DNA from: Letharia columbiana
Lineage: Eukaryota > Ascomycota > Lecanoromycetes > Lecanorales > Parmeliaceae
NCBI RefSeq assembly: GCF_014066305.1
Contig: NW_023501047.1
Location: 1 to 64,000, forward strand
Reading direction: 5' to 3'
Length of the DNA: 64,000 nt
Under the pieces are notes generated by a model. That model saw only the letters and a list, made by a program, of their open reading frames with translations. It had not been told where the DNA came from and made no database searches. Both the position numbers and the translations under genes were made by a program. This document shows, one piece after another, positions 1 through 64,000 of the stretch (its first letter is position 1; each line of letters starts with the position of its first letter).

Positions 1-3000
1 GTGATTGGCGTGAAGGACTTCTTTCCGCTTATCAAGCACATTGGTCATCAATTGAATGGCTTGAACCTTGTCCCCCATATCATAGTAGCAAAGAGCAAGA
101 TTGGACAATTTATTCAACGTGTCTGGGTGATCAGACCCTAAGGCTTTCCGGTCCATCTCCGCAGCATCCTTCAAGAGCCTTGACCCGTCAACGAACCTTC
201 CTTGATCTTGATAGACCAAGCCGAGGAGATTGCTGATACCTGCCATCGTAACATTTTCCGCGCCATAAATTTCTTGCATCGTATCACGACACGATATGCA
301 GATTTTTTGCGCCTCATCCAGCTTCTTTTGACGGTAATAGGTTTCAGCCAATTCTGTTCGGGTCTCAAGAGTCCTCCGATGACTACGGCCGTAGGTTTTG
401 ATGGAGATTGGAATAGCTTGAACGCTCAGCTTCTCGGCTTCTTCGAGTTTGTTCTGTCGCAAATACGCATGAGATAGATTTCGCATTGCACCGAGAGTGT
501 GTATATACTCGAATCCATGATGTTTGGTACTCATTTCCAACAATCTAGTACTCAGCTTTTCAGCCTCTTCGTATTTGCCTTGGTTGGTTTGGGTAACCGC
601 TAGTCCATTTCCAGAGGCCAAGAGACTCGGATCTCCCGGATCTAATAACCTTTCTTGTACTTCGAACACGTGTTTCAGTAGATCCGCGGCCTTTTCATGC
701 TGCACTAAAGCACCATATGAGCAAGCAAGATTATGCATGGAGAGTAAAGTCCTTTGGTCCTCCGACCCATACTTCTCCCGTCTTTGCCTCAATAAGAACT
801 CCTGGAGATCTCTCGCCTCTTCCGTTTTGAGAAGTTACACTTTGAGCGTAAGCCAATATGCTCATGGTATTGAGGATATCGTCTGAGTCGTCATCAAAGT
901 ATTCTCGCAGAATTTGAAGCGCATCTGTCGATCTTTGTTCCGCAAGTCCGGCATGCCCTTTCCTTTCGACTAGATACAAGGCCGTGTGTACCAGTATAAT
1001 CGCGCGACTTAATCGAGATTCTTTGGAGCTAGCCATGTGAAGTATCACCTCGTCCGCGTGAGACATTAGGGCATCGCAGATCGGCCAATGTTGCTCTTGT
1101 TCTCGTGCTGGAAATTGATGCGCCACCCGCACAATCGCACTCTCTTTCCATAATTGATCACAACCTTCGCTACGAAGCCAATGCCGCATTGCTGTCTGCA
1201 CAAGTCTGTGCATCTCGAATACATTCTCTCTGGTTTCTGCACGGATCAGAGAGAAGCTAATGAGAGGATCAATTTTCTCGCAGAAAGAAACATCGTCATC
1301 ATCTCCTTGTAGCAGAAACTGTGGGATACCTTGCCGATTGATATACGACATAAGCGATAACAAATTAGCTGAGCCTGGGGTCTTTTCACGGATCTGGCGG
1401 AAGGATAACTCCCAGGATGTTATCACTGCATTTGGTACCGCTGGATCTCGCCTCAAGTCCCCTTTGCCCTTGTTAAGCAGAGTGGCTTGGTCCTCATTAC
1501 TGCGACGGAATTTATTGAGGTATATGGATATTGAAACCTGGACAACCGCTTTGATGTACGCACTAGCCTGGGAGATGGCGAGAGGCACCCTCTCCAACTC
1601 TGCCACAAGTTCAGAAGCTTCCTCTTCAGTGGCATCTGGCAATCTGTTCCGAAGCAGGCCGACAGCTTCATTTGTACTCATCGGTCGCACTTCTAGGGGC
1701 GTGCCGTTCTGTCCATTCAGGTCTAGCGCACAAGTGCGATCGCGAGTCGTGATGAGCACAGCCCCGTGTTGCACTCGCGGCAAGAAATCCAGCAAGCGGC
1801 GCTGCACAGACGTTGCGCCAGTCTCAGGATCTCGTTCTGGTAGGTGCAATAACACGGTAGCGTCGTCCGCATTGTCGAGGATCAACAGCCATCGACCATT
1901 GTCCGGATTTGCGAGCCATTTGGACACCAACTGGAGAATGTCGACCTTGCCGTCTCCAGTCCCAGGAATCTCTACTGTCGTGGCGATTTCTGTATATGAC
2001 TGTTCGAACCTCGCCTTGTCGCTCACATGGACCCAGAAAGTCGAGATCTCAGGCAACCGCTCTTTTTGTCGATATGAGTATTCGATGGCAATTTGCGATT
2101 TTCTGGCAGCAAAGGTCAGCCCAATTCTCTGAATAAAGGGTGAAAAGAGGTCCGCGTTCTACCCTATGCCACCGAGACCATACAGCGACGCCCAACTTTG
2201 TGATATTGGGTCCGCAAATTCGGACTCAAGCTGTGCCAGGATGTCCTCGCGACCAACAAAGCCAGGATCTTTCGAGAATGGAACGGTCGAAAAAGTCCTC
2301 ACACTCCCTCGAACAGGTTTTAATGACATAGCATCTATCATACAAAAGTCAGTCATGCTAGAGAATCATACGATCTTGGTTGGCTACGTACGAGTTGGAG
2401 AAAGGATCTGAGAAGCGCAAGCCATCACCTGCTTCCGATTGGATTGAAGATAAGCTTCAGTGGCCGTCTGAACCCTTCCCATTTCCTTCCACTCCTCTAG
2501 ACCCACAGTCTGCAGGCCCTGCTGTACATTGAAGCGAAAATAGATGTCCTGGTCCGGATATCGGTGTTCCATTTCCTCTTTGACCTCTTGAGCCACGTCC
2601 TCAGTGTCACTGGCCATCGCCTGGAGTGTCTCGAACAAAGGTTTGATCGTTCTCCCAACATCGTGAGAACCCATCACCCCCGTTCCGATACTGACAATGC
2701 AACCTACACTCCTCGAGGGCCAAATTTGCATCGCCTCCTCGTGAAGTGCCTGCGTGGGGTTGTTGTATCCTAGACCGCCATCCACAAATGTTCGAGGAGG
2801 ATTGCCGATTGAGACTGGTGGAAAATAACTGGGTGCTGCGGATGTAGCGAGGCAGGCCTCCCAGATTGTCATATCTTCAGATACAACCCTGGGGCTTTCG
2901 TAATTTCGGAATCGGAATGGACGGCGGGGTTCTTCGGAAACCACGCAAACAAAACTTGACGTTGTCAATAACATGAGCGAGAAAAACTGGAATGGAATGG

Positions 3001-3948
3001 GCTTACACTCTGCACCCCTGACTAGATTGAGATCGCATCGTCTCATTCCCCGTTGCATTATTTCCAAGATTCCCTCTCACAAGACCTTTGATAGCGGCTT
3101 CAAAAGGTGCTGGATCGAAGCGTTGGTCGCCTCTCAGGCCACTGTCTCTGTGGTCAATAGGGTTCAAAAGGGGCACAAATTTAGGCCAAGTGACGGATAA
3201 GGAAGCATAATAGCAACAAGGGGAAGGGTCCGGAAAGTACATACATTTTGGCCTTGCCCAAATATGCTTTTCGCTACCATTCGATTCAATGGGAAATATC
3301 TCTGGAGCCATACTCAGATATGCATTTATGCAAGTCTCTATGTCCATTCGGAGGACTCCTAACATGACAGCAATGAGTCTAAGGAAGTCAGCGAGGTTGC
3401 GTTGACTTTTCTGCTTTGGCCACAATAGGTGGACTGCTCAAAGAAAAGTAGGTAACAGCTGCATTAGCTCAGAACTCCACAGCTTCGTTTAAGTAAAGCA
3501 AGGGATATTGCTTCTTGGGCACAAAGAGCAAAATAGAGTCACCGAATTCGTGGAGTTCGCGTTTGAGGCTTAGGTTGTAGGAATTCCCGCAGCCCATGTG
3601 AGCGCGAACTTCCACATCGGCTACGCGCCAGGTAGACTTGAACTGGACAGAGAAAGTGGCCAATGAAAGATTGATTGGGGTAGAAAGGAGACCTACCCTC
3701 CAGTTGACGTGCCAGCAATCATGTCAAAGTAATCGCATGGTCGGGGAGAAGCAGTCTCTCCAGCAGGCACTGTCTCCCTATTGTCAAGCTTCTGGACGGT
3801 CACCAGCAGATCTCTGAGGATATAAAGGCTCGAGAGCCCCTTGATGCCACCGCCATCTGCATAGAGTCAGCTCTGGAGTACATCTTTTCCATCCCGAGAA
3901 CACCCTACCGAGCGAAAGCAACCGGAGTGGTGGCTCCGGATCCGCCAT
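1..3948 (-). CDS. Patatin-like phospholipase / NB-ARC / TPR protein (fungal NLR-like), 3' end outside window
   Basis: Fungal STAND receptor of the patatin-NB-ARC-TPR architecture. In this family the patatin domain is a lipid hydrolase, the NTPase is a switch and the TPRs sense; Neurospora PLP-1, which acts in allorecognition death, has the same plan. The start ATG at 3948 gives MADPEPPLRLLSL, spliced to DGGGIKG (oxyanion loop). Then come GTSTGG (nucleophile Ser) and DGGLGYNNP (catalytic Asp). NB-ARC follows with P-loop GLGGIGKS, Walker B WLLILDNADD, VLITTRD, RVPLA and MHRLVQ. Kinesin-light-chain-like TPRs run to the window edge. Introns that keep phase are 3857-3908, 3379-3696 (long), about 3148-3240, 2955-3006, 2335-2391 and 2103-2162. 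About 1,100 residues are visible. A frame change in the first TPRs near 825-828 (T4) suggests a one-base insertion, so the gene may be broken or the base may be an assembly error. The fine position of the 3148-3240 intron is uncertain, because two donor/acceptor pairs both keep phase. Confidence 0.88.
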
Positions 3949-6064
3949 AATCTGAAGGAGATAACACCCAACACTTGCAAAACCCGCGATAAATATTGCG
4001 ATATGTGCCAGATCTCAGAGGATCTCGACAAAGTAATCAGAGCTGGGAGGAAAGCAGGGGAAGAGCGGAGGACCTTTTCCCCCCGTTTAAACCCCCCACC
4101 ACACCTCATGCATGGTACACAGCCTCGCGCCTCGTTCGGTCTAGCGGCGGCGGCTCTGGACGACAGCGATAGGCGAGGACAATCACTTTGCATGCAGGAC
4201 GGCACTATATGTCCCCGAAGCGACGGTTGCAGCCTTCCGCAGCGAACATTCCAGACCAATCAATACGGACGTATTGACTGCAACTAGTCGATCTTGCCCA
4301 GTTAACATAACTTTCGCCGGCGGCATTTGCCCATTACCGAGGAAGCTTAAAAGAAAACGAGGACTGGTACGTCACCGCTTCACGGTCACACTGACACCAC
4401 AAAAATGCAGTGTGTCAGAATCCACTCCAGGCCTTTTCCAAATTGCGCTCTGTAGTCTCCTACGCGCCTTCATTAGACTTGTGCGAAGCACATGAAGCCC
4501 AAAATAAAAATTGCATAGCCATCCAAGGAGCGCAAGTTCATACAAAAACACCACATTCAGCGCGTTTCTGTATTTGTGTGTTTCTTCACGTCTCTTTTGG
4601 CATGGCCGTCTGTTAAATCGATCTACTCGTACAAACCTCTTCGATCCATCATGGCGAGCTTTATAGCGGAAGCACATTTTACTGCCTACTAAGCCAATAT
4701 CTGAAGAATCCCTGCCCTATATATTATAGATGTCATCTCCGCGGCGTCTCGGTTTAGCCCTACAGATTTGCCTCCAAGCAGAGACACTCCAGCGCCCACC
4801 TGCCACTGGACCAGTCTCGGATCCGGGGGTAAGTGCGAGCAGATCTGGATCCGGCGCTCTCTTCTCCTATTAGAGGTGCATCAGTAAAGATAACTAAAAT
4901 CCTCAACATTCAAACCTCGAAACTGGCTTTGACTGAAGCCTGACAGTGTACTGGGCAACTGACGAATATTGCTCAGGCACGTGAGTCCAAGCATGTTTGG
5001 CGTACACGAAGGATTGTTCGAACCCTATCTGTACGTTTGACGAAGCCAATTGGACATCCATCTCACTTCCAATCTCGTCACCCTGGAAGATGCTGTACAA
5101 GTCCAGTTCAAAGACGTTCGGGTCTCCGAGAGTACTTAGCCGGCAGTGTTTGATTGCAAGCTTCATATGCCCAAGAAATGAGGTGTTTCCGGCTTTGAAA
5201 GATCTTCAAGGTCTGCCCAAGCCAACAATGACCATCTAAAGCCATTGGTAGCCTACCATCCGTACTGATGACTTATGTGAAGCCACGGCGCGAGACTTGC
5301 TGTGGGCCATGCCGTTCGGGAACACCACGAATCCGGGCCTTCGACCCCATTTCTACCCCGGCCGATAGCAGCGTTCCTATTCCATGGGTTGTCTGGGGAA
5401 TCAAGCTGCATTCATGTGCGGAGACTGCTCTCCCGAGTCCGGACCGTGACATACGGCGGCCCAACGTTCTCCGCGGCTCCAAATCTTAGAACTCTGGAGC
5501 ACGAGAAATACTGGTGGAGGAACGTCTAACCAGCTCAGATCTACCCCAAATTTACCTAAACAGCCTTGATGTATGCACACTTGGGGGTATAGAGCTCTTC
5601 CGGGAGCTTCCACGAGGGCGACTAGTGGGTATAGAGCCGCAGGCTATCACGAGGAATCCTTTATACTGAGCACGCTCCCCCATCGTCGAGTCCGATCGCA
5701 TCCGACTCCAAAGGACGAATCGCAATTTGATAAGTACTGTTTGCTATCTCACCGCTGCTCATTCAGTACCCCAGCTTTTCCCATCTTCTCTCGTCGCACT
5801 AGCGAGAAGGGACGAAGGTACTCCATCCTCCCGCTCGCTCTCAGACTTGCCTCCCCCCACAATTAATAGCTTTCACCTTCAACGCCTCACTTTGCATATT
5901 GACACTACTACTTGAGAGTCTTACGTCGTATTAGTGATCCTAGCTAGATATCAAGACTAGCCTTACCTCACATCCTCTCACATCAGCGGCTGAAGGAAGA
6001 TACCCTTCTTAGTCAATCAACGCGCTCAAACCTCCATTCCGGGTCAAAGACAGATACGCACGAA
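3949..6064. other. Intergenic, no convincing gene
   Basis: Upstream region of the patatin-NLR gene. The longest readable piece is an 87-codon ATG-started frame on the minus strand, listed separately. I see no tRNA, repeat family or recognised domain. Confidence 0.5.
4903..5166 (-). CDS. Short hypothetical ORF (87 aa)
   Basis: ATG-started minus-strand frame. It has no recognised domain, no signal peptide and no membrane segment. The composition looks protein-like (mixed hydrophobic/acidic, SIFQGDEIGSEMDVQL), but it stands alone with no obvious introns or partner exons. It may be a gene fragment or chance. Confidence 0.2.
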   Translation of the reverse strand: MKLAIKHCRLSTLGDPNVFELDLYSIFQGDEIGSEMDVQLASSNVQIGFEQSFVYAKHAWTHVPEQYSSVAQYTVRLQSKPVSRFEC

Positions 6065-6691
6065 ATGTCACTTCATCACCACGTTCTCGCTATCCCCAGC
6101 GGCGCTGATCTACCTCCTGAGTTTCATCCAATCCTAGCCAGCAACATGGCGGAAGAATGGCAATCCCGCAGCGCCCAAGGATACCAAACCTTCGCCGATC
6201 CAGTATAGGACACAGTCCCGGCTTAGGTTAAGCGCTGCAATGCCAAAACCAACGGTAGCGACAAAACCGAGACCTTCAGTCAGCCACCCTCCGAGAAAGC
6301 CAGCGCCTACGCCAGCGCATACTGCATACTGCGAGAATCGCTGAACGATCGTGAGGCCACCACCGAGGACTTCAATGCCTTCCTCTCGATAGCTGCACCC
6401 CATGCGCTCCCAAAAGAGGGGCTATTGCATCTTCGTGCCATCTTCCTCGTTGGCGCATCTGGCTCAACGCTTCAGCCTGACCAGAAGATCCAGTTCGAAG
6501 GTGGAGTCCTGCAACACGCTTCCAAGCTAATGCTCATGGCACCCATAGCACTACATCTCGGCAAAAAGCTTGTCGCTGTCAAGGTTCTCGAGAAAGCCAA
6601 CCTCGAGGCATTCGGTGCAGCGGCCGGGAAGCGTATATATGGTGGAGATCGAATACCTGAGGGCATTCCAGAGTGGTTGAAGAAGAACTAG
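6065..6691 (+). pseudogene. Hypothetical small protein gene with two in-frame TAG codons
   Basis: A single plus-strand frame runs from ATG 6065 to TAG 6689-6691 and would encode about 208 residues, beginning MSLHHHVLAIPSGADLP and ending IPEGIPEWLKKN. It is interrupted in frame only by TAG at 6206-6208 and TAG at 6224-6226, 18 bases apart. Both sides have protein-like composition (for example LHLRAIFLVGASGSTLQ and KLVAVKVLEKANLEAFG), so the frame looks like one former gene. A 24-nt piece running from GT to AG would remove both stops in phase, but it is far too short for a fungal intron. Both TAGs could derive from CAG by a single C-to-T change, as in RIP. I do not recognise the family. Alternatively, only the downstream part, after an unseen exon, is used. 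Confidence 0.45.
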
Positions 6692-6849
6692 GCGGGGTAT
6701 CGCGCTTATGTCGCTCAGGGTAAGGGGAGTTTTTCTAAGAGGATGATTGAGAAATGTCCGGGTACTTTAGATAGGTAGGTTATTACTGAATCCACTCAAT
6801 TGTGAATGGGCATAAGCTAAAGTTTGGTCTGTAGCGGCGAAGGCAGGGC

Positions 6850-7342
6850 TTGACGAAGAACCTTGCTACAAATTGGTGTGGTATTTCGCCGCTGTCGATA
6901 GCTTAGAAGACGAAACCCTCAGTCGCGTTCTCACTGATTATCGCGAGAAGGATCAAATGGACTATGACAGCAACAACTCAGTATTGAAGAAACCACTCTC
7001 ATGACAGCGCTTGCAAAGCACGTCACAATCCTTGACGCAATGACCCTGGAAGAAATCCTTGGGCCCTCGGCAAAACGCATCGAAGCCATCGAAAACGACG
7101 TCTTGGCCCGAATCTGGGTTAAGCAAGGTGAAGAAAACTTCAATGATCTTTGCATGATGCATGGAGGTGTCGAGGATGTTTTGAGGATAAACGAGAGTCC
7201 TTTTGTAAGCAAGATGCCGGAGGACAACCTCCATACCGTCGGGCATAATGAGCAAATTGTTCTTGATCTTGCGAGGTTCGGGATGGCTGTGGGAAAGTTT
7301 GTGGATTCGGTATCTGAGAGGGTTTCCATGAGCATGTGGTAG
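6850..7342 (+). pseudogene. Hypothetical protein fragment(s), probably decayed
   Basis: Two adjacent plus-strand frames look protein-like. The first (about 6850-6997) reads GLDEEPCYKLVWYFAAVDSL, then SRVLTDYREKDQMDYD. The second (to TAG at 7340-7342) contains TLMTALAKHVTILDAMTLEE and ends VSERVSMSMW. They are in different frames and meet near 6965-6990, where a CAG could be a splice acceptor but no good donor is visible. There is no recognised domain. The piece lies just after the 6065-6691 pseudogene on the same strand and may belong to it. Confidence 0.3.
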
Positions 7343-7766
7343 TGATGCTATGTCAGTCCAGCGCCAGTGGTCTGCCATCACAAATGCTGGCTGTACAAGT
7401 GGAAAATGTTTATGACGGAAAGTAATGACTAGATATCACAATACGTGACAACAGGTGCCACCTGCATCTTTAGGGGAGTGTTTGAAGCTTGAGATGGTGA
7501 TTGACCAACACGCAGAGCCCTCTGCTTCAATAGACGCGGCGACATCAATCTTTTTAAGTGGTGATGCAGAAGTGAAGGCCGGAGAGGAGTCTTGGCGCTG
7601 ATTCAACGCTAGCCCGCATCCTGTTAGCTCCCGCCAAGCTCGAAGCTCAATCTCCTGGAAAAACTTGACAACCTTCCACCTCATCCATCTCCTCCGCCCC
7701 AAGCACCATCAAACGACGTCGTCAAACACATCTCCACTCCTCAATTGACATCTCACAATCTCAACC
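7343..7766. promoter_or_regulatory. 5' region of ATP9
   Basis: 424 bases between the decayed frame and the ATP9 start. The last 60 bases before the ATG are C/T- and A-rich, ending cctcaattgacatctcac then AATCTCAACC-ATG, a typical fungal leader. Antisense reading frames here have no domain. Confidence 0.4.
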
Positions 7767-8344
<578 letters not shown>

Positions 8345-9286
8345 AGAGATGGTTTAGCCTGATATATTGCTGGAGGATGGTTCGTGTGTGGGATCCTCTG
8401 GCCGATATTCATCTTCGTGGATGCGATTGTGGCGGGGTGGAAGGTGTGCAGATATTGTGGCATAGGTCGAGCTTCAATCATTGTAATTCTACTCATTAGA
8501 CATAGATTCGCTAAGAAGATGTCAATGAAAGAGCAAGATCTTGTCATGAATGCTGCATTTAACTTGAAAGAGGAGGTAGCACGAAGTATTGCTGAAGACA
8601 ACACGATCTGTGCCCGCAAAAACAATCAAATTGTCCTTCATTGACGAAATTTTGAATAGGACCCGGCACATTCCTTGTACCAATCCACCAATCCCACAAT
8701 TGGCAACAGGCGACATCGAAATGATCGGTCTATCTAACGCAGTATTGTCGTTATGTTGGATCATTGTCGATACGTCCTGTTCACCTACAAAGCTTCTAAA
8801 AAATGGTTCATGGAGAATCGAAGGGGTCTTCGTGGGCGGTAGCTGGATGGCATCAGTTCTCGCACCTAGTCCAAGGCAAACGCTGGTCTATCCAATCGTA
8901 CTTTGTGTCTCCAGCCTTATGCGAAACACGTTGTTTACGTCTCGTTGAGTTCTGAGGACCACCAGATGGAGAGAGCTCTCCTGCTGTACCCAAGAACCCC
9001 CAGCAACTCAGCTATTTAGGCTGTCCAGGGGCTGATCCAGGTTGCTACCAGGGAATGCTCGCTGCACATATCTCTACTTCTCAGTACCGACTTAGCGTGG
9101 TCAATCAAAAAGCTCGCGCATAGATTACCATAGCAGTATACGCGGTCTCTCAATTACCCACTCGCTTGAAGCGGGAATTCAGGAGGAGTAACTGTCGGCT
9201 ATCATTCCATCATTCTCTCTGATCTTCCTCGTGCTGATTAGTCCATGCTGGTTAAGCACAACCCCGTGGTGCAGTTCATCTAAGAT
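8345..9286. other. Intergenic between ATP9 and the secreted-protein gene
   Basis: Contains the ATP9 3' region and the promoter of the gene at 9287. A 119-codon frame at 8589-8948 has no domain and non-protein-like composition, so I do not call it. No repeats seen. Confidence 0.5.
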
Positions 9287-10316
9287 ATGTTTCCTCAAAT
9301 TCCTCTCCTGCTGGTGGTTTCCTTTGGCTTCACTGTTTCGGCCACAACATCTCAACCAACAGAAGACAGCGCATTGAAGCTCTCAGCAATACCCAATATT
9401 GTGGAGCCAATATTTCCCTCAAACGCGTCCGTCCCAACATCTAACGCGTCTGCAGAAAATGGTTTCACGATACGCTGCGATGGCGAGGCTTATGGCTACA
9501 ATCCCAACATCCTCGACTGCGAAGACGCAAAGGAATACTTGCTCCCCGATGCGAGCACATGGACATTTGGTGAACGCCACACCGGCTTACCCGCAGACAT
9601 ACTGCCTCTTCCATATTTGGTCATGGGTGACAGAGGGCTCTGCTACGTCCAAGCAATTCTGATTGGGGACCATACCACAGCCAAGGCGTCATTAAATATG
9701 CTGCGTCGAGCTGCAGCAGCTCTTGTGGTGCAATGCGCAACCAGTGTTGTATCGCAAGGTGGTATCGCGACAAACATAGGTAAGAGTGAAGCCAGACTCA
9801 TTGCAAATAATCTTTTACAAGCTCACATACTGATCTGCATCCCGTGGCTGACACTTGTAGGTGGTGACAACAATCTAGCTATAATACTTGGGGCATACGA
9901 AATGCCGGTTACCTGCCGCGGAACACTCGCGACGTGGGAGTCATGCAGAGACGTTCTTTACGACATGCCTGCCGACAAAGTACGACGAGTATTTGGTCCC
10001 GGCAGCGATCCGGCCGTTACGGAAGACCTTCCTTACAACATCGATTCATGTATGTGCATTGACCCACTTCTTTGCAAGCCGTGTCCCCTAACGAAAATCT
10101 CTCGTGAAATAAGCGGATCTGAAATGTTCCGCCAATATATTCAGTGCCGGTAAATCTGATGTGTCTTCATTCTACGATATATGGAAAGCCGTGACCGCCT
10201 TGTTTTCTGTTTGCGCACGGCATGGGAAGGCCGGTAGTGTTAGGGGGCTTGGTATGATTTCGGAAAACTCGACGGAGCAGCAAAGAATAATCCGACTGAC
10301 ATACTGGCCCAGGTGA
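9287..10316 (+). CDS. Secreted cysteine-containing hypothetical protein
   Basis: Three exons (9287-9779, 9861-10049, 10114-10316) with introns GTAAGA...TGTAG and GTATGT...CCTAAC...AATAAG, the second with a good branch site. The product is about 294 aa. The N-terminus MFPQIPLLLVVSFGFTVSA is a clear signal peptide. After a Ser/Asn linker come conserved-looking pieces: RCDGEAYGYNPNILDCEDAK, GDRGLCYVQ, VVQCATSVVSQGGIATNIG, CRGTLATWESCRDVLYDMPA, and the C-terminal IWKAVTALFSVCARHGKAGS followed by VRGLG. This pattern of spaced cysteines and a C-terminal chloroperoxidase-unlike Gly motif is common in secreted fungal proteins of unknown function. The first intron has a length divisible by 3 and no in-frame stop, so a retained form would still be read. 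Confidence 0.75.
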
Positions 10317-11054
10317 ACATGGGGACGTGTTCCTCACGATGACCGCAAGCGGGAGACTGGAACTGCCGAGCAATTCTTCCCGAGGATTCTCTTCCTAAGA
10401 GATGTTAAGTAGACGTGACTTTTGGAAGAGTACGTGTAGTGGTGCTCGCGTCTGGGCAGAAAATGAGATAAAGCACGGCATTTAGCCAATCCTTCAAGAA
10501 TCGCAGTCATGTTACAGAATTTTGTTCTGACCGCAGCTGATGTCTTGAGCGGCACAATTTTTGCAGCAGAACGGACGGCTCAGAGAAAGAGATCATGATA
10601 CTTTGATAAAAGTGGAAACGAATAACAAATGTACAGGGACAGCGCGGTCTTCGATATTTCCCCGAAACCGGGTCCTCCCCCGCAGGCGCGGGTCTTCTCC
10701 GCGGTCTCCACAGCAATTGATGGCAAGATGCAGGAGGAAGGAATGCCCGGACTGAATATTTGGCACTGCATACTTCGACAATGACTTTGGCACACTCGAT
10801 TCCTCCACGATGATATCCCACTACCCTCCAGTGTGGGCCGTGCAGCAGTCTCGCCTGATGAACCATCCTGCTAGTATGGCTGATCTAGCGATTACCGATG
10901 ATATACGTAGTGACCTAATCGACGGGTAAGTACCTATGGAGAACCCGTCAACCAAGCCTTTTCCCTCTCCTTTCAACCCGGGTCAACCAGGGCCAATGAT
11001 ATCATGCTCTCAGATTTTGAATTCTACGCCGCAGGACCATCTCTTTTGTCAACA
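10317..11054. other. Intergenic, nothing recognised
   Basis: No coding frame with a recognisable domain on either strand, and no repeats seen. Confidence 0.4.
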
Positions 11055-12475
11055 TCAAGTGAACTTCAGCCTTCTGCCATTGCGTCTCCAACTCAAACAT
11101 TTTCCAGACCTCCAGACCACCGCGATGATAGCCATCGCGTTTCCCCTAGGCTTTTTTGTATCGACAAGTTGGAATCCAGGGTCCGCCGGAATACGTTTTC
11201 AAATGCTTTCGCTGTCCTCTCGTTGCTGTGTAATCGACAAGCATGGATAGGTCGACGTCTTTATGCTCAACATCATCCATCACGTCAGTAACCATCTCAA
11301 GTATTCAAAGAGGAGTCAAGAAGAAACAACGCATCGACAAAAGTTCTAACACTCACCGAGGGAGTTTCTCAGTCTCAGGCCCATCCTTCAACAAGAACAT
11401 AAACAGCACTACCTTCGATCCATCCTTCATCGCCGGAACAAGACCTTCCAAAATGCGAACCGCATACTTGTCGCTCCAACCATGCAAAATCCATCTCAAG
11501 AAATCGATATTCCCCCCCCCTCACCAGCTGCTCGACAAATAAGTCATCTTGCATGAACTCGACTCTGCCCTTCTAGTCCTCCAGCAATGCTTTTCCCTCA
11601 TACCCAATCGCATCCTCAAAGCCTTGCACGACAGACCTGGCATCTTTTGTAGCCGGAGTCAGAGCCTTTGGCACAGCTCCCTGACCTCCACCCACACCAA
11701 CCACGACCGCGCCTGGCCGATCGACCAGATCCCACGAACCCCCATTCACCAAATCTTCAGATTCTACCTTTCAAAAAAACCGTGCCATATCATGGCACCT
11801 CCGTAGCTTTCAGCTCTTCCCGGATGCTTCGCCAGATGCTAAAACAATCCCACACCCAGCTCATCGGCCAAAGTCAAAGGCGCTTCAGTTGGCTCGCCGC
11901 TGTCACCAAATAGGCTCACCGCATCTGTCACCCTCGTGGCGGGTTGTCGTATCTCCTATGCCATCACTGCGACGGCGTTTTTCGGCTATGACTCTGTAGC
12001 AAAGAGCTGGGATGACGCTGTATGGCCTACAGGCCCAGGAGGATGCTCTGCGAAGATGTGAATGCCTGGCGGAGAAAGCGCTCGATGAGTCGCACGGATA
12101 GGCTGGGTTTTTTCTGCTATCTGCGCAAAGGTTGCGGAGCCGTCGAGAGGGACACAATCGGCTAGGTTGAAATCGTTGATGGCGCCAAGAGAGACCTCGT
12201 CAATTGCACTGCATCAAACGCGCATTCAGTCCAAGAACGTTAAGTAGATAGATTCGATGATGAGAAATAGGGAAAACATACGGCTCGTATGATCTCTGTC
12301 AGAACTCCCACAGGCCCAAGAGCCAGTCTTTTCAAGTTCTGGGTGGAATTGACCAACAACTCACAAGCTTCTACCAGATCCGGCGGTAAATTCTTCAAAA
12401 ATTTCCTTGTCAAAGGAAGTGAGCGGACGGTCCTGCGCATCCAACGAATCAGCCTGTTGTAACGCCTCCTCCCCA
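11055..12475 (-). pseudogene. Decayed SAM-dependent O-methyltransferase
   Basis: Reading the minus strand, pieces of one fungal secondary-metabolism-type O-methyltransferase appear in order but in changing frames. There is a helical N-terminus (DLVEACELLVNSTQNLKRLA). Then come VPLDGSATFAQIAEKTQPI and HIFAEHPPGPVGHTASSQLF. A linker reads SLFGDSGEPTEAPLTLADEL. The SAM motif is VVVGVGGGQGAVPKAL, followed by VEFMQDDLF. The catalytic-His segment is [20 protein letters not shown], then [10 protein letters not shown]. The C-terminus is FQLVDTKKPRGNAMAIIAVV. Several stops and frame changes separate these pieces. They are spread along about 1.4 kb, as expected for a full-length gene that has decayed. 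Such enzymes methylate hydroxyls in polyketide pathways. No partner biosynthetic gene survives here. Confidence 0.75.
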
Positions 12476-13276
12476 GCAACAGCGGTCAAGGACGCCCATT
12501 TTGTCATCGCAAAAAAGATCATGAGTGACTGAGACCACAACGAAATAGTCGGTTCGACCTGGATATTGCAAGTCTGAGGGAAGGCTTTTTGTCAACCCGA
12601 CGGTGAACTGCATCATGCATACAGGCCGAGAATCAAGGACCCCAACCGAGGACCAATGAGTATGTATGCTCCTTCCTTCCCAATGCTCGAGAGAAGTATC
12701 GAACTAGCATCTGGCCCAAACTACGTTCCGATCCAATCTGCCTAATCTCTAGGTCTCTATCAACACATGCGATCATGATTAATAATATCGAAAACACTCC
12801 CTCTATTGACGAGCGACGGCAGAATGCCACCGCAGTGCCTGTTCCGCTCCAGATCCTTCTATGTCATCACCCTAGAACCGCCCCCAACATCGGACACACA
12901 CATCTCCGCCGACGATGCAGTCCTACGCAGCAAACCCGAACGAGCCCTGCCAAAACCCCCACCACGGTCGCGCCGGCTCAGCCTTCGCAAACCACCGACA
13001 CACTCAAGAGTCCATACCTCACCAACTCTCCTCTAACTTTTCGAAGAGCCTCTTGTGCATATTCTGTTCCAAGGACACCCCGGAAGGATCACAGGAGTCG
13101 ACGTAGGAAGCACTGTTGCATGAGATGACTCGATTTTGTACCGGTATCGTTGGCTACTGATTTGATTAAAACACACACAATTGTATCCTTCCAAAAGTTT
13201 AAAACTGCTCGACTCTCTTGGATTCCTTGTTCCGGTGAAGAAAGGGAACCGGATCTCCTTCCAATCCAAAGTAATG
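12476..13276. other. Gene-poor stretch with no recognisable feature
   Basis: Short frames on both strands (for example a plus-strand Pro/Arg-rich frame at about 12806-13036) have no recognisable domain. It lies between two decayed genes and may hold unrecognisable relic sequence. Confidence 0.35.
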
Positions 13277-13640
13277 TTAATGGGTAGTCCAGTCCGGTCC
13301 GGTGCTAGCATCCCAAGTAGTTATCAAAGAAACGCAAATGCTAGAGCGCAGTAGAAACACTTTAAAAATCGCTGCTTGCGGATAATGCATGTACCCGTAC
13401 GGGAAGGATACCAGAGTAAAAGCAAGCCATGAAGCCATCCATCTACCTTTGATTGACTCGAGCTTTTTTGGACGCAATGCCGAAAAGGCCAGTGGCTGCA
13501 TGACACCAAAAATCCCGAAGAGAAGGGATATCTTTACGCCTTTGTTGAGAACGTGCTCGCAGAGTAGAACAACTGCCGGGACTATGACAGATATCCCGAT
13601 TGCCGTATATTCATTGACATTTGGCTGAAATCCTTCGCGA
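13277..13640 (-). pseudogene. Fragment of a multi-pass membrane protein
   Basis: A minus-strand frame has consecutive hydrophobic helices: TAIGISVIVPAVVLLCEHVL, then KISLLFGIFGVMQPLAFSAL, a basic loop RPKKLESIKGRW, WLAFTLVSFPYGYM, and FLLRSSICVSLITTWDAST. The family is not identified. No start exon is visible and the frame breaks after TTWDAST. It lies next to the O-methyltransferase pseudogene in the same orientation, so both may be remnants of one lost metabolic locus (inference). Confidence 0.35.
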
Positions 13641-13782
13641 AAGAATACAGCATATCCATGGTGACCGAGCCTGCTAAACTTATCTAACGGAAATCTTGCG
13701 AAGATGCAGTGATCTCACACAAAGTGCGTGCCCGGAAGTCACCGCGGTAAGTGAACTCCAAACACTCGGAAAATACGGCACG

Positions 13783-15036
13783 TACGGCAACCCATACTGA
13801 CAGGGGGGTCAACCCTAGAAAATCCCTTTTTCATTTTTCCATTTTCCATTTTCCATTTTTGAATACTCGCTTATCCTACTTTAAGGTCGGCAGGGGGGTT
13901 TTACTAATCATACCTGGAGAGTCTTAGCAAAATTGTAGGCGGAGAATATTTCGACCCGCATTGACAAGGCTTAGGGTATAAGTAGCTATAGTGTAAAATA
14001 ATATCGTATTTTACAGAGATCCTAGGAGTATTTTTAAAAATTAGAAGAATTTTCGCTCAGGATATCCCTAAATCAGGAGATCTTCTCAGTCCTACCACTA
14101 ATGACTAAGCTGTAATTTACATTATGGCGTAATACTGCTTTACAGCCTACACCCCATCTCATCACACCCCATCCCATCACACCCCGTCCCATCACATCCC
14201 ACCACCCCCCGTAAGACCTCGAGAGTATCACCCCCACGAGAACTTTGGCTAAATCGCTTGAATCTGAAGTCAGAAATTAAAAAGCGTGGATATAATTTAC
14301 AGTAGCCAGATCCCGAAAACGAGGCTTGGCATTCGTATTTACGGAAATAATTATAGAAGACTCGCTTTCTCAGGAGACTCCCGGGAGGAATCTTAAACCA
14401 CGATATCATGAGATTGAAAAATAATTGATATAAAAAGATTCTTCAAGAGGATTTCAGGGTAGATACGTTAAATCTTGTAATAAATCTTTATTTGTAAATA
14501 ATACTTATGGTATTCTTGTTACCTAACTAGCCTACATAGACCATTACGAAAAACCCCCTGCCGACCTTAATGTACACTATTGCTTCACACCAAGGCACTT
14601 AATTTAGATTCTAAAGAGTGTAAATTATAGCGCGTATTCTATAATTTAATTTAGAATTCGAAATTATATTATTTAACTTAATATTAACGAAGTAATATTT
14701 AATTAAAGATTTAAATAGTATTTATAAAAAGTTAGCGAAAGTACTAGCCCTAACCCTACTTTTGAAAACCCTCCCTTAGAAATATCGTATAAATTGAGTA
14801 TTAGATATCTTTCTAAGGCGTAATAGAAAAATACTTCTAAGCGTATTATTTAAAGATCTTTACGTAAAAGTTTTAGCGTTTAGAATTTTTGATATAAATC
14901 TTTATACTCTATAGAGCTATCGTATTAATTTTGATGATTGATATATAAATTGAGAGGTGGCTATGAAATATGGTTTTGCGATTTTCAGAAAATCGAATTC
15001 GCGGGGTTGACCTCCCTGTCAGTATGGGTTGCCGTA
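13783..15036. mobile_element. Non-autonomous TIR element (outer), AT-rich
   Basis: The termini are inverted repeats of about 33 bp with one mismatch. The left end begins TACGGCAACCCATACTGACA (13783). The right end reads as its reverse complement and finishes ...TGGGTTGCCGTA at 15036. The flanking bases GCACG (13778-13782 and 15037-15041) form a 5-bp duplication; alternatively the TA at the ends is a TA target of the Tc1/mariner type. The interior is very AT-rich with no coding frame, consistent with RIP of a transposon or a MITE-like element. A second TIR element is nested inside. Confidence 0.75.
13881..14570. mobile_element. Nested TIR element with TTAA ends
   Basis: Inverted ends: left TTAAGGTCGGCAGGGGG at 13881, right CCCCCTGCCGACCTTAA ending 14570. 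This 690-bp unit lies wholly inside the larger TIR element. The palindromic TTAA at both edges is what piggyBac-type insertion leaves, though the family cannot be fixed without a transposase. The interior holds a short tandem run of the (T)CACACCCCATCCCA type near 14150-14210 and no coding frame. Confidence 0.65.
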
Positions 15037-15674
15037 GCACGGATATCTCTCCACCGGATCCCTGTCGCATACCATCAAATCAATCCAGGTATTCCATCAC
15101 CTCTTCACCCAAAATAACAAGACAAAATCAGTATTAGTCCATAGATATCAGCCCGAGTACCGGGCTAGCAGTCACCGCAAACACAGACCCACGCCGTCCA
15201 CTTGCCGCTGCGACACACACCATCAAACAGCGCGCTCGTCCTTGGCCGCCGTGCCGACCGAGCGGCCACGGAAATCTCACCCTTCCGAAGCTCCTATCAA
15301 AAACTCCATTCCATCCGATTGCGGTGCCACCAAAAAAAGGTCCTATATCCCAGTCTGCGACCCGAAATTCGCGGACTCAACCTCCCGAGTCCTCGCCGAT
15401 AGGAGCCGTCGCAGATCTAGCAGCCTATAAACTCTCTCCGGCCACCCGCTAGCCGAAAAGCCGGCGTGTGATTCCGGCCGACGACGTCCCCGTTCAAGCT
15501 TTCGAAGATCTCCAAGGGCGATGTCACCGCCGAACCGTCGGCGTTTGGACCCGTCTGTTGGAAAGCACGCCGCAGCACCGTAGTGTGTGGTAGCTACCCC
15601 TCACGGTGGCGATGACGATGTGGCACCGGCGTGGTTTTGGCATGGTACTAGTACTTGAGGCCTAGATCACACTT
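15037..15674. other. GC-richer intergenic, no gene recognised
   Basis: Composition changes sharply at 15037 from AT-rich element DNA to GC-rich single-copy-looking DNA. Short frames have no domain. Confidence 0.35.
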
Positions 15675-15808
15675 GGATGGTTGGTCGATCCGTAACCTTC
15701 TCTTCGGATCCGATAGGGCCGGCGCTGAGGGCGAGCGCGACGGATGGTTGGTCGATCCGTAACCTTCTCTTCGGATCCGATAGGGCCGGCGCTGAGGGCG
15801 AGCGCGAC
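15675..15808. repeat. Perfect 67-bp tandem duplication
   Basis: Two adjacent copies (15675-15741 and 15742-15808), each starting GGATGGTTGGTCGATCCGTA and ending GGGCGAGCGCGAC, identical as far as I can read. They are followed by a 140-bp purine-rich strand of GAAAAGAG-type words (about 15818-15960). Confidence 0.95.
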
Positions 15809-15980
15809 GTCGTGTTCGAAAAGAGGAGAAGCGAGAAGAGAAAAGGCTAAAAGAAAAAATGCCAACAGAGAAGAGAAAAAGCGAAAAACAAAAAAGCGAA
15901 AAGAGAAAAAGACACAGAGAGAAAAGACACGGAGAGTTGATAGAAGGGGAGAGATGATAAAAGGGTCCCTTCCCATCCCC

Positions 15981-16040
15981 ATCCCTCATCCCTCATCCCT
16001 CATCCCTCATCCCTCATCCCTCATCCCTCATCCCTCATCC
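15981..16040. repeat. Heptanucleotide microsatellite (CATCCCT)n
   Basis: About eight consecutive CATCCCT units, downstream of the purine-rich tract and 3' of the HAK gene (the HAK stop codon is at 16529). Confidence 0.95.
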
Positions 16041-16269
16041 CCATCCCAGTACCCATCCCACATCCCCGCGCCCTCAGCCTCCTAAAAATCCGAATCAACA
16101 TGCCGAACCCCCTCAGACAGACACATCTCCAAACCCTCCGAGACAGCCCCGAGAAGAGATTCGAACGGGGACGTCGCCGTCGCCGTCGTCTCGGTGGACT
16201 GATCGGATCGGAAGCTGGGGGGAAATAATGTTGTATCCAACAAAGAAAAAAAGGCAAGTTGGCTGTGAT

Positions 16270-16309
16270 GGAGGGGGGGGGTGGGGGGAGGGAGGGAGGG
16301 AGGGAGGGG
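16270..16309. repeat. G-rich tract with (GGGA)n, G-quadruplex candidate
   Basis: The plus strand has GAGGGGGGGGGTGGGGGGAG followed by GGAGGGAGGGAGGGAGGGG. There are more than four G-runs of three or more with 1-nt loops, so quadruplex formation is plausible. It lies about 220 bp 3' of the HAK stop codon, on the strand opposite the HAK sense strand. Confidence 0.9.
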
Positions 16310-16404
16310 TCATGTGTGGTGGTGGACTGAGGGGGAGTTTTCGTGAGGACATGTACATGTAAGATAGTTTTGGAGTTGTATATTTCACGGAATCGATCGC
16401 ATGG

Positions 16405-16412
16405 AATGAATG

Positions 16413-16449
<37 letters not shown>
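16405..16449. repeat. Tetranucleotide microsatellite (AATC)n
   Basis: About 9-10 AATC units preceded by two GAAT units, 80 bp from the HAK stop codon. Confidence 0.95.
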
Positions 16450-16528
16450 AAACAAGAGACCGTATCACGCTTCCAATCTATCCACCCAGCTAAACAAAAA
16501 AAATTCAATTCATCCCACCCTCCTCCTG

Positions 16529-19500
16529 TCAAATAACCTTTACGAAGCCCACCTCGACCAACTTCTCGACATCGAGGTTCATATTCGCCACCTTACTGCC
16601 CGTGTTACTCCTCAACCAGAGGAACGCCGCGAGGACGATCTTCCTGGACATGCCGCCCACGTTGCCCCACCCCCGCACCTCGCGGATACGCATCTGTTCT
16701 TTGCCCACGATGTGCACGACCTGGTCATCGTACGCCGCTTGCAAGGAAGCGAGGGCTTGGCGGACGTGGTGCTGTTTGCCGGTGGTTGCGGACTCGGCCG
16801 AGATGTTGAAGGGGGCGGTGGTGGGGGGGTCGGAAGAGGAGGTGGAGTCTTCGGAGGTGGAGTTGTTGGACTCGGGTGAGGGGGTGGGTGCGGTGGACGT
16901 GCCGCGGTCGTGGATGATGAATTTGCGGATGTTTTCGTAGATGAGGAGACCGAGGTCGCTGGTTATGACTTCGTCCGCGTAGCCGTGGCGGATGGTGACA
17001 CGGTAGAAGTCCTGCAGTGTACTCTTCGAGCTGGTGCGCGTGAAACATCTGGATACGCTGAAACGGTCTTCGGGCGCTACCGTCGGGGTTGAGAGAGGTC
17101 GGATGTGGAAGAAGACGACGACGGCAGGGGCAGCCTGGAATTTCTGCAAGAAGTGGATGAAGACGGACGGAGTACCATTCGGACTGCCTGTCTTATCGAA
17201 GAAGATGCCCACGCCTCGGAGCCGGCTGACCGGCGCACCACCCATACTGGACGAGAGGCGCAGTACAGGTGCATCACCATCTTTCTCCGCATGATTTGGC
17301 AACTCGGTCAGTAGCTTGCTAGGAGAGATCCTATCCTCGCCTTCGGCACGCCATTGGTTTTCTTTCCCATAGCGCCAGAGGACGAAGATACTCGACAATA
17401 GAATAGCGAGACAAAGCGTGAACCAAGCGCCGTTGGGGACCTTTGTGAGTGCAGATGAGAGATAGAGACCGTCGAGGGTGCCAAAAACCAGGAAACCGGC
17501 GACGACGATTAGGAAATGCAGGCGCCAGATGATCAAGGCTACGAGGGACACCATGCAGGTGGTGATGAAAGTGACAAGGATGACGCAGACGCCGTAGGCT
17601 TCTCCGAGCTTCGTGGTCTAGTGGTTCATCTCGGTCAGCTTCGTTGCGTGATGAGAAAGATGGGCAATTCGCAACAGTGGGACTGTGGGTTAGTGGGTCC
17701 ATTATGAGGCCATAGCGTTGGTGGCTGTTTGATCAGCCGTTCGCTGTTGGTACCCTTGTTGGTACCCCTGTTGGTACCCCGGCAAGGGGTTGGGGACAGG
17801 TGTCCAGTACGAGCTATATAGCCACCTGTTTTGCACCTGTCAACGGCTCTTCATTCGATTTCGTCTCTGTCAGAGCCATATCATTTTTCTTTTATCAGTC
17901 ATTGCGAAAGGATATTTCGACTATTTCAGCCATGCGGCCATGAAGCTATTCAGCCATTCCAGCTATTTGAGGCCACTGCAGTCACATGGATATTTCAGCC
18001 CTATTTCAGCCCTATTGCAGCCATGCGGCCATGAGGCTACTCAGCCATTTCCAGCCATATGGAATTGTCCAGCATACCAGCTATTTGAGGCTATTGCAGT
18101 CACATAGAGATCATGCAGCTATTCAGCCATTGGAGCCATGCCAGCCATTGGAGCCATGCCAGCCATTGAAGCCATGCCAGCCATTGGAGCCATTCCAGCC
18201 ATTTGCAGCCGTACGGCCATGCGACCATGCAACTACCATTTGGATACACACTTCAGCCATTCCACCTATAACTATTCACCTCAGCTATCGCAGCTACATT
18301 GATATTTCAGTCACTTCAGCTAGTTAGGCTATTGCAGCCATGTGGATGTTTTCAATCATTGCAGCTATTTCAGCTATTTCGGCTATCGCAGCCATGTCGC
18401 TATTTCAGCTATTTCAGCTATTTGAGCTATTGCAGCCATGTGGCTATTTCAGCTATTTGGGCTAGTGCAGCCATGTGGCTATTTCAGCTATTTGGGCTAT
18501 TGCAGCCATGTGGATGTTTTCAATCATTGCAGCTATTTCAGCTATTTCAACTATTTCGGCTATCGCAGCCATGTGGCTATTTCAGCTATGTCAGCTATTT
18601 GAGCTATTGCAGCCATGTGGCTATTTCAGCTATTTGAGTATTGCAGCCAGGTGGCTATTTCGGCTATTTCAGCTATGTCAGCTATTTGAGCTATTGCAGC
18701 CATGTGGCTATTTCAGCTATTGCAGCTATGTGGGCTATTGCAGCCATGTGGCTATTTCAGCTATGTCAGCTATTGCAGCTATGTGGGCTATTGCAGCCAT
18801 GTGGCTATTTCAGCTATGTCAGCTATTGCAGCTATGTGGGCTATTGCAGCCATGTGGATATTTCAGCTATTTCAGCTATTTGAGCTATTGCAGCCATGTG
18901 GCTATTTCAGCTATGTCAGCTATTGCAGCCATGTCAGCTATTTGAGCTATTGCAGCCATGTGGCTATTTCAGCTATTTCAGCTATTTGAGCTATTGCAGC
19001 CATGTGGCTATTTCAGCTATTTGGGCTATTGCAGCCATGTCAGCTATTTGAGCTATTGCAGCCATGTGGCTATTTCAGCTATTTCAGCTATTTGAGCTAT
19101 TGCAGCCATGTGGCTATTGCAGTCATGTCAGCTATTTGGGCTACTGCAGCCTTGGAGATGTCTCAGCTATTCCAGCTATTTGGGCTACCGCAGCCTTGGA
19201 GACGTCTCAGCTATTCCAGCTATTTGGGCTATCCCAGTCATTTCAGCTATTTGAACTACCGCAGTCATATCCAGCTACTTCAGCTATCGCAGCCACGGGG
19301 ATGTTTCAGTCATTCCAGCTATTCGGGCTATCGCAACCATGGAGATGTCCCAGCCATTTCAGCTGTCCGGGCTATCGCAACCACGGGGATGTTTCAGTCA
19401 TTCCAGCTATTCGGGCTATCGCAACCATGGAGATGTCCCAGCCATTTCAGCTGTCCGGGCTACCGCAACCATAGAGATGTCCCAGCCATTTCAGCTATTT

Positions 19501-22500
19501 GGAATATCGCAGACATGGGGATGTCCCAGTTATTTCAGCCATTTGGGCTATCGCAGCCATGGAGATATCTCAGCTTTTCCAGCCGTTTGGGCTATCGCAG
19601 CCATGGAGATGTCTCAGTTACTTCAGCTATTTGGGCTACCGCAGCCACAAGGGTATCTCAGCTATCGCAGCCATGGAGATGTCTCAGTTATTTCAGCTAA
19701 TCGGGCTACCGCAGCCATGGAGAGGTCTCAACGATTCCAGCTATTTGGGCTACCGCAGCCATGGAGATGTCTCAGTTATTTCAGCTGGTTAAGCTATCGC
19801 AGCCAGGGGGAATTTCAGCTAGTCCAGCTAATTGGGCTACCGCAGCCATGGAGATGTCTCAGTTACTTCAGCTAATTGGGCTACCGCAGCCATGGAGATG
19901 TCTCAGTTACTTCAGCTATTTGGGCTACCGCAACCTTGGAGATGTCCCAGCCAGTTCAGCTATTCGGGCTATCGCAACCACGGAGATGTCCCAGCTATCT
20001 CAGCTACTTGACCTATCGCAGACATGGGGATATCCCAGTTAATTCAGCTACTTGGGCTACCGCAGCCATGGAGATGTCTCAGTTACTTCAGCTATTTGGG
20101 CTATCGCAGCCTTGGAGAGGTCCCAGCCAATTCAGCTATTCGGGCTATCGCAAACATGGAGATGTCCCAGCAATTTCAGCTATTTGGACTATCGCAGACA
20201 TGGAGATGTCCCAGCTATTTCAGCTATTTGGGCTACCGCAGCCATGAAGATGTCTCAGCTATTCCAGCCGTTTGGGCTATCGCAGCCATGGAGATATCTC
20301 AGTCATTTCAGCTAATCGGGCTACCGCAGCCATGGAGAGGTCTCAACGATTCCAGCTATTTGGGCTACCGCAGCCATAAAGATGTCTCAGTTATTTCAGC
20401 TGTTTAGGCTACCGCAGCCATGGGGATATTTCAGCTATCCCAGCTATTTGGGCTACCGCAGCCATGAAGATATCTCAGCTATTCCAGCCGTTTTGGGCTA
20501 TCGCAGCCCTGGGGATATCTCGGCTATCGCAGCCATGGAGATTTTTCACCTATTCCAGCCATTTGGGCTATCGCAGCTATGGGACGTCCTTGTCACTCCG
20601 ACTATTTGGGCTACCGCAGCCATGAAGATGTTTCATCTATTCCAGCCATTTGGGCTGTTGCATCGGGCGATGACGCATACGCGTCAAAGCCTTACATCAG
20701 GTGTGAAGCCCCACCGAGGGCCATGATTCAGGCCAGTCCTTCCGCAGAGGGGCTGCAACTTGGTGTTGAGGGCCATTATTCAGGCCAGTCCTTCCGCAGA
20801 GGGGCTACAACTTGGTGTTAAGGGCCACTTTTCAGGCCAGTCCTTCCGCAGAGGGGCTACAGTCCTTCCGCAGAGGGGCTGCATCTTGGTATTGAGGGTC
20901 ATTATTGAGGGTTATTATTCAGGCCAGTCCTTCCGCAGAGGGGCTACAACTTGGTTGAGGGCCATTATTCAGGCCAGTCCTTCCGCAGAGGGGCTGCAAC
21001 TTGGTGTTGAGGGCCATTATTCAGGCCAGTCCTTCCGCAGAGGGGCTGCAACTTGGTGTTGAGGGCCATTATTCAGGCCAGTCCTTCCGCAGAGGGGCTG
21101 CATCTTGGTATTGAGGGTCATTATTGAGGGTTATTATTCAAGCCAGTCCTTCCGCAGAGGGGCTACAACTAGGTGTTAAGGGCCACTTTTCAGGCCAGTC
21201 CTTCCGCAGAGGGGCTCCAATATCAGCACGTGACGCCGGCGATTCCTACCGCCTTTTCGTCACTCACCCAGCCTACCTATCATTCACTACGGCACCAGCA
21301 CCTTCCAGCCCGTCCGCGCTAGTGCTACCGGTCCCTACTGCTTGCTGCAGTAGGTACCGTCAGGAGTCCTCCTCGAGACCTTCGCCCTCTTTGGACGACG
21401 TCTTGGGTTGTTTGGGAGTTTTTCTAGCGCTGGGGGGCCTTTTTTGGACTATTTGCATGTCCAGAAAGGTCTCAGCTGCCCCAGTGTTGGATATGCCCAA
21501 TCATCTATCTACATATCTACTTGTGCATGCGTTGTTCTGTATGGCCTCACTGTTTGCGAGCACTAATCGCAACAGTGGGACTGTGGGTTAGTGGGTCCAT
21601 TATGAGGCCATAGCGTTGGTGGCTGTTTGATCAGCCGTTCGCTGTTGGTACCCTTGTTGGTACCCCTGTTGGTACCCCGGCAAGGGGTTGGGGACAGGTG
21701 TCCAGTACGAGCTATATAGCCACCTGTTTTGCACCTGTCAACGGCTCTTCATTCGATTTCGTCTCTTTCAGAGCCATATCATTTTTCTCCCACCCACCCA
21801 CACCTGTATATAGCCTCATTTCACTCCAGGGCATGTCGCTCAGACATGGGAGTTTTTCTAGCGCTGGGGGGCCTTTTTTTGGACTATTTGCATGTCCAGA
21901 AAGGTCTCAGCTGCCCCAGTGTTGGATATGCCCAATCATCTATCTACATATCTACTTGTGCATGCGTTGTTCTGTATGGCCTCACTGTTTGCGAGCACTA
22001 ACGGCAAAGAGATAGGTGCGCACATTGCTATACGCCGCTGTGACGCAAATCGTGCCGACCATGAGAATCCAATTGACCCACGGAATGTAGATTTGACCGT
22101 GGAAGGTCCTCGATGTGTGTTTCATTTTGATTTGTGGGAAGTATGACAACTTGATTATTTGGGACAACAGCTAAATAAGAGTCAGTGTTCCGATGATTGA
22201 TTTGCGACTAATTCATGGGCTACTCTTACTTGAAAGGTCGCAGTGATCATAGTCTGACTTGCCACAATAGCCGCAAGAATGGCAATGACCAAACTAGGGT
22301 AGAACATGCCCGGAGGCACAGAGTTGAAGAAGGGGTTGGAGTAGGCACCTTTGTTCTGACTAATGTATGCAGCTTGACCGATGTACTGGGTATGAATCAG
22401 AGATTGGAAGACATAGATTTATGTCAAATAGGAGAGAGCTTACGGCCAGCAGAAGACACGGAAACCCGAAGCACAACCACGAGAGCTGGATGGCCCTGGA

Positions 22501-23979
22501 CGACAGTCAAGCTTCGATTGGAGAGCTAAGCCAGGAGTCAGTGCTTACCTCCTGGTAAAAGCACCGAGATCGGCGAACAATGCTTCAACGCCTGTGAAGG
22601 CGAGCAAAATGCCTCCAAGAGACCTCCATCCGTCGGTCTTGTTCCGTACAAAGTATGCCCCGGCAAAGTAGGGCGAGAACGCTTTCAGGACCGAGTGGTC
22701 AAAGAAGACCAGATTCTTGCCGAGCTCGTCAGTTCATTGGCAAAGCGTGTGGGTGGATGAAGGCAGCTTACGTAGATGCCAAAGGCGAGATTGAACAGCA
22801 GCCAAATGATGACAATCGGCGCAAAAGCACTTCCAATCTTGGATGTACCCAGAGGCTGAATGAGAAAAAGGCAGATCAAGATAGCACAAGTCGTGCCGAC
22901 GATGGTGGATGAGGAGATGTCAGACTTGACGATTTCCAGGCTGCGAGCTTCATTCAATACCCGGGCATAGCGAGCCGAAGAGAGACTAGAGAGACTACTT
23001 ACCCCTGAATGGCACCCAGAATAGATTGAGCTGGGGTGAGGACACCATCTAAGATACGGTCAGTCCCGTCAGACCAACAAAGGCCCTTTCAACATACCGG
23101 ACATGACCAATGACACCCCCAACACCCCCACAACCTTCAACAAGGCCTTCATGAATGCACTCCTTTCCATGAAATTCCTCGCAGACTTGCTGCCGGTGCT
23201 CAATTCATTAGTCTTGACCCTCTCCATCTTGATGCCCCTCTCTTCTCTTGGATCGCGTCTCACGATATTTGCCTATGATACCATCACCGTATTAGCATTG
23301 CTCCTCACACCTCCCCTCTCCCCCCTTCCGTACTACTTCCCCAACCACAAAGATGACAAGGGCACATACATATCTGGACAACAAACTATAGACAGCGAAC
23401 GTCCCCCCCTCACCCTCATCATCCGCCCTGAGCACAATGGTAACATACTTGACGCTAACCATCAGCGTCAAGGTCCAGATGATCAAGGAGAGCGCGCCGA
23501 GGAGGTCATCCCGGCTGGGCTCGGAGCTGAAGGTTGAAGAGTAGACGTAGAGGGGGGAGGTGCCGATGTCGCCGTAAATGACGCCAATGGATTGGTACGC
23601 GAGCCTAAGGAGAGGGGGTGAGATGTAAGATCGGTAAAAGGGAACAAGTCGACTGGTCTCATGGGTCGTGGAAAGAGGGAGCCTGAAGGGAGGGATCGAG
23701 GGACGTACCAGAAGAGGTATTTGCCTCGGAAAGTCTGGGGCTCGGTGTCAGCGAGAGGTGGTCGGATGTGAGATAGAGTCAGCGTACCTGCTTCTTCCTC
23801 ACATCCCTCCCGTCCTCCTCTTCCTCGACTTCCTTCTCCTCCGTGCTATACCTGCTCAAGCCCGGCTTTTCCAACCGCTGCTGGTGCGCGTAGGCACCAG
23901 TGCCGATGGAGGGGATGCGATCGACCGCATCATCAGCGATGTGGATGTGACTTGACGATAGGGGGGGAAGTGTTTGCAT
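16529..23979 (-). CDS. HAK1: High-affinity K+ transporter, KUP/HAK family, with a 4.4-kb repeat-filled intron
   Basis: Plasma-membrane K+ uptake transporter. Eleven exons splice in phase: 23979-23788, 23734-23709, 23604-23370, 23272-23098, 23048-23003, 22940-22772, 22715-22549, 22495-22444, 22385-22230, 22170-22024 and 17617-16529, giving about 817 aa, a usual length. Family hallmarks are [115 protein letters not shown] and [20 protein letters not shown]. The C-terminus is a long cytosolic tail with a Ser/Thr-rich insert. The intron between [11 protein letters not shown] and TTKLGEAYG (22023-17618, phase 0) is 4,406 nt. Removing the inserted element would leave a normal 71-nt intron with a CTGAC-type branch site near the acceptor. 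Every exon reads through, so the protein is probably still made if this intron is spliced. KHA1 lies upstream on the same strand. Confidence 0.93.
17669..17890. repeat. First half of the split 435-bp terminal unit
   Basis: Matches 21567-21788 without gaps, with one visible substitution (GTCTCTGTCAG versus GTCTCTTTCAG). It contains three GTTGGTACC-type words (TTGGTACCCTTGTTGGTACC) and the palindrome-like GGTACCCC repeats. Confidence 0.9.
17900..18300. repeat. Short-period degenerate satellite (CAGCCAT words)
   Basis: Built from AGCCAT/CAGCTATT words. It includes four 18-bp units of the GCCATTGGAGCCATGCCA type at about 18128-18200. It grades into the 35/44-bp array that follows. Confidence 0.8.
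18300..20650. repeat. 35/44-bp satellite array built from a 9-bp word
   Basis: In the first part (to about 19130) 35-bp units GCTATTTCAGCTATTTGAGC-TATTGCAGCCATGTG alternate with 44-bp units that carry one extra CTATTTCAG. From about 19130 the units are nearly all 44 bp with the variant GGAGATGTCTCAG replacing GTGGCTATTTCAG. Most units lack stop codons in all three plus frames. Because 44 is not a multiple of 3, each frame reads the three translations in rotation, which creates long overlapping open frames of up to about 230 codons. These are by-products of the repeat, not genes. Confidence 0.92.
20720..21225. repeat. 52-bp satellite array
   Basis: Nine full copies and one partial copy of a 52-bp unit with the core TTCAGGCCAGTCCTTCCGCA-GAGGGGCTGCAACTTGG. 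It is unrelated in sequence to the 44-bp array beside it. Copies differ by a few substitutions and by 9-15 bp spacer changes (GGTCATTATTGAGGGTTATT). Confidence 0.92.
21567..22001. repeat. Intact 435-bp terminal unit
   Basis: The uninterrupted copy of the terminal unit. Its central 59 bp (21789-21847, including CACCTGTATATAGCC) are absent from the split copy, where the satellite arrays sit instead. A diverged relative is at 43845-44010. Confidence 0.85.
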
Positions 23980-24480
23980 GATTGGGTTTTTCTATGTACA
24001 CAAACAAACAACGAGAGATGGAAGGGAGATAGGATAGCGGGGCGGCGGGGAATGATGGATGGAAGGAATGGAAAGAAGGAAAAAGAGAGACAGGGCAAAG
24101 ATGTTAAGCCTTCCATAAGACAAAGAAAAGTAAGACAGGGTCAGGGTCCAGCTCCACCGACCGTATCATCCAGCCTATGAAATGCATCACTTCTTCCAGC
24201 GACGGACATAATCTACAACGCCCATTGATGACTGCGCCCCCTGCACCACGACCGGATCAAGGTTGGTGTATCAGTGTATCAGTGCATCACACAGTCGAGA
24301 AACAGGGCCAAAACGATGAACAATTTTATGAAAATACGTTTGGAAAGAAGCTGCAGCAGCACGTGGGGTGCCTTCGGGGAAAATCCAAACGTTGCGGCAT
24401 TTTTGGGCCCAATGAAAAACCCAGGCATACATGCAACATGCAACCCCCCACCCTCGGCCGAGCCGATATGGTGACGGTAC
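23980..24480 (-). promoter_or_regulatory. Upstream region of HAK1
   Basis: 501 bases between the HAK start codon and the TRIM-like element. Immediately before the ATG, the HAK sense strand has a pyrimidine-rich leader (TTTGTGTACATAG region, with TCCCTTCCATCTCTCGTTG), typical of fungal promoters. No defined binding site is claimed. Confidence 0.4.
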
Positions 24481-25477
24481 TGATGAAATTGATGACGGCT
24501 TGTTGTTTTTCTATGGAGTTTGTGTGCTACTTATAGTTGTTGCCAAGCACAATAGGGCTGAGATGCTGAATTCCAACACTCCCCCTGCAGCGAAGGCCTA
24601 TTTGCTTCCCCTTGGGACTGTAGCTGTAGCTTTCCATGAATCAATTGCCTGTGTCCTACTTTGAAGCCTCCTTAAACCCGTAAACCTCGTTCGTTCGTAG
24701 GGAAATCGGGAAGAGTGCTCTGGACGTAATGAGTGTATGTGCCTACCGTAGTAGGGCTTTCCGAGATGACTTGCTGTAGGGTATATCGAGTGACTGGTTC
24801 GACTTCGAAATGTACGGGCTTCTGGCACTGGCATCGGGCACAGGCGACGTTGGCTCTGGCACTGGCATCTAACACTGGCATCTGACATCTTTCTAACTGT
24901 CGAGTCCTCCCCTAGCTGCCTTGTCGAATGCCTCCGTAGAGGGCTTTGTGGCGTGTTGTAGGGTATATCGAGTGACTGATTCGACTTCGAAATGTACGGG
25001 CTTCTGGCACTGGCATCGGGCACAGGCGACGTTGGCTCTGGCACTGGCATCTGACACTGGCATCTGACATCTTTCTAACTGTCGAGTCCTCCCCTAGCTG
25101 CCTTGTCTGGTGCGCTTTTACTTTCCTCCCCTGAATCCTAGCTCTTTAAGCCCCCCAATCTTCTGCCTTTAACAGTGCTGTGGTCGATATCGTATCGTAG
25201 GATCTGTGAGGTGTGGAATTACGCTGAGAAGCCGTAGAGGTGTGAGTAGCAACTTGTGTTAACGCAGCGGACGTCGACCGGGACCTCTGTGGCTGAATTG
25301 TACGACGTAAGAATACCTTTAGTAATCTTACGAAGGAAGCCGTCGTGGTGACGATTTTCATCAAACCGGGCTCATAACCTGTTGAAATTGATGACGGCTT
25401 GTTGTTTTTCTATGGAGTTTGTGTGCTACTTATAGTTGTTGCCAAGCACAATAGGGCTGAGATGCTGAATTCCAACA
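24481..25477 (-). mobile_element. Complete 997-bp TRIM-like LTR element, minus orientation
   Basis: Two 98-bp direct terminal repeats (24481-24578 and 25380-25477) differ at one base (TGATGAAA versus TGTTGAAA). Both have TG...CA ends. They are flanked by a perfect 5-bp target duplication GGTAC (24476-24480 and 25478-25482). In minus orientation the left repeat is the 3' LTR and is preceded by the polypurine tract GCAGGGGGAG (24579-24588). The right repeat is the 5' LTR and is followed by AGGTTATGAGCCCGG, a possible primer-binding site (tRNA not assigned). The 801-bp interior has no gag or pol. It contains a 151-bp direct duplication. The size, intact LTRs and lack of coding match a terminal-repeat retrotransposon in miniature. 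Near-identical LTRs indicate recent insertion. Confidence 0.9.
24775..25107. repeat. 151-bp direct duplication inside the TRIM-like element
   Basis: Copies at 24775-24925 and 24957-25107, starting TGTAGGGTATATCGAGTGAC and ending CCCCTAGCTGCCTTGTC, with two or three differences. Each contains a CTGGCACTGGCATC sub-repeat. Confidence 0.92.
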
Positions 25478-25482
25478 GGTAC

Positions 25483-26067
25483 GATAATATTGGTATCGAC
25501 GGTCGACCAAACACACGCAACGTCGGGCAATTTTCAGCTGCTCGGGTCCGGTATCAATTCTACGACTGGTGGTAGGAATCTAGATATTCTACAACAGTAC
25601 AAGCGGATGCCAAGCAGAACGTGCCCCCCTAAGTCTAACTATCTTTCTCGAGCCTAGGAACGGGCCGCTGCCTTAGCACGTTGATCGCGGGGTCCGAGCT
25701 TTTCCGGGTCATACCTTACAAGTAGGTACCTTAATCTTAGCAGTACTCTAGGCCTTACTGGCTGCAGTGTGATAGTAATATGTCACCCAGAAAATTAAGG
25801 AATACTTTATGATGAGAGACGAAATAGCCGAGCACTCCGTAGAATAGTTCGGATTTGCTGGGTGTAAAGCACGAAGGGTGATGAAAAATCAATGCCACGC
25901 GAAATGTTCAACTCTCCGCTGTATATAATAGTGTAACGACGCGAGACTTGAGAGAGACGATTGTGACCATCGTAAATACAGTACATCACTCTCCTCGAAA
26001 CATTTCTCCACAATAAACATGCATGCAACATCTGCTACCCCCCCGAACGGAATGCAGCCATGCAACC
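25483..26067. other. Intergenic 3' of KHA1
   Basis: No gene, repeat or RNA gene recognised. Confidence 0.4.
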
Positions 26068-28811
26068 CTAGTACCCCTTCCGCACCGCTTGGATAACCAA
26101 AATGCTAGCCTTGACGTTGCCGCTGATCAGAGCCTTGCTCATATGACTCAGGCTTTGATCAACATCCCCTTTCGAGATATCGGTGCCCTCATACGACATG
26201 CCTCGCTGACCTCGGCCCAGCACCACCAGGTCACCTGCGTTCTTGGGCGAGAGCCCAACCTCCGCCTTGGCGCGTTCCACACACTCATCCCATGTGTTCA
26301 GCGTCTCAACCGTATCGAAGAAGACGCGCGATTGCATTTCTCCCGGTAGGGAGTCGGCCATCGACTGGAAGAATGCCTCGCTATCACTTTCCGGCACAAC
26401 GCTCGTGACAACCATGGCATTGTTCTTGCCCGTTCCAGCCACCATGGTCTCATCGCTCGGTCCCTTCACATGCACAATGGTAGCGGTGACATTCGGATTC
26501 CGAGCCAGTCGCAAAACGAAGCGCAGGGCGACCCGGTCATCCACTGATCCGACATAAGGGAAGAAGATGTGATGGCTGAGATCTCGGAGCGGTGCCGTCG
26601 TATGTAACCCATTGCTTCGCAAGCTGAGGTCGGTAGCAACGCGGGTCAATGACCGCGGCTCTTCGCGTGGGATCGCACCAAAGCCGTTGTTGATGAACAC
26701 CGCTGCGTTGCATGGTGCGCTTTGGAAGAAGTCATAGACAAAGGAATTATATGACGCATTGCTGAAAGTACCATGAGTCCCTTCACCAAAAGACGCCGTG
26801 ACGATTTCGGAAAGGCTACCACTCTCGCTCCAAGGAAGTAAGACCATATCAGATGTATTGCCCGTTGCCCGTTCACCCAGCATGGCGGCGTACTGTGTTT
26901 CAGGTGCGAATTGTACTTCTCCGGAAACAGCAACATTGTTGAGCTGGCCAAAGGTGTGAAAAGCGTTCACCACGGGATCTCGATTCGACCAGTCGTCTGC
27001 TTCGGACTCTTTCATCACAGACGAGAGACGTTCCGTGAGCTCTAGCATTCGAAGTCCATGCACTTCGAGGGGTCGCTGCGGGCCTGAGGATTGCCTATCT
27101 GTCTCGGTTCCTGCGACTTTGCCATCCTTGCGAGGGTGAACCTTAGCAACCGCAGTATTAGACCTCTCACCGCCCAAGAGAGCAACGAAGGTGAATATAC
27201 TGGGCAAACTGTCAAGTCGGAGGCAGACGAGAAGCCTTCGACATTCTGTGATCTGCGGTTTGCCCGCCACAGACCCCCCAAAGCTGCCTGCAGCGTCTTC
27301 CGAATCAAGTCGGCTCCCGTCCCAGTTGATATCACCTCGCTTCCAAGCAGCGAGTTTCTTCTGGTACGAGGGTGGGAAGAGCGCGAGTGTTATGGGTGTT
27401 GTGGCAAAGGTGGTGACCAAAGCCATGACGACGAAGATGGTAAAGGTACGCTGACTCAGGATCTTTGCTTGGAGACCGATGTTCTGAACCAGTCAGTATC
27501 CCTGCAGGGGAGAGGGGATCCGTAAGGCTCACCAATACGATCAGCTCTACCAAGCCTTTGCAACTCATCAGAACACCAATAGTGAAGCTCTCCCTCCACA
27601 CAAGCTTGTTGGCTTTCGCAGCAAGGGTACCACCGGCAACCTTTGCGATGAATGCCACCGCGATGACTCCGACGACATACGCCCAAGTAATTCCATTGTC
27701 GAGGAGGCCGAGGTTGGTACTCAAACCCGAGAGTGCGAAGTAAAGTGGGAGGAAGAATACGGTGACCAGGTCCTCAAGCTTCTCTGTGAGCTTGATGGCA
27801 AATCCTCCTTCGTGGGGACAGATCAACCCCATCAGGAAAGCTCCAAAGATTGGGTGGACTCCAATGATGCCCGTGAAGAAAGCTGAGGCGAAGACCATCA
27901 GCACAGTCAGAGCCACCACGGATTGAGTGGGGCCGTTGTGAATGCTACCACTGCGCCTCAAGAGCCACAGGAAAGCTGGGCGAATGGCGTAAACAAGGAA
28001 AAGCACATAGGCGACGCATGTGAGGAGAACGTATAGAGCCGTGATTCCGGATCCAGCGTTGACAATGGCGACGCACAAAGCTAGCAGGATCCAGCCAACC
28101 ACATCATTTGCGACGCCTGCGGATAAGACGACAACACCAACTTGGGTCTGAAGTAGCTTCAGCTCGGTCAGGATTCTGCAGAGTACTGGGAAAGCCTGCA
28201 TGTGCTTAGCATTCGCGAACAGCCAGGACGATATAGGCCTACCGTGATGGCCATGGCAACACCGATAAAGAGCAAGTATGTCCCGAGGCTGATGGGTACG
28301 AGACCCTTATCATCGCGGAATTGATGGTAGAGTCCGTATGCAATTGCACATCCCAGCCCGAATGGGAGAGCCATACCGGCAGCTCCAACACTGAGCGCTA
28401 TCCTCCAATTCCTGACCAGTAGCCGCAAGTCCACCTCGAGTCCTACAAGGAAGAGGAAGAGGATCAGACCAACGTTGGCCGCCGTTGAGAGTGTGGGCAT
28501 GGAAGCTGCGGGGAAGATTGCATTGGTGAAACCCGGGGCACGGCCGAGGACAGAGGGACCGAGTAGTATGCCGCCTACGACCTCTGCGATGACCCTTGGC
28601 TGTCTGATCTTGGAAAGAGGTAGGTGGAGCAGTCGGGTGAAAATGAGGATAATGCCAGCCTAGAACGAGGATGGGTCAGTATCGGGTCCGCCGGCAGATC
28701 AATGGAGAGACATACCTGGATGATGAAGACGTAAATGGGGTTCTTCGGGTCGTAAGTGGAGGGATTGGATCCCTGGAGGATGCCTCCTTGGCCGGGGGCT
28801 CTGACGACCAT
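26068..28811 (-). CDS. KHA1: K+/H+ antiporter of the KHA1 (CPA2) family
   Basis: Endomembrane K+(Na+)/H+ exchanger of the CPA2 group, acting in K+ and pH balance (family knowledge). Exons 28811-28716, 28659-28243, 28195-27533 and 27483-26068 splice in phase to about 863 aa. The first exon MVVRAPGQGGILQGSNPSTY leads into TM1 (YVFIIQAGIILIFTRLLHLP). Family pieces are PRVIAEVVGGILLGPSVLGR, GLILFLFLVGLEVD, AFPVLCRILTELKLLQTQVG, VVLSAGVANDVVGWILLALC (the ND pair of CPA2 exchangers) and GVHPIFGAFLMGLICPHEGG. A long C-terminal UspA-like cytosolic domain ends LGRGQRGMSYEGTDISKGDV...ILVIQAVRKGY. I chose the ATG at 28811; an in-frame ATG at 28859 would add 16 residues. It shares strand and function with HAK1. 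Confidence 0.93.
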
Positions 28812-30067
28812 GGCGACCGCAGGCTTCGGTGGTGGTGTTAGTGGGGCAGTGAGATGCAATGAGCGCAGCGACAGGAGAGAAGAATGTAAGAGAGCAGTGT
28901 CAGATGAGAAGAATGTTGGACGTTAAGGTAGATATTGAAAACAAGTCAATACCTAACCCACGCGCGCAGGTCAATGTGGAGAGAGTGGCTGCAAACATAG
29001 CTGCAAACAATGGTTCCTTTCTCTCTTTAAAACAAGGCTAAGCCTCGCCCGCCCGTCACAGCACCGAGTCTATCGATCAGCCATGGTCGATCGAAGGAAG
29101 AGAGAGTCACATGAATAATCATCATGTGATCCATCTCAGTTTTTTGACCGCTCTTTTGCGCTCTCTCCTGCCGCATCCAGGTGGTTACTTTGTTGGGTGG
29201 TGGAGGCTTGACGGCTCTTCTAAAGTAAAGTAAGTAAGTAGAATCTAGACTCTTAGCGCACCTCGGCAGGCGCGTTTATTAGGGTAAGCTGGCCCTTTTA
29301 GCGTACTCTAAGTCTAATCGCAAGACCCTTGCAAAAGCTTGGCATTCACCGAGGCGGATTTTCCACGTCGGATAATTCTTCGACGGCGCCAGATGCGTTC
29401 CTGTTTTGTATAAGATATCATTTTTTAGCCACTCGACTAAAGAAGTTAACGTACTGGAACTTGTGTGATCAAGGCCTCCGTTATCGAGTTACATACGAGT
29501 ATTGATAGAAGATAAGTTCTGTGACTTTCTCGCGCCTTCGGTGCAATCGGGCCCCGAGCCCCACCACGTCACCTGTACAGATGCATAGAATGATGCATAA
29601 TGCATGTGTCAAAAAAGAGTGTATATAGAAGCTGGTATTCTGATTTTGTGCGATACTAACGCTGTCGGAATCTGCAAAGTGACTGAAGACGATATTCCGG
29701 CGGTATCAGAGTCACAAGAATCGAACATCAATTGTCTTGCACACACACTCTCTGATATCTACATTGTTCAAGAGTCTGTAGAATTATGCAGGTGGTGTGG
29801 GGGTCGAGATTTAATGTGAAGCTTTCGCAGATACGCAAAATGCAAGACACGAAAGTATTGACCGATTGGTTGTCGAGGCTTCCCTCAGGCTGACTGTGCA
29901 TCTACTAAGGTACCCTAGGTAAAGTACCTATACCTTAGCGGTCTTAGCAGTTAGTAAAGGCTGCGAACATTGGGAGAGTCATAATGTAGTCGGTGGATGA
30001 TGTTTGCTCGCCTGTTTACGACCAACACCCTGTATGAAAAAACCACCAGAGACTAAAGCATAAAAGT
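28812..30067. other. Intergenic between KHA1 and the divergent F-box-like gene
   Basis: Holds the KHA1 promoter (pyrimidine tracts on its sense strand) and the promoter of the gene starting at 30068. Short (AAAGT)n-like and AAGT runs at about 29222-29240. A 71-codon frame at 29604-29819 has no support. Confidence 0.4.
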
Positions 30068-30975
30068 ATGCTTACGCTACAGCGGATCCATAATCGGATC
30101 CCAACGACAGAGGCCTTGCCTCTTCGCCCCGCCATTCCACCCAGGTCAAGATTCGAGTCTCTGCCCTTCGAGCTTCGACTCCAGATATACAGCCTACTGC
30201 TCGACGGAAAGCCCCAGTACTGTCACTTTGAAAAGGCAGTGGGTGGCCGAAGCTATTCCACTCCCAAGCTCTATCCCGCCATCCTCGCCGTCAATCGCTC
30301 CATCTCCGCCGAAGCCTATCCCGTTCTGTACGGGGAGAACACCTTTCTCTTCCTCGGTACTACGCAGATTGCCGATCATCTTAACATCAATCACCAATTC
30401 CTCCGCCGTCTTGTCGGGCTGCCCAAAATTCATGACCCTCCCTACTCCCCAAAACCTCTCGTCATTTGATCAAACACGTCGCGGCCGCGCCGTTGGAACT
30501 AGCCAGAAATGACTGGGTTGGTCGACTGCTTGGACTGGCACCCGCGATCAAGACAATCGAGTTTGACTTCTGGGTTGGCTTCGCAAGCATTCCCACCCTC
30601 GATGCATCTATTCCTGCAATCAAAAGTCTCATCGGTGCTTCGACGCAGACCTTCCGCATTGGGACTCGAGATTTCGATGCCTACCACGGCTCCGGATTTC
30701 GCTTTTCGCGCAGAAGGCGGGTAGAGCTGCCTGGCATGATATTAGCCGTGGTCGACCTCAAGGGCCTCGACCATGTGCAAGAGAAGAGCCGTCTGGTTCA
30801 CAAAGCCTTGCGTTTCATCATCGAAATTATGGGACAACGGCCGCCGATGCCGAACAATACTATTTTCCCTGGCCAAGCGCTGGTATCGGTAGAGTATAGA
30901 GTGTTTTTACACAAAGATTTTGCCGGTTTTTGGTCGTCAGATGAGTTCACAGTCGAAGCTGAGACTCAAGGGTAG
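30068..30975 (+). pseudogene. F-box-like/2EXR-type fungal protein, frame broken
   Basis: Starts MLTLQRIHNRIPTTEALPLR, then FESLPFELRLQIYSLLLDGK, the helical start motif of fungal F-box-like/2EXR and DUF7730 proteins. It continues AILAVNRSISAEAYPVLYGE-NTFLF, a hallmark of this family, up to QFLRRL. That frame stops at 30467-30469. The expected continuation (HLIKHVAAAPLELARNDWVG, then PAIKTIEFDFWVGFASI and VHKALRFIIEIM) is in another frame and ends at 30975. There is no AG acceptor between about 30430 and 30470, so an intron cannot bridge the frames. A frameshift (decay or sequence error) is more likely. The family is thought to mediate protein interactions; no precise role is known. Confidence 0.6.
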
Positions 30976-31818
30976 ACTTCGATCGACACTAACGGCCAAA
31001 GTTTCGAGATTGGGTGGTGGTGCAAGAGCATGACATGGCGACGCTCGGGAACGGGTCGTGTCAACACCAAGGTGTTGTACGGCTACAAGGGTTGGTGGCC
31101 CTCCGTAGCGGGTGCAATTTGCCCAGAAATCTTGCAATGGGGGGATTCGAGGACGTTCATTTAAGTCACGCTATTTCTGTTATTTGTCTGTGTAACTGAG
31201 GATCTATTGATTGGGTACATGACGAAACAGGATCAGATCAGATCTCTGTTGAAGAGATACTGATTACATGCGGGTAAAGCAAAATTCGGACCTCTGTTGA
31301 AGAGGTCGTCGCAGAAATCAAGAACATCGACCGTGTTTGCGAGTCCCAGCAACCAGATGCTCTCGCGAGGAATAAAGAAAATCACAAGCGCTTTTGTCCA
31401 TCATCAAGGGTAGTGGCATCTATTGCAAGCAATTAGAAGCCGTATCACCCGGTCAAATTCTTCTGGCAACCGATCTTATTGTGGCTCAGGCAAAACATCC
31501 TGCGGCATGGGGGTTCCTTGGATCCGCCTCAACGCCGTCCTTCCGCTGGGCTCCGACGCTGCTATCCGAGCTCTTCCCAGAAAAGGGTTGCCCACTGCGG
31601 ATTCGACTGCTCATTCTATCCGCAGTAGAGACCCTGAAATGGAGAAGAACGCGGTTTCAATCATCGCAACCAGCGAGAGGACCGCGATGCGGAAGCTCCG
31701 AGGATCCCCCATGCAAAGGCTATATTTACAAAGTCACATTAACTCGCATAGCGTTTCACCAGAGGTGGGGTGGGGGAGAAAGGGGATACGTTACTGGCTT
31801 GCGCTTGGGGCCCACCCT
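30976..31818. other. Intergenic, no gene recognised
   Basis: A plus-strand frame at 31394-31960 overlaps the RNase III-like gene antisense and has no domain. It is likely non-coding. Confidence 0.4.
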
Positions 31819-32333
31819 TCAAGTTGGCACCAATCCCAACGTGTTCATCACACGTTTGACAGTATTCATGTCGCTGTCCAAATACACCGCTCCTAGAACA
31901 GCCTCAACAGTGGCAGACATTGTGACCGGAGACACGTGGCCCAGCGTCGAAGGGTTTTGATTGACGAATGCCACCAGACCAGTCGCACGGCCAATTCTAT
32001 CCAAGTTGAGGTTACCCCCAACTGCCTGTCGGATCTGGTCAAATCGAACTGAAATAAAGTCAGCTCGTGACCTCAGGCGATCCTTCGTCATGTATTTTTG
32101 TCACCCCGAGCTTCCATCCCCTCGTGCCACGCTTCTGCGATCGCAAGGTCAAGCACCCGGTCGCCTAGCACCGCGAGACGTCTGTTCCCACCAACGAGTG
32201 TTCGATTGCCTATAGTCTGGACCGGCGACCCGGCGGCTTGAAGCGCTTCCCATATCGTCCAAGGATCGCTAAATTGATAGCCAATGATCTCCTCAACCCC
32301 GCGAATTTTGTCCATCATATTTGTGTCTTCCAT
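31819..32333 (-). CDS. Small RNase III-fold protein, catalytic site degraded (copy 1)
   Basis: Exons 32333-32105 and 32048-31819 (56-nt intron) encode 152 aa, essentially one RNase III domain with no dsRNA-binding domain. Pieces in order are VEEIIGYQFSDPWTIWEALQ, GGNRRLAVLGDRVLDLAIAE, GGNLNLDRIGRATGLVAFVN and MSATVEAVLGAVYLDSDM. Compared with the RNase III signature ERLEFLGDSVL, the two Glu positions are Arg and Ala. In the ADVVEAV segment the Asp is Ala, while the Glu is kept. Only part of the four-acid metal site survives, so it is probably not a nuclease. It could act as a dimerising or RNA-binding pseudoenzyme (inference). The reading frame is intact. A RIP-related repeat begins about 50 bp upstream of its start, and related copies lie at 35520-36385 and 38420-39111. 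Confidence 0.82.
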
Positions 32334-32380
32334 AGCGAAGGCCGATCGGGGCGCAATTGGAAAGAACGAAGTGACGTGTT

Positions 32381-32603
32381 AGACAGACTTATATAATCAA
32401 GTATAAGTAGGTCTAGAGTTATGTAGTAATGTGGACTTAGTAGTAGATAAATATATTTTCGTATATGGATCTTGTAGTAAGACGAATTCTTACGGAAGCA
32501 AGAAGGAAAACGGGGGCATCGCCCTCTTAAGCTTCTATGCCAAAAGCCTACGTATGCCAAGAGTCATGGCCACACTGCGGCTTCGCCCGGAAGCTGAGCA
32601 ACC
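32381..32603. repeat. Un-RIPped copy of a dispersed/terminal repeat
   Basis: Homologous in the same orientation to 34283-34497. Where the two differ, this copy almost always has G or C and the other has A or T (for example ATGTGGACTTAG here, ATATAAACTTAG there). It lies in the promoter of RNase III-like copy 1. Confidence 0.85.
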
Positions 32604-32647
32604 GGGTAGCAAAAAAGCCCGCACACCGCCATCCCGGAAATAAGAGG

Positions 32648-32693
32648 AACCAATGATGTACGTCCCAGAGAACCAATGATGTACGTCCCAGAG
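32648..32693. repeat. 23-bp perfect tandem repeat
   Basis: Two copies of AACCAATGATGTACGTCCCA-GAG, adjacent, no mismatch. Confidence 0.95.
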
Positions 32694-33524
32694 GTAGAAG
32701 GATAACTGCTATGTATGACTGATGTAGAGCCTAATATCTACCATGGCCAAGGCCCACTAGTGTTATTGGCTAGACAACCTCTATCAACTACTATTAAATA
32801 AATAATAAGAGTCTTACGATTATATTTATATCTAGTTAATACTCTAATTTATATTATATTCTTTATAATATTCTTTATATTTATAAATCGATCTAGACGT
32901 ATTAATACTCTTAATATTAATAATCTTAATAGTTCTAGATTCGTAATAATCTTTCTTTATAATAAATTAAAATCTCGTAGAATTTAAATTACTCGTATCT
33001 TAGATAATTAATTTAAATTTAATTACTAGCTAAGTATTAGAATTAATATAGATATAATATTAATATAAATAAGATAAATAGAATAATAAGACTATCGAAT
33101 TATATAGATAAAAAGAAGATATAATATAATAGAAGATATCTTCGCTAAGATATTAGATTATAGAATTAAGTAATATATTAAGAATACGCTTATAATATTA
33201 AGAGACTTACTTAGAATTTAAAAACGATAATAGAAACTATAGTAGAATTCTCTATTTAGATTTATTTCTCTTTATTAAATAAGAAGTTTATATAGATTTT
33301 AACTAAGTTATAGATATATTTCTCTTTATAATATTCTTATAAAATATAATCTTTATAATTAAATCTTCTTAAACTTTATCTTCTTAATAATTAATTATAA
33401 TTTATATACTTATTTTAGCGTAGCGAACTCGAATTTATAATTAATTATATATATAAATTTAAGATTTTTAAGCTTAGCTCTATCTTATTCTATTATACGA
33501 GTAAAGGCCTATGAATTAAATTCA

Positions 33525-33955
33525 TAATCATTTTTTTTTGATCGGGGCTGTCGAGTAAATTTTGGTGAGCGATCTTTGATAAGCGATATCTGAATTCCTT
33601 ATCTTTAAATATCTATAAGACTAAATTTAGTAATTCTTTTTTTATCTAAAAGCTCACATTATATTCTATAGTTTAAACCAAAAATTTTAAAATTTTAATA
33701 GAAAACAAAAAAGTTATTCTAAAATCAAATAATGTACACCTGTTTTTTGATTAGGGCTGTCGAGCGGATTTTGGTGAGCGGACTTTGATGAGCGATATTT
33801 GAATTCCTTGCGCTTTAATAATTATAAGACCAAATTTCAAAATTCTTAAAAATTCGGAAAGCGCAGACTGCGCTCCAAAATTTGAAGTTTAAAATCTTAA
33901 AAAGTTAATAGAAAACAAAAAGTTTTTCTATATGTTAATAATGTACACCTATTTT
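33525..33955. repeat. Two diverged tandem copies of about 215 bp
   Basis: Each copy begins TTTTTTGAT(C/T)(G/A)GGGCTGTCGAG and ends AAAAAGTT...AATAATGTACACCT. Copies differ mainly by transitions. Confidence 0.75.
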
Positions 33956-34132
33956 TTTGATAGTTGCGGACGCTAATTTGTTTACCCGCGGTGTCTAACC
34001 AAAAAGCGTAGACCTGACGAATTGATGATTGGCTGCACATACAAATTCAAGGTTTTCTAGTTCAGCCCTATCTTATTCTTTTATATATACTGATATATTA
34101 ATTATTATTATTTAAAAAGTAAAAGTATTACT

Positions 34133-34277
34133 CGTAGTATTTAGAAGTAAGTAATTTAACTTAATAGCGCCGAGAGAGTTAATTAATTAAACTACGATTT
34201 TCGCGATAAATTAAGTAGTTTAATTAATTAACTCTTTCGACGCTATTAAGCGAGATTACTTACTTCTAAATACTACG
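34133..34277. repeat. Large imperfect hairpin, 63-bp arms, 19-bp loop
   Basis: Left arm 34133-34195 begins CGTAGTATTTAGAAGTAAGT. Right arm 34215-34277 ends ACTTACTTCTAAATACTACG. About 57 of 63 positions pair, and most mismatches are transitions. The loop centre is GATTTTCGCGATAAATTAA. Confidence 0.92.
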
Positions 34278-34282
34278 ATTAG

Positions 34283-34497
34283 AATTATTAGATAAATTAT
34301 ATAGATAAATTTAAATATATTTAAAGTTATATAGTAATATAAACTTAGTAATAGATAAATATATATTTATATATAGATTTTATTATAAGATTAATTCTTA
34401 TAGAAGTAAGAAGAAAAACGACTCCCTTAAGCTTCTGTATTAAGTCTACGTATATTAAGAGTCTTAGCCACACTACGGCTTTACTCGGTAGCCGAGT
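34283..34497. repeat. RIP-mutated copy of the repeat at 32381-32603
   Basis: Aligns with few gaps. Differences are overwhelmingly C-to-T and G-to-A relative to the other copy (CTACGTATGCCAAGAGTCAT versus CTACGTATATTAAGAGTCTT). Confidence 0.85.
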
Positions 34498-34500
34498 CCC

Positions 34501-35519
34501 CTTTAGGAACCTCAGCTAACATGACGTCTGATATGTGCTGACGGATGACGATGGAGGTACGAAAGGAGAAAGAGAGGGCGGTGAAGGCTTAATAACTACT
34601 GGCTCCGCGAATGCAGTGTCTACGTCGTCATAGCAACGGCATCCAATCGGAATTGTCGGCTTTGCCTTCGAAGATCCACTCTTGCTAATCGAAATTGTCG
34701 CCTGGGACAATCATGGTTCGCACATCGATCAACCAATCACACACACAGCGACCAGGCCATTCAAATGATACGCTGACCGGAAGTTTGCACTCGAAATTGC
34801 CACCACGGCCAGCATGTTATAACCGGAACATGCTTATTTGCAGACTGACGGCTCTACTAAAGGATCTACCCTCGTACTGACCAATTTATATCAATCTGCA
34901 ACGCTAACCACGTCTGATGACGAGAAGTAGAAGAAGAAGTCCAAATTAGGTCACGACTAATTTCCAATCCGTATCAAGATAAGCCAGTCTCAAAATCTTC
35001 TTGATAGTCAGCCCCAACACAAGTGTCCGGTCCCCAACACGCCCCTAGCTCTCTCACATTCGCAATACTCACCATATTATCGTCCGACGCGATCTCTTTC
35101 GTCAACCGATATCACTGAATCAGTTTATATATTTGTTCTAAGGATTGTCTTGAAGCTATCTGTTGATCTCCAGCAATCGTAGAGATGAAATGGATAAGAG
35201 CTGGACTTCGTTTGCTCCGACCGCCGTTGAACCCCACCCCCTTCAGCAAGATTCAAGTTACTGTCGGCGGGAGAAAAGGACAAATCTAGAGCCTCGGAAA
35301 GAAATAGTGTGTCTTCGAATGCGTCATCGTCTGCGCTCGACTGCTTCGTTAGCATTTTCTTGTGATAGAGTGCCGGCCATGGGGATATGCTCGCTTAGTA
35401 GCTGATAAGGGCGCAATCGAGGTCCTAAAGAGCTGGGAATGAAGAGAAATGGAATACTCCCCGATTGGCTAGGATAAAATGTACATAGCTGCACTGACAC
35501 AAGACTTACACATTGAAGA
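34501..35519. other. Intergenic, no gene recognised
   Basis: Normal base composition returns after the AT-rich block. Short frames on both strands show no domain. Confidence 0.4.
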
Positions 35520-36385
35520 TCAGCGAGACAGCTCATTGCGCATTGAATAGAACATTTCCTCTAAACGCAGATGAACAGAGCCATTCACACCGCGCCACAT
35601 ATCTCCACGATATCTGCTACATAAATCGATTATCACCCAACAGATCAAGAAAGACCCTGAAGAGAACACGAAGTACCACATAAACGAACGCACCATTCGA
35701 CAGCACCCCGCCTCCCTACCTCTCGTACGCTTTCCCTCCCCCTCATCCTCACCATACGGTTCATCAAACACGTCCAAACATCCCATCGCCGCATCTGCTC
35801 CAGGCTCACTCTTGCTCCTTTTCCCAAGGACCCCATCGCACTTTCCCAGCGACGATTTAACCCCGCTCATACCCGTATCCAGATAAAGCGCGCCAAGGAT
35901 AGTCCTAACAAACATAACCATCGTAACCTCCTCCGCCTCAGCGACCTTGGCCGAACACGTGTAATCGGAAACGAGGACTTGTACCAAGCCGACCCTCTCA
36001 CCAATATAGCGCGGGAGATTATCACCTGCCCCTCGTACGCACGATAGTCTCCAAATCTGTATCCCAAGTCATTATAAGTAATTGAAAACTCCAGATCCAG
36101 CATTCGAGCGAGAAACCGACAAACGTACATACCTTCAGCACTCTCTGCGCCGTATTTGACATTCTCCGCCAACGCAAGACCGATCGCGAATCCCCCAATA
36201 AGAGTCAGACGTTTATTACCATCAGGGGAAGTTCCGTTGTCGGTCATGCCCGACACGGATGTCCTGATGCCTTGCAGAGCCTCCCACGGAAGAGAGGTTT
36301 TCTAGAACCGGTGAAAGATGATATCCTCGATACGTTTGCGAGTGAGGGCGATGCGGGGGGTTACTTTTTCGAGTCGTGCCGCCAT
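35520..36385 (-). pseudogene. RNase III-fold protein, copy 2, disrupted
   Basis: From ATG 36385 the frame reads MAARLEKVTPRIALTRKRIE-DIIFHRF, then TAG (36302-36304), then KTSLPWEALQGI. It aligns without gaps to copy 1 (EEIIGYQFSDPWTIWEALQA), with the stop where copy 1 has Ser. It continues GNKRLTLIGGFAIGLALAEN (RNase III signature with all acidic residues lost). After a 76-nt intron (36132-36057) comes DLETIVRTRG. Then an extra base near 36025-36032 shifts the frame before GDNLPRYIGERVGLVQVLVS and VMFVRTILGALYLDTGM. The C-terminal extension to 35520 contains a hydrophobic stretch (FMWYFVFSSGSFLICWVIID), not seen in the other copies. Two independent lesions argue for a pseudogene, although initiation at a downstream ATG (MTDNGTSPDGNK) cannot be excluded. 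Confidence 0.72.
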
Positions 36386-36469
36386 AGTTGTGGAAGTTAT
36401 GGTGAAGAATAATCAATACTGGGTGGAGTCTGAGCGTGCCATGCAGCTTGGAAAAGAAAGAAAGCCTGT

Positions 36470-36736
36470 CTAGAGGAAACCTATCCCGAGGATCGTTGGA
36501 ACGCCATATGACTTGAAGAAAATGGACCTATCCAACATCATCACCACGGATTGCGGGGCTTGCAGAGCCTCCCATAACTGAAAGCGAGTGCGAGAACAAC
36601 GACCGATATCGACTGCAGTTAGTCTAAACATATTCACGGGCCTCGACGATACGCGTTCTCCCCAATCCACATCCCGTCCGTCTCCTCTTCCGTCCTCACC
36701 TATCACCCCATGGTTGTTCTCATAGTTACTCATCAA
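36470..36736 (-). pseudogene. Possible N-terminal relic of a further RNase III-like copy
   Basis: A minus-strand frame contains RFQLWEALQAPQSVVMMLDR. Its LWEALQAP matches the WEALQAA/RQALQTP helix of the neighbouring RNase III-like copies, but the rest cannot be aligned by eye. It lies directly upstream of copy 2. Confidence 0.3.
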
Positions 36737-38419
36737 CTAATCCCACCTCCCAAACAATTGCTCTATTGCGAAGAAACAATGAAAAAAATCTGAGCACAAA
36801 ACCCCTCAGTCCTTCTCAACCCACTACGAGCGCGACAGTAAGGAATAAGACCACCTTGAAGAAATCGAGTCAAGGGCGAAAACAAAGCATAACCATCTAC
36901 CACCCAACCGCACCCGTGCCCAACCTCCCACCAAAGAATCTCAAACGAGCAGGTAGCCCGCAAAACATGACTTCACACCGCCAGTCAACCAGCCCCTCAT
37001 CCCTTATCCTCATGACCCTGCAGAAGGCCGACGAATCACCGCTGGGCAAATTACAATTCTACCCCAAACCTTGATCCTTAAATTCGACCCATATTTTTAC
37101 CCCATGGGGTGATGGATGCATTCTTGGGGTTGAAATGTAATTTACATGTGCAGGTCGGGGCGTCCGGCGGGGACTGACCTCCTGCGCTTCTTGTAATCTT
37201 ATCATGATAATTTGGGTTCATTTTTAGGGTTTAAGGCTCCCGTTTTTGGGTAAGCCGGATCCTGTTTTATTATTTACATTGTATTATTTTCTACCCAGAT
37301 TTGAATGTATTTTGATTTTGGTTTCAATCACCGCTTCATCCCTCTGCAACCAATTCGGCAATCCATTTCACTCCGTTCCAACCAGGAGCTCGACTCCCCA
37401 TTCCCTTCCGTACGCAAAATGATGCTTCCTCTCGGGGTCCAACACCATCGTCTGGAGCGGACTCTGGAGCTTGGATAGAAAGAGTACGTTGTAGTGAAGT
37501 GTTAATTCTCTCACTCAAGAAGAGACGGCTTTGAACGCGTTCCTTTTCTCTTCTTCCTCGCTCGAAAGGACTGGGACTATAAAGTTCAGACGAAGAAGAA
37601 GAAGGAAAAAAACGGTTCGCTATACCACATCCTCGCATCCTACCCTACTTACCTTCATACCTCTCGATCACATGCGATTGAATCAGGGCCGTAGGTAGAT
37701 CAGTGATGCAATTCGACGGTCAAATATGAAGCCAGCCGTCAATCAGAAGAGAGGAAAAAACGAACCAAAGCGTTAAATACGTCTACAAACGTATTTCCCC
37801 TACTCGTGATCCCTCAGTCCTCGCCGATACTACATCTCACATCTCATATCTACGAAAAACCAGTCAAACAAGCCGTAGAGAAAAAAACAAGAGAAAAAAA
37901 ATCTGTCAAAGCACAAGCTTCCCAGCCAAAACCATTTCTTATTCTCACGCATCACACACACACACACACACAGAGGCCACATCAAGATAAGTCCAAACAA
38001 TTGGAATATTCCAACGCCGGCCAAAGCAACCCCAGAAGCCCGTGTCCACAGGCCTATTCTCGCACCCCGACACCAAGAACCCTTCCATGGCCCACGACAT
38101 AGGTCTGGAGCGAAGATACTAGGTCGCTATGTACAAACAGGCAAGCGTGAGTGGATGAGTGAGTTGGTCAGAAAACAATAGCTGTGCAAGAGATAGAGAT
38201 CGAAAGATCGAAAGAAGCTAGCTAGTGCAGAACAGGTAGGTGTATATGTGTGTATGCATGCAGCTCGCGTTGAACACGTGTCTTCTTCCGTGGACACATG
38301 TCTGAACAACACGCGACTATATCACTCAACCCGTAACCCCGTCCCACCATGTCGAGACGTCCAGTTTCGATGCAGCGCACCTACCACTTCCCCCCTCCCC
38401 CCTTTTTACCACATACAAC
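36737..38419. other. Intergenic with a (CA)n microsatellite
   Basis: (CA)10 at about 37953-37972. A plus-strand frame from 36766 is Pro/Ser/Lys-rich without a domain. No supported gene. Confidence 0.4.
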
Positions 38420-39111
38420 CTACGCCGCCCCAGCCCCGACGCCCTCCCCCGCAACCGCCCTCTCCGTCTCCCCATCAAACATGCGGAACCGCGCCAACAC
38501 GCCCCTCAAGCCCACGACGCCGCCGTCGCAGAAGACGGCCCCGAGGACCGCCCGGACCGTCCGGGCGAGATGGGTCGGGGCGTCGGGCCCGTCGAAGACG
38601 GGGCCGAGCTCCATCATGTGGCCGAGCTGGACGACGGAGGCGTCGGTGGCGACGGCTTTGGATTCGGTGGCGATTTCTAATAACACGGATCAAAATCAGT
38701 TTTAGAGATCAAAAATCATCGATCGAGTCAGCAACGAATAGTCAGCGCTGCTCCAAACTCCCCTTCCCTCTCCTTCCACCCCCATCCCCATCCCCACCAA
38801 TTCAAGAAAACCTCACACCCACCCCTCCACTCAGCCCCACGCGCGAAGAAAAAATCCGCGACCGTAAGTTCCAACGCCGCGTTCCCCACAACGGCGAGGC
38901 GTTTATTCCCCTCCTCGACGGAGCGCGCGTCCGTCCTTTCTACGAAATTGAGGGCGTGGTCGTGGAGGGGGGAGCCGGGGGTCTGGAGCGCCTGGCGGAG
39001 GTAGATGGGACGGTGGAAGAAGTGGCCGAGGGTGGGTTCGATGATGGCGAGGACTTTCTCCATCTTGGGGTCCGGGGCGCCGGGCGCGGGCGGTCGTGCT
39101 GGTTCCGTCAT
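38420..39111 (-). CDS. Small RNase III-fold protein, catalytic residues lost (copy 3)
   Basis: Exons 39111-38823 and 38676-38420 splice in phase across a 146-nt intron to about 181 aa. The N-terminus is Pro/Ala-rich (MTEPARPPAPGAPDPKMEKV), then LAIIEPTLGHFFHRPIYLRQ-ALQTPGS. The signature region is EEGNKRLAVVGNAALELTVA, and the second acidic segment is HLARTVRAVLGAVFCDGG. Against ERLEFLGD and ADVVEAV, the four acidic positions are Lys/Ala/Asn and Arg/Arg, so no metal site remains. The GN(K/R)RL core is shared with copies 1 and 2. The gene is GC-rich with no stop or frameshift, in contrast to copy 2. A start at the upstream in-frame ATG 39252 would add 47 His-rich residues; I prefer 39111. Confidence 0.72.
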
Positions 39112-40197
39112 GTTTGGGATGTCGGTCGGGTAGGTTTGAAGGGTTATGGGGGAAGTGAAAAGGGGGAGAAGATGGTGTTGGGTGAGTCTGTGATGAAGAT
39201 GGTGAGAGTTGAGATGGCGATGTGGTGTTCTGAAAGTCAAGCGGGTGCTCATGGCTCCTTATATCACAACGCTCGTGACGGTTGTCTCACAGGCGGGACA
39301 CGTCAGACAGACAATGTTTCTCCCGTCAAGCACCTGCGTCAAAGACGAAAAGCTGAAGCATAATTCACCAATGAAGCGGGTGAGGGTGTATCTAGCCACA
39401 GACGGGATCCCGATGCTTGAAACAAGATAGGTTCAAGTTTTGAATCCCTGGACCCATTCCCTAGTCAGGAACATTCCTCCGAGACGTGAAAACAACTGAG
39501 TGGCAAGATCGGAATGAGCAGCATCTGGTTGGACTTCTATCAGACCAGGCAGTAATGGCAAAATCCGCGCCATTTGTGAGACAAAGTGGTAGTCGTTTCG
39601 GTCATGGGGAAATGTCCTCAAACCTGTCAAACGCCTTCGGGCTGTCAAGCGATCAGATGGACGCTGAAATCAGTGTAGCAAGGGGAGTGAGGATTGTAAG
39701 GGTTGTGAGATACGAGATCTTGGTAGGGATGACTGATTCTCAGTATGAGTTGAAAAGCTTGCTCAATGGAATAGATCTTAGTGATACTCGGTAATGAATG
39801 GTTGTGGAGTCTTTTTGAGTTCCTAATGCATCTGCTATGATATCCAAATTATAAGGGGAGCTTGATGTTTTTGTGGAGGGAAAGGGGTTGGGAATAATCC
39901 TTCCTCCCATACTCGTCGCCCTCTTCTCGGTGACATCACATACCTTTCGTCACCCGGTCAAGTTGCAAGCCGAAAACAGAGATAGACTTCTTTGGACTCA
40001 AGCGGCCAACCACTGATGGAAATGCCGCTGCACATCACCATTCGTGAGTACATAGACCGGCGACTCAAACAACCATTTCTTAATCGTTTCCATGAAGCTC
40101 AAGTCGCCCTGGTACTTATGGTGAAAAGCAGGGGCCGAGGGAAAATAGAGTGTTGGTGCTCATATCTGATTTTAGCTGGGTCCAATTAAGGAGAACT
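39112..40197. other. Intergenic, nothing recognised
   Basis: Short frames on both strands, no domain, no repeats seen. Confidence 0.4.
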
Positions 40198-40890
40198 TTA
40201 TCTCCGAGAACATAGATTGTAGATGGGCGAACCGAACTCACATAATCCAACCCGAGTCAGCTCGCTTTCCGTTTCTAAAACTCTGTACCGTGCAAGAACT
40301 GACTCCGGCCCCGTTTCTAATTTCCCCGTCTGGATATGCATATGATAGACGCTGGCCTCAAAAGCGATGTTACGTTCGAGAAACACGTCTAAGAACGGCT
40401 TCCCATGCGCGTCTTCCACAAAGGCAAACAGACCTAGTATAGGCTCCCGCTCGACAAACCACAGCATGTTCTCCAACCCTGCAAGATTTCGCTCTCCGAA
40501 CAAGTCCAGAGAGGGTCCCAATACCAACGCAGCTGCTATCGTTAGATCGCACCTGTTCCTCCGTCTGCCGTGTCGCGACTTCCACAGCGCAGACAGCAAC
40601 AACTGCTCGCTGAATATGGGCTGGAGCGCAAAAGCTGCAGGGCGATAGCCTCCCGATCCATTCAAACTGCGCCGTCATACTTCGACTCCTGTGCCGATAA
40701 TTGCAGGTTGAGAATTTGGTATTTGTTCTTGCCGTATTTGCTGAGTAGCTCGTTGGTATAACTAGGGAAGCTTTGAGCATGTAGGAGAGGTGGGAGAAGG
40801 TCGTAGAGCTTTATCAGACGTACTCCCGGGTCCCAGGCCTGGTTGACCGGCCTGGAGAAGATGCTGTATTGCGAGCCACAGGTTTCCATA
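40198..40890 (-). pseudogene. Hypothetical fungal protein, two frames
   Basis: The first part reads METCGSQYSIFSRPVNQAWD, LIKLYDLLPPLLHAQSFPSY and LLSKYGKNKYQILNLQLSAQ, and stops at about 40676. The continuing part is in another frame: GGYRPAAFALQPIFSEQLLL, LENMLWFVEREPILGLFAFV, GKPFLDVFLERNIAFEASVY and HMHIQTGKLETG, to 40198. The two frames join at GCAGTTTGAATGG without splice signals, so a one-base lesion is likely. Composition is clearly protein-like, but I do not recognise the family. Confidence 0.45.
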
Positions 40891-42703
40891 TCTTCGAATC
40901 ATTTGGTGAATTGGGAGACTTGGCTTGTATCGGAAAGGAGTATGGCGACATCGATGTTTTTAATGTCGGTGCAGAAACAACGTAGTGATCTTGAGAAGGC
41001 AATTATGTCCTGAAAATGGCCTTGCCTCGCTTTAGTCAGTCACGGTATCTCTGAAATAAGCCGGCCTAACTAATACTGCCGCCCGTGACCAGACACCGAA
41101 CGCTACAGTCGGCGAATATTAGCGAGTCCTCCCGAGCGTGGCTTCACCAAGCCTTAATGTTTCTGGGACAGCTTACAAAAGTAGGTACGATGATGGTGTA
41201 CTTCATCGCCGAAAAGTCCCACGTGGCAAGTTCATCTTCAATGCCAGATTCCTCCGAACAAAAAGCGACTAAACGGTCTTCATAGTAGCGTGGGGGCGAG
41301 TAGACGAAAGTCACTCCCTATCATCCCAATCGTTCATTCAAATAGAACCGCCCATCTTTCCTTGAGCTGCTCAGAAATTCTCCAACCACTTGGATCCCAG
41401 CTCTGACTTCCTACCGCAATACAACTAGAAGAGCTGGTCAAATCAGGACAGAATGTCTCGTCATCAACCAATCCAATGAAGAGGATCAGATTGTGCCTTG
41501 TGATGCATTCTTCGGACCTCATTTTCGATTCCCACTGTACCTCAGTAGGATTTGTTTGCTGCGAAACAGCCGTCGATAATATCGAGGCCCTCAATCGCAA
41601 TTGGCTTAACAAGTCCCGAAGTCGCCAATATAGCTGTAGTTATGTGGCAGATAGGTATACAATTTGCTGGTCCGCAAGGCCAAGTGTTCCCCGAGTCAAG
41701 CCTGTTGGATGTCCCATGGGTAAACGCGTTGGCGAAATAAACACTGATTCATGCCAAAAAGATCAAGGGCGCCGATACTAACAAAGGATCAACCGGCCGG
41801 ACTTTCACAGCACTGGTGGTATCCGAGTTGCAGACGTGTGGGGAGTCCTGTTCGAACCGAATTCAAGGCCCACGAAAGGACGGAAGTACAACTCAACCAT
41901 AAGATTATGCCGGTGAAGTTTCGAACCGTTAACTTAAAAAAAGGGCTGCCGGCCTTGTAGGGTTCTACGACACCTGACAATCCTTGTGTCCTCAAGCTCA
42001 CCAATTTTCCTCCGCATAACAGGCAGAGGACGCCCCCCAATCCCAACAACTAAACTGCTCGAAAGAATTGAAAAAGGAAAAAATGCTCAGTCACCGAGGC
42101 GAGCGAGCGGGATATCTAGGCCCAGACAAGATCGCGACACGTGAAACATAACAGACCGAGCTCTCGCATGCAGCAGCGCGGGTGGATACATGTATGTACC
42201 CCTTTTATTTAGGTGTACAACCCCCAAGACTGTAAGTGTCCCGTATGGAACCCTCACCCTCCCAATCCAGACATTGTCAACCCAAGGCACTGACAAAACT
42301 ATCAACGCATCAGCTCTCCTTTTATGCCTCGAAAAATGTCGATACTTCGACCAGCAGGCACCAAGCCTTATAGTGCCTAGCAATGATAATACACACTGCC
42401 TCATGCCTCCTTTAAAACGAATAGCTAAAGAAGGCAGGGAAGGGGCGGCGTTTCGACTGATCCGTGACTCTTCAAGGGGCGCGTGCATGCAACTGCAGCC
42501 AACCGGAATGAAAAGGGAAACCATTCCGATGGTGAACGGGTAAACCATGCAGAAGCCGCCGATAGCGGTTCCATTCTCTTGACTCGAAGATTGAGTCTTA
42601 CACCGAACGCATTCCGAGGCGATCCCTCCAATTTATACGTACAGTAGAACCTTTCGATTCAGTATTTCGATCCTGCGACCATTCTCTCGACCCACACATC
42701 GAC
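40891..42703. other. Gene-poor region
   Basis: Several 60-150-codon frames exist on both strands but overlap each other and lack domains. Nothing supportable. Confidence 0.4.
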
Positions 42704-43632
42704 ATGACGTCTACATCTCTCTCATTCGGGGCGCTCCAAACGAATGTCCACGTTGGCGACCCTGTACAACTCCAATGGTTCGGTAATGAATCTGTGAGCA
42801 TACTTTTCTTTTCCGACGCATTCACGGGCGCAAAGTCTAACGCCCCAAACACTCAGCCTATAAGTTCGACACTCTGCCTAGACAGATTTAGATCGTTCCC
42901 GATCGTCTCTGTCATCGGTAGCAACATCACGGGCGAGTCATACACGTGGACGCCAAGTGACTCCCTCTCGACCGATCATTATAAGATTGAGCTCACGCAA
43001 CAGAACGAAGACAGCGTAATGAGTCTTGATATAGCACTTGGTGGAGGCGAGACTAACAGCGATCTATCGGATTCCTACGAAGTCCCACCTTCTGGTGACA
43101 ACGCTGTTTCCTCCACGGAGTCTACCGAAACTGCATCCTTTACGCAAGCCTCGGCCGCAGCCTCAACTAGCTCATCAAGCAAATTGGCAAGTGGGCACAG
43201 TTCCCCATTGGCCCCCTTGACCGCAACAGTGACTGCGCTGGCCCTACTGCAACTACTCTGGCTAGTACGGCCCCCTCACCAGACGGACAAAACATTTCAG
43301 TGCTCCAGCATGATGTTGGTGATGGTGCTATAGCGGGGATAGTAGTCGGCGTCGTTATATTCGCACTCCTGACCATGGCATCGGTAATGCTGTGCTTGCG
43401 CCGCCGACGCCGTTTCACGCAAAGAGCCGTCTCCGAGCTACCAAGCCATCAGACGGACGCTGAGACCAAATCAGATCCGAGGGCTACGATCTGGATTCCA
43501 GAGCTTGGTCAAGAGGGAGCTGTGTCTGGACCCCACGAGCTGGCAGGCACACCCACGCCTCTTGAATTGCATGGAGTGACTGAGCCATACCTCGCGGAAG
43601 GAAGATTATTCGAGATAGGGAACCCGGAGTGA
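42704..43632 (+). CDS. Kre9/KNH1-like Ser/Thr-rich single-pass membrane protein, frame break
   Basis: The N-terminal domain (LSFGALQTNVHVGDPVQLQW, NITGESYTWTPSDSLSTDHY, KIELTQQNEDSV) matches the Kre9/KNH1-type Ser-Thr-rich cell-wall domain (PF10342-like). It is followed by a Ser/Thr/Ala-rich stalk. The transmembrane segment AIAGIVVGVVIFALLTMASV-MLCL, the RRRRR stop-transfer and a short cytosolic tail ending at 43632 are in a different frame from the N-terminus; the change occurs around 43200-43260. A frameshift in the run of C at 43208-43214 or an unrecognised intron would explain it. No signal peptide is visible at this ATG, so an upstream exon may be missing. The role is probably at the cell surface or wall (family inference). 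Confidence 0.55.
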
Positions 43633-45427
43633 GCTGTTACATACGAGCTCACAGGGTTGGCGCATTTAGTAATTTCAACAGGCAGTGAGGACTTCGGCCC
43701 ATTCCATTGCGACGAGGCTCAGGGCTTTCGACGATGCACCGGGTGGGCCTCGTAGCGAGGCCTCGTATTTGTCATCATGAATGAGTTCCATGGACGGCAA
43801 ACAGAGAAAGTTGTCGGTAGCAAGCAACATACATACTCGTGCTGCATCAGCATGTGGCTCTTAATTCGACTTCGTCCCTTCTAGAGCCATAGAGCTCTTT
43901 TGTCTCGCCCACCCGCGCCTGTATATAGCTACCGTACATACTCCAGGTCTGTGCCGCACAGGCATAAGAGTTTCTTGACGCTGGAATACGATAACATGTC
44001 TGTTCGGACCTGCCAGCCCCGGGGTTGAGACAGCCCGATCACATATACCTATATCCAGCCGTGCTCATGACGCTCGTGACAGTGCCTATGAGACAGATAA
44101 TACTGTGAACAATGATGCCTAACGGCCAGCAGCTGGTATGGCTTTTGAAAGGCTCGGTTAGGTGCGGTTGAACCTCTACGCCCAATCGATGTCTGGCGAT
44201 TTGACCTCGACGCGCGGTCAAATTGATATATCGTAATATTGATAGGAATGATGATCGCGGGACCGAGCATATCAATTTGAAAGATGTACGTGTGATGGAA
44301 AATCGGCGTTTGCCATATTGTAGAACCTGTCAGTTCTCATAGATTGCAACGATCCCGAGCGGTCTGATGGACGTGGGCGCAAGGCGAAGGGTGTTTCCGT
44401 CGCTGAGGGATCATCCTTTGAGTTTGCCTGTTGACCGTGCTCCAGTATTTAAGGTGGGAAGAGTAGTAGACAACGTGATTCGAGAATTCGAAATATTGTA
44501 TGCCAATAGGGCAACGTGGAAGTCGTGGGGGAATCAATAGTGCTAGAGGTTGCGTGAGCTGGCCTAGTTCTTAGCCTGCATTCAGCACCCGTTCAAACGT
44601 GATCCCATCAGCAAAGTCTTTGCCGGCGTCGAAGCACATGGCTGATGCGTACCGCGGTTTTAACGACAGTTGACCAGACCAAGAATGGAGCGTATTGTCC
44701 GATGCTTGTCGAGGCTAGACACCGGTGGACCTCGCTTGGAGAAATTGGCGAACGAAGCTTACGCAGTGCTCCTACTGTGAGACTTGTTGTGATCAACTCC
44801 AGCACAATGTCGTCAGTCGTATGCACAACAGACAATCGTGTTGGCCCGGTGCGCACGCAAGTTTCTATCCCATCGATCATCATCATCCAAAAGGCCTGCG
44901 GTCCAATCGCCATCTTAAACTCCCAGCCGCTGGCTCCACCACCGCAAGGGCCGTGGTACGGAGTTATCACCGCAAATGACCAGCAAATGACTGATAGCTA
45001 CGATCATAATGCTACAACATAGCGGGCACCAGTGCCACGGAGCCTTGCCTTAACTTGCGAACGTACCGTTAGAGCCGTGAAAGCAAATCGCATATGTTAC
45101 ACTAAAGTTCGGGCGTGTTTGAGCACCTGGATGGGCTATCCTGGGAAGTCTTCCAGGTTTGTTTGTCTTATCCTGATTTTTGGGAACCCTGTAGCGTGAA
45201 TGCTACTGACGTAAACGGTGTAGGTTGCTGCTGAAGGGGTTCTAGGTGTACAACAAGATATGGACGTGGTGGAGCTTGTGGTCCTCAAATGGCCATGTCG
45301 AGCGGCCAAGGTCTAGTCTCGTGTCTCCCCCTAGGGGCTTCGGATCTGTAAGAGGCCGCTTTAAAACGTGATTGTTGCCTGAGATGTGCTGCTCCAGACA
45401 TTCGCAAAGCTCATCTCTGGCCATCAT
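43633..45427. other. Gene-poor region with possible membrane-protein relics
   Basis: Minus-strand pieces at 44608-44970 (GWEFKMAIGPQAFWMMMIDG) and 44049-44270 (MLGPAIIIPINITIYQF) resemble parts of fungal multi-pass membrane proteins but are in different frames and lack clear splice sites. A diverged repeat copy lies at 43845-44010. Confidence 0.35.
43845..44010. repeat. Diverged copy of the 435-bp unit of the HAK-intron element
   Basis: GGCTCTTAATTCGACTTCGT...GAGCCATAGAGCTCTTTTGT...CCCACCCGCGCCTGTATATA-GCT parallels the unit at 21746-21815. Further on, ATAAGAGTTTCTTGACGCTGG parallels 21844-21868, and ACATGTCTGTTCGGACCTGC parallels 21890-21912. Roughly 70-75% alike by eye. It includes the central 59-bp part that the split copy lacks. 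Confidence 0.65.
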
Positions 45428-46179
45428 TCACCCACTGCCCCACTCCACCAGCGCTCTCGAATCCTCCTCCTCAACCTCCAATACCGCCTCAATCGGAATA
45501 GTCTTCCAATCATGGCTCTTCGTCGAGAACTTCCTCAAGTCGCTATTCTTCGGAAAAACATGCATATGCAAATGCCCCACTGAATTAGCCGGATATGCGT
45601 GAAAAGCGAACTCGAAATCGTCCGGGTTGCATCTCAAGAAGCTGTTACTCAGCATGTCAAAGTCCTTTATCAGCGTAGATCGCAAGCTCTCACAAGACTC
45701 GGCGTTCCTGTCGTTAGATGCCAGCTTGGTGTTTTGCTCGTCGAAAGTAGAGCGCACGCGTCTAAGAAGCTTTGGTGAGCCGTCTTCGGTTTTCCAGAAG
45801 GTGATGAAATGCTCTTTCATTTCTTTGAGCATGGCGGAGTGGTTGGCTGTAGCGTCGGGGTCGACGACGTTGAAGATGCGCTTGCGAGGAATTACGAGGC
45901 AGTGGCCGAAGCCTTGGCCTTCAGGGGTGTTTTCACCCGGCTTGAACTCTGGGTACTGGCGTTTGTCGTAACTAGCGAGATTACCGATGATATACGAGTC
46001 TTGAGACTCGGAGAGGATGAGGGAAGAAGGGTTGTGGGATTCGAATTCCTGCAAAGTAAATATAAGATACGACAAGGCTAGCAAGGGAGTAGGCAGGGTA
46101 GAATTACAGAGAACCAAGTGTCGCTCTTTGCGAAAGGCTTGCTGCCAGTCGCTTTACCAACCAAATTTGGAGGGATCAT
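45428..46179 (-). CDS. HIT-domain protein (nucleotide hydrolase/transferase family)
   Basis: Exons 46179-46108 and 46048-45428, with a 59-nt intron (GTAATT...TTGCAG) in phase 0, give about 230 aa. The start is MIPPNLVGKATGSKPFAKSD. The HIT motif is VGHLHMHVFPKN (H-x-H-x-H), preceded by a HIT-type N-terminal strand region (EGQGFGHCLVIPRKRIFNVV). A long acidic insert lies between them. HIT enzymes hydrolyse or transfer nucleoside phosphates. The substrate is not predictable here; similarity is closest to fungal HIT proteins of unknown substrate. The start is the first good in-frame ATG; an upstream exon is possible. Confidence 0.78.
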
Positions 46180-46311
46180 TCCAGAACTACTGTGACGAGC
46201 GATAGTGCGATCAGCATTCCAAACCTTGCTAATAAAGATTGATGCTCGTTGTGAGGCATCATGCAGCTTGACACTGTCTGGAGCGGCTCTCCTCCAAGGA
46301 CATTTAGGCAC

Positions 46312-46884
46312 TTACAGTTCCACATAATCATAGTCGTCATTCTTAGCCTTCCACTCCCTCAGCTCCTCCATGGCCCGAAAATTCCTTCTGAAGTCATCTC
46401 GCTTGTTTCGGTACAAGTTTTTGCGTTCCTGGAAGATCTCTGGATCATGCAGGTCGACGTCTGAGTCCGTAGCGTGCGACATAGCATACGCCACGATACA
46501 AAGAACGAGGACAACGGCGCCAACGGTGGCAAGGCTCATGTTATAAATTAAGGAATACTCAAAATTATTGGACTGCGCTTTCCTTGGGAGAAGCAAATAA
46601 GAGAGAATCAGAAGGGGAAAAGTAAGGATAGCGATCCCTTCAACACCCCAGGTGGGAATGATAACGTTCCAAATCGACCCTGTCGGCCAAGGCTCGCTGA
46701 ATTGGCTGTGGTTGTTATGCTTTGAACGCCACCAGCGGACAGCATTCGACTCTGTCGCGAATTCAGTATCGATCATTCTTTCCTTGCCTTGCTTCAACTC
46801 TGCAACCGTATCCGATCTATGTTGGGAGTGGGGAAGTGTCTCAGCATCGCCGTTTGCGGACGACTTCCTATGCCGGAGGCTCAA
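46312..46884 (-). CDS. Small two-TM membrane protein, hypothetical
   Basis: An open frame of up to 190 codons with two hydrophobic segments (IPTWGVEGIAILTFPLLILS-YLL and NMSLATVGAVVLVLCIVAYAM). A charged C-terminal helix follows (ERKNLYRNKRDDFRRNFRAM, ending DDYDYVEL), as in ER/Golgi or mitochondrial membrane proteins. The frame opens at a TTG, so the real start is the internal ATG (ERM-IDTEFATES) or an upstream exon. It is on the same strand as the HIT gene, whose start lies 133 bp downstream of its stop. Function unknown. Confidence 0.55.
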   Translation of the reverse strand: MSLRHRKSSANGDAETLPHSQHRSDTVAELKQGKERMIDTEFATESNAVRWWRSKHNNHSQFSEPWPTGSIWNVIIPTWGVEGIAILTFPLLILSYLLLPRKAQSNNFEYSLIYNMSLATVGAVVLVLCIVAYAMSHATDSDVDLHDPEIFQERKNLYRNKRDDFRRNFRAMEELREWKAKNDDYDYVEL

Positions 46885-47609
46885 CAGGACAGAAAAAGCT
46901 GGGGAACGATACTGAAAACAGTAGATATGGCTAGTATATAGCGTACGCAGAGACCAGATAATTGACTACGGTGGTAGAAGGGAAGATGGAGAACAGAGAG
47001 AAGCTGGTGGTCCCAGAAGCCTAGCGATTGGTCTTTGGGAAGGTGAAAGAGGGGATGCTTCAAATTTATGAATAGATATTATTTTTTTTTGGTGAGTAGT
47101 GTTGCATAATAGGGCGGCAGGGTGCAATGTAGAAGTGTTATTGAAGTATTGTATAAATTAAAGGGAAAAAAAAAAAAAAAAAATAAAAAAATAAATAAGG
47201 GGAAAAAGGGGAAAAAAAAAAAATTTTATAAAAATTTTTAAAAAAAAAAAAAATTATTATTAAATTATTTAAAAAAAAAAAAAAAAAAAAAAATTGGTCC
47301 CAGAAGCCTAGCGATTGGTCTTTCGGGAAGTAGCCGTAAGGCTGAAAGTACACAGCCACAATAACATTGCTCTTCTGCCTGTAGAAAGCAAAGGATGAAT
47401 CTTAACAAGCCTAGTCAAATCAAAGCGTAGGGTATCATAATTACAATTGAATCGAATTGAGCATCGGACGCCTAGGTAGACTACAGTGCATGGGAAATCC
47501 CGTGTGACCTTCATGAGATCAGACTGCCTTTGAAGCGCCCCACCCTAGTGGAAGAACCCTCTAAGATCCCATCATGCGTGCGACAAACATATCGTGACAA
47601 GCCCGTCCT
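46885..47609. other. Intergenic with homopolymer insertion
   Basis: Between the two-TM gene and the 3' end of the SAS3-like gene. Dominated by the repeat-flanked A/T tract listed separately. Confidence 0.5.
47008..47330. repeat. Homopolymer A/T tract between 35-bp direct repeats
   Basis: The direct repeats at 47008-47042 and 47295-47330 read TGGTCCCAGAAGCCTAGCGA-TTGGTCTTT(C)GGGAAG, with one base gained in the second. Between them, 47167-47294 is nearly all A with T islands and GGGG words. It could be a real poly-A-type insertion with target duplication or an assembly artefact at a low-complexity gap. Confidence 0.9.
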
Positions 47610-50600
47610 TTAGTCCTCCATCGCATCATCTTCCTCGCTTTCGGCCTCGCTCTCTTCTACGTCTTCGACGTCGAAGTCTGCATCAGCGGCTGCCTCCTCG
47701 GCCTCTTCAGCCTGAGACACCTCTTCACCTTCCGCATCTTCCATATCCTCGTCACCTTCTGCATCTTTTTCGTCGTCCTCTTCTTCGCCATCTACTTCCT
47801 TGTCGCCTGGTGCATCAATCTCGACGCCACCTTTTGTGGCTTCCTCCTCTTCATCTTCCTCTTCTTCTTCTGATTCAGCTTCTTGGGCTTTCTTGACCTC
47901 GTCGCTATGTCTCGTCCGCCGAGGCGTAGCAGATGCCGCTCGATTCTGGCGGCCCAGTGTGCCTGGGGTTGCGGATTTACCCTTGCCGATCCCCAAGCCA
48001 GTGGCAGCCCTTCTCATAGTAGGTGTGGCACTCGGGGTAGTTGCACCGTTTAGTGCAGACTTGCGTGGACCTCCTCGCCATCCACCCCGTCGCGGACGGG
48101 CCGTGCCAGGGATTGGAGGGAACACTTCGTATCGGGTGGGTGGGATAGAGGGAGTGGATTGCAGAGATGGTGTATTTGAGATGCCATTTGGTCCCGGAGA
48201 TGGTGGTATGGGTTTGGTGGGTGTATTTTTGGGTGACGAACGATTTAAATGAGGCGTGGAGCCCAGCTGGGCGTGTAGTTGTGCAAGAGTTGGGTCCATC
48301 TGATCGGCTGCATTGGATGAATCGCTGGCATTTCCGTTGAGTTTCGGTTGACTGTCGTCCGCGTCGTCGATCGCGCTCTCAATAGCTTTGCTGGCGGCTG
48401 CGTGAGCGGCCAGAGCATCAGCCTTAGCAGTCTGCTGAACGCCCTCTTCTGGCGCTACTCCCTTATCCTCCTCTTCGTCTTCTCTAGGCGCAATAGTAGG
48501 AAGCGCTGGTGCAGTGTCGTAGTGCGCGAGATTGTTGCGGCCCATAATGTATGGGGTCCAAACTAAAGCATCGCGATTAATATTAACGTACTGCTTGCTC
48601 TCCCAATCCTCGATGCATTGCCGAAAGTAGTCATGGTCGAGCCTCAAGGCATACGAGTGGGTGGTTGGATCACGGACGAGCGCCCTTAGACCTTCCAATG
48701 CAGCGACTATGTCGTCGGCCGTCATGCCAGTTCGCTTTGAAAGCTCAACTATGCTTATTGGTGTCTTCTTGTCGACCAACTCGTACGAGAGGACGAGGCG
48801 CCAGTAGTTACGGTAGGAAACCAACCCCATGTCGGAGAGAGGCTTTTCTGGAGATCCAGTTTTGCCTTCCACGAGAGTGAGGAGGTAAGAAAAGCTGATG
48901 AGGAGATTGCCATATCCTTTGCGCTGGTGTATAGGAAGTGTCAGGATGCAGGATACGTTGTTAAGGCTACTGGGCCGCTTTTCCTTGGAAAAGTAGCCGA
49001 CAAAATGACAACCATATTCATCGTACTCAGTCATGACATAGAAGAGGAATGGCTCCACGTCGTAGTAAAGAGTCTTGGATCCTAGGAAGAGTTTGGCGAG
49101 CAGACAGAGATTCTGGCAATAGACCGGGTTTTTGCGGCCGTCGACTTCGAAGACGGATATAGAGCCGTCTCGGTAGATCTCATCCCCGGGAGGATGCTTC
49201 GCGGGGCATTTCAGCTTGTGCCGCCATGCAACAAAATCCGAATTCATGTACTTCAGACAAAACTCGCAAATGTATAGCACGCGATTTCGACTGTATTCCT
49301 CTGGATATGGCGCAGCATACCAGGTCTCTATCTCATATCCACCAAAGTTGACGCATTTGATCTTGCTTGGCGGCCCCGCCAATTTTTGTGTTCGGGCCTT
49401 TGTTTCGCCCTCGGCTTCAGAAGCTGCAAGCTTCTGTTTCCAATCGTCTTCAGCTTTTTGACGAGCTTCATTAAATTTTGCCCGATCAGCTTGCAAGGGC
49501 AGGGTTTTTGAAGTGTCAGCGTCAGCTTCGGATAAAACACCACCGTATGGTTTGGATTTCAGCTCATCATTCTCACGTTCATGGAAGGCGTAAAAGGGTG
49601 TTGCATAGTGGGTGGAGATTACAGGTGCTGGGCGCTCACGCTCCCGTTGGACTTCAGTGGTTGACTCTCGCGGGCGTGGTTTTTTCTTTTTGGATTTTGG
49701 TTCAAGCCGAGCGGCAAGCTGTGCTGGGTTCAAATGAAAAGACACCACGATACTTTCTGTGCTTCTCTTGACTATCGATGCAGACCCACGGCCGATATCT
49801 TCTGACTTTCGTCTCTTAGAAGATCGCGAAGACCTTGGTGGTCTAGCCGAGGTGCTTGCATCAGCGTCGTCTGCATGTTCAGCTTCGTCGACCTCATCCT
49901 CGTCCTCAGCAAGCCCACCTGGGATGAGGCCCGCGGATTCTAAATCTCTAGCTAACACGCTGTTCTTCCTTGATCGTTTCTTGGGCTCATCCTCTTGTTG
50001 TTCTGATGAAGCTTTGCGTTTTCGCAATGAGCGAGAGCCGTCCAAAGGGTCGTCATCGAGAATGAGATTGTTGAAGACATTATGAGAGCCAGGTCTTGAC
50101 CCTCCGCGCGTTTGGGGCAATAGGTCTCTGGTGAACTTGGTAGCTGATGACCTTCGCTGTGAGGCAGCTCCAGGAGTTGAAGGTTCAAGAGCATTGTCAA
50201 TACATTCCGGACATCTCCACTCTGAGGGATCTGGAAAATATAAGTTGCCATTAATTTACGGAGGGGAAGGTGACAAGTCTTGACTTACCGTCGGTTGACT
50301 TGAAAGATTTGGCGTCTCGGGCACATTGCCGGTGGGCTGCAGGCTCGTGGTTAGCTCGAGGGTTTAGGAACAACCGGGAGATCAACGTAAAGCTTGTTTT
50401 GAATTTCTGGATATCAAACATTCTTTATCACTTACAGTTATCTCCGCAAACAGAGCATGCCATGTATTCTTCAAAATCTTCGCTCGGGTCGTTTTCTTCA
50501 TCGTTACCGCAGAACCTGTGTTTCGATCAGCTTAAGAAAAAGGGTTATGATGTTCTCCGGAAAAGAGTTACACGCAGTTGTTGCGATTCGCAACTTCCAC

Positions 50601-51023
50601 CGAGGCACCCGATGCGCCCTCACTCGCAGCCTCCCATTGTTCGGCGACCATCGACTCTGCATCACTCGAGGCCTTGTCTGAGTCATCATCTTCCGCAGCA
50701 CTGCTCTCCTCCACATCTGACGCAGGTTCCTCCGCATCACTCTCCGCATCCTTCGCTCTTTTTCGGTTTCTTGCGGAACTTCTGACCGAGGGTTTCATAT
50801 CGATTTCCTCCTCTTCTTCTTCCTCATCGCTGTCAGGCTCCACATTGGGATCCGAGTCTTCCTCTTCATCCTCTTCATCTTCCTCATTTGCGCCTGCGGC
50901 TGGTGTTTCCGCATTTACCTCATCTGCCGACTCCTCGTCACCCTCGGCATCCATATCGCTGCCTATCGCATCGTATGCCATACTTCGAGTCCGAGTCTCC
51001 AACGGCGCTGCCACCGCGGCCAT
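47610..51023 (-). CDS. SAS3: MYST histone acetyltransferase with N-terminal PHD finger (NuA3 catalytic subunit, Sas3-like)
   Basis: Acetylates histone H3 as part of NuA3 (family knowledge). Exons 51023-50572, 50515-50436, 50336-50289 and 50230-47610 splice in phase to about 1,066 aa. An acidic N-terminal region (residues 10-140) is followed by a PHD finger assembled over the small exons: FCGND...YMACSVCGDN, SHRQCARDAKSF and PSEWRCPECI. The MYST core has the C2HC finger YICEFCLKYMNSDFVAWRHK-LKC and the acetylated-lysine site GSKTLYYDVEPFLFYV. The catalytic Cys is in NNVSCILTLPIHQRKGYGN, with the acetyl-CoA loop QRKGYG. The general-base Glu is in GSPEKPLSDMG. The C-terminus is a long Asp/Glu-rich tail. 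PHD plus MYST distinguishes it from Esa1 (chromodomain) and Sas2. Confidence 0.95.
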
Positions 51024-52356
51024 CGTCAACACAGTAGTCGCCAGCGTGGCTACAGCTTGACTGCGCTACCACAGCCTCATATCATGACATGTTTCCCCAC
51101 TCGTAGACGATAGGAATAGCGAGAGAGGCAGGTGGGGTAAGGTGGATCAAGCTCAAGGATTCGGTGGGGCTCAGGCCAGCGAAGGATCCTTGTCTTTGGC
51201 CACAACCATCCAAGTCGGCACCCTCGGAGTTCTTCGCGATTAGAGTAGCAGGATGGGCGCTTGTTAAAGTAGAGGAATGCTGGATACGATGGTGGATATG
51301 GTCTGTCAGCAGAGTTTGCCCAGGTCTCTCAACCGCGGCCGTCGCGCAAATTCTTGGTGGTGAACCCGCGCTTTGGGGCAGGATCCCGACTCAATAGATT
51401 CGTAAGGCTTTTGCGACGCGTGAATTTGGCCTTGACAGAGCTGCAAAGGTGATCGTAGACCGGGGAGAGCGACTTTACTGCCGCCCCTACAATGAAATGA
51501 GGTTCTACGGCGGCCAAGCTCGCGCTGACTAGTCGTATTTACCTCCAAGTGCAACGATTTGAGCTAGTCCCACAACGAATAAGTTTGAAGGAATGCCGTC
51601 GCCTTGAAACTTATTCGAGTCAATGAGAAGATAATATTTGCCCGCACAATATCTTTGTCAAAGTGATTTGCCGAGATGATATAGCTGGATCAGTTTTTGG
51701 TGGCTTTATAAAATACCGGTAATAATCGTACCACGTACTAAGCTCAAAATTCACCTCATCGCGATTTTGACCCCTCCTCATTGAACGCTTTTATCTTTGT
51801 CAAATTGTATCTCTGCATGCAGTAGCGCGATCACGAGTCTTACAGGACTCCCAGACGTCACCTATCGATCTTTTGATGAAGCCGTAGCCAATATGGGTGT
51901 CCCTTTCGAAGCTCTCCTTCCTTTTGGGATCATGCTTGCCGTACGAATCTCTCAACCCCTCAACAAGACACGGGCACTGACACATCTCATAGATGTTCGG
52001 CATCTCAGGAGCGGGCCTTTCCAAGATCAGACACATGCAGAATGGAGGGAAGAGAGCAAGGCATTCGATAGACCAATGGGACAGGCAGAGTGCGCATACA
52101 TACCCCCATAGGCGGCATAAGCTCTAGCTTACACGATTGGCAGTGATGGATCGGGACAGGAGGTTGACGGGATATCTACGAGGGCAAACCGATAAGGTGG
52201 TCGCGCCTCCAGGTTTCGAGCTGAACAATCCTTGGCGGGTATGCATCCTTGCCCCTGCGGAAGCCACGCATTCGTTGACAACAAACAGACGGAGAAGCGC
52301 ATATACTAGGTCCCGAATCATGGAACACATTACGATCAGATCCTCCATCTACTCTT
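51024..52356. other. Intergenic between SAS3 and NAT
   Basis: Contains the SAS3 promoter and the NAT 3' region. Scattered short frames only; nothing recognised. Confidence 0.45.
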
Positions 52357-53313
52357 TCATTCTTTCAACTCAGTGACCATCCCTCCAATCCCTCTTCTCT
52401 CCTCATCCGTCAATCTCAACCCAAACACATCCCGCAAAGCCTGTACCCTCTCCTCCTCCGTCTTACACGTCCTCAAATGCTCCGTCTTCCCCTGCACCCT
52501 TCTCTTCACGTCACCCCCACTCAAAACTAATGTCCCCACCACATCTTCCCCCTCCAAAATCATCTTCACAGCTACAACACTATACGTGAACCAGCTCTTC
52601 CGGCTTTGACTTGTCCAAAAGTTCATAACCTCGTAGTCCTTGGGGAGGAACTCGAGTTCGGTGAAGCAGTACATTGTCTGCCACTCTGACTGCGGGTCGA
52701 TGCGGTGTTGATATTGCCAAAGTTTTTGATTTGGGTCGGTGTTGTGAGGAATATTCTCGTGGACGAGCCTCGCCTCCGCTGGCGCTATGTGCTGAGTGGG
52801 AGCAGCAGACGGGTTGAGCAGCAGCGGCTGGATTGGACCATTGCCGCCAAAGCCCACGTCGAGCATGTACTTTTGGCCGGAGGAAAGCGTGACTATATTA
52901 ACCATATGGGACCAGCCTTCCCACCTATCCTCTCCGGTCCCATTGGCCCCTGTATTCACTCGGGCACCAGCACTGAACACGTTGAAGCCCAAACTCCGCA
53001 GTACGGTACCGAAGAAGCAGTTATTTTCCATACAGTAGCCTCCATGGCCTCGGTCAACCACTTTGTTAAATAAGTAGCCTGGGTCTAGAGAAATCGTATG
53101 ATCTCGAGAATAATGTAAGCTTAAGTTTTCAAACGGGACGGTAGCTATCTGATGTCTTTGCAATTGAGTGAGGAACTTGAGGGCATTATTGCAATGATGC
53201 AATTTTCCCGGTGCATGAAATAGATCTTTGGAATCTTCAGGCAGAGAAATGTGCTTGAGATACTTTGAAATCTGATCCGCATCATAAGTGGGTCTTGCAG
53301 ATTTAGCAGACAT
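52357..53313 (-). CDS. Arylamine N-acetyltransferase
   Basis: Single-exon 318-aa enzyme that transfers acetyl (or malonyl/propionyl) from CoA to arylamines. In fungi such enzymes detoxify host or fungal amines. The catalytic triad is visible: Cys in RGHGGYCMENN, His in GWSHMVNIV and Asp in YMLDVGFGG. The N-terminus (DQISKYLKHISLPED...LQRHQIATVPFENLSLHYSR) matches the family opening. The VDRGHGGYC motif and the DVGFGGNGP loop are standard. Start ATG at 53313, stop TGA after VTELKE. No introns. Confidence 0.95.
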   Translation of the reverse strand: MSAKSARPTYDADQISKYLKHISLPEDSKDLFHAPGKLHHCNNALKFLTQLQRHQIATVPFENLSLHYSRDHTISLDPGYLFNKVVDRGHGGYCMENNCFFGTVLRSLGFNVFSAGARVNTGANGTGEDRWEGWSHMVNIVTLSSGQKYMLDVGFGGNGPIQPLLLNPSAAPTQHIAPAEARLVHENIPHNTDPNQKLWQYQHRIDPQSEWQTMYCFTELEFLPKDYEVMNFWTSQSRKSWFTYSVVAVKMILEGEDVVGTLVLSGGDVKRRVQGKTEHLRTCKTEEERVQALRDVFGLRLTDEERRGIGGMVTELKE

Positions 53314-54441
53314 TATAAGTATCCCTGGTAGTGATGAAGGGGAGAAGACATCAAAGCACGGAAAATATATAGTAACGAGACACCCTCCCTACATTACCTG
53401 GCTACTCACATTGATGTCATCTCTAATACTCTAGCCGGTCCCCGGAAGCCGCCAGCCTCGAAGTTTTTGGGCGACAGACCTTGGCCATACCCGCAGACTA
53501 GACTCCTATAAAAGGTCTCCAGTGTGATGACCAAACCAAAAAGAAAGAGGATGAATGTGCCGAAGCGAGAAACGGCCTCACTTTCAGCGCCTTCGGATGA
53601 CGAACAGACCTCTACAGTTTCACGATTTGGTGGTTGTTGATTTCAAGATATTTTACAGTCACATTACTCGTACACACCTCGAGGAGGAGAGGTCAAGGAC
53701 AGTGACAGCCAGCTAAGCCAGTACTGGTCCTAGTGACAGCGCAAGTGTCCTAGCAAAAGCAACTCCAACACATATTCTCATGCGACTATGCAGGCCGCAG
53801 AAGATAATATACGGGCGTCTGGTGATGCTTCCCAAGAAAGTTATTGCCTTTTCAACCAGCGAAGAATGCAAACGGCATCGACCGATGATCCCAAACGTCT
53901 CAGGAGCGCCGTCAGTGACCTTCACCTCTCCCCATCCTTCCTCCGGAAGACAAACCCTTTGACACACAGCTCGTATTCTTTCACAACAAAGCTGCGGCAC
54001 CTTTCCTGCTCATCGCGAAAGCCTCATAACATTCGGGCACCTCATCATCAACGTATCGCCACGTGTCAAGATTCAGGAGCCCCTCAAGTCATTGATGAAT
54101 AGTGTTAGAGTATCGAAAAGCCGGTGGGGGACCAGCGGGTCGCTGATCTATCGGCTCAAATTTGACAGCCCATCTCATGGACAAAATGAAAGATTGGATG
54201 AGAGTCGGTAGGCGATATCTCAGTCGTCACTGATGTTGAAGTAAAAATAGTAAGGAAATATAATGCAGGGAGAGTCATACCTGCTGCAGATTGCTCTTTC
54301 CTCTGGACTTAAAACTGGGGTACGGATCTGCACAATAATACTTTCCTTGGCACACGTCCTGCATGTGAATATACTGAAACTAATTCTTGCCTTATAAACC
54401 CAGTATTTACAGAAGGCGGGCAGCATGTGATATTCCTGTCT
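53314..54441. other. Intergenic, no gene recognised
   Basis: Upstream region of NAT and 3' region of the DUF3429 gene. Short frames without domains. Confidence 0.45.
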
Positions 54442-55631
54442 CTACTCCTCTTCATCATCTCCATCCTCCTCCTCGTCATCGTCTCCTCCCTCTTCGTCCT
54501 CCGCAGCGATTCTTGCCATTTTCTCCCTCTCTTCAGCCTCCATGGCATCCAACTGCATATCTCTGAGGGCCTTGACCCTGTCAGCTGGGCTAGGAAGCTT
54601 ATTGATCTGGTCTGCGATCTGTCCCCTGCCAATCAAGCTGGCCACGATGCTGGCGCCTACGATGAACGTAAGCACAAAGCGGTAGGTCGAGTACCAATGC
54701 GGTGCCCATCCTCTAACCACAGCCCTTGCGTCTGCGAAGTAGAGGAATGTGAAAGCGCAGAACTGAGAAATCAGAGCGTATTCGATGGGCAGTAAGATCG
54801 TAGGCCATGCGACTGCTGGGGCAATGACTCCGTAGGCATAACGTGGGTAGCCATGCACACCGCCGTATTTGGCCCACTCTAGACCCCAATGGATGGCCCC
54901 CAAGAAAGACAGGATCTGTGCATGTTAGCGCGTGAGCCATCGGGGTGATATGACTACCGAGTACTCACCACTGCACCATACCCAACCTGCAACGGCTCGA
55001 TGATATGTAGGAGTTGCTCGGCAACATGTGGAGAGAACAAGAAGCCCGAGCCAGTTTCAGAGGCATGATTAATGTCAAAGGCGAGATAGACAGTCGAGAG
55101 CGAGGTGGCAAGGTAGGGAAGCACGCCAGCCATTCCAATGACGAGAGCTTCTCTAGGAACCTCATCTAGAGCGAAGGTATCCTTTATGGTTTTCTGCAGG
55201 CCCAGTCATAAGTGCGTTGTCCTAGCCAAACGAGGGAAACTCACAAAATCAGCCTTCACACCAGCTAGCATGTCCTCATCCTTCTCTTGCTCTTCAACCC
55301 CCTTCTCACCAAAGACTTGATGAACGGTGGAAGTCGACGACACCTCCTCAGGATGCGGTTCTATCTTCTCGTGTTCCACTACCTCCTCATGCTTCTTATC
55401 GATCTTGTCGAAAGGATTCCCTGGATGGGTAACGTATCGCTGGAGTGATGTGCTGAAAGGCTTGTGGGGTACCAATGCTAATGGAGCTCGATTCTGGGCA
55501 CCGATGAAGCGAGAAGCTTGTTTTGGGAAAGCCGACGCGTGTGCGAGGCTCGATGTGGTGCGGGCACTGGTAGACGATACACAACGGAGGGACGCCCGGC
55601 TAAGGGAGGTAGCACCCCCAGATCGAAGCAT
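54442..55631 (-). CDS. DUF3429/TMEM69-like mitochondrial membrane protein
   Basis: Exons 55631-55245, 55193-54969 and 54915-54442 splice in phase to about 361 aa. The N-terminus MLRSGGATSLSRASLRCVSS is Arg/Ser-rich and lacks acids, a mitochondrial presequence. The body has the DUF3429 pattern (family of human TMEM69): FALDEVPREALVIGMAGVLP-YLATSL and HIIEPLQVGYGAVILSFLGA-IHWGLEWAKYGG. Further membrane helices are VIAPAVAWPTILLPIEYALI, FCAFTFLYFADARAVVRG and YRFVLTFIVGASIVASL. The tail is Glu/Asp-rich and ends EEEDGDDEEE. The frame is open further upstream, but only by a GTG; the ATG at 55631 fits the presequence. Precise function unknown. It is divergent to VPS13. Confidence 0.85.
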
Positions 55632-56311
55632 CGTGCCAACTAAATTCAGACGACGGGGATCTAATTCCTGTGGCTCACTGAGGTTATTAGAGCCTCTCAA
55701 TGGGTCGTCGGGATGGTGGACGTGGAGGGCAGAACGAGCGTAGGAGGTGTTGCAGTTCCTCCTCAAAACCACCAGAGCTCAGCGCCAAGAGTTTACTTAC
55801 GTAAACCAGTACGTTAGTACGTCACACTTTGTGCCCAGATGGCATCGTCAACGATCGTTGAAGAAGACATGGCATCGAATTTGCGGGTAAATTCACATGC
55901 ACAGCCCGAAGAGTGTCCAGAATTTGTAGCTGATATTGTGTCAAGAGACTCATGGAAGTAGAGGGTGTGGTTTATCGCAGGGCACGTACATAATGCACGC
56001 GGATCTTTAGTAGATGCCCAGATTCTGTAGGCGGCGGACTGGACCGCGCATCTCCAGCAAATGACCCCCCGCACCTCTCTACAACGCTCTTTCCCAGCCA
56101 GCGACCATCTTTCGAGCACTGGAGAGGATTCACTGACCCGGCAGCAAGCATCGTGAGCATCACTGTCACCTTGCTTTGCCTCGTCCGCCATGACTTCGAA
56201 AAGCAACGACTGAACGTTTCGAAACCAACATCCTCCCTCCGAGGCATCTTCAAGGCCTCAGACAAATCCCACAATTCGTTCCTGGCCAGGGCAAAGGCCA
56301 CAACCGCCATC
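55632..56311. promoter_or_regulatory. Bidirectional promoter between DUF3429 gene and VPS13
   Basis: 680 bases between divergent start codons. No defined element can be named. A 130-codon minus-strand frame at 55814-56206 runs through it without domain and is not called. Confidence 0.5.
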
Positions 56312-59300
56312 ATGCTGGAAGGTCTTGTTGCAAACCTGCTCAACAGGTTTTTGGGCATGTACGTCAAGAACTTCGATGCCAAACAGCTCAACGTGGGGAT
56401 ATGGAATGGCGACGTCAAACTACGGAACCTCGAGCTGCGGCGAGAAGCTCTGGATCAGCTCAAACTGCCCGTCAACGTTGTCGAAGGTCATCTGGGCCAG
56501 CTGACCATGACGATACCATGGACAAATCTACGAGGCAAACCAGTCCGAGTCAACATCGAAGATGTCTTCCTCCTCGCTGCCCCGAAAGAAGACGCAGAGT
56601 ACAACGAAGAGGAAGAGTTGGAGAGGACCAACGCCGTCAAGCTTGAGAAGTTAGAGAACGCGGAGCTTTTGAAGGCGAAGAACACTGAGGGTCAGAGCCA
56701 AGAGGAGCAACAGAAAAGCCAAAGCTTTACAGAGAGCGTCACTACCGCCATTGTCGACAACCTTCAAGTCAGCATAAAGAATATACACATTCGATACGAG
56801 GACTCCATTGCTGCACCAGGCCATCCGTTTGCCTTGGGTCTGACGCTACAAGAATTCAGTGCAGTGAGCACAGACGGGAACTGGAGGCCGAGTTATGTAC
56901 AGTCTACATCTGGTACCACGAACAAATTGGCTGTTCTCAATGCACTGGCCTTCTACTGGAATACGGATGCAACACTGTTTGGCACTGGCAACGGCCAGGA
57001 AGTGGGCGCTGAGGCACAAGGTGATGATCATGCGGGCATAATCGAGAAATTCCGAAAACACACGGGCGAGAGTGAAAAGCACCAGTACATGCTGAAGCCG
57101 GTCACTGGTCGCGCTGCGGTCGAGTTGGATAAGTCAGGCAAGGTCGACAAGCCAAAGATCAAGGCGCGCCTACTGTTCAACGAGCTAGGCTTCGTACTAG
57201 ACGACGATCAATACAGAGATGCATTGATGATGGTTGATCTCTTCCACTCCTTCATTCGCCATCAAGAGTATAAGAAACTTCAGCCCAAAAGCACGCCAAA
57301 GGAGGACCCCAAGGCTTGGCTTCACTTCGCATTCCAAGCCGTCTACACCAAAATTCAGGAACGAAATCGAAGGTGTTCCTGGGATTACATCAAGGAGCGA
57401 CGGGATGATCGTGTACGCTACATTGAGTTGTTCAAGAAGAAAAAGAAGGAAGAGAAGACGACCCCTGCCGAAACGGAAGAGCTGGCCAAGCTTGAGAAGA
57501 AGCTAAGCTACGAGGACCTCCGTTTCTGGCGTTCCCTGGCTCGTAATGAGCTTCGTAAAGAGAATGCCGGTGTCAAGAAACCTGCTCCAAAACAGAGCTG
57601 GACTCAATGGGCTTGGGGCAAGAAACCGGAAGACCAACACAAGGACGACGACTCAACCATGACTGAGGAGCAGCGCAAAGAACTCTACAGTGCAATAGAT
57701 TGGGACGAGAAGAAGGCAATTGCCGATAGTGTAGATCTTCCCAGAGAGAGCGTTAAATTGCAAGTTGAGTCTTCCCTCAAGACAGGCAGCTTCACGCTCA
57801 AACGAGATCCTCATGGCAAAGCGACTGAAATTCTGAGCCTGATGTTCGATAACTTCCAAGCCAAAGCAATACAACGTCCAGACTCTTTCTTGGCTGATCT
57901 GAGTCTCGGAGGCTTGCGTATCAACGATGGAACAACGGAAGGAAGCCTATTCCCCCAAATCGTCAATTTCAAGGATCCCACAGCCGGAAGCGTCAAGGGT
58001 TCAATCGAAGATGTCGCTGCTGAGGATGCACACCCAGACCTGCAAAAGGCCAAGACGAAAGCAGTCGAGGAGGCCTTGTTCCACATGATCTTCGAGCAGA
58101 ATCCTCTGGATGAAAGCGCCGATAATGCTCTCACGATGAATCTTAAGAGCATAGAAGTCATCTATAATCCTCGGTTCATTGTGGAAGTGGCGAACTTCTT
58201 CAAACCACCGGAGCGGCATATGGAATCTATTGGGGCTCTGATGGAAACCGCAGGTGCAACAGTTGAGGGCATCAGACAGCAGACAAGGGCCGGTCTAGAG
58301 TTCGCACTCGAGGAACATAAGACACTGAACGCAAATCTCGACATTCAAGCTCCTTTAATCATCATTCCCGAGAGTATCACTGAAGAAAGTGCTTTGTGCT
58401 TGATTCTTGATGCAGGACATGTCAGCCTCAACAGCCAGCTTGTGGACAAGGAGACCATGCGAGACATCCAGTCAAAACAGAAGAAGCAGTACAGCGACGA
58501 AGACTTTCGGCGACTGGAGGGTCTGATGTACGACAAATTCTTGCTGAAGCTTGATTCAACGCAGCTTCTCATTGGTCCGGGTATCCAAGCTACCAAGGAC
58601 CAATTGAATGCTAAAAATGATCCCAAGAATATGCATATCATCGATCGTATCAACATGGACTTCACACTCGAGACGTCGATTATTCCGAAAGCTACAGATC
58701 TGACGAAAACGAGGATCTCAGGCCACCTGCCAATCCTACATGCCTCGATATCCGACAAAAAATACAAGAATCTGATGAAGCTGATCGATATTGCAATTCC
58801 TAAATTTGAGACTGACGAATCACTGGATGGTCGGACAAAGGCACCTACAAATAATAAAGGCTCCTCGAGGGAGGAGTCTAGAGCCGAGGCTGTCATGGGT
58901 AGAGAGCGGTCAAAATCAGTCTCAACAAACCAACACGATCTCGATGTTGAGGATGAGTCGGACGAAGGGAGCGACAAGAAATCTGAACATACCTCAAAAC
59001 AACCCGAAGGCGAAGAGATCAATCTCCACCAGCGGAATTTCGAGTTCAAGTTCACGGTGGATAAGTTACAGGGATCCTTGTATAGATCTGATCCCGAAGA
59101 CCGCAAGCCAGATGAGCTGCTTGTGGAGCTTGTCGCGGAAAATTTCCAACTCCAGTTCTACCTTAGGCCTTACGACATGGTCGCAGAAGTACTCTTGAAG
59201 TCGCTAAACGTGGAGGACTATATTGATCAAGATCCCAGCCCTGAATTTAAGAAGATCATCTCAAGCCAAGTGTTTGGTGCCGAAGAGGAGAAAGATCTTT

Positions 59301-62300
59301 TCAATGTCAAATTTGTCAAGGTCAACAATGACTCCCCGGAATTTGACTCCACGTATGAGAGCATCGCCACAAACTTGGATGTATCGATCTCAACGTTGAA
59401 CTTGGTGGTAACGCGTAAAACGCTGTTGACATTGTTGGACTTTGTCCTCACCACGTTTGCTGCTCCCGATGAGTCAGCGCAGTCGCAAAAGGTCATCGAA
59501 GACACTGAAAATTCGACCAAGAAGGTTCAGGGTCCTACCACAGCGCAGTCTCCTGGCTCAGACAAGATTCGCATCAAGATTGATCTAGAAAGCGTCGCCC
59601 TCATTCTGAACAACGATGGGATACGCCTAGCAACACTCACTTTGCACACAGCCGACGTTGGCCTTTTCTTGAGTGGCGGCTCGATGCGTGTTGGAGCCCG
59701 ACTAGGAAATCTGTCATTGGTGGACGACATAAATCAGGGGGCTTCAGAGGATTCCCCTCTGCGTCAATTGGTGGCAATCGAAGGCAATGAGCTCGCCGAC
59801 TTCAAGTATCAGACTTTTGATACAAAGGACAAAGACTACCCGGGCTACGATACCAAAATCTATCTCAGATCTGGTTCAATCAAAGTCAACTTCCTTGAAG
59901 AACCTTTCCGCAAGATCATCAACTTCCTTGTCAAATTTGGCAAAATGCAAGCGATTTTCAATGCCGCAAGAGAGGCCGCGGCCAATCAGGCAAGCCAAAT
60001 GCAGGAGAGCACAAGCAAGATGCATTTCGACGTTCTGATAAAGACTCCAATTCTCGTTTTCCCTCGGGTTATGCAGGCAGACAAGCCTCGCGACCTGCTG
60101 ACGGCCTACCTTGGCGAAATCTATGCCAGCAACGAATTCGTGACACTTGACAAAACGATCGAAGGAAACACGATATCTGCCGGTATCAGGAATGTGCGCT
60201 TGACTTCCAAATTCCATTATAACAACGAGCAATCTGAGGAGCTGGAAATGATCGATAAAGTAGACCTTGACTTTAAGGTAACCTCCGCCGAGCACCAAAA
60301 AGGCTCAAAGCGCCCAGATATGGAAATAGAAGGCAAGATGTCTCGTATCAATTTGCGCGTCGCACAAACGGAGCTGAAATTTCTCATGGAGCTCTCAAAG
60401 ACTGTACCGGCTGCATTTGCTGCGGACCCTGACCAAAATGAAGAGGAAGTTATGGAAGAGCTTCCCAAATCAACTGTGGAGCCTGCAAAGAAGATGACTG
60501 AAAACACCGTCGGTCAAGAAAAGAAGCCTTCATCGCCTACCCACCAAGGGCCCGAGCTCGATGCGAGCCCCGACAATTGGACGAAGCTCGATTTTGTGTT
60601 CGACGCGCCTACAATCGCTCTGGAGCTCATTCTGGCCAAGGAAGGCGAGCCTGTTGGAGACATCGAAGCTGCAAGTCTGACTAAATTTGCCCTGAATGAC
60701 ACCAAGGTCAAGTTACGCATGAAGACGGATGACTCGCTAGAGTCTGAGCTTCTGATCAACTCCTTTACCATCACAGACAGCAGAAAGCACGAAACCAACA
60801 AGTTCCGTAAGATCATGTCTTTGATCAATGATGACGTAAAGCAGCAGTTCATGGCCAGTGTAACGATATCTGGCGGCAACGACAAACACATGATTGCTAT
60901 GCTCACGGTTGACAGTCCGCGGGTCATCATGGCCATAGACTATCTTCTGGCAGTGCAAGCTTTCGCCAACAGTGCATTTCCAAATGAGGAAAAGCTGGAG
61001 GTCGAGGACGCTTCACAAGAAGCTCTGATGGTCAACGATACCGATAGCGGTGTCAGTACGCCAGTCGATGGTGAAGGGAGAGGTTTGGAGGAAAAACCTG
61101 AAGCTGAGCCCGCGGCACAGAGCTCCATGGGTATGTCTTTCCGCGTCAACATTGTGGACGCGCAGGTCATCTTGATCGCAAACCCTACAATCTCCAATTC
61201 TGAGGCGATTGTGCTTGGAACGAAGCAAGTCCTCGTCTCCCAACAGAATGCTTCTACGCTCCAGATCACTAAAGTTGGCATGTTCCTGTGCCGTATGGAC
61301 AAGTTTGAAACTACCCGTCTACGGATCCTCGATGACTTCTCGATCACCATGTCAATGGACAGTCGCTCCCAAGGTAAAAACTCCTCGTTGACGAGCATCT
61401 CGGTAGAGCTTGAGCCTCTAGTGTTGAGACTTTCTCTTCGCGACATCTTGCTTGCGCTACAAATTGTTAATAAGGCATCCGAAATGGCCAACAATATAAG
61501 TGGCGCTGATAAAAAAGAGGAGGACACGGAACCAGCCAAGATCAAGGAGATCACTCGGACGGCAGCAGCATCAACGAAGCGCAAGTCAATTGCTGGAAAG
61601 CCAACTTCCACGGTGGCGAAGAAGACCTCCAAGTCTATCGCAAATAAGAAATCCGCAGAGAAAACCGCAAAACCACCGCAAAGCTCGATAGTGATGAAGC
61701 GTGAAGAGATGACCGCTACAGTTGATGGAATCCGAGTCATCCTTATTGGAGATCTACATGAATTGCCCCTCCTCGACTGGAGCGTCAAGAAATTCAACGT
61801 GGATGTGCGCGATTGGTCCAGCGCGATGACAGGGGATACTAGCTTTGACACATACATAAATGTCTACAACTTCTCCAAGTCCGCCTGGGAACCGCTGATC
61901 GAGCCGTGGAATCTAGGCTTTCATATGTCAAAGGAAACAAATCCGGAATGTCTTTCGGTTGAGATCTACTCGCATAAGATGATGGAGCTCACAGTAACCT
62001 CCGCAACCATTGCACTTGCCTCCAAGTCTGCCCAATTTTTGTCCACAGACGAGGATGTCCTCTCGAAGCCACGGGCATCAGACGCGCCGTACAAGATTCG
62101 CAATTACACAGGATTCGACCTCAGTGTCTGGGCAGCTACTCATGAAGAAGACCAGGGATCCGCTGCCAAGCTCAGCGATGGCGAGGAGTCAGGATGGCGG
62201 TTCGAAGATCCAACGTCAATGCGTGAGAATCTATCACCGGAAGGCAACACCGGCATCGTGGGAATAAAGCTTGAAGGAAGCGGCTTCGATAGCGTTGAGC

Positions 62301-64000
62301 GCATCGCCGTGAACCGCGAGGGCGAGACGCTGTACAATCTCAAGCCACGGAAAGACAAGGTTCTGCATCGACTGCTGGTCGAGGTCAAGCTTGGCAGCGA
62401 CAATGTCAAGTACATCACTTTTCGGTCCCCCTTGGTCGTTGAGAATAACACTCAAATACCGGTGGAGATCGGCGTCTTCAGCCCTGAAGAAGGGCATCTA
62501 CTCAAAATTGAGAAGATTGCTCCTGGCGATGCTCGACCGGCTCCTATTGGTGCTGCCTTCATGCATTCTTTGGTCGTCCGGCCTGATCAGGGTTTTGGCT
62601 ATTCTTGGTCAAACGAACGGCTGTTTTGGAAGGACCTGCTCAAGCGGCCTACAAGAACCATCACATGTAAAGGTGAGAGCAGTGAGCAATCACCACCATT
62701 CTATTTCCAGATGAATGCATCCTACGACAAGAAAGACCCTATGACCAGCGTGTACCCTTACATGAGAATCAAGCTTCATGCGCCGATCGAGCTTCAGAAC
62801 CTGCTACCATACGACTTCAAATACCGGATCTATGATAAGAACACGAAGAAAGACTGGACCAACTTCCTTAGGAAAGGGGGAGTCAGTCCAGTGCATGTGG
62901 TCGAACTATCTCATCTGCTCTTACTCAGTGTTGACATGCAGGACACTGTCTTCAAACAAAGCGAATTTGCTGTGATCAATTCCAACCAGCAAGAAGACTT
63001 CCGCCGTGAGAAGTCCTTAGCTGTAAAAGACCCGCAAGGCATACAGCTCAATCTCAAGCTTCACTACTTCAACATGCCTGATAGCGGTGGTGCTTTCAAG
63101 GTCTCGGTATACAGTCCATACTTGGTTCTCAATAAGACAGGTCTCGACATCAATATCCAAAGCAAGACAATGTTTTCATCAGCCAAGTCAGCGGCTGGTC
63201 AAGGCATGCGCATGGACTCAGATCGAGGAAGTAAAAAAGCTCTTCCTTACATGTTTTCATATCCGAGCGAAGACCGCAAGAACCGTGCGAATATTAAAGT
63301 CGGCGAGTCGACTTGGAGCAAGCCGCAAAGTTTCGACGCTATTGGTAGTGCTTTTGATGCTGTTCTGCCATCTTCAAATGCCAAGTCTGAGCTGCATGTT
63401 GGTATCTCTGTAACGGAAGGCGAGGGCAAGTATAACCTGACCAAAATTGTTTCTGTCGCTCCCCGTTTTGTTTTGAACAACAAATTGAAAGAGGAGGTCC
63501 ACATCCGCGAACCTGGTTCCGGGTCTTCCAACGTCATGAAAATGAAGCACGGCGAGCGACTGCCGCTCCATTTTCTGCGGCAGGCGCCCGAAAAGCAGCT
63601 ATGCTTATGCTTTCCTGGTGTGAACAATCAATGGTCTTCGCCTTTCAACATAGCAAACCTGGGAACCGTTCATGTGAAGCTTGCCAAAGCCGGGCAACGC
63701 CAACAGCTCATCCGCGTGGAAGTGATCATGGAAGCAGCTACGATCTTCCTCCACATAAGCATCGAAACCAAACACTGGCCTTTCTCTATGCGCAACGAAA
63801 GCGACCTGGAGTTCATGTTTTACCAAGCTAATCCTCACATTGAGGAAGACGAGGAAGACCAAGGCTCGGGGTGGAAGCCAATACGCTATCGTCTTCCGCC
63901 GAAGAGCATCATGCCATACGCCTGGGACTATCCTGCAGCTAAGAACTCAGAGCTAGTCATCACTTCCAACGGCAAAGAAAGGCGTGTCAAGCTTGCTGAA
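56312..64000 (+). CDS. VPS13: VPS13-family lipid-transfer protein, 5' part (continues past window)
   Basis: Bridge-like lipid transporter at membrane contact sites. One uninterrupted frame of 2,563 codons from ATG 56312 to the window end, with no intron needed. It starts with the chorein domain (MLEGLVANLLNRFLGMYVKN, LNVGIWNGDVKLRNLELRRE-AL, LTMTIPWTNLRGKPVRVNIE-DVFLLAAP). Next come repeating beta-groove segments (for example VDNLQVSIKNIHIRYEDS near residue 150 and GSIKVNFLEEPFRKIINFLV near 1190). A Lys/Ser-rich linker lies near residue 1750. The VPS13 adaptor-binding/SHR-BD part begins in YKIRNYTGFDLSVWAAT. The fungal protein is about 3,100-3,200 aa, so roughly the last fifth lies outside. 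Many antisense frames on the minus strand are shadows. Confidence 0.97.
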   Translation, partial: MLEGLVANLLNRFLGMYVKNFDAKQLNVGIWNGDVKLRNLELRREALDQLKLPVNVVEGHLGQLTMTIPWTNLRGKPVRVNIEDVFLLAAPKEDAEYNEEEELERTNAVKLEKLENAELLKAKNTEGQSQEEQQKSQSFTESVTTAIVDNLQVSIKNIHIRYEDSIAAPGHPFALGLTLQEFSAVSTDGNWRPSYVQSTSGTTNKLAVLNALAFYWNTDATLFGTGNGQEVGAEAQGDDHAGIIEKFRKHTGESEKHQYMLKPVTGRAAVELDKSGKVDKPKIKARLLFNELGFVLDDDQYRDALMMVDLFHSFIRHQEYKKLQPKSTPKEDPKAWLHFAFQAVYTKIQERNRRCSWDYIKERRDDRVRYIELFKKKKKEEKTTPAETEELAKLEKKLSYEDLRFWRSLARNELRKENAGVKKPAPKQSWTQWAWGKKPEDQHKDDDSTMTEEQRKELYSAIDWDEKKAIADSVDLPRESVKLQVESSLKTGSFTLKRDPHGKATEILSLMFDNFQAKAIQRPDSFLADLSLGGLRINDGTTEGSLFPQIVNFKDPTAGSVKGSIEDVAAEDAHPDLQKAKTKAVEEALFHMIFEQNPLDESADNALTMNLKSIEVIYNPRFIVEVANFFKPPERHMESIGALMETAGATVEGIRQQTRAGLEFALEEHKTLNANLDIQAPLIIIPESITEESALCLILDAGHVSLNSQLVDKETMRDIQSKQKKQYSDEDFRRLEGLMYDKFLLKLDSTQLLIGPGIQATKDQLNAKNDPKNMHIIDRINMDFTLETSIIPKATDLTKTRISGHLPILHASISDKKYKNLMKLIDIAIPKFETDESLDGRTKAPTNNKGSSREESRAEAVMGRERSKSVSTNQHDLDVEDESDEGSDKKSEHTSKQPEGEEINLHQRNFEFKFTVDKLQGSLYRSDPEDRKPDELLVELVAENFQLQFYLRPYDMVAEVLLKSLNVEDYIDQDPSPEFKKIISSQVFGAEEEKDLFNVKFVKVNNDSPEFDSTYESIATNLDVSISTLNLVVTRKTLLTLLDFVLTTFAAPDESAQSQKVIEDTENSTKKVQGPTTAQSPGSDKIRIKIDLESVALILNNDGIRLATLTLHTADVGLFLSGGSMRVGARLGNLSLVDDINQGASEDSPLRQLVAIEGNELADFKYQTFDTKDKDYPGYDTKIYLRSGSIKVNFLEEPFRKIINFLVKFGKMQAIFNAAREAAANQASQMQESTSKMHFDVLIKTPILVFPRVMQADKPRDLLTAYLGEIYASNEFVTLDKTIEGNTISAGIRNVRLTSKFHYNNEQSEELEMIDKVDLDFKVTSAEHQKGSKRPDMEIEGKMSRINLRVAQTELKFLMELSKTVPAAFAADPDQNEEEVMEELPKSTVEPAKKMTENTVGQEKKPSSPTHQGPELDASPDNWTKLDFVFDAPTIALELILAKEGEPVGDIEAASLTKFALNDTKVKLRMKTDDSLESELLINSFTITDSRKHETNKFRKIMSLINDDVKQQFMASVTISGGNDKHMIAMLTVDSPRVIMAIDYLLAVQAFANSAFPNEEKLEVEDASQEALMVNDTDSGVSTPVDGEGRGLEEKPEAEPAAQSSMGMSFRVNIVDAQVILIANPTISNSEAIVLGTKQVLVSQQNASTLQITKVGMFLCRMDKFETTRLRILDDFSITMSMDSRSQGKNSSLTSISVELEPLVLRLSLRDILLALQIVNKASEMANNISGADKKEEDTEPAKIKEITRTAAASTKRKSIAGKPTSTVAKKTSKSIANKKSAEKTAKPPQSSIVMKREEMTATVDGIRVILIGDLHELPLLDWSVKKFNVDVRDWSSAMTGDTSFDTYINVYNFSKSAWEPLIEPWNLGFHMSKETNPECLSVEIYSHKMMELTVTSATIALASKSAQFLSTDEDVLSKPRASDAPYKIRNYTGFDLSVWAATHEEDQGSAAKLSDGEESGWRFEDPTSMRENLSPEGNTGIVGIKLEGSGFDSVERIAVNREGETLYNLKPRKDKVLHRLLVEVKLGSDNVKYITFRSPLVVENNTQIPVEIGVFSPEEGHLLKIEKIAPGDARPAPIGAAFMHSLVVRPDQGFGYSWSNERLFWKDLLKRPTRTITCKGESSEQSPPFYFQMNASYDKKDPMTSVYPYMRIKLHAPIELQNLLPYDFKYRIYDKNTKKDWTNFLRKGGVSPVHVVELSHLLLLSVDMQDTVFKQSEFAVINSNQQEDFRREKSLAVKDPQGIQLNLKLHYFNMPDSGGAFKVSVYSPYLVLNKTGLDINIQSKTMFSSAKSAAGQGMRMDSDRGSKKALPYMFSYPSEDRKNRANIKVGESTWSKPQSFDAIGSAFDAVLPSSNAKSELHVGISVTEGEGKYNLTKIVSVAPRFVLNNKLKEEVHIREPGSGSSNVMKMKHGERLPLHFLRQAPEKQLCLCFPGVNNQWSSPFNIANLGTVHVKLAKAGQRQQLIRVEVIMEAATIFLHISIETKHWPFSMRNESDLEFMFYQANPHIEEDEEDQGSGWKPIRYRLPPKSIMPYAWDYPAAKNSELVITSNGKERRVKLAE

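What the first reader, a model, noticed from the sequence alone, without database searches (positions are those of the whole stretch)
31819..39111. Local cluster of small RNase III-fold proteins that have lost the catalytic acids
Three related one-domain proteins (copies 1, 2, 3) and perhaps a fourth relic lie on the same strand within 7.3 kb. All share a GN(K/R)RLxxxG core where active RNase III has ERLEFLGD. Copy 1 keeps two of four acidic residues, copies 2 and 3 none. None has a dsRNA-binding, helicase or PAZ domain, so they are not Dicers or Rnt1. Copies 1 and 3 are open despite strong divergence, which argues for retained function without catalysis, for example binding dsRNA, dimerising with an active RNase III, or interfering with RNA silencing. 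Duplication amid RIP-affected repeats suggests a fast-evolving family. Function is inference.
Basis: partly seen in the sequence, partly recalled or inferred. Interest (0 to 1): 0.82.

Follow-up and report, generated by a model that had tools for sequence, protein, structure and literature searches.

The report
Fungal RNase III-like proteins, probably non-cutting
A lichen fungus carries a small cluster of proteins shaped like the RNA-cutting enzyme RNase III but missing part or all of its cutting site; one of them belongs to a family found across filamentous fungi that shares this loss, so it probably does a job other than ordinary RNA cutting.

Summary
The window is the start of a 1.24-Mb contig of Letharia columbiana. 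Copy 1 (31819-32333) and copy 3 (38420-39111, annotated HO173_003857) are intact two-exon genes. Copy 2 (about 35847-36385) is broken by an in-frame stop. The fourth relic is only a 16-nt motif. Structure prediction gives RNase III folds for a 96%-identical copy 1 orthologue (pLDDT 93.9) and for copy 3 (82.8). Copies 1 and 3 share a phase-1 intron at the same place with two paralogues elsewhere. The main correction is scale: copy 1 belongs to a single-domain family found in five classes of Pezizomycotina (359 proteins at E up to 0.001, 120 listed). Of 136 sequences in hand, 109 are near full length: none of these has E at the E38 or E41 position of E. coli RNase III, E41 is alanine in 107, D45 and E117 are both kept in 100, and the signature-helix glycine linked to dimerisation never varies. 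So the half-lost active site is old and maintained, while copies 2 and 3 lost every acid. Best reading: RNase III-fold proteins that act by dimerisation and/or binding structured RNA rather than ordinary cutting. Function is inferred. New variant of a known kind.

The parts
32105..32333 (-). Copy 1, exon 1 (residues 1-76 plus one base); signature GNRRLAVLGD at 32160-32189
32049..32104 (-). Copy 1 intron, 56 bp, GTGACA...TTTCAG, phase 1
   Evidence: the 151-aa L. lupina protein P0001 aligns through the junction
31819..32048 (-). Copy 1, exon 2 with stop; TVEAVLGAVYLD with the E117 equivalent kept and the D114 equivalent replaced by A
36134..36385 (-). Copy 2, first part, with one in-frame TAG; core GNKRLTLIGG
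35847..36026 (-). Copy 2, second part (GDNLPRYIGERVGL...TILGALYLDTG), in another frame from the first; no acid at the D114/E117 positions
   Evidence: own reading against the family
36558..36574 (-). Possible fourth relic: WEALQA motif, 16 nt identical to copy 2
   Evidence: nothing else of the domain recognised
38823..39111 (-). Copy 3 (HO173_003857), exon 1; core GNKRLAVVGN
38677..38822 (-). Copy 3 intron, 146 bp, GTGGGT...TATTAG, phase 1, same place as in copy 1
38420..38676 (-). Copy 3, exon 2 with stop; R at both the D114 and E117 positions
32800..34450 (.). AT-rich block (22% GC) with RIP-type dinucleotide bias between copies 1 and 2

Best explanation
Copy 1 is a member of a family of single-domain RNase III-fold proteins of Pezizomycotina whose active site is altered throughout the family (E38 to K/R, E41 to A, D114 mostly lost; D45 and E117 kept). 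It most likely does not cut double-stranded RNA in the usual two-metal way. It keeps the RNase III fold and the signature-helix glycine linked to dimerisation, and probably works as a dimer that binds structured RNA or pairs with another RNase III-fold protein, adjusting RNA processing or silencing. Copies 2 and 3 are diverged relatives that lost all these acids; copy 2 is broken and copy 3 is an intact, fast-evolving gene. Shown: sequence relationship, predicted fold, residue loss in every near-full-length member examined, conserved intron, conserved glycine. Inferred: lack of cutting, dimerisation, RNA binding, link to silencing.
Against: No biochemical or expression data. D45 and E117, which I recall as the most critical acids in E. 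coli RNase III, are kept in most members, so some activity is not excluded. The position of the phenylalanine that I recall as a dimer-interface residue of bacterial RNase III is F in 0 of 109 rows (V 37, G 20, L 19, I 13, M 13, A 4, S 2, gap 1), so the interface has changed and pairing with a normal RNase III may not be favoured. Between two genotypes copy 1 shows five amino-acid changes and one silent change (dN 0.018, dS 0.009), which does not show purifying selection, though numbers are tiny. The relatives were found with queries that lack the acids, and 120 of 359 were listed, so catalytic cousins may have been missed. The outgroup of the tree is two long-branched rows. A database search with copy 3 did not return the rest of the family, and copy 3 stays below the Pfam cut-offs.
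Confidence: 0.55

Rival explanations
1. Altered catalysis: the family still cleaves RNA, with a remodelled site (D45, E117, the new K at E38) and a changed substrate, such as single-stranded RNA.
For: D45 and E117 are both kept in 100 of 109 rows and 22 of 109 keep D114. A precedent exists: Mucor R3B2 has a non-canonical signature, with a lysine at one catalytic position in three of four M. circinelloides paralogues, yet its RNase III-like domain is needed for function (PMC4395119, passages). The title of a later paper, seen only in a reference list ([quoted passage not shown]
Against: E41 is lost in every row with a letter there, and D114 in 87 of 109. R3B2 has two dsRNA-binding domains; copies 1 and 3 have none. 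Copies 2 and 3 keep no acid.
Confidence: 0.17
2. Copies 2 and 3 are decaying duplicates without function; only copy 1's family matters. (This can be true together with the best explanation for copy 1.)
For: Copy 2 carries a stop and a frame break. Copy 3 has a very long branch (2.96), and apart from itself only one partial relative was found by the search with it.
Against: Copy 3 is open over 181 codons with a conserved intron place, is annotated, and models as an RNase III fold. The partial relative P0138 is 96% identical over about half of it (exon 1).
Confidence: 0.35
3. The family is a mitochondrial ribosomal protein of the mL44/mL57 type, which have non-catalytic RNase III folds (protein names recalled).
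Against: A profile of 61 members matches 43 distinct PDB sequences at E up to 0.1, none named as mitoribosomal. The genome has several diverged paralogues, which would be odd for a core ribosomal protein. No targeting-signal test was run.
Confidence: 0.05
4. A host protein family related to the RNase III-like domains of fungal RNA viruses, used in antiviral defence or captured by viruses as a counter-defence.
For: [quoted passage not shown]
Against: No relative was confirmed in a scan of viral contigs (33 stretches matched a pattern, none confirmed; whether that collection holds many RNA viruses I do not know). The seven viral structural matches at E up to 0.001 are RNase III or uncharacterised proteins of viruses that I know as large DNA viruses, at 10-20% identity.
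Confidence: 0.12

Closest known systems
KREPB9/KREPB10 and other non-catalytic editosome RNase III proteins (Trypanosoma brucei)
   Same: RNase III fold with degenerate metal-binding acids and an invariant signature-helix glycine (PMC5770545, passages)
   Different: Editosome proteins of trypanosomes; here a lone domain in filamentous fungi, mostly keeping D45 and E117, with no known complex
RTL4/NFD2 (Arabidopsis)
   Same: RNase III-domain protein; top structural match of both models, tied with bacterial RNase III; co-purified with viral dsRNA (PMC8566308, PMC7650723, passages)
   Different: 15% and 22% identity to the two models; its catalytic residues were not compared here. The authors of PMC8566308 suggest it lies near viral factories without direct contact with viral dsRNA, so it is weak support for dsRNA binding
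R3B2 (Mucor)
   Same: Fungal RNase III-like protein with a non-canonical signature that takes part in RNA silencing (PMC4395119, passages)
   Different: Has two dsRNA-binding domains and is described there as specific to Mucorales
Mitoribosomal mL44/mL57 (names recalled)
   Same: Non-catalytic RNase III fold; structural matches
   Different: Ribosomal; none named among the 43 profile matches
Bacterial RNase III and Rnt1-type enzymes
   Same: Fold and part of the signature
   Different: Here the E38 and E41 equivalents are lost and the dsRNA-binding domain is absent

Membership tests
Pfam PF14622 / PF00636 (RNase III-like domain) | Score above the curated cut-off: copy 1 | tested here: met
   38.5 bits (cut-off 35) and 34 bits (cut-off 27); its orthologue P0001 likewise
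Pfam PF14622 / PF00636 (RNase III-like domain) | Score above the curated cut-off: copy 3 | tested here: not met
   28.7 bits (E 1.7e-6) and 18.8 bits, both below cut-off, although the database lists PF14622 for it; its fold matches
Catalytic class 1 RNase III | Acids E38/E41/D45 and D114/E117 | tested here: not met
   0 of 109 members have E at E38 or E41; copy 1 keeps D45 and E117 only; copies 2 and 3 keep none
Catalytic class 1 RNase III | dsRNA-binding domain | tested here: not met
   No such match in copy 1 or copy 3 at E up to 10
Dicer | Two RNase III domains with helicase and PAZ | tested here: not met
   152 and 181 aa, one domain
Non-catalytic RNase III (KREPB-type) | RNase III fold with degenerate acids and kept signature glycine | tested here: met
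Non-catalytic RNase III (KREPB-type) | Association with a partner through the domain | not testable with these tools
   Needs protein interaction data
Mitoribosomal mL44/mL57 | Sequence relationship to mitoribosomal chains | tested here: inconclusive
   None named among 43 profile matches, but structural matches exist
R3B2 | RNase III-like domain plus two dsRNA-binding domains | tested here: not met
   definition from PMC4395119 passages

The most novel reading that the evidence does not exclude
A conserved family of RNase III pseudoenzymes in filamentous ascomycetes acts as built-in regulators or decoys of RNA silencing, binding dsRNA or pairing with RNase III partners, with fast-evolving offshoots such as copies 2 and 3 shaped by conflict with mobile elements or RNA viruses that carry similar domains.
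Probability: 0.15. Interest if true: 0.75.

Novelty: new variant of a known kind. Interest (0 to 1): 0.5.

Why it matters
Several proteins of this family are labelled 'ribonuclease III' or 'Ribonuclease 3' in databases, although no near-full-length member examined has the complete cutting site. If the family regulates RNA silencing or RNA processing without ordinary cutting, it adds a component to RNA biology in lichen, saprobic and plant-associated fungi, and the family-wide E41-to-A change gives a simple mark for it. No paper describing the family was seen in the listings (20 of 164 papers listed; 15 of 234; 0 found; 30 of 51; 10 of 24; 0 found; 8 of 66; 8 of 20); only open-licence papers are held, and unlisted papers were not seen.

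Tried and rejected
Recent local loss of catalysis: rejected for copy 1, because the loss is family-wide. The second copy at C100:6897: taken first as a paralogue, then as another genotype of the same locus, because contig C100 runs collinear (inverted) with window 1-33234 at mostly 86-97% identity (one 180-bp piece 83%), and the L. columbiana sample of McKenzie et al. is described as triploid-like (PMC10512270, passages). That the held genome is that sample is my inference. RIP damage of the copies: not seen. Viral origin: no confirmed relative in viral contigs. dN/dS: only one allele pair was available, too few changes to decide; none for copy 3, which has one place in the genome. Whether copies 1-3 form one clade: unresolved. 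A further weak match at C3:1448069 (E 0.117) reads like a very diverged member but was not tested. The C7 paralogue seems to have a frame break in its second exon, which may be a sequencing error. PADLOC, PHROGs and Rfam were not searched.
Full report
What the window is. The window is bases 1-64000 of contig C12 (1,237,400 bp) of a 52.2-Mb genome in 161 contigs. Copy 3 is identical to HO173_003857 of Letharia columbiana on a contig of the same length, so the genome is that of this lichen fungus (Lecanoromycetes, Parmeliaceae). A published sample of the species is described as triploid-like (PMC10512270, passages). That fits contig C100, which runs collinear with window 1-33234 at mostly 86-97% identity and carries an intact allele of copy 1.

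The genes. Copy 1 has exons 32333-32105 and 32048-31819 and encodes 152 aa. It passes the curated cut-offs of PF14622 and PF00636 and has no other domain at E up to 10. Copy 3 has exons 39111-38823 and 38676-38420 and encodes 181 aa; my splice model equals the annotated protein. It matches PF14622 at E 1.7e-6 but stays below the cut-off (28.7 against 35 bits). Copy 2 has an in-frame TAG in its first part, and its second half lies in another frame. The proposed fourth relic is a 16-nt match to copy 2 that spells WEALQA. Copy 1, copy 3 and the paralogues on C91 and C7 share a phase-1 intron directly after an arginine codon at the same place, which supports common descent beyond the weak sequence similarity.

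The family. A search with copy 1 gave 49 proteins. A search with an alignment of 30 sequences gave 359 at E up to 0.001 among 7,996 scored candidates, of which 120 were listed. Named members come from Lecanoromycetes (Letharia, and others), Sordariomycetes (Colletotrichum), Leotiomycetes (Hyphodiscus), Dothideomycetes (Coniosporium) and Eurotiomycetes (Arachnomyces). I held 136 sequences and used the 109 with most core columns filled, dropping 27. None has E at the E38 or E41 position; nor does any of the 27 dropped rows that has a letter there. E41 is A in 107, S in 1, gap in 1, and ranks 6th of 147 scored columns in conservation. D45 is D in 102, E117 is E in 106, both in 100; D114 is D in 22. 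The signature glycine is G in all 107 rows with a letter. The T-H of helix 2 in C. jejuni RNase III is replaced by Q-A (Q in 107, A in 100 of 109). So the changed site is not decay but a kept feature. The search words come from members lacking the acids, so a catalytic cousin could have been missed.

Tree. With 112 rows, the family separates from two active RNase III rows, both on long branches (97/92). Copy 1 lies in a 12-row clade that includes P0001 and the Alectoria protein P0002; the C91 paralogue groups with a Lepraria protein and the C7 paralogue with a Pseudevernia protein. The genome therefore holds several old lineages of the family. Copy 3 has a very long branch and no firm place. 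In a second tree of 38 rows copies 2 and 3 pair weakly, and both carry R at the E117 position; a clade of all three copies with P0001 is not rejected (p-AU 0.217).

Selection. Between the two genotypes, copy 1 differs at 7 coding bases: five amino-acid changes and one silent change, dN 0.018 and dS 0.009. This is too little to judge, and it does not show purifying selection. Constraint is inferred from the conserved protein pattern across species.

Mechanism. The genome has an RNase III with acids at all five positions by my reading (D at the E38 one), two loci with Dicer_dimer matches next to RNase III matches (the second RNase III match at the C21 one holds stops, which may lie in introns) and Piwi-domain matches, so partners and a silencing pathway probably exist. 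By analogy with the non-catalytic RNase III domains KREPB9 and KREPB10, which need the corresponding glycine for normal association with editosomes (PMC5770545, passages), the best reading is a non-cutting dimerising or RNA-binding protein. Against easy pairing with a normal RNase III, the residue that I recall as the interface phenylalanine is F in 0 of 109 rows. The main rival is altered catalysis, for which Mucor R3B2 is a precedent (PMC4395119, passages). An antiviral or counter-defence link is possible because RNase III-like domains occur in fungal RNA viruses (PMC12282112, passages), but it is untested.

Verdict. Known kind: RNase III pseudoenzymes. New variant: a family across filamentous ascomycetes with a characteristic half-lost site, not described in the paper listings seen.

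Noticed in passing
G000:C100:1-70388 against window 1-33234: Contig C100 holds an inverted, collinear second genotype of the left half of the window; the match stops in the AT-rich block next to copy 1.
   Followed up: yes
window 731-3076, minus strand: A DUF7779 match in a 475-aa open frame, beside a patatin-like phospholipase match: possibly one fungal NLR-type gene (my inference).
   Followed up: no
window 18990-19875, plus strand: Long repetitive open frames made of short repeated units (QLFGLSQPW-like), probably a minisatellite rather than a gene.
   Followed up: no
window 34120-34290: A 76-nt inverted repeat, 87% complementary, 19 nt between the arms, in the AT-rich block.
   Followed up: no
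window 32389-32512 and 34297-34420: A 124-nt direct repeat, 77% identical, one copy just upstream of copy 1 and one at the far edge of the AT-rich block.
   Followed up: no
G000:C3:1448069-1448251: A very weak match (E 0.117) that reads like another highly diverged member without the acids.
   Followed up: no
G000:C7:373777-374275: A paralogue that groups with a Pseudevernia protein and seems to carry a frame break, possibly a sequencing error.
   Followed up: partly
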